From contig JAODTK010000999.1 of NCBI GenBank assembly GCA_026419785.1, positions 558,001-622,000 of the forward strand: DNA of 64,000 nucleotides. The letters run 5' to 3'. Shown here in pieces: positions 1 through 64,000 of this stretch; positions within the stretch are counted from its first letter, which is position 1; each line of letters opens with the position of its first letter. Below the pieces are notes generated by a model that saw nothing but the letters and a program-made list of their open reading frames with translations, had not been told where the DNA came from and searched no databases. The DNA comes from Sclerodactyla briareus (lineage: Eukaryota > Echinodermata > Holothuroidea > Dendrochirotida > Sclerodactylidae). The position numbers were made by a program, and so were the translations under genes.

Positions 1-52
1 TTCACATACCACATCATGTGTCACCCTCATCTTGCAATTCCCATTAGGCAAA

Positions 53-148
53 ATTCAATAATTGTGTTATATTGTGTTATAGACATTCAATAATTGTGTT
101 ATATTGTGTTATAGACATTCAATAATTGTGTTATATTGTGTTATAGAC
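53..148. repeat. 32-bp tandem repeat, three copies
   Basis: Three consecutive perfect copies of a 32-bp AT-rich unit begin at 53, 85 and 117; each contains two ATTGTGTTAT blocks. It is a simple short minisatellite with no coding content. Confidence 0.95.
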
Positions 149-454
149 ATTTCATTCAATGAAACGCAGTTGTTGACCTGTTGACTGCTCATTCAGCATT
201 TGCATCTGCACTCTGGAGAGACTCGTGGTAAGTACTTTCCTTTTAGTTTTTCCTAGATATCACTAGATGTATCTTCATTATATTCCTCTGTAATGTAATT
301 TTGGCCTCATATAATTCCTGCTTCATGGAAAAAAAGAAGTTCCTATGATAGATGAATATATTTCAATTTGAAGAGATTGTAATACTAATCTCTTTTTTCT
401 TCCAGAGGGGTCAGGACAGGTGAAAACAAGTTAGTAAGGAGGAACTATACTTAC

Positions 455-528
455 GGTTAATTTTTTGCCGAGGTAGGTCTGTCTTTATGCTTACTGGTGA
501 CTTTGGCAGGAACCTTCTTGTCTGGTAC
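455..528 (-). CDS. Candidate internal exon, possibly linker of the MAP4K-like gene
   Basis: A 74-bp segment on the minus strand has a strong acceptor (TTTGCAG) and a strong donor (GTAAGTATAG). One frame is fully open and reads YQTRRFLPKSPVSIKT followed by a basic, proline-containing stretch; a second frame is Lys/Pro-rich but ends in a stop. It lies downstream of the last clear kinase exon on the same strand, where MAP4K proteins have a variable Pro/Lys-rich linker. Membership of that gene rests on strand, position and composition only, because linker sequences are not conserved. It could be an unrelated or cryptic exon. Confidence 0.4.
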
Positions 529-744
529 CTGCAAACGGCAAAATTGTCAAGATGAAATAAGATGGATGTACTTGCGTCAAATATGTTAGAATGTCTATTC
601 AGGAATACCCACTAGGGCATACATCACCATCCAGTCTGAACTGATGTTCATAGCTACTTTCAACAAACCCTTCCAGAGTAATTGCCCATGGCAGCAAGAT
701 CCAGACTAAAATTCTGATACTTTTTGACACTGTTCCACCTAGGG

Positions 745-2345
745 CGAATTCTCTGTATCCCTGAAGGTGCTGCACCAACAATCTACAAGCCAGTGCCCCT
801 TCTAATCTAATCATTACTAGTTTGAGCATGTCCACACCAATTAAGTCTCCTCTGAGGATTTGTACCAGTAATGTACCAGTCAGTGCCCCCCCACCAATCT
901 AGCCATAACTTGCCTGAGCATACAGCCATTACAAGAGACTCCTTTAGTTGCTATACCAACACTCTGCGAGTCAGTACCTCTCCTAATCTAACCATAACTA
1001 GTTGAGCATGTCCACACCAATTAAGTCTCCTCTGAGGATTTGTACCAGTAATGTACCAGTCAGTGCCCCCCCACCAATCTAGCCATAACTTGCCTGAGCA
1101 TACAGCCATACCAACTAAGATCCTTAAGGTTGCTATACCAACACTTTGCAAGTCAGTGCCCCTCCTAATCTTATCATCAATAATCTGAGCATGTCTATAT
1201 CAACTAAAAATCCTCTGAGGTACTGTACCAGCAATGTACAAGTCAGTGCCCCTCCTAATCTGATCATCAATAATCTGAGCATGACATATCAACTGAATCT
1301 CCTCTGAGGTTCTGTATCAGCAATGTACAAGTCAGTGTCTCTCCTAATTGATCATCAATAATCTGAGCATGTCTATATCAACTAAAAATCCTCTGAGGTA
1401 CTGTACCAGCAATGTACAAGTCAGTGCCCCTCCTAATCTGATCATCAATAACTGAGCATGTCTCTATATCAACTGAAAATCCTCTGAGGTACTGTACCAG
1501 CAATGTACAAGTTAGTGCCCCTCCTAATCTGATCATCAATAAATTTGCATGTCTATATCAACTAAAACTCCTCTGAGGTACCTTACCAGCAATGTACAAG
1601 TCAGTGCCCCTCCTAATCTTATCATCAATAATCTGAGCATGTCTATATCAACTAAAAATCCTCTGAGGTACTGTACCAGCAATGTACAAGTCAGTGCCCC
1701 TCCTAATCTGATCATCGATAATCTGAGCATGACAATATCAACTGAATCTCCTCTGAGGTTCTGTATCAGCAATGTATAAGTCAGTGCTCTTCCTAATTGA
1801 TCATCAATAATCTGAGCATGTCCATATCAACTGAATCTCCTCTGAGGTTCTGTATCAGCAATGTACAAGTCAATGCCTCTCCTAATCTGATCACAATAAT
1901 CTGAGCATGACAATATCAACTGAATCTCCTCTGAGGTTCTGTATCAGCAATGTACAAGTTAGTGCCCCTCCTAATCTGATCACAATAATCTGAGCATGAC
2001 AATATCAACTGAATCTCCTCTGAGGTTCTGTATCAGCAATGTACAAGTCAATGCCTCTCCTAATCTTATCATCAATAATCTGAGCATGTCCATATCAACT
2101 GAATCTCCTCTGAGGTTCCATACCAGCAATATATATATAGAGCATCCAACTTGCTATACCAACACTTTGCAAGTCAGTGCCCCTCGCGATCTAACTATCA
2201 CTTAGTCATTACTCCTCCTAATCTGACCATCACTAGTTGAGGCATTGTTCATGTGATTGAATCTCAGATGAGGTGCTGTACCAGCAAAATGCAAGTCAGT
2301 GCCCCTCCTAATCCAACAATGACTTGTTTGAGCATGTCTAGTCTA
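745..2345. repeat. ~90-bp minisatellite array, ~17 copies
   Basis: A head-to-tail array of a ~90-bp unit with recurring blocks CCTCCTAATCTGATCATCAA, TCTGAGCATG, CCTCTGAGGT, CAGCAATGTACAAGTCAGTG. The outer copies (745-1150 and after 2100) are more diverged than the core. Because the period is divisible by three, the best-preserved copies stay open for 70-80 codons on both strands, giving a 30-residue repeat (plus strand NVQVSAPPNLIINNLS). Copies with 1-bp changes break the frame, so I read it as non-coding satellite in the 3' part of the kinase gene. Confidence 0.9.
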
Positions 2346-2816
2346 CCTTGGTGTCTCACAGACTGTCTCTCTAGACTAGAGATCTTTCCAACTCCTCACT
2401 TCCAGCTTTTCAACCCATCGAGGCAAAGCAGTCAGTTACCTAGATGTAAAATAGTGATTTGGGGATCAGCTGTAATGTAACTACAGCTCCAAGGATGAGG
2501 ACATTGTCTGTCTTAGGACCAATGTAGCCTTTTGTTCTAGGGATGCCAGAACAGGTGGCAAAGTGGGATACATTTCTTACAGCATCTTCCAGTTTTTGAG
2601 TCTGTGTGTCTGATGGTTGTAAACATTATCATATAATTTCAGACAACAGAAAGAACATGCTTTTGGAATGATGAATCGTAGGATTACAAGGAAAGGGACA
2701 CATGTCACAGAGGAGAAGAGACAGGGTAAGAGACATAGGATAGAAAACCTATGGGTGACTAGATATGTTCAGAATACCACAAGCAGTGTACTCGAAGAAT
2801 CTCAACAACAGAAGGT

Positions 2817-2958
2817 GAGGACTCCGGAAAGTTATAAGTCTGGTCATCCTCCCCATCGTCTACTGGCGGTATGATGATGGAGGGGGTTTCGACCTTCTCA
2901 ACGAGATCTCTCATAGCGAAGAGGTTACGGTTGGGAGTATCGTTGAATTAGTGGATGC
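2817..2958 (-). CDS. MAP4K3: MAP4K-like kinase exon: end of kinase domain
   Basis: After an acceptor TTTTCCAG the minus strand reads HPLIQRYSQP, then, after a one-base frame correction near 2926, NLFAMRDLVEKVETP and an acidic stretch PPVDDGEDD. This corresponds to the HPF...L...LL.KV.NP segment that closes the kinase domain of MAP4K3/MAP4K5, followed by the acidic start of the linker. The phase fits the upstream exon: its last two bases AA plus the first base G make a Lys codon before His-Pro, as expected for the family (KLLxHP). The 5' splice site is uncertain; candidates lie between about 2785 and 2822. The frame correction could be a sequencing error or real damage. Confidence 0.7.
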
Positions 2959-2959
2959 C

Positions 2960-5200
2960 TGGAAAAGAAACAAGGATTTTAACAAAATTCAATTAAAGGA
3001 CAGGTTGGTAGGTAAATGATACAGTTTCGCAACCCCCCCCCCCTCCCTACTTGAAATAAACAGTACCCAACTGGTTGTAACAAATCAAAGCGATTATCAT
3101 GCACCCAGGGTAGGTATACACAATTTTAAGTATGACACACGAACACATCCGTATAGCGCCCTCACCACTGTGTCAATTCTGCACTGCAATGAACCAGTTA
3201 CAAACACAGGCATCACGCAATTTGTCCATTTGTGACAATTTCTCACAACAACACAGCTATTCTACCTGTCCATAGGTTTCACTGAGTTAATCCCGAGCAC
3301 GCCGAATTGGTCAGTACAAGAGTAGCAATAACTCAGTCGAATAATTTCCTGAAAACTATTGGGTCACCAACAAACTATGAGAAACTCAGAATAAACAGTG
3401 AATGTATCACTACCCCCAGACTGCCATATTATTCGAAGATGCCAGCCAATCAACACCCACTCGCTCAATAGAAATTGCGCCGTACATTAACATTTAAGTG
3501 GAATTATTACATTTGAATGAAAATGACGAAGGACGGTCTGTTAAATTTCATGAAATTTCTAGTAATATGATTTTATTGACTATTAGCATACAGTAAATGT
3601 TAAAACTAACATAAAACTTGTTTCCCTAAGGCAGAGCCCGTTTTAAAGTATAATGTTGAACAACGAGGGAGTAAAAGTAGTAACAATGTCAAGTTTCTTG
3701 GATCACAGTCAGATTATTGAAATACTGTGGTGGATTGAGCCGAGTAGTATGTCACAAATGCCATCGCAGGGGGACAATGACACATGCACAGCAGCTATCT
3801 CCAAACTGGCTTATAGGTACTCTCTTTGGTTCTACCAAGAGACAACATGCCACACGCGGGTCCCATAATCACATACCAATGCTGATATACAGGCCAACTC
3901 AGCAGGACTACACCACACTCTTGATCAGGTTTAAGACTGGATACACAGTTTACTGTCGGCCTCTCAATTTGTCAGGGAATGGCACGTGATTGTCATTGTC
4001 AGTACTAGAAGTCCGTACAGCCGTCTGTATGCACTAGGTTACAGGAGAGCTGAATGCCAATTGACATTGGCTAGATCGTAAATATCAGCCACCAGTCACA
4101 GCCCAGAAGGTGCAAGATATACTGATGTTGATGACACTGATACTGATGACAACAACAGAGGTTGGAAATGACTAGTGGAAGGGTCAAGAATAAATGTCAG
4201 GACGTGAATGGCTTCCCAACAAAACACAGTTGAGGTAAATGCACTTCATTCAGAAACACAGCATTGAAAACAGTCTAAACTTTGTAGAGACAATGCTCTG
4301 GACTGCTAAGTTGTGAGTTCTGCAGTAGGCTGCTAATGCCCAACGCAATCAACTGCTGGTGAGAACTGGAAATGTTAATGATCCATAAAGAGCAGCACTA
4401 TGTCACGTACTAGCATTCATTGGATACACAGTCAGTCGTATATACATACCTACAGCACACACGAACATTCACCTTTCTCCATAGGTTGACACATTCACCT
4501 AACAATCATTAACCCAGGGATTTACCTTGACATAGAACAAACCCTCCAATCTCATTCCTGATGTCAGCAATGTTTGCAATGATTTCCCCTGAGGTTGGGG
4601 TTACTACGTGTTGACATAACTCACATCATATTTATTGACACGATTGATCAGAAGGCACTGTAAAGTTCCACATCACCACATGACGGGAAAAATGACATCT
4701 TTGGCAGGGTGTGAGAGCAATATTATTTCAATGTGGTTTGGGGCCAATAAAACTTCAAGATATACAAGGGGGAATGAATGCCTATTTCAGGATATTCTGG
4801 GGACCCACAGTTGAGGTCAAACCACAAGAGCATTTTGCATAAGCTGGATAGCAGGGAGAGATGAGTTACAGTTGTGCAGTGGTTAGGTATGTAGGTGGGT
4901 AACATTTGATGACATTACTGACACAGCCTCGACTTCCTTCTTAGCTGTCTAACTGATAGCAGATTGTGAAATCATGGCAACTGTTACAACACATCAACAC
5001 ACAACTGTCTGTGATATGAGTGTTCATAGTCCATGTAGCTGCTCACAGTTCAAATATACAGCATGACAATTGCACGTTTTCAAGGACAACTTAGTTTGAA
5101 GTTTGCTAGGGTGGTATTGAGACCCAAAGTTCCCCAATTCTCAAAAGTGAAGTGGGCTGAATTGCTTCCACAAAACTCGAGAGAATGTGAGAATCACTCT
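2960..5200. other. Intronic sequence without recognised genes
   Basis: AT-rich sequence between two kinase exons. I see a C-run near 3033 and a loose imperfect repeat of GATACTGATG type near 4120-4150, but no open frame with family resemblance and no RNA gene. Confidence 0.6.
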
Positions 5201-5224
5201 TCCTCAAGCTCCCTATGGTTTAGT

Positions 5225-5400
5225 TCAAGACTCTGCTGAAATTTCACGATGGTTGTCCACGATAATCATACAGGCACAGGTCTTTTTAGCATGCCTCCAC
5301 CCTCGTTGGAACAGTCTGCCAGACCATGTCAAACATGCTACCTTAGTTGACAACTCAAATCTGTCCTTTCAAGACACATGGTTTTCATCGTGTGAAGTTG
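5225..5400 (+). mobile_element. LINE (L2/CR1-type) reverse transcriptase C-terminal remnant
   Basis: On the plus strand, antisense to the kinase gene, the frame at about 5281-5350 reads HPRWNSLPDHVKHATL. The LWNSLP motif with following basic residues is the hallmark of the extreme C-terminus of L2/CR1/Jockey-type non-LTR reverse transcriptases. Only this tail is present, with frame breaks on both sides, as expected of a 5'-truncated dead copy. Confidence 0.55.
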
Positions 5401-5609
5401 TTATAATTATGTGTCCAGTGTTTACACTAGGCTCAGAAATGTGAGGGGGAATTTCCCTCTCGCCATTTTCAGAGAGGGATTTGAATGAAAGCCAAGAAGG
5501 GGTTTCAGATCAGCAGATCTTTGGTTTCATTAACATATGCTTGTGGAACATCTGAAACATTGGAAACATTGCCATTTTGTGAAGGGTGTGTGCTGTACTT
5601 CTAAGGTCT

Positions 5610-5800
5610 TACAACAGCCTTTTTCTTGGCCCTCTTGTCTCCCTGAACCCTCTCTCTGAAAGACTACATTGGGAGCCATTGCTACACAAGTTACAATGTA
5701 ATACCATACCATTCCTACTTGACACCTTGCGAATAATAGCTCCAATCTTTGGAAGGTGTTGTGTCCGCCCATCTCATGCCTGTTTCCTATTTGCATGAAT
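5610..5800. repeat. Dispersed repeat, second copy near 50320-50500
   Basis: The block CAACAGCC(T/C)TTTTCTTGGCCC...TTGTCT followed by a TACACAAGTTACAA box is shared, with divergence, with 50320-50500 in the same orientation. Its position after a LINE tail and the reading LSERLHWEPL on the plus strand hint that it derives from an L2-type LINE (the conserved LHWLPV box), but this is not certain. Confidence 0.45.
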
Positions 5801-6406
5801 TTTTAAAAGTTTTGAAGATTGTAGTTTTTTTAAGAATATTTGTACAGTGAATTTGGTACCATTCACAATGGTTATCATGGGAATTGTACAGGGCACCCGT
5901 TCTTGGAACCCAGTGCGGGAATTTCCAGCATTTGAATTATTTTTGTCAGGATTTTAGTTTGTGTCCCGGCACCTTACTTAGTTGTAAACAATTTATGTGT
6001 CCTGTTGTGTATTGTCCTGCGAATTGAAACTTTCGTAGTGAAGGCCTTTACAAACTATGCTTTGTGCGATTGTATGTCATTAATGTCATCTACTACATGC
6101 TAAACCAAATTCCTGGGGTACAACATGAAGGGGCTGGCATACATACCACACACAATTACATAAAGTAATTGGGATGATAAACACATATTTGCTGAAGTTG
6201 GATATTACATACACACACCAGTCAATCAACACAACAACAAAAAACTTGCTTCAAGTGTTACTTTTTGGCTATGGGTACACAACCATAACACACGCACACC
6301 ACCTTATGCAATTAGTGGCTTGGAGTTGGGTCCCAGAACTTACACAACAACAAACAACTTCAATATGACTTGTTGGTCTTGGGCACCAGCACCAAAACAC
6401 AACTAC
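5801..6406. other. Intronic sequence, nothing recognised
   Basis: AT-rich sequence with several ACACAACAACAA-type short stretches near 6225-6350; no coding or RNA signal seen. Confidence 0.5.
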
Positions 6407-6552
6407 TTCAAGTAGTTGCTGGCAGTCGGCCTTCTCCGTGGGTCTTTGTGAAGAGAATTCTTCTTGACGAAGCTATGAGGTTCTGACTCCATTTGTGCTT
6501 CTCTTTTAACTTGGGAGGCACGAAGCTACTTTTAGACATTAGAAAAAGGGCC
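6407..6552 (-). CDS. MAP4K3: MAP4K-like kinase exon: ALFLM to RPTA
   Basis: The minus strand reads ALFLMSKSSFVPPKLKEKHK then WSQN, a near-match to the MAP4K3/5 segment after the HPMR motif. After a missing base it continues HSFVKK...HKDPRRRPTASNYL, the kinase subdomain XI region in which the Arg of RRRPTA is conserved. The donor GTAGTTGTG leaves two bases (AA) that join in phase with the exon at 2958. The acceptor reads CTGCG where CTGCAG is expected, so one base is missing exactly at the splice site. The two single-base losses suggest assembly error; if real they would inactivate the exon. Family assignment is secure. Confidence 0.85.
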
Positions 6553-8340
6553 CGCAGAATGGAGAAGGAACGAGAAGACAAAACAAGAATTAACAATACA
6601 GGCTAATCTGTGAGCCAAAGCAAGAAGGCTCTTAGTGTATGTACTAGTATTTACAGAGGGTAAAGTAGTTATGTATAATAGAGCTAAGCAGTGCACCTTC
6701 CACGTTTGATTTTATGTATGGCTTCATTTGAAACTATGCGTCTAATTTGTTGAAGGGTATTTTGCAGTCCCAGTGAATCTTGTCCACTTTCATCCATTTA
6801 CCCATAGTGAAGTAACCTCCAGAGCTTATCTCACTCTAAAGTGGTTCCTGGAACCTAGTTTGAAGTTGATAGTGACACTTGGCCCTCTGTCAGCTACAGA
6901 GCAGCAGAGCCCCTGACTCTATGGGTCCAGTTCTATCTATCAGAAAATGTGTCATGTGTTCTACTCTACTCCTTCCAAGAAGATAGGACAAGCCATCCCA
7001 GAACCATCTCAAGTCATCGAGAAACGACTTGGCATTTTTCCAACTACACAAGTAGATTGAAAGTTGAAACATGGTGTCTTGAACTTATGGTATGAATCCC
7101 TTCCACCTATTTTCAGCAAGCAGCACTACTCTTCCAGATGGATGGGTAAGTCTCAGCCAAAGATTCTATCGATTGATACATAGACCTGTTTTGTCTCAGG
7201 CACCTTGCGGAGTCCCTCAAACTTAACTGGTTTGGGTATTAACAAGCGACCATACTCACCTTCCTACAGTCCATGGTCACAGTTGATTTTGTTTTTCAAT
7301 TCACAGACTGTTTCTGTATGTCCCATTGATCCTTCCACCAAAAGATCAGTTTGATTCATTATTGGAGGGGCGGCCTTTTATCGAGCCAAAGAAGTTCACA
7401 AATGATACACTGGCCCGAAATACTGCACTTTTGATATTCTGTCTAAACAAAAATTGTGTCAAAATCTGGCTCTAGAGGAAGAGACGTGCATTGGGTGTTT
7501 TGGTTTGTTTTGGTTTTTTTGGTGTGCGTGGAAACACTTAGCACGCTTCGCAGTGATGTCCAGTGCATGTGTTCCGCGTCATTTGTTCAGATCTTCTGGG
7601 TGGCATGTTGTTTAAGGAGTTCACAGCACAATCTAGCAGAAAAACCCCTCATGACATCACGAGGGTCCCTCTGCACAGTACATATTATTCTATTTCATAC
7701 TGTCATCGGAGTCAGTTCTCAGCAATTTCAAGGGCCATTTGCATCTTTTGATAACATTCCCGAAGAATCATGCGAAGTTGTTTTTTCGTGACTATTGTAC
7801 TTCACAGCACAGTTAACTGAGCTGTTTTCACAGCACCGCATCCAACCTATACATATTCACCTATGCAAATTTGACACATCATAGGGACACCATTCTTGTT
7901 TCAGGCGTAATTTAATAAATGTCTATCATGTCGACTTCCCTTCGTTATCCACATGATTTCTGGATATACGCCTACGGTCACATCAATATCCTTTGGGTAT
8001 CTCCATTTCCAAAGGCCCTAGGTGAATTTATATCGCCTAAACTAGGACGACCACTATGCTAACTACAACAACGTTAGGGTAGCAATACTGTGGAACACAT
8101 TGGAATTTTGGCGAGAAATTTGGAAAGTGAGGCACCTATGAGGTACAATATTCTTCAGAAATTCCGGCCTGAAGTGAATTCTCCACGTGATTATCCTTTA
8201 TAGAATCCTCATAATCCAGGTATAGGTCAAGAATGTGAACAGTAACGTTGAAAAGTCGAGACGATAGTTACACAATGGACGAAACAAGAATGGCGTCTCA
8301 ACAATGTGTGATGATGCAGGCAGTTGTGGGCAGGGTTATG
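6553..8340. other. Intronic sequence, no recognised gene
   Basis: Part of the ~10.3 kb intron between the 16.9 kb and 6.5 kb exons. A 111-codon open frame at 7456-7791 (plus) overlaps T/G-rich low-complexity sequence and resembles no family I know; I do not call it a gene. Confidence 0.5.
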
Positions 8341-8344
8341 AGAA

Positions 8345-8440
8345 CAGTCGTATAAGCAGGCGCGGCACTACGGGGGGGGGGGCTTTGGGGGCTCAAGCCC
8401 CCCCCAAAATGTGCTCAAGCCCCCCCATAAAACACCCGAG
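8345..8440. mobile_element. Possible truncated hAT-type transposon end (G/C-run foldback)
   Basis: The sequence begins GGCGCGGCACTACGGGG, followed by CTTTGGGGGCTCAAGCCCCC and a second AAGCCCCCCC run, forming a strong local foldback. GGGGCGGCACTACGGGGG-like starts are common at hAT-element ends in animals. No matching second end or target duplication was found, so the class is a guess. Confidence 0.3.
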
Positions 8441-8589
8441 GGTGTTGATATTTTTATGTCGAATATGCGTATCGGTATATTAAACTAACATAAGCGTCCT
8501 GCCTCCTTTGTGAAGTAGGAGTAGCTCTTTGAAGTGGTTCCGAGGAAGTGTAAGGAAAAAAGTAACATCTACAACAGGGTGGAAACAAT

Positions 8590-8665
8590 TTATGCAGTTA
8601 TCGAGCGTCCACGTTGACGTTGCAGGACCACACAATGTCATGGCAGTGCGGCTGCTGGCAAGTCT
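8590..8665. repeat. Short dispersed repeat shared with 18025-18105
   Basis: TTATGCAGTTATC, a GTTGCA box and GCTGGCAAGTCTG occur in the same order and orientation here and at 18025-18105, with substitutions between. A remnant of an unidentified interspersed repeat. Confidence 0.45.
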
Positions 8666-9519
8666 GGCATACTTTGGGAAAACATAATTCACGCTACACT
8701 CACCAGTCATATAGTTACTCTAGGGAGGCTCTTAATGATCATATTCACTACAGATACAAAACAGTTAGAAACACAGGAGAAGAGTTTTATGGAAGTGGTG
8801 TAACATATTCATCTATCACACATGGTGAAACAATTTGCAATAGTACTATTCTCTTCTCCCTCCTGCATGTAGGCAACCTCAGATCAAGACACAAGCTGCA
8901 ATTACCCTACAGTCACTCATCATATTGCCAATGACAGAAGATTCAATAAATCTAAACATTTTACGCCTGCAACATCATGGAGAGGAGCGGAGACACCCCG
9001 CATTCAGCAATAATAATGAACCATTCCCTGTTCAGGGAACCTCGTGGATAGACAAATCAGTGAATCCTCTGAGCTTTGGTTAGAAATTCCACAGACAGAC
9101 AGAGCTGAGTAACAGTAGTAAAGCAATGAGGGGAACATTACATGTAGAATGTATTAACATGTATTAGTCAGAGCTGCAGCATTTCAGGGTCTTTCATCAA
9201 CTCTGGAAAAGGTACAACTATATGGATGCAATTGAACCGTCCCAAAATGAATGACAATAAATCAGATTTTATCATGTTTTGGAAGGCAATTGCCAATTCC
9301 AAAGTGCATATAGATGTTTTTCCCATTTCAAGAGCCGAGCCTCTGCCCTCGCCATGTTCAACTTGGGGAAGATCAGGAAATAGTCGATCAATCAACTTGT
9401 CTAAAAAGCGCAAATGCTATTGAAATTCTCCCATATGCATTATACTAATGGACTATTCATTAACCTCCAGTCTCTAAACTCCGCCCTCTTACAAATGATC
9501 CAAAACTATATCTATACAA

Positions 9520-9860
9520 GTATACAGCCGAAATTCATTTCGGCAGATCAGGCAGTGCTTCCGCAGCATTAAAGGAGTTGCACATCTCCCAGTCAATGTT
9601 GTGCAGAGTACAAGATCCTCCCCCTTGGGGTAGTGTCTACACAATCTAGCACCAGATATCTGTCCAAGGTACTGGAGGTCAAGACACGTGGTCGTTACAC
9701 ACCGGTCATCAAAGGGCCTCCTTCTCGTAGTTCCTTGAAAAGCCACAATGCTTGCAGACCACTCCTTCAGTGTTGCCGGGATCCAGACTATGGAATGCTC
9801 TTCCGATAGATGTGAGACAATCAAGAACCATGATTAATATTGCGTTCAATTCTGTTCAGC
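9520..9860 (+). mobile_element. L2-type LINE remnant (reverse transcriptase C-terminus)
   Basis: On the plus strand, across several frame shifts, the segment reads LKELH...LPVNV (the LHWLPV box), CLHNLAPDICP (the CLHGLAP box), SSKGLLLVVP, DHSFSVAG and RLWNALPIDVRQSRT in the order typical of L2-clade non-LTR elements. Frame changes and an internal stop show that it is dead. A 111-codon open frame on the opposite strand (9489-9824) is its antisense shadow. Like the other LINE tails in this window it lies antisense to the host gene. Confidence 0.75.
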
Positions 9861-10438
9861 GCTATGAGTGTTTTAACAGTAATGTGAGCATGTAACGGGT
9901 TGGAAATTTGGTGAAATTACAACAAGGTGACCCACACATTATTCATGGTACCTCAAATGGGGAAAACATGATACGAGTTCGAATATTTGTAGGTTATAAC
10001 ATGTAGGAATTGGCATCAATAAACGATTAGGACATAAAAGTTTCAAAATTCTACACTGCCTTCCCAAAAAAGCTGCATAAAATTAGCAACAAAACAGAAA
10101 AAAAAACATTTAAAATCAATGGTGACAACTGTCAAGCAATATTTCGGCTTCTCGTCCTATCCGAAGAGGCATTTGAATTCCTCCTGAGAAAAATACACAC
10201 CCCACACAGGAAATTGAATGACACGGTATCATCAGATCTATGCCGTGTCAACTATATCTCAGACGAATTAACAGAACAATAGACTACTTTGTGTATAACA
10301 AAAAAACATTTGAGGCCATACTGGGGAGTTGATTGTGCTATTTGAGTCCTCAAGCCTCTATTTTCAAAAATATGGTCAGCTAATGGCTCGGGTAAACACA
10401 GTTCGCACCAAAACAGAACAGGTTGGGGGAATCGTGGA

Positions 10439-10667
10439 ATTTATGATACTACCCCATACCCCACATGGACTATGCACCACCCCCCCCATTGCCATGTCGA
10501 GCTTCTGGCAATTAACACAAATGCGGGTTGGCCCACCCCATCGCCCTTCCACTTTTTTCCAGGTAGGCACAACGGAGAGGGATCGGAGCCGAAGGGTGAC
10601 ACAGTGTGGGCCCGGAAGCGGGGGAAGAAGGGCGGGACCGTCCCATGTGGGGTAAGTATTCATAAAT
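10439..10667. mobile_element. Small MITE-like element with terminal inverted repeats
   Basis: The left end ATTTATGATACTACCCC...CCACATGG and the right end CCATGTGGGGTAAGTATTCA are inverted copies. The ~229-bp interior has no coding frame. The left ~130 bp also match, inverted, the right end of the large GC-rich element that starts 45 bp further on, so the two belong to one family. Confidence 0.55.
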
Positions 10668-10959
10668 TCACAGATTCCCAAAAACTGTTCTGTTTTGAGT
10701 GAATCTATCTCATTTATTCAACTTACCCCACATGGACTATGCACAGATTAGACAGGGAACCAGGAGGCGGGTGAGTGCCATCACGCTGGTTAGGCTGAGG
10801 GTGGTCGACCGTACTGGAAGGGACACGGACAGGTGGGCAGCCCGACCAAGAAACACGGGTGTGGGGGATGCCCCAGAGTCAGCTTGGTCGTATCGAGGCG
10901 CGGATAAAGACAGTGAGCAGCATCTACGACGGGCGAGGAGCCGCGGGACCTGGGGTCAC

Positions 10960-11700
10960 CGTGCCGAGAAGGATGCGGATCCGCGGGACCTGAAGTTCGG
11001 AAGCCGGGCGGCGGAAAACGCGGAACCTGCAGGGACGGGCGGCCGCTCGGAGCCAGAAGCGGGAACCGTAAAGACGGAGGCCGGAACCGCGGGCTGTGGG
11101 GGGAGAGGAAGGTGGAGGCCGGGGCGCGGGAACCGGAAAGGGCGGAGGACGGAACCGCAAAGGCCGGAACCCGAAACCGCAGAGACGGGAAGAGCAGCAG
11201 ACCGCAGAAGGGGAGCTGCGGAGGCCCGCCCCCCCCCGCACCCCCCCCCCCCCTCACGGAAAACCGGGAAGGCGGAGGCGGAAGCGGGAACGGAAAAAAG
11301 CGGGAGGCCGGGGACCGCGGTAAAGCGGAGGCGGAACCGCGTGACCGGAAAGGCGGAGGGCGGGACCGAAATCCGGAGCACGGGAAGGTTAGACCGCGGA
11401 GGACGGAGTACGATGCGCCGCAGCTAAGGCACCTGAGACACGCGCCTGGCCCGAAGGGCCGGAGGCCAAAACCACGGAGGCCGAAAAGTTGGAGGCCGGA
11501 GCGCGGAGGCCGGCTGCGGCACCTGATGCCACATAGCCCGGGGCGACAAAAGGTCCGGAGGCCTGAGCTGCGGGTCCCACAGCGCGGCAAATGAGCTCAC
11601 AAGGCCGGGGCCACAAGTTACGAGGCCAGAACCGCAGAAGGCCGGAAAACCGTGAGGTGGAGCCGCGGAGACGAAGCTCCCCGCAGCAACGGCCCCTGAT
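10960..11700. repeat. Degenerate GC-rich tandem repeat (GGAGGCCGGAACCGCGG type)
   Basis: Irregularly spaced purine-rich units such as CGGAGGCCGGA, GGAACCGC and GCGGAGG recur dozens of times on the plus strand, interrupted by a C-run at 11230-11252. The unit length varies around 20-27 bp. All long frames here are readings of this repeat. Confidence 0.7.
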
Positions 11701-14089
11701 GCCCCATAGCTGAAGCGACAAAGGTCCGGAGGACGGAGCTGCGGAGCAGCGGAGGCCGGAGCAGCGGGGCGGGGAGCTGCGGGGCCTGGAGTAATAACGC
11801 TGGCGACGGCGCCGGAGGCGGCAGAGCCCCGAAGTTAAAAGCCCTGAGCCGCGGAAAGCCACGAAGCCGGACGGGGCGAAAGACCGGAGGCGCGGAACCA
11901 CCAAAAAGCGCGGGCCACAAGCCTGGAAGTCGCGGGCCACAAAATACGGGGTCGATTACACGAGCCGCACGGATTTCCAGAGCCGCGGAGCACAAAGCCC
12001 GGAGCCAACTGACAGCCCCGGGGACACAAAAAAGGACAGTAGCACGGAGCCGATGCGGCCAAGAGCTGGCCTCTCGAGCCACGAGTCCCGGAAGCCGCCG
12101 GAGTCACAAAGCCATGTAGCCAGCGGACCCGGAGCAGGTGGAGCTGGCGGCCCCGTGCAGGAGAGCCGTCAGGAGGAAATTGGTTTTCCTGGTGGAGCCC
12201 AGTCCCGGCCAACCAGACCAAAAGATGGACGGCCGCACACCGAGGGGGGGGCTAATCCTCGCAAGAAATCCACCCAAAAACCGCTCGGCCAACCGCAATA
12301 GCGCCAAGGTTAAGAGCGACGTATGGCCTGGACCTCGGCCCAGGGCGAGAGTTGCCTGAAACGAGCGGCTCTCGGGGGGTCTGAGGCAGTGGCGGCGTAT
12401 GTCGACGCTATCGGTATTAGGGGGGAACATGACCGGGAGGTCTCAGTACCCCACGACCCCTGCCACCGGGTAGTGGGCAGTCTCCTCCACCGGCAGGTAA
12501 CTGTGGTTAGTGGGCATCTCAGGGCGTGATTGCGCCGCTGCGCGTTGGAGGGCCGTAGAGTTGAGCTGAAGCCTGCGCGGATAATCAACATCGAGTTTTA
12601 GAGCCATAACATCCGCGGTTGCTTCTCCAGGAGATCACTGCCGAGTAACCATCGGGAAGACCTGCCGGAACATCCGCTGCGCCGAGACCCGCGGAGGGCA
12701 GCCGAAAGCCCGCTCCCGGCACCGTCCCTGGAGGCTGAGTCCAGGCGCGCGGTCACCGGGCCGACAGGGCTCGCTCCGCGACTAACCTGTCCCAAGCCTG
12801 CGCCAGGAACCACCAAACAACAGATGCAGCAGAATCAAGAACGAAAACGAGATCTTCGGCCCTGTTCAAAGCGGCACAAACGAATAGCCATAGCCATGCG
12901 GAATGCTCCGCAGCGAACGGCATAGGCGGAGGCGGGCAGCAGAGCTGCGTTGCAAAAAAGGCGGGCCAGCCCCCTGTTATGGCGTAGCGACCGGACGGGT
13001 CCGCAACCGCGGGCGAGAGGTGAGGGGAAAAAGGGAGGATGTGAAAAAACGGCAAGCTGGGACCAGCATCCCGCGGTGGGATGGCGCGGGCTACCGCTGC
13101 TGTGTGTGGGAAACAACCAAGGCTTCCGCAGTCGCGCGTTTACCAGCAGAGCTTCCCTCGAGGAGACGCGTGGTCGCAGGAAAAACGGCCGGGGGGACCT
13201 GCGCCTTACGCCAGCTCCATCTGCTGTTACGGAAGGCGGTCAGCCCGAAGTTGGGGCGGTCCCGGCGAGCAGAAGAAGACTGGAGAGGCGGCGCGGGGCT
13301 AGCGGGCTGGGTGGTTTGGATCAGCTCGGACTAGTCGGACCGGATGGACGGCTGCTCACGTCTACGTCCGAATGTTCTCGCGGTGGTACAGCCTTGCGGG
13401 AGGGAGGAGGCGAACTGCAGCGCAGAAAAGAACCGTGATGCACCTGGAACAAGGCGATGCCACCCGGGCGAGTCGGAGACATCCAGGTTAGCTGCGGCTC
13501 AGCACGTTGGCCGCGGCTGCCGCTGCTGCACGGACCGGCCGTGCTTAGCGGGCTCCTTCATACAGCCATCGCCAAGGCACCACATACTCACCCTCCGATA
13601 TGTTGCTGTTCCGAGCCGCGAGTCCAGACCTCAACGAGCCACCAGTGCGTTTCCGAGCAGTGACTCGTCTCCCGCGGATATAGCAAGCGCGGGCCGCGCG
13701 CCGGATTTGAGCGCAGCGAGCCGGCTCTAACGGACCATGGAATAGGTGCTCTAACGATATTCAGGGCCGGCACTGCCGAGACGCGGGCGGATTACAGATG
13801 CCGTGGAAAAGGATCTGAGGGCCAGCAAAACCAAACGGGAGGTGTCGGCCTGGTCGAGCTGCGGGACGTCTACCGGGGCCCGCCGAGCCGCACGCCGACG
13901 GGGGTGAGGTCGCCCGAGGTAGCGGTCTGGTTCCGCGGGGGACCCCTCAGAGGACATCAATGAAGGCACTGCCGAGCCGCAGGTCGGCTCTGCAAGCCAT
14001 GGGTCGGCTGCTATGACGAGCACATGGGTCGCTTGCTGCGCCGGGGTGGGCTCACCGAGCAGGACTGGCTCACCAGACGGGGGCCAGCA

Positions 14090-14870
14090 TTTACCGATCA
14101 ATGGGGTAGGCTATGCCAAGCGTGGGTAGGTTTCTGCCAAGCGGGGTTGGCCCTGCAGAGCTGGACCGGCATCTACCTGGGTGGGTAGGCGCTGCATGGC
14201 AGTGGTGGGTCGGCGCTGCATGGACGTGTGCTCGGCCCGCCGAGACGTGGGCACGGCTCTTCCGAGCGGTTGTCGGCCTTGTAAGCCGGGGGTCGGCCCT
14301 GCTGAGTCATAGACCGGCCTATACCGAGCCGGGAGTGCTCAGGCCGTGGAAAGGCTCCGCCGAGCCGTGGAGCGGCAGTGATACTGAGCCGCGATGCCCT
14401 CAGCCGAGCATGTGGTGTGGATCTGCAGAGCTCGTGGTCCGGCTTTCGAGCTGGGAAGGCTCTTTCCGAGCCGTGGCCCTGCTCTAACGAGCCGCGGGTC
14501 GGCTCTACTGGCGGTGGACCCGTTCGGCTTACCAAAGTGCAGGGTCGGCTTCACCGAGCCGTGGCCCGCTGAGCAGAGCAGGTGGGTCGGCTATTCCGAG
14601 CCGCGGCCCGCTCCACCGAGGGGGGGGGGCCGGTTTGGACGGCTCGCCGAGCCGGGGGGCGCTCTTCCGAGCCGTGCCAGGCTCTCGAAGCGCGTGGCGG
14701 CTCCACCGCGCGTTGGCCCGGCTCGTGCCGACGACGTGGGCAGCTTTTCGAGCCGTGGGCCGGCTCCACCGAGCCGTGGCGGCTCCACGAGCATAGGTCG
14801 CTCTACCGAGCGTGGTCGGATCTTACGAGCCGGGGCGGCTTACCGAGCGTGGGTCGGCTCGGCCGCCTCT
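14090..14870. repeat. Degenerate GAGCCGTGGGTCGGCTCTACC tandem repeat
   Basis: About thirty degenerate copies of a ~22-bp unit containing CCGAGCCG and GTCGGCTC. Each unit is partly palindromic (CGAGCC/GGCTCG), so the array can fold on itself. It is non-coding; the frame giving 291 codons here reads repeated Pro/Ser/Arg/Ala runs. Confidence 0.7.
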
Positions 14871-16386
14871 TCCGAGGCGTGGGTTGGCTCTCTGGGCTCT
14901 CCAGAGCCAGGGCCACACCGGGCCGAGCCGTCGTCCAGCTCCATCGACGGCGGAATGCCGCGGCGGGCGGGGCTGTCCCGGGCCAGGGGCCCGAGCGCAG
15001 ACAAGGCGCACGGGGATTCCCCATGGGGGCCTAAGAGCGATATGCGAGCCGACAGGGGCCATGGGGACGGTTCTCAGGGGCGCGCGTCGCGGAGCCGGAC
15101 AAAGTTGCCGCTCTCTAGGCATTTACTCGGGGCGTGGTCACGCCGACCGTCGTCATGGAATGGTGATCAATCTCCCGAAGCGTTGGCGGGACCATTTGAA
15201 GTCGCGGGTGTTGGAGGTGCGGAGGAGGGCATCTGGCGGTTCCGATGCTTGGTCGAAGTCAGCTGGTAACTCCCAGTGTCCGGATCCCGAATCACCTGGC
15301 CGGACTGTGGCCGCCCTATATTTCCCCAGGGCCGTGAGCCACCGGCACCACCGTATACGGGAAACGAACATCCAACACCGGCCGCGGCACATTAAATCCC
15401 GGATCCACGAGCCACCGGGGACATCCGGTAGCCAAAGAGTGGATTAATCCCTAACGACGCGCGTAATTACGACGGTCCACAGAGACGGACGTCCGGTGTC
15501 ACGGCTCGGTGATGCATGACGTCCACAGCACAATGAGATGTGCTGGAATTTTCCGTTGGAGAAAAGAAATGGAAGTTACGGATTCAAAAACAGCCTCCCA
15601 CGGCCAAAAATTTTGTTACTACACGAAGATTTTGGAAGCCTCCTCCGTAGAAAAACTCAAGAAGTCTACGGAGAAAATCGATGGAGAACTGACAGAGCGA
15701 CAGGGGGGGAAAAAAATTCGGCGCGAGTCCCCGGGGAAGTTTGAATTCCCCTGAGCGGGCTCTTTTGAACAAAAAAAATTCTCTCTCGCGCGCTGCCGCC
15801 CGCTGCAAGGCCAAACAACCAAACAGGGGGCCCTAAAAGGTCCCCAAAAACCCGGGGAAGGGAAGGGGAACGGGAAACCCAAGGGGCACGGCAGGGGGGA
15901 CGGGGAGGGGAAGGGTTAGAGGGGTAGGGCCTCGGGAATGAAACCCGAAAGGCAAGAAGCCGCGCGGGCCAGGCGCTAGGCCGTACCGCGTTAGTGTTAG
16001 GCTGGCTGCAGTCGCAAAACAATACAGCAGGTAGAAGCTAGGCTAAACGCCCGCGCAGGGGAACGGGCGGGTAGAGAAGATCCGGGTAGAGAGAGACTAA
16101 AAACCTTTCAAAACTCACGTAAGTGAAGAGATACTTGAACGAAAAGGTGACGAAAAACGCTGACTAATCCGCTAACGTAAAAGAAAAGATGTAGAAAGCC
16201 AGAAAAACATACTAGGGACCGATGTTGGGGGGAAAATCTTAGAGCCAAAAAACTCGACGAACTAGAAAACTTAGGCCTGGCAAAAAGAGAAGGGCGATGC
16301 GGGTGGCCAACCAGCATTTGTGTAATTGCCAGAAGCTCGACGTGGCAAGGGGGTGGGTGTATAGTCCAAGTGGGGTAGTGATAAAT

Positions 16387-16861
16387 GAGTATGATACACC
16401 TTACTTAGAAGCACAAACCCAGATAGTCTATGACAACACATGCTTTGGTATGTAGCCTATCTGCCTATGTCTTCTTCATCAAGTGGAAAAAATTATTTTA
16501 GTAAGCTTCTATTTTCTGGAGATATTTTCATTTTGATTGGCTGGGGTTGACACAAGCTCAACATTTTCTGCAAAGACAAAATTTAGATGGTGTATGATAC
16601 ACTTCGTGGTATGTGGCCTATCCGCCATGTCATTCTTATTGATGGAGAAGAAGGAAATTATGTGAGTAATGCCAACGATGTTCTTTCCATATTCTGTGTT
16701 TGTTGTGATGTTTGTTTGAAGGTCCGTTTGTGATTGTCCTTGAGAATCTTACAAAAGATGTCAAGCGAGTTAGCATAAGAACAGTGCGATAATCAAACCA
16801 GTTGCGAAAACGGTTTGCCTGGATGTGTATAGAAGCATTCTCTATGCTATCAAATACATAC
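16387..16861. other. Intronic sequence with a diverged local duplication
   Basis: Two related segments, near 16445-16505 and 16605-16665, share GGTATGT(A/G)GCCTATC(T/C)GCC and following sequence. No coding content apart from the readthrough of the adjacent exon's frame into its intron. Confidence 0.4.
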
Positions 16862-16940
16862 CTCATAGGATGAAGGTCAAACATCGGTGGTTGCAACTCA
16901 GCCAGCTCTATTGCAGTGATGCCCACAGCCATATGTCACA
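16862..16940 (-). CDS. MAP4K3: MAP4K-like kinase exon: CDIWAVG...HPMR
   Basis: After the acceptor TTGACAG the minus strand reads CDIW and, after one missing G in a TGGGCT context, [20 protein letters not shown] then PMR, followed by the donor GTATGTATTT. This block of kinase subdomains IX-X is almost invariant in MAP4K3/MAP4K5 and is the clearest identification in the window. Expected length is 80 bp; 79 are present. The missing base falls in a G run, the typical site of a long-read assembly error. The exon ends after AG and joins in phase to G-GCC of the 6.5 kb exon (Arg-Ala). Confidence 0.93.
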
Positions 16941-18860
16941 CTGTCAATGTGAAACAACAGAGATTGTTTAACAATTACCCAACTATGAAGATGTTTATTT
17001 GTCGGCAACAAGTAGTCAAAATGTGAACCTTCAGTGCTTTTTTAAAAGTAGTTAGAAAGTTGATTTGCTCGCTAAACTTTTTTATTCTCAAAAATTATCA
17101 GTTTCACTGAATCGAGTTGAATTTGGTGGTTGCGGCGACTTTAGCCAACAAAAGGGCTGGACGAGTCAAGAGGATTGACCATGAACATCCAGACGCCTGT
17201 CCTGAGAAAAACAGACAGACAGTAAGTAGGGAAGACCGCCTGCCCTGCATCTCCTGTCACAGAGATTGACGTCGGAAGAGTAGACGATGACGACAGCTGC
17301 CAATGTCACACCCCTGCGTCATTTCCTCTTCTTCGACTTGCGAACTGATTAGCGGACTTCTGTGGCTCCCCTCTTCAGCCGGGCCCTGGAAACCGGCAAA
17401 GACAAGTCTCTTGAAGGGGCCAACGTTCATCATCTGAGCCCACTGCTGGCGGCGGGGGGTATCCTTGTCAAATACGTCACTTTGACGACGATCTCAGGGA
17501 GTCCTCGGGCTCATCCCATCTGCAACCAGGTTCCCCCCAGCATGAATCACTGCAAACTGCCATGGGCCTTGAGTGAAACTGCCCTGTCTACACTTCTAGC
17601 ACCAGTGAATCTGAATCTTATTTTCAAATTTCACTGAAACCATCCAATGTGGGATAATTCAGGAGCTGTGAACCACACTGAAAATCCAGGAGCGGGCACT
17701 CAACAGTAAAAAATGTCAAGATTTGGGGGTGAAATAATTGCACGGCAATATGATGTGACAAATTTCTGAACCACATTAATCCATATGGCGTCCAGTGTTG
17801 GAGAAGAGGATGCATGTTCTCTACAAACTAGTCACTTATGCGCAAATATTACTACCTTTTATACCACTTCGTTTTACAGTTAACCACACCTACTAGGCGC
17901 TGAATCCAGATATTTTTTAGGTGCAATTAGAGTCCAGAAGCAAACTATTCCGTCTCAAAATCCCACCAGGCACTTGCACAAAGTTTGGGAAGGGGATGCT
18001 ATTTGGAGTAAAAAAAATACAATTATGCAGTTATCCAAGCGGCCACCGGAGTTGCATGGCCCAACTGTTCCTAGCATTGCTGGCTGTGGCAAGTCTGCAA
18101 CTCTAGATCAACAAGCCCATGATGGGCGACATGTATGGATACCCTTCAAACATGTAAACACTTTTGGTCAACTCACAACTCTCAGTCCTGGGCAATACCC
18201 AAAGTAATAGGCTTAAAAAGGATAAAACTGTTCAATCAGAAATACATATATAGTAGCCTCAACAATAGTCGAACAGACAATGCGAATTGACAGGCCAATG
18301 AGCGTTTTACTCGAACTATCAAATTCAATTCAACCCAGCTAGCTTGTATTTTCGAAGTGGTCAAATTGCTCAGTAGTTTTGGCATCAGATCAGGCCCAAA
18401 ATCTGTTTGGGTAGGATTCTAGGATCTCAGGAGACTCCCAATAACAATCACTTCCTGTTTGCCCCCCCATGGAGTGCAACAATAAATATAATGTCCGCCT
18501 AATTTCACCTAGGCCTAGTGCGAGTTGATAAATTTGACAAGCCTAACTGGAGCTTTGTCAAAGACTCGCAGTACGATACCTCTGTTAATCTGTTACTATT
18601 GGTTTGTTCTTTATCCGAAACTTACCCAACTAAATGAAAATTAAAGTGAAAATAGAAGCTCCTAGTTTCATGGAAACTTTTCAGAATGTTCGACGCATAG
18701 TTACTGCACTGGGTATTGGTGCGCGAAAGCTCTCGATCATCGACGCTCGGCGTACCACTTTTTTACCTGGAATGCGTGAAACCACTCGCCTGAATCTGCT
18801 CAAATGTTTTATCATCTTCAAGAATATTTGACCTCAATGTCATATTCATGCATTTAGTTA
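16941..18860. other. Intronic sequence, slightly GC-richer around 17200-17560
   Basis: Between 17240 and 17560 there is a less AT-rich stretch with a TGACGTC palindrome and open frames on both strands. No family resemblance was found. The rest shows nothing except the short dispersed repeat near 18025-18105. Confidence 0.4.
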
Positions 18861-21800
18861 TCCCGCAACACTGTAAGAGTTCAGGGATATTTGGTTTTGA
18901 CCCTGTGCCCGCCGTCTCCGCCGCCGCCGCCGGAAACTTTGAGGCGGTTAGCGCTCTCACTTCTTTAACAATTCATCCGATTGACCCAAACTTGGTACAC
19001 ATGTCCGTATTAAGGTAAGATCTCGGATAAGTTCGAAAAGGGCTATATCGTATATTTGTTGCCCTATCTTGCAGGTTTTGTAGACAAATTTTCAAGTTTG
19101 TGCGATTTCCACGAAACGTGGTGGTTGGGGTAGTTGTTGGGAGCCGAAAAACATGCGACCAATTTCAAGGTCATCGAGGTCAAGTTTGCATTTTTCTTTG
19201 GCCAGTAGCCTTAATTATGCATAATGTATGTATATTTCAAACTTCATGGATTTTCATGAAACTTGGTGAATTAGGGCCAAACTATCAGTGCCGATGAATT
19301 GTCAAAGGTGCGAGGTATGGAGGGTCATCTGCATGAATAATTGGCATAATAGTTGGCCCAATCAGCAAGTAGGCCAAATTTATAAACTTTGTTGGATTCT
19401 CACGAACTTGGTGAGTAGGGACCTTCTAACATCCCGATAAATTTATTTCAATTGAGTTTTGATGAAATCACTGGGTCATATTGGTTACTTTACATATTCT
19501 TAGCAATAATTAGATAAATTAATGCAAGTATTTTCTCAACTTTAGGGATTTTGACGAAACTTGTTGAATAGGACCTACTACCAGTCCTGATAAACTTTAT
19601 TCAATGGAATCAAGATCAACTGAGGGTAAATTTGTGGGACTAATTTGATATAGTTTCCTGATCAGTGAAATTGATGAGTTTAATACTTTTTTAGCAATAA
19701 CATTGGACAGTTCATTGGAATGCAAATGCTCTAGGAGTGGATGCATCACAAGGGAGTGTAACATTTTCATAAAAAACCGCTTCATTGAAGGTCATTAAGG
19801 TCACTTAGGGGGTCAAAAAATGATTTTAGTACTTTTCCGGCAAAAGCCCTGGGTGTGTTCATCAGAATGACAAAAATGCTCCTAGGGAGTGGAGGTATCA
19901 CATGGAGAGGAACAACTTTTATAAAACTGTCATATAATTTAAAGGTCATTCGGGGTCACTTAGGCGTTAAAACTGGTTTGGGGCTATAATCGGAGAATTG
20001 AATATCTGCGAAGGATGGATGGTTCACCATTGTGAATATAATTGTGACCGCATGGTCTGACCTTGACCTGACTTGGACGCTGGCGGGTGTCATGTGGTTA
20101 AAGAAATGTCGAATATTGAATAATGTGCTTATTTACGGAGTTACGGCCAAAGAAAAATAGGAACTGGTTATTTTTTGGAGATGTGATAGACATTTGTGTG
20201 CGTCATGGAGGGAAACAAATCCGCTCGATCGGACACTACTTGCGTAGTTACAAGGGGTCAGAGGTTCATTTTATACCTTTTTTGCAATAACATTGGGACA
20301 TGTTCATTGGAATGCAATATGATTCTAGGAGTGAGGTCACACATGAAGAATAACAATTTTTATAAGAGCCGCCATGTCATTGAAGGTAATTAATGGTCAC
20401 TTAGGGGTCATAAACTGATTTGGTACTTTTCGGCAATAGCAATGGGTGTGTTCAATCAGATGCAAAAAGCTCCTAGGAGTGATGATCACATGGAGAGTAA
20501 CAATCTATAACAAACTGTTACATCTAAGGTCATTGGGGTCACTTAGGGGGTCAAAAAACGTTTTTTTGGCTATAACGGAGAATTTTGAATATCTGGAAGG
20601 CTGGATGGTTCACCATTGTGATATAATTGTGACCTGCATGTGTGTGACCTTGAATGAATGTGACCTCTTGCGGGGGGTCATGTGGTTAAAGGCGAATCTT
20701 GAATAAAATGTGTATTTAAGGAGTTAAGGGCACAAAAAAAATAGAAATGTGTTATTTTGGGCTAGGTGATAGAGCTTTGTGTGCTTTATGGAGGGAAACA
20801 AAAAAAAATAGTATCCCGCTTCGAATCGGACACTTACTTTGCGTTAGTTACAAGGGGTCAAAAGTTCAATTTATCCTTGTTCGCAATAACATTGGTCATG
20901 TTAATTGGAATTCAATATGCTTATGGAGTGGAGGCATAACATGGAGTGTAACATTTCATAAAAAACGCCATGTCATTGAAGTCATAAAGGGCACTTAGGG
21001 GGTCAAAAAACTGAATTTAGTACTTTTTCGGCAATAGCAGGGTGTGTTCATAAGATGCAAAAATTGCTCTGGGAGTAGGAGTATCACATGGAGAGTAACA
21101 ATGCTCATGGAAACTGTCATATCATAAATGTCATTCGGGGTCACTGAGGGTCAAAACTGTGTTTCTGGGCTATAATCGGAGAATTGAATATCTGCAAGAT
21201 GGATGGGTACCATGTGATATAAAAGGTTGTTTTTGAAACCTGCATGTGTGTGACATCGACCTGGAATTGCCTCTGTCGGGTGGTCATGTGGTTAAAGGTC
21301 GAATCTTGAAAATGTTGCTATTTAAGGAGTTACGGGCAAAAAAAAATAGAAAAATGGTTATTTTTGGATATGTGAAAGAGTTTGTGTGCATTCATGGAGA
21401 GAAACAACTGCCCGCTGCGATCGAACATTTACTTTGGTAGTCAAGGGGTCAAATTCAGTTTTATCCTTTTTTTTGCAAACAACATGGGACATTTCATTGG
21501 AATGCAATATTCTTTTCTAGGATTGGATGCAATCAACATGGTGTACCAATTTTCAGAAACCGCCATGTCATTGAAGGTCATTAAAGGTCCCTTGTGTCAA
21601 AACTGATTTAAGTACTTTCTCGGCAAATAGCACTGGGTTTGTTCATCAGACTGCAAATGCTCCTAGGAGGGGATCTATCACACGAAAGGGGGTGGTAGTA
21701 ACAATTTTCATAAACTGTCAATAATCATTAAAGGTCATCGAAAGAGGTCACTTAGGGGTCAAACCTGTTGCTGGCTATAACCGAGAATTGAATATCTTGC

Positions 21801-22116
21801 GAAGGCTGGATGGTTCACCATTGGGATTAATTGTTGACCCTTCCTGTGTGACCCGACCTGAATTGACCTCTGACCTGAATTTGGACCTCTGTCGGGGGCC
21901 ATGTGGGTTAAGGTCGAATCTTAATAAATGTGCTTATTTAAAGGACGCACCTTGTCCGGGGGCTGTAGGGGTGCCGCATAAATTAAAGTGCATTATGAAT
22001 GACCCATTTCCCTGTACACCATTTCGTTCACAATTCTATAAATGTCTTCTTTCCAAATTTTTGAATAGAGATAGGGGATATATATGTCTGGCGTTTACCC
22101 TCCCGACATTTCCTAG
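18861..22116. mobile_element. Helitron-like non-autonomous element with internal satellite
   Basis: It begins TCCCGCAACACTG after an A and ends GACATTTCCTAG before a T, preceded by GGATATATATGTCTGGCG...CCC; these fit Helitron rules (5'-TC, 3'-CTRR, insertion between A and T, subterminal hairpin). Near the start is a CCGCCGCCGCCG stretch followed by GGAAACTTTGAGGC and ACTTGGTACACATGTCCG. The same ordered head is found at 30550 and, more diverged, at 34682, and similar tails at 31532 and about 35158. The interior is dominated by tandem sequence rich in GGTCA and carries no enzyme gene. Structure resembles HINE/pearl-type elements known from molluscs. Confidence 0.55.
19600..21960. repeat. ~600-bp tandem repeat, about four copies
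   Basis: The anchor GAATATCT(T)GCGAAGG/GGAAGG occurs at 20000, 20587, 21186 and 21790, giving periods of 587, 599 and 604 bp. Each unit contains GGTCACTTAGGGGTCAAAA, GCAATAACATTGGGACATGT and GGTTCACCATTGTG. Copies differ mainly by single-base insertions and deletions. It forms the swollen core of the Helitron-like element. Confidence 0.85.
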
Positions 22117-22890
22117 TTATTCTTGAATGGCTTTCAAATAATTCCCTCCGCGATCGAATGTCCCCGCCATTTTGGAAAAGCTGTGAAAGTCCGAGAGGCA
22201 GTTCTAGTTCATGAGATATGTGCAAATGAACGCTCTTTACAAGTCGTGATAACTAAGCAACCGATAATGGATTCAGCATCGTACCTACTCCGTGCGTTCA
22301 CTAGTACCACCGTACGATGGGATGGGCCCGGTCACGGTAAACATACATGTCATAATTCACAGTTAATCAGTGCATACTGCTGGCTAGCAGCATGTTGGAT
22401 GGCACGGTTTCGCATGCTCACAGCTGTTTGGGAATTCATTTGGCAACTACTAAACTCGTGCGTGCAGTTTATAGTAATACGTGTTCCTTCTGGCTCCATA
22501 CAACCAACCGCGTGGTATTTTTCAAAATACCCTGAGCAAACACCTGGCGATATTAGGTGGCGATTAGGTGATCTTTAAATTATAGGCCAATTTTACACTG
22601 GTTGGTGTGAGTATTACGCACTGAGACCCCAATGAGAGCGAAGTTTAAAACATGGTAAAGAATACAACTGAAAATAACTAAAGTCACAAAAATCGATGGG
22701 AAAACATTGCATCGCATCATTACATTTTTGTGTTTTTATTGCGGAGAAATCCGAGTCAATATCGCACCATTTGCTATCTAGCACTTTTCATAGTTCCAAA
22801 AATTTTCCAAAGAGAGGGGGACACCCCCTCCCCTTAGACCCCGCCCCCCCCCCCCCGGCCACAGACCAGTAATGTCGCATTTATAAAACA
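22117..22890. other. Unassigned intronic sequence with a 151-codon open frame
   Basis: A plus-strand frame at 22123-22578 runs 151 codons without a stop, long for this window, but its composition (scattered Trp/Cys/His, no recognisable motif) matches no family I know and no splice or start context supports it. Also contains G/C homopolymers at 22844-22857. Confidence 0.3.
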
Positions 22891-22939
22891 TCCTGGCTAA
22901 AACACTGGGGGGGATGCAGTGAACGCAAGGTCAGACCTT

Positions 22940-23180
22940 CGGAAAAAACCCTTTTTGTCAACCCTGCTTGCGTTTACACTTTTTAAGTTGAACCTCGTGC
23001 TCTGGGTTGAACCCTAGTCTATATCCCGGCGTTGCCTCAGAGTTAAGACAGGTTGACCTGGGGATGTACACAGGGTTCAAACACAGGTTTGAAGGAGCGT
23101 TTACACTACAAATTTACCTCTGAGTCAACCCCGAGCGCAGGGTTGACCCCAAACGTGGGGTTAGTGGTAAATGCAACCTA
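22940..23180. repeat. GGGTTGACCCC-rich repeat with diverged direct copies
   Basis: GCGTTTACACT followed by a (G)TTGAACCTC/ACCTCTGAG box and GGGTTGA(A)CCC occurs twice in direct orientation (about 22970-23012 and 23097-23150), with further GGTTGACC boxes between. It looks like an interspersed MITE-type element with repetitive core; boundaries not resolved. Confidence 0.4.
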
Positions 23181-26039
23181 TGGTATATATACTGCATTTG
23201 ACATCGAGATGGGATTGGAGTAAGTTGAAACTGAATGTCACCGGCCAATCATGAGAATATCAATGCTACTATTATGCTTCCTTCCTCATAAATTGTTACT
23301 GTCTATTGAGGAGTTCCCTTACTACAAGTCACAGCATCTGACTTGGACCAATCTATCATCTACCAAGCAATATAAGGTTTGCAGTTTCATTCAGCTAGCT
23401 AATTCCAGGAATTCACCCCTATTAGGATTAATTTATAGAATATTCAGGTAGTACATAAACCACATTTCTCATAAGTGAAAGCCCAACACAATATCACACA
23501 GAATGACACTGTTTGTAAATAGCACTTCTGCGTCTCCAGGACTAGTTTTCATGTTTTAAGTACTATTGCCCTGTGCTGTTAAAGCATTGAAGGTGTCCAA
23601 TCTAAAACAGAGGAGGACTTTCACCTCATATGCTGCCACCAGCTCCTGAATAATCAACATATTCTGAGTTATAAAGTTTTCTTATTCACCAGAAAGGCCA
23701 ATCTTTACTGTAATTTACAATAGGCAATAAATACATGAGTGAACATACCATGTAATTGTAATCGGATGAACATATGATAGACAGGGAAAAGCAGTTATCC
23801 CATTATACAGGATAGCCAATAGGGACATTCACCTCTCCTGGAAAATTGCAGTTGCCATCCCCTTTATAATTTAGAACAAATGTAAAGACAATGTTTTGTA
23901 CAGGATTAGGTAGATGGTTCAGTATGAATTAAATTCATTAGGGAAGAAATTACATTTCTAACCTATAAGCTAAGTTTAGACATTTGGTGAGATCTCTGAT
24001 CAAAATATGAATGTGAATGGTTGAAAAGGACCATTGATAGAAGTTTTTTTTTGCATTCAATCCATGTCAATGTTCCATGGATCTCCTGCATTAGCAGACA
24101 GTTTTTGTTTTAACGACAATCTCTCCATTGATGGCGAGGAATTTAATATTGATAGGTAGGTAATTAAAGTTCGACAAGACATCAACACCTGCATGTTATG
24201 TAGTCTTTTTTGATACCATATTCCTTCTAAAAGTTTGCTGCGCTTGCAAAAAAAATTAGAATGGGTGCTAATGAGTAGCTCAGACCCCCACACACCCACA
24301 TTTAACCTCGCATTAAAGATATACACGCACATTACATACACAGTAGGCTACATTATTGTTTGCACTATGGCCTGCAATGTCCCTGATCATGGAGATATAT
24401 GTGTTTCAGCCCTACTACCTGCACTATTGTCCTTAACCCCCTGTTATGGCAATTTATAAGCGATGTACTTTTATCACTAACGTTTGCGATACCACCCACC
24501 AAGCTGCAGGATCTGGCATATTCTTGTAGCTGGCAACCCCGCCATTCCGCCTTCACTGGATCGTCGCAGAAAGAGATCTACAAATCTGTCTTAAGTAGTT
24601 GACTTTTAAAGTTTCATTCAGCCTTTGATTGTAAATGGATGCCATCGATCAATACCTCATCTACAAGAAGAACTTCAGTCAAAATTACAGGACTCATATC
24701 ATTTCTATTCTTAGAGATCAGTCCGTGGATTTTCGAAGAAGCCAGCGGGCCGCAACAAATGTATATGTTTCGCCACAGAGACTTATCCCACAAAATTACA
24801 ATTTTAACCTCAGAATATGGTTCAATAAGAATTTCTCCAAGTGGTACTTTTGTATCAATCAATGCAATAGATTACTACAGTATGGGTAGCTTATTGGCTG
24901 GGAAAGACATGAAAAAAAGGCTGAATGGAACTTCAAGTAATAGGTGTACTGCAAATGTTAGTGGTATCAAGTAAGTGGTACTTGAGTGGTAAGTAAGTGG
25001 TAAGTTTATTGTGCAATGAATTGCAAATGATGATGTAGATATAAAGTGTTTGCACAGTAAAGGCATGTCTAGTATGATCTTGTTGTTAAGAGAACGCTGT
25101 AACAAATATCAGCCTTTAGCCTGCAGGCCAAATCGGGCCCAAGAGGCCAATTTGGAGAACTTGACGGAACATGAAGTATCCGGGCCCGCGATCAGCTATC
25201 TTGGCAGAATACATTCCCCACACCACAGACAAGACCACGTGAGCCGTAGAGGCGAGTAAGGCTCTCATGGATCAATATTCAAAGTGAAGCATATACTGAA
25301 CGCCCCACCCCCAATCCCCCCCCCCCCATGAACTTTAGTTGACCGCCGTTAGAGGCTCTCTGCTTCTAATATCAGATTACACGATAACGATACATACTTT
25401 AAAATGTCCTATTGAATAACACGAAGATAATGATTTTTTCTGTCAAATGAACTTTACTTATGCAACCAACCTTTTCTCCTCTCCCTAGATTATGGCCAGC
25501 CAAAGATAATCCACGCTTACCAAACAGTATTGTACCAATATTATATAGTGATGTTTTTATATTTTTTAAATGGGAAAATATTATCCCAATCCAATATTGA
25601 CTCCCTTATGGGGTTAATGCAAAAGGACACAGTCATTACCACCCTGGTATATAAATGACAAATTATTGATAAAAGAAATGGTTTAGGTTTGTTCTAGCTA
25701 AAAATATAGTCACAAACCCATGCCACATAATGTCCTCCTACTCTCCAATAATAACCTGAAACTGATTTTTGAAGAATTGTGCAGGACTTTTGTCATACAG
25801 TTGCAGGCTCTGTCCACAAGGTTTTTTATTAAATGCACAGTTGAAGGATTTGAACTAGTTGATTGGAGGCCACATCCTCTGTTATAGCACAAGAATAACA
25901 CTTGAATAAATACAGCGAAGCTGTAACTCATGTGAGTGCTACTGCGAATGGTCCAATCACTCAGTTCAAGTGTGGCTATAATGCCAGCATGATTTCATGA
26001 AACATAACAAATTTTCTGCAATGAGAGGAGAGAAATTTC
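23181..26039. other. Intronic sequence, nothing recognised
   Basis: AT-rich sequence without clear repeats apart from a small AAGTAAGTGGTA reiteration near 24970-25005 and a C-run near 25315. Open frames up to 111 codons on either strand show no motif. Confidence 0.5.
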
Positions 26040-26232
26040 CTGTCCTGTGCCTCTTTGGTACCTTATTGCCTACCATCGTTTGTCCCTGTTCCAATCTATT
26101 GTTGCTGAGCACCCAATGAGAAGGCAACAGGTACTATTTTTAGTCTTTGGTATGACCCGACCGGGGTTCAAACTCATATATTTTGGGTGGAAGGCTGAAG
26201 CACTACCAACAGTGTGAACCACTCAGTTAACA
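26040..26232 (-). mobile_element. tRNA-derived SINE (minus strand)
   Basis: Read on the minus strand, the head TGGTTCACACTG...AGTGC and a B-box-like GAGTTTGAACCCCGG resemble RNA polymerase III promoter boxes. They are followed by GTCGGGTCATACCAAAGAC and a body with GGGTGCTCAGCA and GAACAGGGACAAACGATGG. The same ordered blocks occur on the plus strand at 37688-37905, which supports a SINE family. Confidence 0.6.
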
Positions 26233-26734
26233 TGAAAACATTCAGAACTATTAAATTACCATTCAAATCCAAGGAACACATAAGATAATGTTCTATATAG
26301 TACCTACACTAGAAAGCTACACACACTCTAGCAACAAATGGCAATACTCAACTAGAAATTGGAATAATCATCATAATGTACGCCTGCAAAATTTCACACC
26401 GTCTCTCAGAATGGAGCAATAACCTTCCATCTTCTTAACTGTAACCTGAGATACAACAAGGAACACTGGTGACATTCCTAATGGCATGAGAGAAGGAGTG
26501 AAATGTTATCATTAGGTTGCCACAATCTCCCCCCCCCTCCTTCCCCTCCCTCTCGCCTGCTACAGGCTGCTATGGTGATCAATCTCAGTGACAGGCAATC
26601 ATGTACTACACAGATACCAAAACAGTTCACTCTAGTCCGCACGCTTTGGGGGCTCGCCGAGGGATACTAACAGTCAATATCCATTGACAAAGAGTAGAGC
26701 TGGCTAACAAGCGCAAGTCACAACGTCTTGATAG

Positions 26735-26965
26735 CTGCAGACAGCAAAATTCCTGTGGCGAATACACTGCATGTTCTTCACCAATCCACATTTATTGTTT
26801 GTCCACATTTAATTGACCTTTTACTGAACATCTGTCATGACCATGGAATGGCTTGGAACATGTCTACCACATGGCCTAATATTTGATATCAGTGCCCAGC
26901 ACAAAGTACCCAACTGAATATTCCTAAGTCACGTATATTAATCTATCTGTATGCAACAAAACCCA
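26735..26965. repeat. Dispersed repeat, intact relative of the copy split at 62661
   Basis: AATACACTGCATGTTCTTCA, CCACATTTATTGTTTG, TTTAATTGACCTTTTACTG, GGAATGGCTTG(G)AACATGTCTA and AGTACCCAACT appear in the same order and orientation at 62455-62661. The homology continues after the hAT element, at 63961-64000. This copy is the uninterrupted version. Confidence 0.75.
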
Positions 26966-28009
26966 ACATGTGGAACAACTCTTTCTGGCTCACCAGCCAA
27001 CAATCTAGGGTGAGATGTGATGACAGACAAATCCTTTTCCCCTGGACAATAGGTTTTATTGTCAACTAGGCTGCGGACCTGGACCTTCTGACAGATCAGG
27101 TAAACACTGCTCAGCAGAGGGATGGAGTAATGTAAACAAACCTGTCTCATAGTCAGAGAGCTCATTGGAAGTTGGAAATTGGGGTAATTGATTGGATTTA
27201 ATCAAAATCTAATCACACTATGCGAACATAAATGTAGATCCGCTAGCCAGTAGCGAGCTTCATCCACCTCCCAACCATTTCAAACTGACGCATGTACGGT
27301 TTAGAAGTTTTGAATGAACATGAGAACAGAACCGACGAACTAATCGAATCGAACCGAATGGACGGAAAGACATGATACCTTGTAGAGCTGCTCTCCCGCA
27401 GCTAAAGAAAGTGGGGGGAGGGGAATATAGAGAGGGTGAGTGGTGAGGGGGACAATGTAAGAACAATGTGTGTAAACTTCCCAATGAGGCTGAGCTAAAC
27501 AACATTAATTGGGGTGTGGGTGCATCAATTCCCCTTGACTCCTGATAGGAGTGTACTATGGGATGGCAGCCGAGAATAATTCATGATTCAGCTGCAACCA
27601 TTTGGATACTAGCCAGAGAATGAAAGTACCATCTCGGAAGAAGATCACTATGGGACAGCAATCCCTCCATATTGGATCAACCAAACTTCTGGGCAACATG
27701 CCCCTACAGATGCACCCCTAGCTCTAAAGGGGTGGACTATAATAAACTTGAAATACAATATAACATTGCACAGTTGATGTAACATCAAACATTATCTATC
27801 TGGATGAGCCATCTCATTTGAGAGTGGTTCACTATTCCCTCAACCAATGGGAAAATTTCAAATTTAACCTCCAGGTTCAACAAGTCAATAACACTAAATT
27901 AACTGGTCAACCCTTTAATTATGACAAAATTCTAAATTATGGAAATGGACACTGACATCTGCTTGACGAGTGCAGTTGAACATTCCTTTGCTCTAACTTT
28001 TAGATATAC
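26966..28009. other. Intronic sequence, nothing recognised
   Basis: AT-rich sequence with no repeat that I can match elsewhere in the window and no open frame with protein-like features. Confidence 0.5.
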
Positions 28010-29160
28010 AATATAGACAATATTAGAAATGTGCACATGCCCATAGTAGTCTCTCTCACATAAAAATCCTAGCCTCTCCCATGGATGACCTCTTCTGAGG
28101 CCATTCAGAATGTTTTTCACCACTTATCCCATGCACAACCCTTCTCTAATCTTTTCCAATGTGACCCTTGTCTCACCTGGTAATCATTCATACCCACTCT
28201 TTCTCTCAACTGACCTCCTCTAGAGCCATCCAGAATGCTGTTCACTTGCTTTCCCACCCACACATCCCCTGCCTCTCCCACTGTGACCATCCTCTCACTT
28301 AATGATTATTACATCTTTCCTATATCTGGATGGCCTCCTCTTGATCCATTCAGAATTTTGTTCACCTATTTTCCCATGTTCACCCTCTCTCATCTTCCTC
28401 CCATGTGACCCGTGTCTCAACTGGTAATCATAGCCATCCCTTACTCTCAACTGACCTCCTCTAGAGCCATCCAGAATGCTGTTCACCTGTTATACCACCC
28501 CCAACTCTCCCCTGATCTCTTCCAATGTGACCCTTGTCTCACCTGGTAATCATAGCCACACTTTCTTTCAACTGACCTCCTCTAGGGAGTACCAGAATGC
28601 TGCTCACCTGTTATACCACCCCCAACTCTCCCCTGATCTCTTCTAATGTGACCCTTGTCTCACCTGGTAATCATTCATAACCACTCTTTCTCTCAACTGA
28701 CCTCCTCTAGGGAGTACCAGAATGCTGCTCACCTGTTATACCACCCCCAACTCTCCCCTGATCTCTTCCAATGTGACCCTTGTCTCACCTGGTAATCATA
28801 GCCACACTTTCTTTCAACTGACCTCCTCTAGGGAGTACCAGAATGCTGCTCACCTGTTATACCACCCCCAACTCTCCCCTGATCTCTTCTAATGTGACCC
28901 TTGTCTCACCTGGTAATCATTCATACCCACTCTTTCTCTCAACTGACCTCCTCTAGGGAGTACCAGAATGCTGCTCACCTGTTATACCACCCCCAACTCT
29001 CCCCTGATCTCTTCTAATGTGACCCTTGTCTCACCTGGTAATCATTCATACCCACTCTTTCTCTCAACTGACCTCCTCTAGGGAGTACCAGAATGCTGCT
29101 CACCTGTTATACCACCCCCAACTCTCAACCTGATCTATTCCAATGTGACCATCATATCAC
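28010..29160 (-). repeat. ~122-bp minisatellite derived from the adjacent kinase exon
   Basis: On the plus strand the anchor CACCTGGTAATCA recurs at about 28057 (diverged), 28174, 28296, 28418, 28540, 28661, 28786, 28907 and 29032, then at 29158 as the splice donor of the kinase exon (periods 121-126 bp). On the minus strand each unit reads CATTCTGGATGGCTCTAGAG or CATTCTGGTACTCCCTAGAG, then GTCAGTTGAGAGAAAG, GGCTATGATTACCAG, GTGAGACA and intron-like GGGTCACATTGGAAGAGATC. This parallels the exon's ATACTGGATGGCACC, GAGAGGAAGGTGGC, TTACCAG/GTGATATG and GGTCACATTGGAATAGATC. So the array amplifies the 3' half of the exon (WMAPE...VERKGGYDYQ region) plus ~60 bp of its downstream intron. Confidence 0.8.
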
Positions 29161-29295
29161 CTGGTAAATCTAGCCACCTTCCTCTCTACAGCGCCACTTA
29201 TGGTGCCATCCAGTATGAGTACCGCCATGAACGATTTCTCTTCCGAGATTGTTTTTTTTTTTATGGGTGATTGGGGCAGAGGGACACAACGTCAG
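29161..29295 (-). CDS. MAP4K3: MAP4K-like kinase exon: DFG to P+1 loop (indel-rich)
   Basis: The acceptor TTTCCAG precedes CTGAC, which completes an Ala codon with the G ending the 36.8 kb exon (Ala-Asp of ADFG). The order is that of the activation segment: CTGCCCCAATCACC (SAQIT), ACAATCTCGGAAGAGAAATC (TISKRKS), GGTACTCATACTGGATGGCA (GTPYWMA), then GTAGAGAGGAAGGTGGC (VERKGG) and TTACCAG before GTGATATG. An 11-A run replaces the expected ACCGCA, several single bases are missing, and TAA stands where the Glu of APE is expected. The exon is 135 bp against an expected 125. Either local sequencing noise or true decay; minisatellite copies nearby preserve GGCTATGATTACCAG, showing what the 3' end should be. 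Confidence 0.75.
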
Positions 29296-29639
29296 CTGGA
29301 AAGTCCAACATGGATATGACAGGATGTGATAATACCTCTCATTTTTCCAGTGCTCATGGTAGGTCACTATTGGTCCATGGGGACACTTACACAAAAATCA
29401 TTACCCAAGTCACCAAAAAATGAATTATCATAGTACTTTGGTTACTTTGACACTCCAGAGAATCCAGTGCTCACCTGAAGACCTGAACTGACAGCATTAT
29501 GGAAAGATGCTCATCCAATGATTGGGACTGCTGCCTATCTGCTGATGAGAGCAGCCGGACTGCATGAACTAGTGCAAGAGTGCACGTGATGTGAGATTTA
29601 TGAAATTGCGCCCATCACCAGTTCACATGTCCTAGCTAC

Positions 29640-30225
29640 CAACATGTCATGCATAGGCCATTGCAGTAGCATTTTACTAAAGCAATGTAACAGTAGACAA
29701 CAAGGACTTCAAGGCTACGACCTGATACTGCAACCCCTACAGAATGCACTCACCAGCTTTCAGTCAGCTAAGTCATCTCCACCTATTGCTGGTTTCCCCC
29801 TTATCCACTTGACTTTCAGGAATCGTCATACATCCTAAAACACTTCACTGCACCTGCAATCTGAGCAAATAAAACCTTCCGGTGACTGCAGACTAGCAGC
29901 ATTCTAGAAACACTTTGCAATCTATTTGCAAGTACCAACAGTCAGGCACAGGGCCATTGCAGTAGCATTTTACTGAAGCAATGTAACAGTAGATCAACAA
30001 GGTCCTCAAGGCTGCGAGCCTGATACTGCAACCACTACAGAATGCCTCACCAAGGCTTTCGGTCAGCTAGATCAGCTCCACTCTGCATGGTTTCACCCTG
30101 TTCCCTACTGGACTTTTGAGGAATGATACATCCATCCTAAAACTCGTTCCACGCACATGTATTCGCAACTAACACTTCCAGGTGATGCAGAATAGCAGGC
30201 TATGACCGTAATTTGCGCGCTCGAC
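29640..30225. repeat. Two-copy tandem duplication, 296-bp period
   Basis: GGCCATTGCAGTAGCATTTT starts at 29656 and again at 29952, followed in both by GCAATGTAACAGTAGA, CCTGATACTGCAACC, CTACAGAATGC and a tail with CATCCTAAAAC and AATAGCAG/CTAGCAG. Indels separate the copies. Non-coding. Confidence 0.85.
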
Positions 30226-30549
30226 GTGCGGCGGCATTTATAGCAACATTTTGCAATCACGATGGTTGTCTGATTTCCCATCGATTGCATTTGGATTCAG
30301 GCCTATGTCATTCATTGGCATCCATGGAGTACAAATTAACTTATTGACATCCGTCCCCTCCAATCTCTCCATTTGAATAAGTAAATTGAAACATAATGTA
30401 ATCTAAATGCATGGTTGTTCAACACATTGCAGAGAGGCTGAACTGGTCTCAATCTGACCAAGAACTATCTAGGAATCTGTCTCCTTCTCTTCACTTGGAT
30501 CAGTAATGTGTTTGATAGTGGCTTCCATGTATGAAACAAGTTAATTATA

Positions 30550-31532
30550 TCCCTGCGACATTGGAGGTGTCTGGGGATATATGGTTTGGGTGTATCGCCG
30601 CCGCCACCGCCACCGTCCCAGGCTCCGTCGCCGCCGCCGGAAACTTTAGCCTAAGCGCAATAACTCTTCAACGCTTTATCGATTGATCTGAGACTTGGAA
30701 CACATGTCCGTCCTAGTGGAATCTCTGGATGAGTTCGAAAGTGGGGCATAACTGCACATTTGGGGGTGCTAATTGGCCATAATTACATTGAAATTGTCAG
30801 TAGGATTTGAACATACTTGGTGGGTAGGGACTATAGTTGATTCCGAAAATGTGGAGGTCATATCAAGGTCATCGAAGGTCAAATTGGCATAAATTTATGC
30901 AATTTTTCAAACTTCGTCAGATTTCGAAACTTGGTGGGTAGGGACTATAGTGGATCCCGAAAAATGTGGAGGTCATTTCAAGGTCATCGGAGGTCAAATT
31001 TGTGAAATTTATGCGATTTTTCAACTTCATCAGATTTCGAAACTTGGTGGGTAGGGACTATAGTTGATCCCGAAAAATGTGGAGGTCATTTCAAGGTCAT
31101 CGGAGGTCAAATTTGTGAAATTTATGCGATTTTTCAAACTTCGTCAGATTTCGAAACTTGGTGGGTAGGACTATAGTTGATCCCGAAAAATGTGGAGGTC
31201 ATTTCAAGGTCATCGGAGGTCAAATTTGTGGAATTTATGCGAATTTCCAAACTTTGTCAGATTTGAACGAAACTTGGTGGATGGGGGCTAAATTTTTTCT
31301 ACACAAAGTTCGGAGGGCAAGTCATTTCAACAAAGCCATCGTGTGTCAAAATTTTGCAGTAATATCTATGTCCTATTACTTCTATGGATTACAACAAAAC
31401 TTGGTGGATGAAGTTTATCTTGGTTTCTGACCGTAATGGGGGTCTTTATGGGGCTGTTAGATACTTCTTCCCAATGATTGCTCAAAAGCGGGGATGTACA
31501 CGTGGGCGGGTTTCCCGCCTACACATGTCTAG
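30550..31532. mobile_element. Helitron-like non-autonomous element, second copy
   Basis: It starts TCCCTGCGACATTGGAGG after an A. A CCGCCGCC(A)CC segment and GCCGCCGGAAACTTTAGCC follow, then ACTTGGAACACATGTCCG as in the 18861 copy. It ends GTGGGCGGGTTTCCCGCCTA, then CACATGTCTAG: a GC-rich hairpin directly before CTAG, as at Helitron 3' ends. Five ~114-bp monomers (anchor TGGGTAGGGACTATAG at 30821, 30936, 31048, 31162 and a variant at 31278) form the core; each contains GGTCAT.TCAAGGTCATCG.AGGTCA. The core differs from that of the 18861 copy while the ends are shared. Confidence 0.6.
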
Positions 31533-32355
31533 CTCCTCCCTTCTGTTCACCATGATAGTGGTTTGGCTAGCAGCATCTATTGACCTTGTTTTCAGTAAGG
31601 AGCCCTGGATCGTCTCTACTCCAATGCTACGAGGAGCTTCACCGAATGGCATAGGCTGCAGTTTGGCAAACTATGCTAAGCAGTTCTAGAGTTGAATAGA
31701 TTCAGGTTGCTGAGAACCATATGATTTAGGCTTTAATATTCATTCATTGTCACTACAAACTGGAACTTTGCTAATGTTTATAGATGGAAGTCATGTTTGT
31801 TTGATGGTAGTTGTGATATTAGGCTTGTGGATGGTTGGACAGAATCAACGAAATAATAACCCTGGAATGTCTAGAAGTGCCTTAAGGTAGAAATTGAGAC
31901 ACCCTTTTATTGGCCTCTAGAATTCTGCAGGTCTATTTGAACCTCACTGACAAAAGGAAGATCTTCTTGGACTGGATTGATGGTTTTAAATACAATTGAA
32001 AGTAGTCTACAGGTTTATCCAGCCCACCATCTACAATGCCTGTGGCTGATAAACAGTGCACCTGACCCGATTATGGACCTTTCTGGTTCAGAGCACTTTC
32101 TTAGTATTTGACCTACTCTATCCAGTTACTATAGTGGCAGGGTTAGTAAAGTAACAGCTTGAATTACAATTGTCCGAGAGTACCAGGATGTTTGCTCAAT
32201 CTTAAGGGAATAATAAGGTTCTTCATGACAAGGTAAACACACATCTATCAAATCTAGCCAGTTGTCAGTTAATTGATCCAATACTATGGAAATAACTATC
32301 TGGATTGTTGAACTCTAATTGTATGCAACTTTACCAAGAACAGGGAAAGACCTTT
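31533..32355. other. Intronic sequence, nothing recognised
   Basis: AT-rich sequence between the Helitron-like and hAT elements; no coding or repeat signal detected. Confidence 0.5.
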
Positions 32356-33423
32356 CTCCTAACTAGGGCTCTACTGAATTGACTTTTTCAAATGCAGAAT
32401 CCAATGCCGAATGTTTTCCTTTCCAACATTAGCCGATGTTCGATCCAATCCGATGATGGACGGCAGGAACTATTACGAACATATGTGACCAGTTGGTTTT
32501 GTTCATTGGGTCAGTGTACCGGCGTAATGTTATGTCTCTTGAGAACCTCTTGAAGAAGTGAGCATCCACACCCTTCAGATGTAATCCATTTTAAACAATA
32601 TTGATAAAACAATTGATCACAATCAGCTGAACGTTTCATAAAGAAACCTTGATATTGGGAGCGATTCGATCACTAGTTTGTGTTCTACTAGCGTTTATGC
32701 GCTAAAGTTAATGTGATTCACGTAACAGCTGAAACTTGTTGTCACGTGCTGCACTTGAGTAATTACATTTTAAGTGCTCCAAAAATATTATGATGTCTGG
32801 CATACCCTCCACTACTCAGTACAGCCTCGTCAGTGCTGCTCTGAATTAATTACATTTGCGTGCTTCAAAAATATAGCGATGTTTAGTGCAGAGTACCTAC
32901 TGTAGGTTTCGCATATATTCCGCAGTTCTAACGAGAGGATCGATTTGTTGATGTAAACCGTTTCTGAAAGAGTGTTCCGGTGCTATAAAAACACAGGGTG
33001 TTTACGGTGCACCGGTACACAACAACAGCCTACTTGTCTGCTAGTAACTTTTGTGGTGCCCTGGGGTTACCACGGAAACGTTCGTATTTTACATCGGAGA
33101 CTTCTGTATGCGTGTGTACATGTACTCATCGAGAGAGCTGATTGGCTACGCTCGTGTTTGGCTCCATTCCACTTTCTCTGATCTGAGCGTGTATTTGAGG
33201 ACTTCCGGCCAGCGGTACACATTATTATACAAATATACATGTATTAGGAAGTTGCGACGGGATCGAACTAGAGCAATGCATATACAGGCCGCGCCTATAA
33301 TTAATACGTCATACGTACGTCATGCAGGGGGTGCTATTAGATATATATTCAGATCGGAGCCACGCTCAGAATAGTGAGTTTAACTGACAGCGGAGGGGAT
33401 GGAATTTATAAATAAATTCTGAC

Positions 33424-35887
33424 CAGTGTTCCTATTTTCCGGTATCGGTATCGCATCGCAAAATGCGATACATAATTAGCAAACTGCGAGAGATTTTAAA
33501 AAATGCATAGCAATTTGTGCGATGCAAAACTCTGAGGCTACAAACTGCGCGTCTATTATTTGTCTATTATTTTCTTCTGGGCGATGGTTTTTCCTTAGAC
33601 TTGACATCCATCGCCCGTGCAAAAAGATATTTCTATATTTTTTCCCGTCCTAATATATCGTGAGGAAGAACACCTTAAATATTGTTTGCCCAAGTTTGAT
33701 AACAAAATTAACATCGTGAAAGTCACAAAAATTTGCAAGATCAGTAAACAATGTGCTGGTCGTTCGTACCATACCGGTACCCAGCTGGGACAAACATCAC
33801 GTCCGGCGGGCGGAGTGCAATTACACACTATCGAAAGATTAAAAAGAGCGCTTCAGATTACATTTAGGGGGCGAAAAGATAGCCCCATATTGCCCATGAA
33901 AAATTCCTTGATAACTATTGATTTTACAGCAGCAAGATGATTGAGATTTTATGCCAAATACTGATTGAAGAAGATGCATGAATATTGTAATTCACGATCG
34001 TTTGTGAGATCGCTCTCACATGCAAGTTACATTGGCTACAGCATGCCTTGTGTGTCTGCATGTGTGATTACATGGTACAGGAAAGTTGCCCCTGGACCGC
34101 AAGTAGACTACACGCGGTTCGGTACAACTTACAACATCGTGTATGCAGCTAGTTCAAGTGCAACTGAAGTAGGAATAGGCAGTATGTTTTGAAAAAAGAA
34201 GTCAGATTTTGTTGGAAAGTCTTAGCAAATAAATTTATTGTACATTGCCGAAACATGCCAAATTGATGTATTTTCTACCAAAAAGTCACAAGAGTCTGGG
34301 TTGATGTGTATGTTTCAAACCCAACCTGTAAACACCGAAGTCAAATCAAATTATGATCCACAATTGCGTAGGATCAACACATGGAGCACAGTGTTATTAT
34401 ACACAATGTGTATAAAACACAATTTTCAGGCCTCTTGAATTTTAGATCATAACGATCAATTGCTAACTAGGTTAATTGCCAAAACAGGCTTTGTATAGCT
34501 TAATGAGCAGTGGAACATACAGGCCGCGGGGGGTTACAAGACGTTTAGAAACATGTTCTGAATTTATTTTGAAGAGGAATCGGCACATCGGGATTGACAG
34601 GGGGCTTGAAAAAATGGGGAAGGGTGGTGCCACTAGTGGAGGAAAAGAGTGGCAAGGGGTGGGGGAGAAGGAATTTATATATCCCCAATAAGGGGATCTT
34701 ATGATTTCACATGAACGTCCGCCATAGTGAAATCTCGGATGTTCTGACATGGGCGTTGTCAGTCACTGATGAGAAGGGGCCAATGGGGGGGGGGAGGGGG
34801 GGCCCGGGGAGGAGGAGAGTATCGTGAACTTTTTTCACAAAACTTTTGTCATGTCTCAAAACTTCGAAACTCTGTGCCGCCGCCGGAAGATTTGTGTTAA
34901 AGCAATAACTCTCTAACACAATGCCGAGTGACACGAAACTCTGCACACATGCTCGCCTTACAAAATCTCCGATGAGTACGAATGTGGGCGTCACGGGACC
35001 ACTCTGGCAGCGGCCAGCTTGAATTTTCAATGAAACTGAATGCTAGGGTTTGACTCCTTTGGTTTGTTGCCTTCTAAAGACAACAGACGAACAATGTCAC
35101 CCTCGATTGATCGAGAGTGAGGATATACATGTTGGCGGTTTACCCGCCAGGCGGTCAGTTTATTACTGACCTGTCTGCAGCCCTTACAGAGTAGCACCTG
35201 AAAGCCCTAGAGTGGCACTACAAATGAGTTGAGGGTGAAGGGGAATTTTTTCTCTACTATAGCAGCCGGAATTGAAGAGATAGTATTTAGGGACCATGTG
35301 CATTACCATTCACGAATAAATAAAGCTAACTGCCCAAAAACACCTTGATGTCAGTTACCCATACAGCCAGTGTTGTACGTCAGCTTTGCTGTGACAGACA
35401 TGGTACGCCTAGTGCTGGTATACTATAATCCATGGTTCAGTCAATCTTCGTGTTTGCAATTAATCAAAATCGCACTAGCTTTGGCAGGCAGCATTTTTCG
35501 ATAGCCCGCCTATATTCTTGGAGGGCAATAAGTAGCCCGCCTCAAAAAAAAAAGTTATATGCTCAAGGCTGGCAATCATTGCCCCCCTTCTCACAAACTC
35601 ATAACAGTCTCTGGCCGGGCGTACGTACATACGTAACCTACTACAATACATGGCTGGATGCTAGTGGTCGATTTAATGGTAACTGCAGTATGCACAATGC
35701 AAATGTACCATTATGTCCCGCATTACTCACAATAAATAGTCAGTGTTCATACCTCTCCCAAAAAGTACATTAAAAATGCTTGTTTAGAAAAATATGAATT
35801 GCTATGCAATACTGCAGATGTGCTATACAAAAAAATATTGCATAGCAATTGTGCTATTGCAATTTTTTAGGATCAGTACGGACACTG
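33424..35887. mobile_element. hAT-like DNA transposon nested in the outer one
   Basis: It starts CAGTGTTCCTATTTTCCGG and ends ...CGTACGGACACTG-type sequence (reverse complement CAGTGTCCGTACTGATCC), the classic CAGTGTTC hAT terminus. Flanking 8-mers are ATTCTGAC (33416-33423) and ATCCTGAC (35888-35895), 7 of 8 identical. Subterminal TTGCATAGCAATT boxes appear near both ends. No transposase frame seen. It contains a diverged Helitron-like copy at about 34682-35158. Confidence 0.65.
34682..35158. mobile_element. Diverged Helitron-like copy inside the inner hAT
   Basis: It begins TCCCCAATAAGGGGATC after an A. Further in it has TGTGCCGCCGCCGGAAGATT, GCAATAACTCTCTAACAC, CACACATGCTCGCC and GGATATACATGTTGGCGG then TTTACCCGCC, matching head and tail of the elements at 18861 and 30550, but without a tandem core. 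The 3' border is not resolved because no CTAG follows the hairpin directly. Confidence 0.45.
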
Positions 35888-36145
35888 ATCCTGACTGTCA
35901 CAATCGCGTGGACAAGTTAGCCAGCTTGTCTACTTTCACGAGCCTGCTGGGCAGCCGGGGGTGCTTCATTCTGACATTTTTCTGCTGAATAAGGTGAGTG
36001 GTGGGTTGAAACATTTGACAATTTTAAAAGCAAAACATCAGTAGAATACGTTGGTCATTGCGCCGATCCGACGTTTCGGCCGATAGTGCACAATATCGGG
36101 CCAGTCCGATGTCAGATCCCATATCGGTAGAGCCCTACTCTTAAT

Positions 36146-36797
36146 ATTGGAGATCCAGAGTTTTAGTAACTACTCTGTCACCTAGCTATGACAGGAGACC
36201 CATATCAACCTCATAAAATTTCTTTCAAAACAGGACAAGTCACCCTCCTTTTATTTGATATCCTTCAAAGGTATAGCAAACCAAGTGCTTTGCCCAGGAG
36301 TTGTAGTTGATACTGTTAAGGATGTTTCCACACGAACAAGCTCGCCAACGTTTTTGCGGAGATGCAAAAAATATGGCATTGGAGAGGAAAAAAAATCCTC
36401 CAAATGTTTCCCAACAATTGAATGTCCCATGTGGCGTTGCAGAATTTAGCCAGCCCACATCTACGAAGAACAGGCAACATAAATGTAATGTACACAGCAC
36501 AAATTTGACGAATCTCGGATAACCCTCATGCAAACATATCGCAACATACAAAACTTTCTGTGCATAGTTCCCAAATGACAAACATAGTGCAACATTCCTG
36601 CAAAATTCCCACATTGCGCGGTTAACTTTCTTGTTACTTGAGCCAGTTTCATCAATAGGTCGCAAAATGATTGTCGCATTCGCAAATTTGTTGCATGATC
36701 ATTGTACTTCTCCCGTAAGACCATCACACCACCAGCGACATCTGGCTAGATGCAAGGAATGGGCACAGAAATGAATTAGGAGAGATGCGTCACTCAC
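36146..36797. other. Intronic sequence, nothing recognised
   Basis: A 141-codon open frame on the minus strand (36240-36665) has high Cys/Phe content and no motif I know; no splice signals frame it convincingly. Confidence 0.4.
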
Positions 36798-36840
36798 CTA
36801 ATTTGACATCACCGTTATCTGTGAGTAAAATGTTCGCTCC
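36798..36840 (-). CDS. MAP4K3: MAP4K-like kinase exon: GANILLTDNGDVKL
   Basis: A 43-bp exon with acceptor TTTTTAG and donor GTGAGTGACG encodes GANILLTDNGDVKL plus one base. It carries the catalytic-loop Asn (NILL) that binds magnesium in protein kinases and runs up to the residue before ADFG. It follows HRDIK of the preceding exon in phase 0 and leaves phase 1, completed by CT at 29295. No indel is needed. The sequence is near-identical to MAP4K3/5 of other animals. Confidence 0.93.
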
Positions 36841-37465
36841 CTAAAAAGAAAAGAAAATATGCAGAAATATCATTGGACCTGAATGAACATTAATTCACAC
36901 TTTGAGTCCTAATATATTTGAGTGTAGATTCAGGTTTGCTTTGAACAAGTCAATGTTTGTCACTCCTAAACGCTGAGTGAGTGTGCAAACAATCAATGGG
37001 CAAGTTCAGCCTTGTGGAGACACACCTTTGAATGTCCCTCTCCCAATTCCTGCATGTTGCCCTGGCCTATTTCTAGTGCTGTGTCTGCCATATGTGGGAT
37101 AATGTGTTAACAACTTTTCCTGAACACAGATGAATTTTGCTCTCTCCTAATGAGATACTGTAGTTGCTATGTTTTTTGGTGGGCATGAAAAGTGCCCCTA
37201 TCGACTGTTGACAATATGTATGTATTGGCCCTATTGTACAATGTCTTAGTGTAATGACCTCCCGACAGTAGTCAGCATTACAAAAGTAGGAAGTGAATAA
37301 GACAGCAGGAACTAATAAGAGAATGGAGTCTGATCTTTCCCTATAACAAGGGTGATCCAATGAATCCATGGTTTATCACAGATGTTAATGCTCATTTAAA
37401 GACCAACATAGCTAACATATGCAACTTATCCAAAGTTCAACAGAGCAAGTGAATGAAATTCTTAC
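36841..37465. other. Short intron
   Basis: A ~625-bp intron between two intact kinase exons; no repeat or gene seen. Confidence 0.7.
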
Positions 37466-37569
37466 CTTTATATCTCTGTGCATTTTCTTCAAGTCGTGCA
37501 TATATTTTAAACCCGTTAAAGTTTCTTTGCATACGTATGCTATCTGTGGTTCCGTGAGGCCGCCAGTCA
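37466..37569 (-). CDS. MAP4K3: MAP4K-like kinase exon: TG...AYVCKETL...MHRDIK
   Basis: A 104-bp exon with acceptor TTTCAACAG and donor GTAAGAATTT encodes [17 protein letters not shown] then [17 protein letters not shown]. It covers the alpha-E helix and the start of the catalytic loop, including the catalytic Asp of HRD and the Lys of HRDIK. The family counterpart is VTGPLSE.QIAYV.RETL.GL.YLH..GKMHRDIK. It starts in phase 1, so the preceding exon must end with the first base of a Val codon. No indel is present. This is the most upstream exon I can identify; the glycine loop, VIK lysine and CGGGSL exons were not found. Confidence 0.95.
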
Positions 37570-37687
37570 CTGTTGAAAGGTAATACAGAAAAATTATTTG
37601 AAATGCGATTAGTGTGAATTTAGTTCAACTGGAATGAGGGATATGAATGATAACACAGCATAATTTATGCATTATTTTAATACTGAG

Positions 37688-37905
37688 TGGTACGGTGCAG
37701 TTGACAGAGTATCGGCTCACACCCAGCGATCAGGCTTAAATTCCAGTCGGGTCATACCAAAGACTTCAAAAGATTGTTCCCCTTTGCCTTTCGTGGGCGC
37801 TCAGCACAAGGGATTAGAGCAGAGACAAATGAGGGGCAGGCAATCGGCAAGTTGCTGTCTGCCTGTGATTACCCTTCCCCCACAATGAGGTACAACAGAA
37901 GAGAC
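37688..37905 (+). mobile_element. tRNA-derived SINE (plus strand)
   Basis: The head GGTACGGTGCAGTTGACAGA...CGGCTC resembles a pol III A box, and GGCTTAAATTCCAGTC a degenerate B box. GTCGGGTCATACCAAAGAC, GGGCGCTCAGCA, GAGCAGAGACAAATGAGG and GGCAGGCAAT follow, the same series as in the inverted copy at 26040-26232. Sits between kinase exons and the upstream intron. Confidence 0.6.
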
Positions 37906-38520
37906 AATATCATTTTTTTCTATGGATTGCATGCCTTCTCCTCCTTCCCTCTCTATACCTTTGACATTTTTTCCTCTTCTTTCTTTTTCCTCACCCCTCT
38001 CTCTCTTTCCCCTCCTTTATTCCTATTATTCCTGATCAAACCAACAGGGAGGGGGTAACTTTTTCTCTCCCCCTACCAGATACACTACTATGAAATCTTG
38101 GTAGCTGCAGGCAAACATTGTCAGATTGATTGGATGAAAACAAGGCAAAATGTTTCACAATGTTTCATTTTGTGTAGATCCTTTTAGCAGATTCACAGGC
38201 CTCTGATGCCTGTGAATGACTATCAACATTTGGCCATGGTCACCACTGTATGCCGCGACTCTCATGGAAATCAGGAGACTTCTTGTAGATCTGGCAGTAT
38301 TTTGCTAGCTTAGACAAGCCTAATCACTCACTCAGCAGCACTGTGCCCAGGTTCCTGGAGGTACCATCCCTGGTACTGGCAACTTTCAGGCTGTTAGGGA
38401 CAATTCCAGTCAAAATATTTGAATGTCATATGATTGTGCATGAAAATCACGCCAATCAAAGTTTGTTTCATTTCATAGGCATGTTCGTTTATGAAGTTAC
38501 AAATTTTTAAAGATTATTAA

Positions 38521-38690
38521 TTTATCACTGCTAGTTGGCAATTTTGCAAATGGAAAACATTTGATGATGTCATATCTACCAATTTTGAAGAAAATGTAAA
38601 GAATTATGTCTTTTTCCCTTATAATTGGTAGATATGACATCATAAAAAGGTTGCCAGTTTGCCCAAATCAGCAAATTATATGAAATTTGA
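38521..38690. repeat. Foldback repeat with 21-bp perfect arms
   Basis: ATGATGTCATATCTACCAAT at 38564 (21-bp arm to 38584) is exactly inverted at 38623-38643. Outside the arms, TTGGCAATTTTGCAAATG and the reverse complement of GGTTGCCAGTTTGCCCAAAT also pair imperfectly, giving total arms near 60 bp around a 38-bp loop. A foldback or MITE-derived repeat. Confidence 0.8.
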
Positions 38691-39520
38691 GGGAGCCATA
38701 TTTCCCCAACAACATCGTTAAAACCGGGACGAAGTGATATTGGAAGGAATTTTGTACTCTTTAACATTATAACACTCAGGACGTTATTAATTTGGCTGGA
38801 ATTTTCCTTTAACATCTTATCTCTTGTAGCCTGCTGTCTTTCAGTAGTGGGCCTCATAGCTCTAGCAGCCCCAGTAGCAATGTTTGATTGTTTGATATGA
38901 TCCTCCCTTGCGGGAAAACTGGCAGAGAAGCTTCGCAAGGGTGGAAGGGTGACATGTTGGTACCAGTGAGGCTTTGTGAGCACAACATTCCCAAGTTCAA
39001 ATTGCAGCAGTCAGCGTACGTTCTCCACTAGGTGGATGTACTTGCATTTGCGATGGGCGAGTCTTGGTCTCCAATTCATAATGTAGTTAGATGAAAGAGC
39101 AGTGGATTGGTGCATTGTTTACTGTTTTTTTTTTTTTTTTTTAGGTTGTTTTGGGACGTTTGCAAGGTCACATGGTGGATGTGAGCATCCACGTTGCACA
39201 TGAATCTTCTGCTTCTCCAGGTTCCAGAGAGCAGTCAGATCCTAGATATCACTGTTTGTCTTTTCAAATGGAATGTGTATGGCGTCCTTAAAGTAGGTAG
39301 GGATTGGTTACACCCGGGCCTGCCTCCATATCATCTGCGCCAATGTCCAAGAGAGAAGGCCAGTATCCACAAGCAATCTGGCCAGGGTTCTCTGATGAGC
39401 CTTACGTGGCTTCCGGAACCGAGTGAAAAATCCAAACTTGACAAAGCCCCCATTATTACTCCTTTGCGTCGATAATTCGCTGATCTCATACAACCCAACA
39501 CTCGATAAACGGACAAATGG

Positions 39521-39580
39521 TCTGGCAAAAAGAGAAAGGCGATGGAGTTGCCAACCCGTTACTATGTGAAAATGCCAGAC
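39521..39580. repeat. Copy of the GC-rich element's right-end segment
   Basis: CTGGCAAAAAGAGAAAGGCG then ATGG...TTGCCAACCCG...TGTG...AATGCCAG matches 16277-16331 (CTGGCAAAAAGAGAAGGGCG...GGCCAACCAGC...AATTGCCAG) in the same orientation. It shows that the subterminal segment of the large element is dispersed in this genome. Confidence 0.6.
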
Positions 39581-40271
39581 ACTCTCGGTAGCATATAGGT
39601 GGTACATGTCATAAGGTAATAGCAAGTATGCTAACAGATTCGTGCAAACTGACAGCACTAAACGTTCATGATTTGGGCGTATCAAAAAGGGGTCACTTCA
39701 AAAAGGAAACTGGACCACAACTATACTGGTGAGCCGTGTCTCGAACTTAGGTTTGAAGCCGCAGTTGTTTACTGGACATATATATTATAGATATACTCAT
39801 ATCCCCTGATCAACCCATCAATGGCTTCATTACTGTCTCCAATAATATCCTCGCGGTCTCCAGCAGGTTTAACCTGTCCTCTTGAAGGACAACGCAGGAG
39901 GATTTAACGGGCTATTCAATGGCTGGATAACATACTGAATGCCTCAGTCCAAACTCGGAAGTTCATAGGACTTCCAATTACTGAGTTTGTTCATTTGCCG
40001 TTGTAGGTGTCTTGTGAAGCATTTGTATATTGCAAGATTGAACTGCATCCCATCATGCCATAATAAATGATATCATACTTGCACACCCTGCCACCATTCT
40101 TTTTTTTTAAATTTAAACATTAATTTGACTTCTAAAAGCATTTAGTATATGGTAGAGGATTGCTGTAGCGGGTTGGTAGCGTGTTGATGGTTGTACTTTG
40201 GTTATAAGGAACAACCGCACTTCTCTGCTAATCTGGCATTATTCCACAAAATGAAACAATCAAATACATAC

Positions 40272-40525
40272 ATAATTTCTTGTGTTGTCCAGTGTGACGT
40301 CATGCGTTATTACGCCATTGGGATTCTCCCAATTCTGCTGTTTATAGCCCAAACTTGAAGGCCAATAATTCCACATAGGAACATCGTATTGAAACTGGGG
40401 TTGACCTATAGATCGTTTTCCATTCTCCACAATAGAACCTCTGTTGTATCCAGCTGCAGTGGTCTTCAACTTAACCAGAAGGCCAGGGGGTTCTTTCCAA
40501 ACGAAATAGCTCCGAGTCCATGTAT
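40272..40525 (-). CDS. Candidate exon of unidentified protein
   Basis: Between acceptor CATGCCAG and donor GTATGTATTT lie 254 bp, exactly 2 + 84 codons, open throughout. It encodes TWTRSYFVWKEPPGLLVKLK, a middle with GKRSIGQPQFQYDVPMWNYW and an end VTLDNTRNY. The composition (Trp, Tyr, Asn, Gly) is protein-like and no indel is needed. I do not recognise the family. Caution: the first ~35 bp overlap a dispersed repeat similar to 62300-62360, so the acceptor may belong to a repeat. Entry phase 1, exit phase 0. Confidence 0.35.
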
Positions 40526-40700
40526 CTGGCATGAGACCAGGGGTTATTCCTCAATGAATCTTTCTCGTCTTCCGGCAGAAGACTGAGGGTTATTTGCCAA
40601 AAAGTTGCCCCTGGTCTATGATACTTTCTGGGGACAGGGTTTATTCATGTATTTCAGGGAGCTAATCGCCCCTGGGGTCCTTGCTTAATTGTGAAACCCT
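40526..40700. repeat. Dispersed repeat related to 62290-62400
   Basis: Starting at about 40490, CCAAACGAAATAGCTCCGAG...CTGGCATGAGACCAGGGGTT resembles CAAAAGAAATAGCCCATGG...CTGGCATGGGACCGGGGTT at 62318-62366. Same orientation, substitutions throughout. Confidence 0.5.
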
Positions 40701-41520
40701 ACTTCATCCCACATTGATATAGGCCTTGTTATCTACAGTTACTCTGACAAGTTTTGAACTCCGAGAATGGGCCTGCGGCTATAGTGTAAACAACTGCTGA
40801 TGAGCATAAGCTCTAATCTTGATGACTATCCATGGGAAAAACCGCAATGCCTGCATCATACCTACATCCTGAAGCACTGTTTCACTTCTTTGTTGTTCAA
40901 TAACCACTCCTCTCCAGACGCTGAAATGATTCACAGCAGTGAAGACAATGACTGAGATCCACATGGACTCATTAGGCCACTGCTACTACAGCACGACCTG
41001 CGCCAATGAAACTGCTACAGTGGCATTAGCCATGAAACCCGTGCCAGCCCCAGCCATGGAATCCTCGTAATCACTAGTTTACAGTTCAATGTGAAACATC
41101 ATCCTGAGGGGATTTCATTCATTGCTACACTCTCAGCAGTGGCTGCAGTGAAGGAGCATTATTACCGTTCCAATGACTATCACAATGGACTTTGGTGTTA
41201 TTGACTGCAGACAGTATTGGGCATGGCATGGCATGTGATGATTTTATTGTAATTTTTCAGAATATTGTAAAACATTTCCAAACAAATAGTCCCCTCTTAG
41301 TGGTATATTCGTATAAGAGTTGGTTAGGGAAACTGTTCATTCCATGTTCATTTCAGTTGCTGAAATATTACGGAGTGAAACAAATTTTGATCATGAGGAA
41401 TCGTCATATGCATCTTTATACATGAAGGGAAACAACATTTCATCTGCCCACGTGCATACTCCAGTAGTGAACTGTGAACAAAGGAGATGCCGTTTCAGTA
41501 CCATTGTGTGAAATTTTCAT

Positions 41521-41940
41521 GAATGGGCCGGCCCCAGTGAAGCTTTGATTAAAAATTCCTGACACCCCAAATGAACTGCTGTTGACCATCAATATGACCG
41601 AACGTCAGCTCTGTGCACCAATTTTGTAGGAGAGGTAGCGTTTTGCAGTTTCCACCTATAGGCCCACTGTGCCTCTTTAATGCCAATTGACCTTGACTCA
41701 CAGGTGGTCAACGATGACCCATCAGTCAAGAAACATTGTGACCAAGTCTGATGAGATTCATCAAAGTACGAACAGTTTGTGTCCCAAAACCATAAGTTGA
41801 CAGTCGACAGACAGACAGACAGACAGACAGACAGATAGATAGTAGATCGATATATAGATAGATAGATAGTTAGATAGATATATAGATATATAGATGATGA
41901 TAGTAGATAATAGATAGATAGATAGATAGATAGATAGAAT
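41521..41940. repeat. Interspersed repeat with (ACAG)n/(ATAG)n tail
   Basis: A body with AATTGACCTTGACTCAC, CAGTCAAGAAACATTGTGAC and CTGATGAGATTCATCAAAGT ends in GACAG repeats from 41808, running into GATA/GATAT repeats to 41938. Related bodies lie at 43265-43600 (also ending in ACAGACAGACAG) and 51600-52100. A minus-strand frame of SIYLSIYLSI type is only the microsatellite. Confidence 0.65.
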
Positions 41941-41943
41941 GAC

Positions 41944-42110
41944 ATGGCATCACAATAGCATCAGCTATCCGGTTTGAGGCAAAAATGTCCCGGAATTTGG
42001 AGCTGCCTTGTGGCCAGAAATATGTTCCGTCTTCCTTCATTATTTCTGCCACCCCTTGGTATGTATTATCTGGAGCCAGGAGGTAAACCCAATCATGTAT
42101 CATCAAGAAC
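41944..42110 (-). other. Open, protein-like stretch of unknown nature
   Basis: The minus strand reads WVYLLAPDNTYQGVAEIMKE then DGTYFWPQGSSKFRDIF without a stop for about 55 codons, directly beside the GATA microsatellite. Its 3' end (AGCTATCCGGTTTGAGGCAA on plus) resembles the end of the repeat at 52100 (CGCTGGTTTGAGGCTAAAA), so the segment may be part of a repeat family rather than an exon. No clear donor. Confidence 0.2.
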
Positions 42111-43260
42111 AGTATACAATGTAAATAATTAAAAACCCTGACAAGTTTAACATACAGTCAATCAAATGATTCAGCTTGTGTTTAACCACTGCTCATGAAT
42201 CTACTAGTTCAATCAAGCCTTGTCCACCTAAGGTATTACCTCTGTCTACAGTGGAATTCTTTTCACATATCATACACATGCTCCCACTGTGATTCTACCT
42301 GAAGGGATGGGAATGGTCTGTGTAAATATTACATCAACCTCAATGGACCTGCCCTGTAATTGTATAATGTCTATTATCCTTGTCACAACATGCACAATCT
42401 TTGTCATCATTACATTGACTAACAAGCTAGACAGAAGTGTCTCCTTGGCAAAAGAATGCTGTTATATCTCAAGCATAAGTTAGGGCCATTGGTTAATTTG
42501 TAACATTTTTGAGGGGCATCTCAAGTAAGTACAGTAATGCCCACTATCACTCAGTTGGGTTATACATATTCGTTGCTCCGAATGCATATTGCAACAATTG
42601 AACACAAGTATACATTAAATTTTTAGTCACAACCTGACCTAATTTGTTGAAAGTCAGAAAGTGACAATAATGTAGGTAAACAGGCAAAGTGGCACACAGA
42701 CGTTACTGATTTTTTTTTGGAATCATAGATATCAGCCAGCTCATATATTTCAGAAGTATTACTGTGGTGGATAATATGAAAACATTTCAAATGAAAAGAC
42801 TATTGCTATTCATTCATATTCGGCCTATTTCTACAGTTATGGCTTACTGTCCCCTGTTTTCCATCATAAAAACTATACTTATGAAAGGACCATGGGCATA
42901 AAATGGAGAGAGCTAGACATTTTTCCTTCTCAGGCATTGAAATTCCACCACAAAAATGATAAAACATGTGATTTGGGAGCATGTCACCTAATTCTTGTGT
43001 AATGCCGGTTGAGTTATTGAATGTATGGGGTAAGGGAGACCTGGCATGTGTTAAACTCATTCTGCATTGTATATTTGGTATTTTATAGTTTCATTCCAAT
43101 TAATTATTTCACTTAAACTCAACTTTTCCTGACAAAGGAGGGAAATCTTTGGAAAAAAGTGATTTAAATCAGTGATTTTTTGAAAACATCATTTTGTTTA
43201 AATCCACTTTGAAAAAATCAGTGCTTTTCACCTGATTTTATTTTCAACACGCCTGATATG
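42111..43260. other. Intronic or intergenic sequence; GATTTAAATC repeat at 43155-43230
   Basis: Mostly featureless. At 43158-43225, AAGTGATTTAAATCAGTGAT and an inverted/direct partner TTTAAATCCACTTTG...AAATCAGTG form a small degenerate palindrome of the type seen at ends of several animal DNA transposons. Confidence 0.35.
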
Positions 43261-43264
43261 AGTA

Positions 43265-43600
43265 GATAAGCCCCATAGTTTTGGGGTCATTGATTCAAGG
43301 TTCAAGATGGCCAGAAATTCTCGAACATCCCAAGTGTGCAGACCTGGAGCAAGCATCATGACCAAACATTATGCACTGTGGTCACTACGATCCAGAGGGG
43401 AGCATTTGGCATGATTTCACATGATGGGCCCTCGGGCCTCCACACCAGGCTTTGGGGCCAAAGTTCCTGAACACCCCGATGCCCCCCTTCCCTTGATGTT
43501 ATTTTGACCAGCTTTCACCATAATCCATGAAGCACCACTGGTACGAGGATAACATTTTGAACCGCTTGTATACAACCGAAAAAACAGACAGACAGACGAG
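43265..43600. repeat. Interspersed repeat with (ACAG)n tail, second copy
   Basis: Contains TGGGCCCTCGGGCCTCCACA, AAAGTTCCTGAACACCCCGA and ends ...AACCGAAAAAACAGACAGACAGAC. The CCTGA(C/A)ACCCC box and ACAG tail are shared with 41521-41830; a third partial relative with CCCTGGGCACCCTGAAG is at 44790-44830. Confidence 0.55.
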
Positions 43601-44625
43601 GTCACAATTGCTCAACCAGCCACATAAACAACTAGTGTTATCACTGGGGAAGGGACTGTTTTCCGCGCAGTGCTGACCCCGTCTTCTGGACATAGAAGCA
43701 GCTAGGTCTAGGTCAGAGCTTCACGATCATAATCCTCCACAGCTTGGCGCTGTTCACAGGGCAAGGGAATCTCTACCGTGTTTCATTCTTGTGTTTTAAT
43801 AGTATCGCACCGAGACACATAGGCCTAGCATTCAAGAATTATTAGGAGCTCATCACAGCAGTAACGAATGCGTACATTATATTGCCATGTATGCGATAAA
43901 TCACAAAGATAATTGATTACTAAAGTGGTCTAATTTATACACGAGTCATCAACATGATCCATTCCTGGGCGGAAGACCCGAATCAAGTTACGGCTGCAAG
44001 CAGCGCACCGTCTAATAGGGGAGTAAAAATTTAAGGCTGTCTGGCCCAAGCAGCAGAGGCTTTCTTCAATTCTGAATTTAAGTGGTAATACTCTGCGTCC
44101 TTTCGGAGAGCTGTAAATTCTCTCCTCATCACCACGGGGAGGGCATCTCTACAACCAAGTCTATGACGCACGTGAAGACATCTGAACTGCTCACTGTACG
44201 CGAGTATACTGTAGGAACGGCTGCACCGAAAAAACTGTAACTAGCACGGGTATCAGGGAATTAATTAAAGCATTATGCTGCTGAAACATATCCCGAGACT
44301 CCCAGTACTTGCAAGTGAGCGGCCGATTGTTCCGTAGTCAACTGTGAGGGAGACTAACCACAAGCTCATTAGATTTCCTGAAAGGCATCAATAACTGCGA
44401 TAAATTAAATTAATTGTTCTGAGGGATGAAGTAAATTGTATAGTATGGATCGAGCTAGCATCATGTTAAAAATAGTGGCTGGTTAGGGAAGAAACTGCAA
44501 ATTTTCAGGTTGTTGCCCTAGGCGAATCGGGTTCAGCAGTGGCGCTGCAGTCGCTTGGGTCTCATAAGGCACCATTTTGGGCCACTTGTGAGCAGTTATG
44601 TCCTGGTCTCATAATGATGAACCAG
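43601..44625. other. Sequence without recognised features
   Basis: No repeat or coding signal identified. Confidence 0.4.
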
Positions 44626-44930
44626 AACACCAATGGTGCTGTAGCTCAAACCGCACGAATGTACCAACGAATGTTTCAAACAATGGCCTACTGTGGCCCC
44701 TTTAAGAACTTTTGACCTGATCTTCATATGCCAAGATGTCTATCAGTCAAAAAACCTTTCACATCATGGGCTGCAGGCCACAGTGACACCGGGCCTTGGT
44801 CCTAAAATCCCTGGGCACCCTGAAGTTATCAGACACTTATATGACTGAACATCATCACTGTGCAACACAACTGTCGGGGAGATATTGGAGATATAGGGAT
44901 TTTGCATCTATAATGGGGCCCTCGTGCCCT
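44626..44930. repeat. Interspersed repeat, shares ACCAATGGTGCTGTA box with 48350
   Basis: ACCAATGGTGCTGTAGCTCA then AACCGCA occurs here and, as ACCAATGGTGCTGTATCTCA, at 48350-48376. Further on, TTTGACCTGATCTTCATATG and ATCAGTCAAAAAACC recall the GGTCA-rich repeats at 41.7 and 51.6 kb. Confidence 0.5.
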
Positions 44931-45033
44931 AGTGAAGGTGTCACCTTGGTGCCCCCTCGTGGTTGGTTGCGACGACCATTGTGGGGATGTCAGACACCGC
45001 ATTATCTTGGTTTAGGGGGGAACTAATGGAGGG

Positions 45034-46140
45034 GCCGAGCGCCCAACCGGTCAACGAAGCATCGGTGGTGATGGTGACCTACCGGCGTCGACCGCGTACC
45101 GGCCCTACCGGGACTCCCGGAGTCGCATCGGTAACTGCGCACACCGTGAGGGGCTGACTGTACGCATGTCCAGGTGCAGAAATCGAGAGGTCCGCCGATA
45201 CCTTTATAATCCCCATCATACTCGCCAAGCGTGCCCACTGCGGAGGATCAGTCGGCCTAGTCGGAAAGGTCGGCGACTCATCCGAGTGGTGAGGACGAAG
45301 AGCCCTCAAGAGTCGCAGAGTGTTGAGATGGCCCGAGTACACTCATCGAGGTTGAGGGCCAAAGGAAAGGCGCGAGACCAAACTTGATTGGATGGTTGGT
45401 ACCTCGGTAGGCCGGGGCCGGGTCCAGTTGGCTGTGAAGAGTACCTCCAGCGAGAAACTCCTCTGAGATGGTCGCCAGGACCCAAGCGCCAGTTGGGGGG
45501 GACCCCCTTCGAAGTCCTCCTCCCTACTGGTAAGGGGCAGTTAGAGGAACCGTGCCCAGACCACGTTTCTCTCGGCCCCTTTGCACATGATCAGTCCAAT
45601 GGGCCAGTTTGGTTTCATCCTTTTCGGGAGGCAGAGAGAGTCTCTCCGGGACCTGCTACAGGAACAGACCACCCACCCCCCCCCTTCCCCGATGTCTGGT
45701 GGTCACAGAGGCAAGCTTGATGTAGCGTTCACCTCCGTGCCCTGACGGAGGCAATCTCAAAATTCCCCACTGATGAGGTCTTCGCCAGAAGATGCCCCCC
45801 AACAGCCATGATGACAGTGTCTCATCACACCTGGCCATGGTCAAACGTCAGGCATACCGCCCATGAGAAGAAGGGGGGCGAAGTCTCTACAGAAACCTGC
45901 CTGCTCTGTAAGGATTATGGGGAGGAGCCCGACTCAGAGCCTTGGCCATGAGGAGAATAATGGCACAAACTTTAGGCAACCCATGCCGCCCCTTCAGTGT
46001 CCAACAGGGTGAGTGGAGGCGGCGCGAGAGCTGTGCAAACAGTTGAATCACGGGACCAACAGTGAGCAGATTAGAGGCTCGCACCTTTGCTCTGGGCGTC
46101 GGGCAGAGAATATTCTTGCACTATCGTCAGGGTGGGAAAA
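45034..46140 (-). mobile_element. Degraded retroelement fragment, probably DIRS-like RT/RNase H
   Basis: This block has clearly higher G+C than its surroundings. On the minus strand, across frameshifts, it shows RLSLPPEKDE (near 45630), MMGIIKVSADLSISAPGHAY then SQPL (near 45190-45110) and VTITTDASLTGWALG (45078-45034). The spacing and order (LSLPPEK, then L..ADL...HM..QPL, then TTDAS.TGWG) resemble the RT-RNase H junction of DIRS-like tyrosine-recombinase retrotransposons. Stops and frame changes show it is dead. The plus-strand open frame of 110 codons here is its antisense shadow. DIRS assignment is inference from motifs; another retroelement class is possible. Confidence 0.5.
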
Positions 46141-47500
46141 ATTTGGATGAGCAAGCCTGTTAACTTAGTAACCAACGGCTGGTAAACATGTTCAGTAGCA
46201 CTGAACATAAGATTATGACTGGCATTAAATCAGTCAACTGTGTCAAGTGCATGCAAGGTTATAGCACTGATGATAGTGTGAATGTGTGTCCACCTCATCA
46301 GTGGCCCTTTGAAAATTTTCTGACAAGCACACCAGGCTGGATTGATTTGCTAGATAGTAAAAGGTTTTCTCAGCACCAATTGTGAGAGGCAAAAACACTG
46401 GGCGGATCCTAAACGGCACCTACAGGGAGGGCAATGAATGTAAGGGAGACTAGCAGCCCAGGTTGGACCTTTAGTCGTAGGACCTAAGGTCTTAGGACCT
46501 TGGGCCTTGATGTTGATGGATTCTTAGATTTACCAAGAACGCAAAAATAGTTGTGCCCAGAGCATGTGAAGAGCAAACAGTTTAATATACATGTATGGAA
46601 TGCCTCACGAAGGCTGAGGGTGTTTGATAGACCGTCTCAACTACCCCCCCCCCCACCGTTGTACCCCTGATACATTTACTGTGCCAACCACCGGCCACTA
46701 TTCATAGTAGTAGTCCATCTTGGCAAATTCTAACACATCCGATTTGGCCACACAACTTTTCCTGTCTCTGGATCACTATTCACATATTCAAGTCACGGTC
46801 CTGGCTGCAAAAGCATTCACCACGGCATTTTGACATTTCCACTGAAATTCTAAATGATATAGTCTAGTACATCTTTTTATAAAACATACTCACTGTGATA
46901 AAAGATCATGTAAAGAGCCTCCGCCGCAAATGCCATCGCTATCCATAATTCTATCTTCTCAAGTAGCTACCAAAATATCTACAATGTTCGCATGCCTACA
47001 GTCTTTCATACAAGGATTTCTGTTGGTTATGGAGAGTCATCACCTGCAAAGAAATACAAAGAGAAAAGAAAGAAATATAATCGGAAAGCCAATTCAGGAA
47101 CAACTGTTTCATTGAGGAATTCTCAGGAGTGCCAAAAAAATATGCCTCAAGCATACAACAGAGTAGGCATGATCAACTGATGTCAATTACGTAACAAATT
47201 TCTCAATTACGTATGGAATTGTATTCCTCGATGCTACACCTCTCCTCATTGAACAACAGAGCAAAGGGTTGTTCCTGAATGGTGGAGGTGGATCTCGTAC
47301 CTTTGATGTGATGTTATATACTATACCTGATTTAATTCTTTAGCCATGTAAACTTCCTAGCTTCCCTAACTTTGAAAGGAAGGCAATGGTGCAACCACTT
47401 GGGAATGGGGTCACAGCAATGACAGCCGTGCCTTTGAAAACACAAAACTGTTGCTCACTGCTTCTCCCCCCCACCACACTCAACATCCAAACAGCTGTGC
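46141..47500. other. Sequence without recognised features
   Basis: Contains a C-run at 46645-46656 and a GACCTAAGGTCTTAGGACCT palindromic stretch near 46480; no gene or matched repeat. Confidence 0.4.
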
Positions 47501-47504
47501 CCTC

Positions 47505-47653
47505 TCAACATTCATCATATGTGAGGGTATAGTACTTCCCGTATGTCAAATTACAAACTGAGGCCCAAAAGAAGAGGTACTCATCAGAATCTTCGGCGAT
47601 CTTCTCGTAAGTGCGTACACCCGTGTTCACCGGGTTGCCGAGCCAGTGGTTAC
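47505..47653 (-). CDS. Candidate exon of unidentified protein
   Basis: After acceptor GTTCAAATAG the minus strand is open for 48 codons: GNHWLGNPVNTGVRTYEKIA, then EDSDEYLFFWASVCNLTYG and KYYTLTYDEC before a stop. The alternation of acidic, aromatic and small residues looks like real coding sequence; I cannot name the family. Either a terminal exon ending at the stop, or an internal one using the weak donor GTTGAG three residues earlier. Same strand as the kinase gene, upstream of its first visible exon. Confidence 0.35.
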
Positions 47654-47654
47654 C

Positions 47655-48380
47655 TATTTGAACAACCATGCAAACAATTACAAGGCATTCCAAGTTTCGC
47701 TTAAAGATTTCAGTGTTAGCATTTAACAAAAACCAAGTACCAAGTTTCACAAAAATCCGGCAACTTTGAAATTACGCATAAATTAAGCAAATTAGACCTC
47801 GTTGAATGACCCATTTGTTACCCTGAATCCTGAGAAAAAAAATCTGGAACTCAAGGTAAACCGTACCCACAAGGTTCATGAAAATCCAAGCACTCAAAGA
47901 TTTCGCATAACTTATGCGAATTAGGTACGTTGAACGACCTCCATTGAACCCGAATCTTTGCTGAAAAGTTTCGGGACTGAGGTAGACTATATTCACCAAA
48001 TGTTGTGGAAACGTCGCCAAACTTTTTGAGTTTCGCTAAATTATGCAAATAAGGCGACCTAATTATATCCATATTTCACGCTGAAAAATCTTATCAATTC
48101 ATCTACCGTATATCCCGCATCTATGTGCCAAACCAAGCGCCCATGGCACCTACGGTTCCATCCGTATCTTGCTAACGACCTAACAATAAACAGGCACTCG
48201 GCAAAAAGTGTCTCGCCTGGTTTGCGCGATCGGTGGCTCCTATTATTCACTACACTACACCTATACACAACGCAACTAGTTTCTGCAGACCATTGTCTGT
48301 CAAACGACATAATATTTTTCACATTGTACACATGAAATCCCCTACGGAGCACCAATGGTGCTGTATCTCAAACCGCAATA
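47655..48380. repeat. GCAAATTAG-type repeat, copy 1
   Basis: Tandem ~135-145 bp monomers with CCAAGTTTCACAAAAATCC, AATTACGCATAAATTAAGCA then AATTAGACC, and GACTGAGGTAGACTATATTC. It ends with CATCTATGTGCCAAACCAAG, TACGGTTCCAT and CTTGCTAACGACCTAACAAT. Same unit and orientation as 49170-50110 and 52745-53640. Confidence 0.75.
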
Positions 48381-49165
48381 ACGCTCATAATTATTTAACT
48401 CAGCCATGATCAACAAGGAGCATTATGACGTACTGGAACTTTCATGGTGAATGCTGTTTTGATTTTCTTTAGTTCTTTTGACCTATACTCGATGTGGTCA
48501 ATGATTGTTATTTCAGCACCTCAGACCTCATACACCCTGGTTTTTTGTTTTTTTTATAGAAAAAAAATTTTATAAATGACAGCTTTTAAAGCCTGTGACA
48601 ATTTTTGGGCTCAATTACACGCTTTGCCTTCTTATTAGGTGGCTTGTATCGCGAATCTTCAGCGCTCTATGGTTAGAACAGTCACACAGTATTGCATTAG
48701 CGCCGGTATCCTGGAATGAATATTAGAGTATTTGGTTATATTTAGGCAGGCGCCAAACATCCGCCGTGGTTTGGCCGAAAGATCCATGGATACAGGTTAG
48801 CTGAATGGGTACTATGGCTGAAACGTTGGTGGCTGAAACTTGTAGAAAGCAGTATGGGGTTGAACTCAAGGATCCAACCCAACGAATAGTTTTTGGGCCA
48901 TAATGCCCTTGCCTGAGCTATTTACTAGTCCTCAACAGTTATGTGGAATGTGTGTAAACCCACTGAAAACAAACACAGTCCGTCACTGAGGATTAAACTG
49001 TCCTGACTATGTAGTTTAACTTTACCAGTTTCTCAATTAGCCCAACTTCAGCCTCCCAGGCCAGGCTTACCTATGTAAAAAAAAAAACAAAGTAAAATAA
49101 ATGAACCTATTGATCGTCACCCCCCCCCGCTATTTCGGGAATTTATACATTCAGTTTATTCTGTA
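48381..49165. other. Sequence without recognised features
   Basis: A/T homopolymers near 48540-48570 and 49077-49090; otherwise nothing recognised. Confidence 0.4.
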
Positions 49166-49169
49166 ACTT

Positions 49170-50110
49170 TCACTTGTTCGAAAGATGTTTCAAGGGGTAC
49201 AAGGATCACCCCAGTGTCCACCTGGTTGCACGATCATGGTTTTCTATAGTCATAATGCAACATACAAGCCTTCCATTTCTTGCCCCAATAATATATGTCA
49301 GGACCAATGGGGGACCACACATTTCATGGGAATCTTACCAACTTGAACATTACATGAATGAAGCAAATTATACGCGGATAATGAATAACCCCGTGACTCG
49401 AGTCCAATGTAAAAAAATGGACTGAAGGTAGACCATACGCATCAAGCGTCATAGAAATCTAACAATTGAAATTTGGAATGAACTATGCAAATAGACTAAC
49501 TGAATAACTTCCAGTCTCATTCAAAAAAGTTTCAAAATGGGAATCAGCAAACTTTAGCATTACCATAATCCTGCAAATTAGACAGTATGTTGAATTACTC
49601 CAGGGACCCGTAATCCATGTGAAAATTTGGGACTCGAAGTAAAACGACCCACCAGTTTTCATTAAAATCCAACCAATTCATGATTTTGCATAATTATGCA
49701 AATCGACACATGAATGACTCCATTGACCCTGAATCTCTGTTAAATAATTTCAGGACTGGATTAAGACCATACTCACTGTCAGTTGATGAAAATCTTACAA
49801 CCTTGAAAATTAGACAGCTTACTTAGCAATTTTTTTTAGCTCTAAATTAATCAGTGTCATCGACCTCACTTCACCCATGTGCCAAACCAAGTCTCTCATA
49901 GCAGTTACAGTTCTACTGGATCTTGCTACAAGCTAAACAATGAATATTATAATAGGCCAATTACCCTCCTTTTATAGGCCAGTTTTTTGGCGCCAAGAAC
50001 TAGTCAGGTTGTGTCCACCCAACCCTGATACTACATCAAAATGTTGTCAAAATTGGCCGCACCGTTTCAGAGAAATCCTGCTAAAAAGAAAGTTTGTCAG
50101 TTCAGGCGAA
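49170..50110. repeat. GCAAATTAG-type repeat, copy 2
   Basis: Four or more diverged monomers with TTATGCAAAT, AAAATCTTACCAACTTG and GACCCTGAATC. A 3' part follows with ATGTGCCAAACCAAGTCTC, CTTGCTACAAGCTAAACAAT, ATAGGCCAATTACCCTCCTT, ATGTTGTCAAAATTGGCCGC and AATCCTGCTAAAAAGAAAGT. No CA-repeat at its end, unlike copy 3. Confidence 0.75.
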
Positions 50111-51595
50111 ACAAAAAACGGCAGATTGCGTACTGTAATTTTACTCATGTGTACTTGGGTGTATTAAATTAGTGTTACACATTTGTCAGGGATTGAGCCT
50201 TGGAGTAGAGTTCCTATTCCAATTGCAGATGTCATCACAAACCTTGTTGTTACGTATCTCTAACCTACCATACCTTTCACCCCACCCTCTCCCTGACCCC
50301 CCCTCATACCAATCTCAACAGCCTCTTTCTTAGCCCCGTTTGTCTCTCTGACTCTCCAATGGAGTGCATTGCAAACTACTTCTACACAAGTTACAACACT
50401 GAAACAGTGGGTACATGCCCACGGTGATAATGCTATCGCCATGCCTACTGTTCCTGCTTCCATCCCATAGGCCGCTACATGACTGTCGCCGAAAGGCACA
50501 TCCTTCAACGGCAAATTTTTTCTGGTGCCATAGTGAATTTTCGTTCCGGCAAAATGTATTTTTTTGTGAATTGATGAGAAAATAAAATGGATTTCCAATG
50601 GCTCTATTAATTCCCAAAAGGTATCCCCCAGCAGTAGGGCTAAGCTCCTTAGCCTAACTTGCTGATTTTGTACAGGACCACACTTTAGCTAGATCAGAAA
50701 AGTAATACTGAAGACAACTTGCGATAACAGATTCGATCTTTTGTGAATGTGTTTGTATCAACCCATCTACATGCCTGTTTCATTATCTTATGATTTCCAA
50801 TGGTTTCAGATCTCAGATTTAAACGTTTCGTAGGATACGTTGACTTGTGCTGTAATAATCGTAATACTTAGGCCTAGTACTCCAACAGTATTATATAGGC
50901 TTACCACTTCAAACGCTACGAGTAACAAACCTCTGCCACAAACCCTCCCTAAAAATTGCTCCAAACTCCTTGGTTCAAGAATCTATTGATCCCGATCTTC
51001 CATGAAAGTTCTGAATTATTTCTAACATATTTAATCTCTGTACTCACATCTCACTATTAAATGAGTATCCATGATTATTCCGTGGGCACTAGTAGATCAA
51101 GTGTCACTTTCGAGTAACTGCGCGAATCGCTCGCTTCTCCGGCCGTGTGCGTACGTCGGTATTGCATATGTACAGTACAGTATGGTGCGTTTCTTTCGAA
51201 GTGGTGATCCTTGGTAATTACCAGCTAGAGTGAATACAAACCGTAAGGCTTTCAAAGTTATGTGATGCATACAATCCCCCTCGGTTTTTGCCCGCGTCTA
51301 CCCAATACGGTATGACCGGGTCCGAAAGAACGCGCATACAGTACAGCAAGATTGCGAGGTCAGATCTCACTTGCAGCTAGATTGCGAGGTCAGATCTCTG
51401 AGTGAATTATGGGAGAAATGAAAGATCATGGAAGAATATGTCCACTTTTCCATGGAATCAACCTCAGATAACATACATGTAAATTTTGTGAACATGTCAT
51501 GAAGAAGCACTAGTTGAGAAAACATTAAATGCAATTTGAGACGTCCCATCCTCTTCATAGCAGAAAATGCTTTTGTAGATTTAACAAAATAACCC
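50111..51595. other. Sequence with one dispersed repeat at 50320-50500
   Basis: The 50320-50500 stretch matches 5610-5800 (CAACAGCCTCTTTCTTAGCC, TACACAAGTTACAA). A local direct repeat of TTGCAGCTAGATTGCGAGGT type occurs at 51342-51400. No gene found. Confidence 0.45.
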
Positions 51596-51599
51596 CTTA

Positions 51600-52110
51600 T
51601 TTCCGCTTTAATAACCTTTGACCTGACCTTCACAATGGTCAAAGTTTCCCGAGGTCAATGCACCTTTTTCCAAGTTCGGTCCACATTCCTCAAAGTATGA
51701 CTGTTAGAGGCCTAGGGGGGGGATATTTCTTTTCACTAGATGGTACTGTTTCAACTCTAATGGCATGATATGACGGTCCATCGAAAATCTGTGTACAATC
51801 TGAAAGGAGCGCACCCAATGAACAGTATGCTGAGTTTCAGACAATCTAATGCTTTTTGTATAAGATACCTTTTGTAATTGCGAACAAAATGGCCAATTGT
51901 GTTGCTTCAATGACCTTGACCTTGACCTTCACAAGGTCAGAAATGTCCCAGTGGTCAATGATCATCATGTTCAATTTTGTCAACCTCATCAAAGTTTGAT
52001 CAATTGGCAGCCTAAAAGGCAATTGGTGGGGACCCCAAAAGTCCTTGTGGACAACGATCATTAGTTAGAATGAATGGCGGATCACAAAAACTCAACCGCA
52101 TCGCTGGTTT
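51600..52110. repeat. GGTCA-rich interspersed repeat
   Basis: Two related halves each carry TTGACC(T)TGACCTTCACAA, a GGTCA(G)A...TCCC(A/G)(G)GTCAATG box and a CCTCA(T)CAAAGT box; the second ends ATCGCTGGTTTGAGGCTAAA. Related to the (ACAG)n-tailed family at 41.5 kb. Confidence 0.5.
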
Positions 52111-52744
52111 GAGGCTAAAATTCTAAATAACTGCGCATAAGTTTGGCTCTTATTACAAACGTCCCTCAATTGCTTTTTTCTGTTCTTCTTCATGCCCCCC
52201 CCACCACTCTTCTCTCCCTAAATACCCCGAAATTTGAATCAAGTTTTATCGCGTCGTCAACTCACTCTTTGACCCCAAAAATCCAACTTGAAATGTTCTA
52301 AATCTCCTTAGAGCCCGGGCTCCTTTGCCTTTTAAAATCATTTCCTTCATTATTCATGCCTTTTATTTTCCAAGCAGGCAGGACATGCCATCCCCCCCCC
52401 CTGCCAGCAGCAAACACCCTCCCCCACCCCCCACCACCAACATATCTCCCTGCAGCAGTCAAGGATGTCTAAATATATCTTTGAACCTCCAACATTTGTC
52501 CTCAGTCCCCAGGCAAGAGAGAGGAAAGAAAAATGTTACATATCTTTGAGGTCTAATCCACCTAATCAAATTGTTGGGTAAGAGAGGGTTTGCTTGTGGG
52601 CAGGCTTATACAGCACAATTGTCACCGGAGCTATGTTTACTCGTTCCTCGTGCTCATTCTAACAGAAGCTATATTGAGGGAATTCATCCAATCAGAACTC
52701 AAACACATCCGATTCAGAAATGTTAACGACCATACCTACTGATT
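52111..52744. other. C-rich patches, nothing recognised
   Basis: C-runs around 52195-52205 and 52390-52435; no gene or matched repeat. Confidence 0.4.
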
Positions 52745-53640
52745 TGGCGGAAATTCTACCGAAGTTTTTTTTTTTGGAAATTGGTCCACTGACCCCAGCT
52801 GTACCTTCAAAATTATCAGGAATAAAGGTGGATCACATCTACCAAGTTTTGTGGAAATCCAAGGAAGTTTCAAAAATTGCATAAAATATGCAAATTAGAC
52901 ACATTAAAGGACCTCCAGTGACCCCTACTTCACTTTTAAATTTATCGGAAACCATGGTAGACCACAATCCACTAAGTTTCGTGAAAATCTGACGAACTTG
53001 AAAAATTCCCATGAATTATGCAAATTAGGACACTTAAGTAGAATTTTAGGCTGAAAATCTAATCAGTTCATCTAACTGTCATCCAGGTCCTACATGCCAA
53101 CTACATCATTGTAGCAAATACGGTTCTTGCATAATCTTGCTAACAAGCTTAAACAATAAATTACAATAAAATAAGCTAATCACCCAACTTGATTAATGGA
53201 CTTTGCTGCCCAAACTCAACTACAGATATGACCAAACACCACAACCCCGGTGACTACCCACGAAATGTTGTCATAATAAAATCGGGGCCCTCCATCAACA
53301 GTTTGTGAGAAATCTCCTACACAGAGAAAGCAATTGTGACATACACACACACATACACACACACATACACACACACATACACACACACACCATAGTGACC
53401 ACTAAGTCTCTTCTAAAATAGGCTAATTACCTTATTTAATAAGTGACTTTTGTGCCAAAACTACTCAGATCGGTTCCCACCAACTCCGATGCTACACTGA
53501 AAATTTTGTCGCATTGCACTTACCGTTCTCGAAAGATATCCTGCTAACTAGAAAGTATGACACACACACATACAAACACACACACATACACACACACACA
53601 CATACATACACACACACACCATAGTGACCACTAAGTCTAC
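52745..53640. repeat. GCAAATTAG-type repeat, copy 3, with duplicated CA-tailed end
   Basis: Monomers with AATATGCAAATTAGACACAT and GACCTCCAGTGACCC precede a 3' part that is present twice in tandem (~228-bp period). Each half runs from (A)TAAGCTAATCACC / AGGCTAATTACC through CC(G)ATG/CCGGTGAC.AC to a (CA)n/(TACA)n stretch (53338-53391 and 53560-53619) and then CACCATAGTGACCACTAAGT then CT. Confidence 0.8.
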
Positions 53641-56600
53641 TGAACTTCATTCATTGCGAGACAAAAATCTATATAAAACAACCTATAGTCCCCGGTAATA
53701 GGGATAAGGAGTTTTAATTCGAAATAATACGAAAGTAATTCAAGACGATAGAAGAAGACTTGTTCATTAAATTATGGCGAAACAAGAACAGCCCCCTACA
53801 AAGTGTCGATGAAGCATAAGTCGAGAGCTGGGTTATGAGAACAGCCCAGTAAGATGAGTTACGAGGGGCCACTACTAATAAGATGAGCTTAAGAAGTTGA
53901 GTTGGGAGCACAGTCAATTATAACGTACAGTCATGACAATCAGATTACACTTCCAAACAATGTTCCATCAATTTGAAAGTTTGCTAGCCCAAGACCCGGA
54001 ACACAGTAACATTTTGATGACGTGCTTGTTCACATGCATTTTGATAACAGGTTGAACCCTCCTCAGATATCCTATTACTATAGGGAAAGTGCTCCATCGA
54101 TGGTTGACAGACTTGGGATACTGTGAGCAATTCTATCCACCCCTGTTGGTGAGAATTGGCAGAGGCAGGATTATGGGAGGCAAGCTAGAGCACTTCCTCC
54201 CCTCCCCCCCCCCTACTTTTTGGCCAAGGTCCTGTTGCCTAGGCACAATTTTGACCTTCTAGTAATTTCCCCCCAACCCCACTCTTAGTAGTGGCCACAC
54301 TTGCAAAACCCCCGGCCCTCTTGCTCTTATCCCACCCATGAGAAGCAGCATGGGCAAACTTCCAAAAGCCAACATCATGAGACAGGATTTTATTTTGTGG
54401 AGGAGTTCAAGAGAGACGGACATCATCATTGGATTCCATGTAGCATTACATGCCCTCGCGCATGAACATCAGTGGTCCGACTTGAACTTGCAGACCTAGC
54501 CGATTTCCCAGGTCAATCCTCAGACACACAAAACATACAACTGCACGTTGACAGGTACTGTAATGTACTTCAAACAGACAGAGAGACCCTTGCACACTCA
54601 ACCTGACAAGGGAGCACACAGGTATCATCTGATCACTTCCTGAATAGTCTGTTTTGTAATAAACCTGCCTGCAAACAATGTGGCATATTGCATGGTCATA
54701 GAACAGGGCATAGCACCAGCAGTACTGTACTACGGTGGTGCAGGGAGATGTATCATGTACCCTACCTAGACTGAAACCAATACACGGGGTACAATTGGAC
54801 TGCTCAGGATCATCAATTTGGCAGGTTTCCTAAATAGGAGTGTGATGTCTGAACTGAATTGAAGAACACATTTCAATCAATCGGTGTGAGAAAGGTCTGT
54901 TCAGGCAGTTTTACCAACTCACTCAACATAAGCCTCCACAGTACAGACAGTGTGCAGTGTGTAGACAGACCGCTGTTATCTGAGACTGTTCAACTCTCAA
55001 ATTCTAGACTGGGAAACACAGGCATAAACAGACAGAAATTAATGGCCCCAAAGCATCAGAAATTTGGGGCCCCAGAAATTTTAAACAACAGCCATCAACA
55101 AAACACTGAGAGTCGCTGCTAAGGTTTGAAGAACAGTCAGTAAACTAGTGCAAGGAACCAAGCTTTGCAACTATCTAGCACACTGCTACATTGCCACAAA
55201 ATAAGGGTATGTACCAAATTAAGACCAGAAAGCCAAAAGGCTTAGGATTCCTTGACTTCTTTCTGACAACCTAGAGCCAGACACAAGGACAAATGGGAGA
55301 TGGACCAACTCATGATAGGCAACATAACGTTCTGACGAAATTCCCATTTTTCCCAACTCAAACCAACAATTAGGTTTCTGGACTCTTGATAAAGAAACTA
55401 CAACTAAATTTCAAGGGTTTCAAGGACTTGAATCAGACCAACCATTCTTGGACTTATAGGTTTACACGTTTTCAGACTTGACCTTGGTGACCTCAGAGAC
55501 CTCTGACCTGACCCAAAACGATAGGGTTAATGTACTCATTCAGGGGAACCCACATACCAGTATGAGCTGCATCTATCAGGGGGGGTCAAGATATAGTGTT
55601 TAAAGGCGGGTTCACATATATTTTTTAACACAAACGCATTTGCAGACTGCATAGATTCCTTGGACTTCGTCAAGGAACTCACGTTAAAGAAGATCTATTC
55701 CTTGAAGAAATACTAATTCTCAGATCCAGGCACAGTGTTAAAGAGTATTGTGCTAACGCCTAGTTTCCGGTGGCACAAATGGCGGCATGGGGCAACGCGC
55801 TATACCCACAAAACATAATATCCTGCCTATCTCTTATAGTGACAGGAGGGTCAGTGACAGGGGATATCCTGAAAAATGTTGCAAAAGTGTCTTGGGAGAA
55901 AAGTGGAACTCTAAATGTGGTTGATTTGATTATGATTGATGGATTCAGGAGCAATTAAGGCTCATCCTGGAACCCTGGCCATATTCATTCATGGATGAGC
56001 ACCGCGATAACGCCCCTTCTCTTCTCGACTAGTGCGCAGATTATATCGAGGCAGGGGTGTAACCAACCCAAACCTGCTCCAGGACTGCCATTTACGCACC
56101 ACCATGAAAGGCTATCAGTGAACTCAGGACCGAACCACTTTCTCTGAACCTGGAGAAGAGAAGTTCCAAAATCAACGTGATGCTCATTAGCAGCCAGACA
56201 GACTCATGTGAATATTCCCGGATGGGTGTGTTGTTTCCCGAAAAATCCTAAACGCCAGTGGGTTGTAACATGCATGGAAATGGGCAGCAGTACCCAGCCA
56301 GCAGACAAAATAAAGAGTTATGTGGCAGAATTTACAGAGACAGAATAAGGGAGGAAAATAGAATACGTAGGAAAACAACAAACACATCCATACAGTTTGT
56401 TGTTTACATGATACAAATCCTCTCTACAAAACCCCTGGGGAATATGGGGCTCTTTGACATAAGCGAGGTGATGAGCAACATGTTACTATCAGAGAGGGTT
56501 GCCAATGACTCACACAACATATTGTCGAATCACATGATCACGTAATATTTTCAATAAGGCCGTCACTTTGTCAATTGGTGGAGCGACGCTCGGCAGTACC

Positions 56601-57115
56601 TTCAACCTTAATCCCCGCCAACATATCCAATACAGTAAGTATTCGTTTACAAACTAAGGTGAGAAACCAGGTTAAGGAGCGATTCTGTTTGGTACAAAAG
56701 CGACGAGAGAAGATAGGAGAAAATGATGGAGAAAGAGAGAGAAATATCAACAAATCCCAGCCAACGTGAAGGATACACTTGAGAAGCTGCATGCATGCCA
56801 CGATGAAGATTGAAAAGGGGGATATAGCTCAATTTGAGCGAACGGTGAAGCAAAAATTTAATGAAAAGCCAAATTGCTTGAGAAGCAGACGCTCCGTCTA
56901 GCGAAAGAGAAGGACAATAGGGTGGCCAGACGGGTAGGCTGTGAAATGGCAGATGCTCGGATATAGCATATTGGGTGCGGGGTCGATGAGGGGTAAGTTA
57001 GAGGCAATGAAAATAGATCACTCCATACAAGCCTACCATGTAAACATATACTTTGGACTAAACGTAGCCTCCACCTGAATCAGCCATAAATGAACATATC
57101 ACAGTTTAGCATTAC
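53641..57115. other. Intergenic or intronic sequence without recognised genes
   Basis: Contains GGTCA-type boxes near 55475-55515 and a C-rich patch near 54195-54310. Overlapping open frames on both strands at 55760-55958 begin near a CACAAATGGCGGCATG start-like context but have no family resemblance or splice support. Confidence 0.4.
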
Positions 57116-57117
57116 TC

Positions 57118-57390
57118 CGTCGCTCCTGGGGTGATAGATCCTTCGTGTTGCCGCACCCCAGTTATGGAACTCTCTTCCGGTGAACATTAGGAGGTGTAAT
57201 ACACTTGCTGCATTCAAGAGGGCTCTCAAACCCATCTTATGTTACAGGCTTACTAGCTGTCCGTGCTTGCTTTGGTTTTGTCGTGTTTCTTCTCTTCTTT
57301 TCTCTCTCTCGCTTTCTCTGTTCTGCGCCTTGAGCATTTAGAATGGGTATGTGTGCATTATAAATCTTCATTATTATTTTTTACTCATCA
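57118..57390 (+). mobile_element. L2-type LINE 3' end
   Basis: The plus strand reads VAAPQLWNSLPVNIRRCNTL then AAFKRALKPILC, the canonical C-terminus of L2/CR1-type reverse transcriptases, preceded by GDRSF in another frame. A 3' UTR follows with CTGCGCCTTGAGCATTTAGA and TGTGCATTATAAATCTTCAT then TATTATT, matching the CGCCTTGAGCAC...GCGCTATATAAAT...ATT tail of L2-like elements. A 5'-truncated copy. Confidence 0.8.
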
Positions 57391-57567
57391 CTTCGAAAAA
57401 GATCGAAGAGTTTCACGTCAGTGGTTGTGCACCAATCCACTACAAGTCTACAAGGCCATTGTTTCAATTCAGGGCACAATTTCATAACTACAAATTTCAG
57501 ATAACTTTCATCCGAACTTCACCTCTATGTGTATAGTTCCATGCCTCAATTTTCAGTCTTCTTGCTT

Positions 57568-60372
57568 AAACAGCAGTGGGGCTTTGTCCCATCAGATTAT
57601 TTTTCCTGCACTTCTTTGCACAAAAGTGGCAGGGGACGGCAGTGGCATGGGGGGAGCAATGTGGACATGAGCATGGCGGTACTATTTCACCTCTCCCCCC
57701 TCGACCTCAAAAACTGGGGAGAGAACTGGGGGGGGGACCGCATATATTTCTATTTATCACACAACCCACATGGCAGTTTGACGTGAGACTCCTGCATATT
57801 TTCTTCAGTGATGCAGGGATGCATGCATAGCCCACACACTGGCTACAACACATGTGCACAGCAGTAGTGCCAGTATTCAGCGTGTTGCTATTGATGTGTA
57901 CATAGCACAGCTAATACACAGCTATTTCAGTGACTCGCATTAAAATTCTAACAGAACTAGCAACACCTTCATTATCTAAGGATCATGGATTCGCGATGAA
58001 TGATGCTGTGATTCACGTTGACCTACAGTACATAAACCTCCATGAATGAATGAACTAGATTTACTAGATAGTCGATACAACAATTGTAATTAACAGCTCC
58101 AGCAATGATTCAATCACATTTGAAACAAGTTTCAAGCCATGTCTAGCTTCGGGGTCAACAACGAAAGCCTACGTTGGTGCAATGCGGCAGCGCAGTTACG
58201 AGTTAATTGTTTAGAGCTACTCTTTGCTGTGTGTACAGTGTGGACACGGATTCTATGATCTCTGCATCTTAACTAGCAGTGGTGCTTTTTTCCCATCATA
58301 TTCTTTTTTCCTGACTTCTTTGCAAAAGTGGCATGTGGGGCAGTGGCAGTGGGGTGGAGCAATGTGGACATGAGCATGGCGGTACTATTTCACCTCTCCC
58401 CCGTCGACCTCAAAAACTGGGGAGAGAACTGGGGGGGGGACCGCATATATTTCTATATTATCACACAACCCACATGGCAGTTTGACGTGAGACTCCTGCA
58501 TATATTCTTCAGTGATGCAGGGATGCATGCATAGCCCACACACTGGCTACAACACATGTGCACAGCAGTAGTGCCAGTATTCAGCGTGTTTTGCTATGGA
58601 TGTGTACATAGCACAGCTAGTACACAGCTATTTCAGTGACTCGCATTAAAATTCTAACAGAACTAGCAACACCTTATTATCTAAGGATCATGGATTCGCG
58701 ATGAATGATGCTGTGATTCACGTTGACCTACAGTACATAAACCTCCATGAATGAATGAACTAGATTTACTAGATAGTCGATACAATTATAATTAACAGCT
58801 CCAGCAATGATTCAATCACATTTGAAACAAGTTTCAAGCCATGTCTAGCTTCGGGTGTCACACAAGTCAAGCCATTGTTTGGGTGTAATGCGGGGGGGGC
58901 AGGCAGTTAATTGTTTAGAGCTACTCTTTGTTGTGTGTACAGTGTAGGACTACGGATCTATGATCTCTGCATCTTAACTAGCAGTGGTGCTTTTTCCCAT
59001 CATATTCTTTTTCCCTTACTTCTTTGCAAAAAAGGGCAGTGGGGGCGGCACATTGGCAAGTGGGTGGAGACAATGTGGACATGAGCATGGCGGTACTATT
59101 TCACCCTCCCCCGTCGACCTCAAAAACTGGGGAGAGAAACTGGGGGGGGGAGGGACCGCATATATTTCTATATATCACACAAACCCACATGGCAGTTTGA
59201 CGTGAGACTCCTGCATATATTCTTCAGTGATGCAGGGATGCATGCATAGCCCACACACTGGCTACAACACATGTGCACAGCAGTAGGGCAGAGTATTCAG
59301 GGTTGCTATGGATGTGTACATAGCACAGCTAGTACACAGCTATTTCAGTGACTCGCATTAAAATTCTAAAGAACTAGCAACACCTTCATTATCTAAGGAT
59401 CATGGATTCGCGATGAATGATGCTGTGATTCACGTTGACCTACAGTACATAAACCTCCATGAATGAATGAACTAGATTTACTAGATAGTCGATACAATTG
59501 TAATTAACAGCTCCAGCAATGATTCAATCACATTTGAAACAAGTTTCAAGCCATGTCTAGCTTCGGGTGTCACACAAGTCAAGCCATTGTTTTGGTGTTA
59601 ATGCGTCAGGCAGTTAATTGTTTAGAGCTACTCTTTGTTGTGTGTACAGTGTAGGACTACGGATCTATGATCTCTGCATCTTAACTAGCAGTGGTGCTTT
59701 TTCCCATCATATTCTTTTTTCCTGACTTCTTTGCAAAAGTGGCATGTGGGGCAGTGGCAGTGTGGTGGAGCATGTGGACCATGAGCATGGCGTTAATCAC
59801 CTCTCCCCCGTCGACCTCAAAAACTGGGGAGAGAAACTGGGGGGGGGAAAACCGCTATATTAATCTATATATCACACAACCACAGGCAGTTTGACGTGAG
59901 ACTCCTGCATATATTCTTCAGTGATGCAGGGATGCATGCATAGCCCACACACTGGCTACAACACATGTGCACAGCAGTAGTGCCAGTATTCAGCGTGTTG
60001 CTATTGATGTGTACATAGCACAGCTAGTACACAGCTATTTCAGTGACTCGCATTAAAATTCTAAACAGAACTAGCACACCTTCATTATCTAAGGATCATG
60101 GATTCGCGATGAATGATGCTGTGATTCACCGTTGACCTACAGTACATAAACCTCCATGAATGAATGAACTAGATTTACTAGATAGTCGATACAACAATCA
60201 TAATTAATTACACACACCAGCATGTTCCTCACCATTTGAAACATTTCAACATGTCACTTCGGGTGTCACACAAGTCAAGCCATCGTTTGGGTGCAATGCG
60301 GCAGCAGTTATTGTTTAGAGCTACTCTTTGCTGTGTGTACAGTGTAGGACTACGAATCTATGATCTTTGCAA
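57568..60372. repeat. ~705-bp tandem satellite, four copies
   Basis: The anchor A(A)C(T)AGCAGTGGTGCTTTTT occurs at 57568, 58271, 58976 and 59683 (periods 703, 705, 707). Every unit contains GACATGAGCATGGCGGTACT, ACCTCAAAAACTGGGGAGAG with a long G run, GATGCATGCATAGCCCACAC, GGATCATGGATTCGCGATGA and CTAGATAGTCGATACAA. Copies are highly similar and differ largely by single-base indels, especially beside G runs. Short frames in each unit are shadows. Confidence 0.92.
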
Positions 60373-60440
60373 GAAGACGAGCTAGGGGGAATATTGAGAA
60401 GCATGGGCAAAATTGTTTGCAACTGAATCAATGACCTCAC

Positions 60441-60557
60441 GTGGGGGTTATCCAGCCATTTATCTGTAGTGTAGGCCACCCAGGGCACGGCAAAGGCTAG
60501 ATTGTAGCCGTCCCTCACGCAAAGTTGGATGGCGGCTTTGGGAGAGCCGGGCGGTAT
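60441..60557 (-). CDS. Candidate exon of unidentified protein
   Basis: Between acceptor ATTCCTCTAG and donor GTGAGGTCAT lie 117 bp, exactly 39 codons, open in phase 0/0. It encodes IPPGSPKAAIQLCVRDGYNL then AFAVPWVAYTTDKWLDNPH. Splice sites are good and the composition is protein-like, but I cannot name a family. It lies just outside the 705-bp satellite. It may belong to the same unknown minus-strand gene as the candidate exons at 47.6 and 40.4 kb, but intervening exons would be needed because the phases do not join directly. Confidence 0.4.
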
Positions 60558-62200
60558 CTAGAGGAATATGGCAAGACTAAGCCTGCAATCAAAACAATCA
60601 CTTTACAATGAAGATGGCCTACCTGTTAATCCAGGAATTTTTGTGGAACAGGGTCATAACTCACTGTGCTTTATTGGGACATGTGTGTGAAGTCGAATAC
60701 TCAGAGACCATGAACTGCATCCTGCATTCATAAATTGTTTACAGTTTCAATTTGGATAAGGTTGGTTCCTGTAAAATATTCCCGGCCCACTACCCCAGTA
60801 TCCTAGCTACAGGGCCACTGTGATACAATTTCGCTCATCGATGCCCCTCCAACCGTCCACCAGCCAGCCTGCATGCAGAGCCAGTAAAAATTGCTCGCTT
60901 TTGCATTCCCAGAGCACAGAGTCTGCGGAAGCACTGCCCCTGCCCACATATGGATGACAACTTTTATTAATTCTATGTTTTCGATTTTCAGTGGGCTACC
61001 TGCGGTATGAGACTGTAAGTGGCTAACTCAAAGGTGGAAAACAAGTCAAGGAGTGATTCGTTAAATACAGCAAATATCATGCAAATATGTACTTTGGACA
61101 GAGTACAGAGTGCAGTCTACACATGACTTGACCATAAAATTAAACATAACAGTTTCAGCATTATTCAATTAATTTTCGAGGAAGATCCAATCAATTAGGT
61201 GGGTGTAGGTGGGTGGTTATGACCAGTAGTTCGGAAGGCTGGGCATGTGTACTGCGCAGATATTGCAGCAGCATGGGTCCAGGCCATAAATTGTACGGAT
61301 TTGCCAATAGGGAGGATGAGGCCACATCTGAGGGCGCCAATTCCCTTGGGTCCGGACCTCAAAACCCCCCCCAAGACAATTTTCTCGGTACGTGGCTGCC
61401 AGCAGGCATATATAAATGTCATACTTGCACAATCGCAAATATTCTTTGTTTTCCATTAAAATTTACACTTCAAGAATCACTTTGAGAATGTAAGTCTATG
61501 AGAGAGGATGCTGGAAGTGAATGTCAACTGAGTAGTTTATCATTATCATTTTAATGGATAAGGAGCGTAACTGACGGTACTGTATATCGTATGTAACTAT
61601 AAATGCACCTTCGTAAAACTGTGTTATTCCTCTAGAAGCACGCACTTGTTGATGCTCAGACAATACCTTCATGAGCTGGGTAGTTAGCATAGTGCTGTGT
61701 GCTCTCGTGGACCTACATGACCCACCAATTTCGAGCCAGTAGTCATGCCCTTGCCTGTGCATCGAGACCAATTCCCTCGCTTTGCAACCCCTCAACCTCA
61801 ATCCCTTCAAACAGAACTGCTAGAAGTCCAGGATATCCTGGTTGTTGTGGAACAGCTGGGTGAGCTCGGTTTGCACATGCAGTAGGTGTCTCCTTGCAAG
61901 GTGGGGTGGGCGAATTCGCGGGGGATGGGGGGGGAAGGGTGAGGAGGGGTACAAGGCCTGGAATCACACCTGGTCAATGTTCATGATGAAATATAATTTG
62001 TTCAGGGCCTGCATAAGTTTACCATTTCTCACTGGATGGAGGGTCACAATGAGTACAAGTTTTTGATGCAAATATTTGAAATGCTACAATGGTTCGATGT
62101 TGTGGTATGTTGTGAAAAACATTTATAAATTCCATGGTTTTGAAGCTTACTGTTCTCATCGGTAAAAAAAAACTTTGGAACTGTTGAAACTATGCTGGGG
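60558..62200. other. Sequence without recognised genes
   Basis: Overlapping short frames at 61195-61485 and 61496-61967 on both strands show no motif. No matched repeat. Confidence 0.4.
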
Positions 62201-62454
62201 TTTTTTGCCGATACAGTCTTGGAATGTGACCCCATATTATAGTCTTGAAAATAACATCCCCACTCCAGTCCCTGCTATCAGGGATCGAATAAGGAGCAAG
62301 GCCCATGGTTACTTTTCAAAAGAAATAGCCCATGGTTCGTGGATTCTGGCATGGGACCGGGGTTATTTTGGTAGGACCCAGGGCTCTGATCACTTTCTCA
62401 GCTTCTGCATTGGTGGAGGACCAGGCTTCAAGAACCAAACAGCGCAAGTCAAAA

Positions 62455-62661
62455 AGTCTTGCAGCTGCGGACGCATAATTCCTGGGCAAATACACTGCAG
62501 GTTCTTCACCAATCAACATTTATTGTTGGTTCACATTTAATTGACCTTTACTGACTCTGTCAAACTTTGGAATGGCTTGAAACATGTCTAGTCTACCCCA
62601 TACCACATCTAATATTTGCTATCAGGTTCCCAGCACGAAGTACCCAACTACTCATTCCGAG
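62455..62661. repeat. Dispersed repeat (same as 26735-26965), interrupted by hAT
   Basis: Same blocks and order as 26735-26965; homology stops at 62661 and resumes at 63961 with ATTCCGAGGCCTGTATATTA (compare ATTCCTAAGTCACGTATATT near 26921). Confidence 0.75.
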
Positions 62662-63960
62662 TTATGTTTGGCCGATAAGCCAGTATCGTTTTCAACCGAT
62701 GATCCTATCAAAGTTTGTTCCGTATCGGCCCGATCCCGATACCGATATTGTTTTTACCACAGTAAGTTTGCGTTATGGTATTCGTTCTCATCGGGTCGTT
62801 AAACACCTAAGTAGTACTATCAAACTATGTTCGATTCATAACCACTGAGTTACAAGGTTCCGTTGTATGTCACAAAGTCACACATAAATTACCCCACATA
62901 GATTCAGTTTTTGAGTTTTGACATTGCAAAAATTCAGTCATATCGTGTTCCATACCAAGCTGGGAAAAATAATTTGCACTTGATAACCCGTCGCGTAAGC
63001 AGCAGTAGTAATATCGCACAGGCTATGAGAAACAGAGTGCGGTGTACACACAATTGGTTTGTTCATGCATGCTGATTGAACGAAGAATGCCCGAATTGTG
63101 TGACACGATTTGTGTAGCGCTGCATGTCAGGTCGCGATAACCGGCACTTATTGCGTAAGTAAATTGAGGAGTTACATATTTTAGCAAACCCAGGCATATA
63201 CCCTAGAACCTGTCACTCACAGTATATTCTCTAAATAATCCAATACAGTCCCCCAGTTCCATGTGAAATTGTCAATACAGAAACGTTACAAGATCTCCAC
63301 CCACACACAGACACAATAGCAATGAAAATTAGAGACCCTCAGTCCACATATAATACAATGATAACGAGACTCCCGTCGGATCGAGGTTTGGCATTTGTAG
63401 TATACAGCCGTGTATGCAGTGCGTGTGTGCAGACTGTACATTCTGGTGATCGTTGAAGGCCCCGCCAGTCAGTTTTGTGTCGACTGCGAAGACCACGTGG
63501 ATGCTAGGCTAGCATAACTGCTGTTAGCGAGCGATGTATTGCAGTGTTTGACACAGAGCTGCGCGAGTGGCGAAGGCTGTGATCGATTGGTATTACATTG
63601 CGGCTGCACAGGCAGTTTGTTGTGTCGATGTGGAGGCCAAGGTGGCGCAAAACGGAGCCTGATGTAAGGAGTATGTAATCTATTGATGGGTTTGACACAG
63701 AGGTGGCGGCGAGGGGCGTGGGTCGAGTGGCTTTTATGATCATAAGTATGTCTCTACTACATTAAAACTACAAGGCAGTTATTCTCTGGGATAAATAAGA
63801 AAAAAACAAGGGGAAACTCGAAGGTTCTGCATAAATCACGCCAGGGTGGATATCAGGTTGGTCATTATCGGCAAATGTCACAAATTTACCGATACTGATA
63901 TCATGCCGATAACACCAATCCGGCCGATCCGATAGGGTAACCGATATCGGCCCAACGCTA
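62662..63960. mobile_element. hAT-like non-autonomous transposon with perfect 8-bp TSD
   Basis: The flanks are ATTCCGAG at 62654-62661 and again ATTCCGAG at 63961-63968. The left end TTATGTTTGGCCGATAAGCC and the reverse complement of the right end TAGCGTTGGGCCGATATCGG are terminal inverted repeats; CCGATA boxes fill the subterminal regions on both sides. The 1299-bp interior has no transposase frame. It sits inside a dispersed repeat whose uninterrupted relative is at 26.7-26.97 kb, which independently confirms the borders. Confidence 0.85.
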
Positions 63961-64000
63961 ATTCCGAGGCCTGTATATTAGCTTATGTACAAAACTTTGT

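Follow-up and report, generated by a model that had tools for sequence, protein, structure and literature searches.

The activation-segment exon of a MAP4K3/5-type kinase gene in the holothuroid Sclerodactyla briareus is directly followed, on its 3' side, by about nine tandem copies of its own exon-intron boundary. This array lies in the 64,000-nucleotide stretch of contig JAODTK010000999.1 analysed here (positions 558,001 to 622,000, referred to as the window), and each full unit joins the 3' part of the exon (residue ~176 onward) to the splice donor and ~60 bp of adjoining intron. The array is probably an intronic exon-boundary minisatellite of the kind described in lancelets as 'mirages', multiplied by exchange or slippage and recently homogenised near the exon. 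It would have started with the tandem duplication of a segment reaching from about residue 176 of the exon, across the 5' splice site, ~60 bp into the intron; the copies would thereafter have behaved as intron sequence, increasing in number through unequal exchange or slippage. The five units nearest the exon (U1-U5) would recently have been homogenised as 125- and 121-bp types, with exon halves and the first ~30 nt of intron of the type found in the distal units and with distal tails of the type found in the exon-bearing unit (U0). In that case, the intron part of U0 would have taken part in the exchange and its exon half would have remained distinct.

The host gene was located by a frameshift-tolerant scan of the whole window with human MAP4K3, which found six exons of a MAP4K3/5-type kinase domain, all collinear on the minus strand (Table 1). 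Their scores range from 65 to 154. The highest score among the remaining minus-strand matches, array excluded, is 57; the plus strand reaches 56 and one shuffled window 52. The kinase identity proposed in a preliminary description of this DNA is borne out by that order and by the activation-segment exon itself, which scores 75 against human MAP4K3 while 30 shuffles reached at most 35. With frameshifts allowed, kinase-domain exons with a YWMAP/VERK activation segment and with CDIW after it place the gene with the MAP4K3/5 (GCK-type) kinases; no open reading frame runs through the kinase domain, as four of the six exons carry indels as assembled. The aligned part of the activation-segment exon is 29252-29146, extended in the whole-window scan to 29252-29124 (residues 164-206), where its end passes into the intron. 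The 5' part, 29295-29253, falls outside the program alignment and resembles the DFG segment by eye. Its acceptor, ttccag/CTGAC at 29296/29295, and donor, CAG/GTGATA at 29161/29160, were likewise set by eye, and its phase is consistent with those of the exon that ends at 36798 (..AAATTAG/GTGAG) and the exon that starts at 16940 (ag/TGTGAC). The scan alignments of these two neighbours span 36840-36793 (residues 139-154) and 16940-16852 (residues 195-224, the last part into the intron); those of the exons for residues 104-138 and ~222-269 span 37570-37452 (residues 104-143, again ending in the intron) and 6570-6406 (residues 215-269).

Table 1. Kinase exons and array units in the window (positions in the 64,000-nt stretch)
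Feature	Position	Strand	Basis and remarks
Upstream exon, residues 52-103	46895..47044 (alignment limits)	-	MAP4K3 alignment; several 1-2-bp indels
Upstream exon, residues 104-138	37466..37570 (alignment limits)	-	MAP4K3 alignment; indel-free
Upstream exon, residue 139 onward, 14 codons and one base	36798..36840	-	Indel-free; ends in phase 1
Activation-segment exon, MAP4K3/5-type, residues ~155-194	29161..29295	-	Frameshift alignment and by eye
Downstream exon, residues 195-221	16862..16940	-	MAP4K3 alignment; one 1-bp deletion; donor ATGAG/GTATGT by eye
Downstream exon, residues ~222-269	6407..6552 (ends by eye)	-	MAP4K3 alignment; three indel events
U0, exon-bearing unit: exon 3' half, donor and first 65 bp of intron	29096..29217	-	
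U1-U5, recently homogenised, order A A B A B	28479..29095	-	CAG/GTGAGA in 5 of 5
U6, diverged	28358..28478	-	Keeps CTGGATGGC; donor GT changed to TT
U7, old diverged copy	28238..28357	-	Kinase match not directly detectable
U8, diverged	28113..28237	-	Highest kinase score among the nine copies (50); CAG/GTGAGA
U9, partial, most degenerate	28050..28112	-	Lower limit approximate

When the six MAP4K exons with 60-bp flanks were each compared with 1.5 kb on either side, exon sequence was found repeated nearby only at the activation-segment exon (score 109, maximum 30 in 40 shuffles). Within a few bases of the donor of the exon for residues 222-269, on its intron side, begins a ~109-bp two-copy tandem duplication (6401-6342 and 6292-6229, minus strand) of intron sequence only; it scores 46, with a maximum of 27 in 40 shuffles, and may represent another duplication linked to an exon boundary of this gene.

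The exon next to the array had been called authentic. As assembled, it has no open frame: several indels break it and it carries a TAA, so its function is not to be assumed. Across the six exons, 15 indel events fall in 580 aligned nucleotides, distributed as 0 at 37.5 kb, 0 at 36.8 kb, 1 at 16.9 kb, 3 at 6.5 kb, 5 at 47.0 kb and 6 in the aligned part at 29.2 kb. Such a load, the TAA and the lack of an intact second copy of the activation-segment exon anywhere else in the window would suit an unprocessed pseudogene or decaying duplicate, with a non-functional exon beside which the array could expand unconstrained. That the whole locus has this status is nevertheless unlikely. Under decay, 5.0, 3.7 or 2.4 in-frame stops would be expected at assumed indel:substitution ratios of 0.1, 0.15 or 0.25, and 84-41 of 185 codons should have changed over the same range of ratios. 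The alignment contains 0 in-frame stops, a count from which the TAA is excluded because it was absorbed as an indel and which, at the ratio of 0.25, still falls inside the simulated 5-95% range (0-5). Furthermore, whole codons match the human sequence at a similar rate in the three most indel-rich exons (78 of 109) and in the two indel-free ones (37 of 49). Patchy assembly error is a likelier source of the indels than pseudogene decay, although not firmly so, as the neighbouring units U1-U5 look clean.

The array itself was delimited by TRF at 28149-29167, with a period of 125 (8.3 copies) and one of 246 (4.1 copies). Anchoring on unit patterns on the minus strand resolves it into U0, eight units of 120-125 bp (U1-U8) and the partial U9. 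The downstream copies U1-U9 extend from 29095 to ~28050, in agreement with the earlier count of about nine directly beyond the exon. The five units nearest the exon measure 125/125/121/125/121 bp in order and represent two nearly fixed types. U1 equals U2 exactly, U3 and U5 are one base apart, and U1-U5 as a whole vary only by unit type and two single bases. Their exon halves are 89-100% and their tails 97-100% alike, whereas U6-U9 have diverged; U7 is 58-69% identical to the other units in its exon half and, U9 apart, 63-75% in its tail. The pattern TACCAGGTGAG occurs six times in the window, always within the array, where 0.02 occurrences would be expected. The RNA structure predicted for one 246-nt dimer is no better than that of shuffled sequence (z 0.56; 141 of 200 shuffles as good).

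The clean state of U1-U5 beside an indel-rich exon leaves room for misassembly here and for a wrong copy number. Moreover, one published mirage is reported to have been aberrantly assembled in a draft genome. An assembly artefact as the origin of the array, or of its junction with the exon, is very unlikely, however: the units fall into several divergence classes in a mosaic arrangement that a contig repeated in error would not produce.

Descent of the copies from the exon was assessed at the protein level by frameshift-tolerant alignment of MAP4K3 residues 155-198 with the first 64 nt of each unit, with 100 shuffles each. U0 scored 52, U8 50, U6 45, U1, U2 and U4 42 each, U3 and U5 40 each, U9 21 and U7 16. 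U0 and seven of the nine copies (U1-U6 and U8, scores 40-50) exceeded all of their shuffles; for U7 and U9, 70 and 26 of 100 shuffles did as well, and neither gives a direct kinase match. At the DNA level, the exon halves of U3 and U6 match the window's own exon better than any of 1000 shuffles, followed by U8 (1 shuffle as good), U5 (2) and, more weakly, U4 (12), U2 (16) and U1 (20); the match fails for U9 (54 of 1000) and U7 (940 of 1000). No shuffle out of 1000 equalled the similarity of the U0 tail to the intron tails of U1-U5, U7 and U8; the tails of U6 (92 of 1000) and U9 (890 of 1000) do not match it. Both the seeding of the array by the exon and the inclusion of the 5' splice site with adjoining intron in the unit, as first described, are thereby upheld. 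The test proposed with them, that each unit should align with the exon better than shuffled sequence, is passed by U1-U6 and U8 and failed by U7 and U9. Two points run contrary to the proposed origin: U7 and U9 lack a direct match to the kinase, and neither U6 nor U9 has a tail matching that of U0. For units U3 and U8, the rest of the window gave scores of at most 27, compared with 119 and 66 at the exon. A search for the exact unit pattern in viral contigs returned nothing, which is little informative for an animal genome.

Tandem exon-like copies with good donors, adjoining a conserved exon, might also be taken for a cluster of alternative, mutually exclusive exons. They almost certainly are not one: such a cluster would consist of complete exons with acceptor, donor and open frame, and the copies lack the exon 5' half, their matches starting at residue 174-176, as well as any pyrimidine-rich acceptor recognisable by eye. 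All four of the array units traced (U1, U3, U6 and U8) are also frame-broken. The break falls at the same codon in each, so their common source was probably a single copy that already carried the mutation, rather than the exon copied repeatedly.

In the exon halves, U1, U2 and U4 share 90-92% identity with U8, and U3 and U5 share 80% with U8 and 84% with U6; for each of these five units, identity to U0 is 69-70%. The intron parts of six of the ten units were compared piecewise, cut 30 nt past the exon end (the analyst's choice). The first intron part of U1 and U3 also sides with U8 (90 and 93%, against 80 and 83% to U0), but their distal tails are 94% identical to U0 and 62-65% identical to U6, U7 and U8. 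On this evidence from U1 and U3, U1-U5 are mosaics that switch from distal-type to U0-type sequence roughly 30 nt beyond the donor. The simplest cause of this pattern would be unequal exchange of the array with the exon-bearing unit. That the exon half of U0 escaped homogenisation fits purifying selection on exon and donor and does not prove it; the argument is a weak one, because the break falls within the intron rather than at the donor, and sequence error may also have lowered the identity of the U0 exon half.

The preliminary description further distinguished two sub-lineages, formed by deletion of different parts of the exon. Two sequence types do exist, as U1-U5 carry CTGGTACTCCC and U6 and U8 carry CTGGATGGCTC (CTGAATGG in U7 and U9), yet separate deletions find no support. 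The exon halves of U1 and U8 differ solely in one 7-bp block with 5 mismatches, for which a single template-switch or conversion event could account equally well. GGTACTC occurs in the exon too, a match too short to decide on separate exon deletions.

Many ready-made donors beside a real one make exon-boundary minisatellites natural tests of donor choice in splicing. Sites were scored here with a human donor matrix at a threshold of 7 bits. On this scale, the 1173-bp array contains 19 sites of at least 7 bits, compared with 0.96 per kb in the remaining 39387 bp of the gene, which confirms the row of donor-like sites noticed earlier. Shuffled array bases still gave 5.4 sites on average and 13 at most (200 shuffles), so part of this excess reflects base composition. 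The exon-derived site CAG/GTGAGA (10.87 bits by the human matrix) is present in six of the nine downstream units, and a second site, CAG/GTGAGC (11.21 bits), occurs in five places, one of them in U0. By the same matrix the authentic donor, CAG/GTGATA, reaches 6.8 bits. The exon is followed by GTGATATGA, and reading past the authentic donor meets a TGA at the third codon; use of a decoy donor would consequently give a truncated kinase or nonsense-mediated decay.

These features could be read as a regulatory device, in which strong array donors compete with the weaker authentic one and tune the output of the gene. Besides the donor scores, their density and the early TGA, such a role could draw on the agreement of the donor 9-mer among five units (mean 0.93, compared with 0.82 for the whole unit). 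It is distinctly improbable all the same. The donor shows no special conservation among these five units, since 16 of 117 nine-base windows, its own included, are equally conserved; the GT is lost in U6; the donor excess is in part compositional; and the authentic donor may itself hold a sequence error. In addition, mirages are reported not to interfere with splicing (PMC3087553, PMC3902484). The array is more probably a largely neutral by-product, tolerated by normal splicing. An extended scenario is very improbable: a MAP4K array of the mirage type, possibly outside lancelets, that exchanges intron sequence with U0 while purifying selection keeps exon and donor out, whose dense U1-type donors compete with the weak authentic donor and whose copy number tunes inclusion of the activation segment.

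An exon-seeded array of this kind was initially thought unusual. However, tandem repeats spanning exon-intron boundaries are described for several lancelet genes under the name of mirages, namely Adh3, the globins BflGb6 and BflGb9, and troponin C, with similar imperfect repeats in PGBD5 (PMC3087553, PMC3902484). As described there, mirage units measure 10-72, 150-160 or 157 bp, carry splice signals (AG/GT) in many but not all copies, and form length-unstable arrays homogenised inside with the edges excluded (PMC3087553, PMC3902484). The present array is likewise a minisatellite-like series of tandem copies of an exon-intron boundary within one gene. Its unit crosses the boundary of the host exon (exon 3' half, donor and ~60 bp of intron), U1-U8 lie within the size range of about 10-160 bp, CAG/GTGAGA is present in six of nine units, and a homogenised block is accompanied by divergent copies, although this block borders on the exon instead of lying exactly in the centre. 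By these four sequence characters, the array is an addition to an already described class. The 3' exon boundary is duplicated here as it is in BflGb9. BflGb6 has 3-6 units where the present array has ~9 downstream. It differs from the mirages further in lying in a kinase gene, in having a seed exon that bears indels as assembled, and in its visible mosaic with the exon-bearing unit. What is new is thus a case in an activation-segment kinase exon and a visible exchange between array and exon-bearing unit, which extend a described phenomenon and do not open a new one. It has been suggested that new introns can arise from exon-boundary minisatellites (PMC3087553).

Other systems are more distant. 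The variable internal tandem repeats of human segmental duplications average 30-bp units in four copies, half of them in coding sequence (PMC2812944). They resemble the present case as minisatellite expansions, some of them at exon-intron boundaries with cryptic splice sites (PMC2812944), and differ from its intronic units of 120-125 bp. In intron 1 of sea bream myostatin-2, a ~150-bp block is present in one or two copies depending on the allele (PMC3045353). It shares with the kinase array a position at the 5' end of the intron, with at most two copies; the part of the paper available does not state whether the block has exon content (PMC3045353).

Elsewhere in the window, Rfam gave no family at gathering score and no tRNA was found. 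Among 81 ORFs of at least 85 aa, a set that left out those with a low end between 10700 and 15500, a weak Pfam match to PsbL (E 0.0063) was taken as chance. The region 11001-16000, whose ORFs were mostly outside this set, has 58-70% G+C, well above most of the window, and an AT skew of 0.63 at 11001-12000. Further tandem arrays include a 89-bp unit in 15 copies at 765-2130, with higher-order periods of 180 and 269 bp, and a 113-bp unit in about four copies at 30815-31280, in the intron upstream of the activation-segment exon; neither matches MAP4K3 at the scan threshold. Two arrays have longer units, of ~703 bp at 57565-60371 (about four copies, 89-92% alike) and ~600 bp at 19677-21945 (diverged, 77-81% alike, with a marked G-over-C skew). 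Close to the kinase exon lies a direct repeat (29637-29899 and 29933-30198, 82% identical), and a dispersed repeat pair at 26706-26915 and 62438-62649 is 83% identical.
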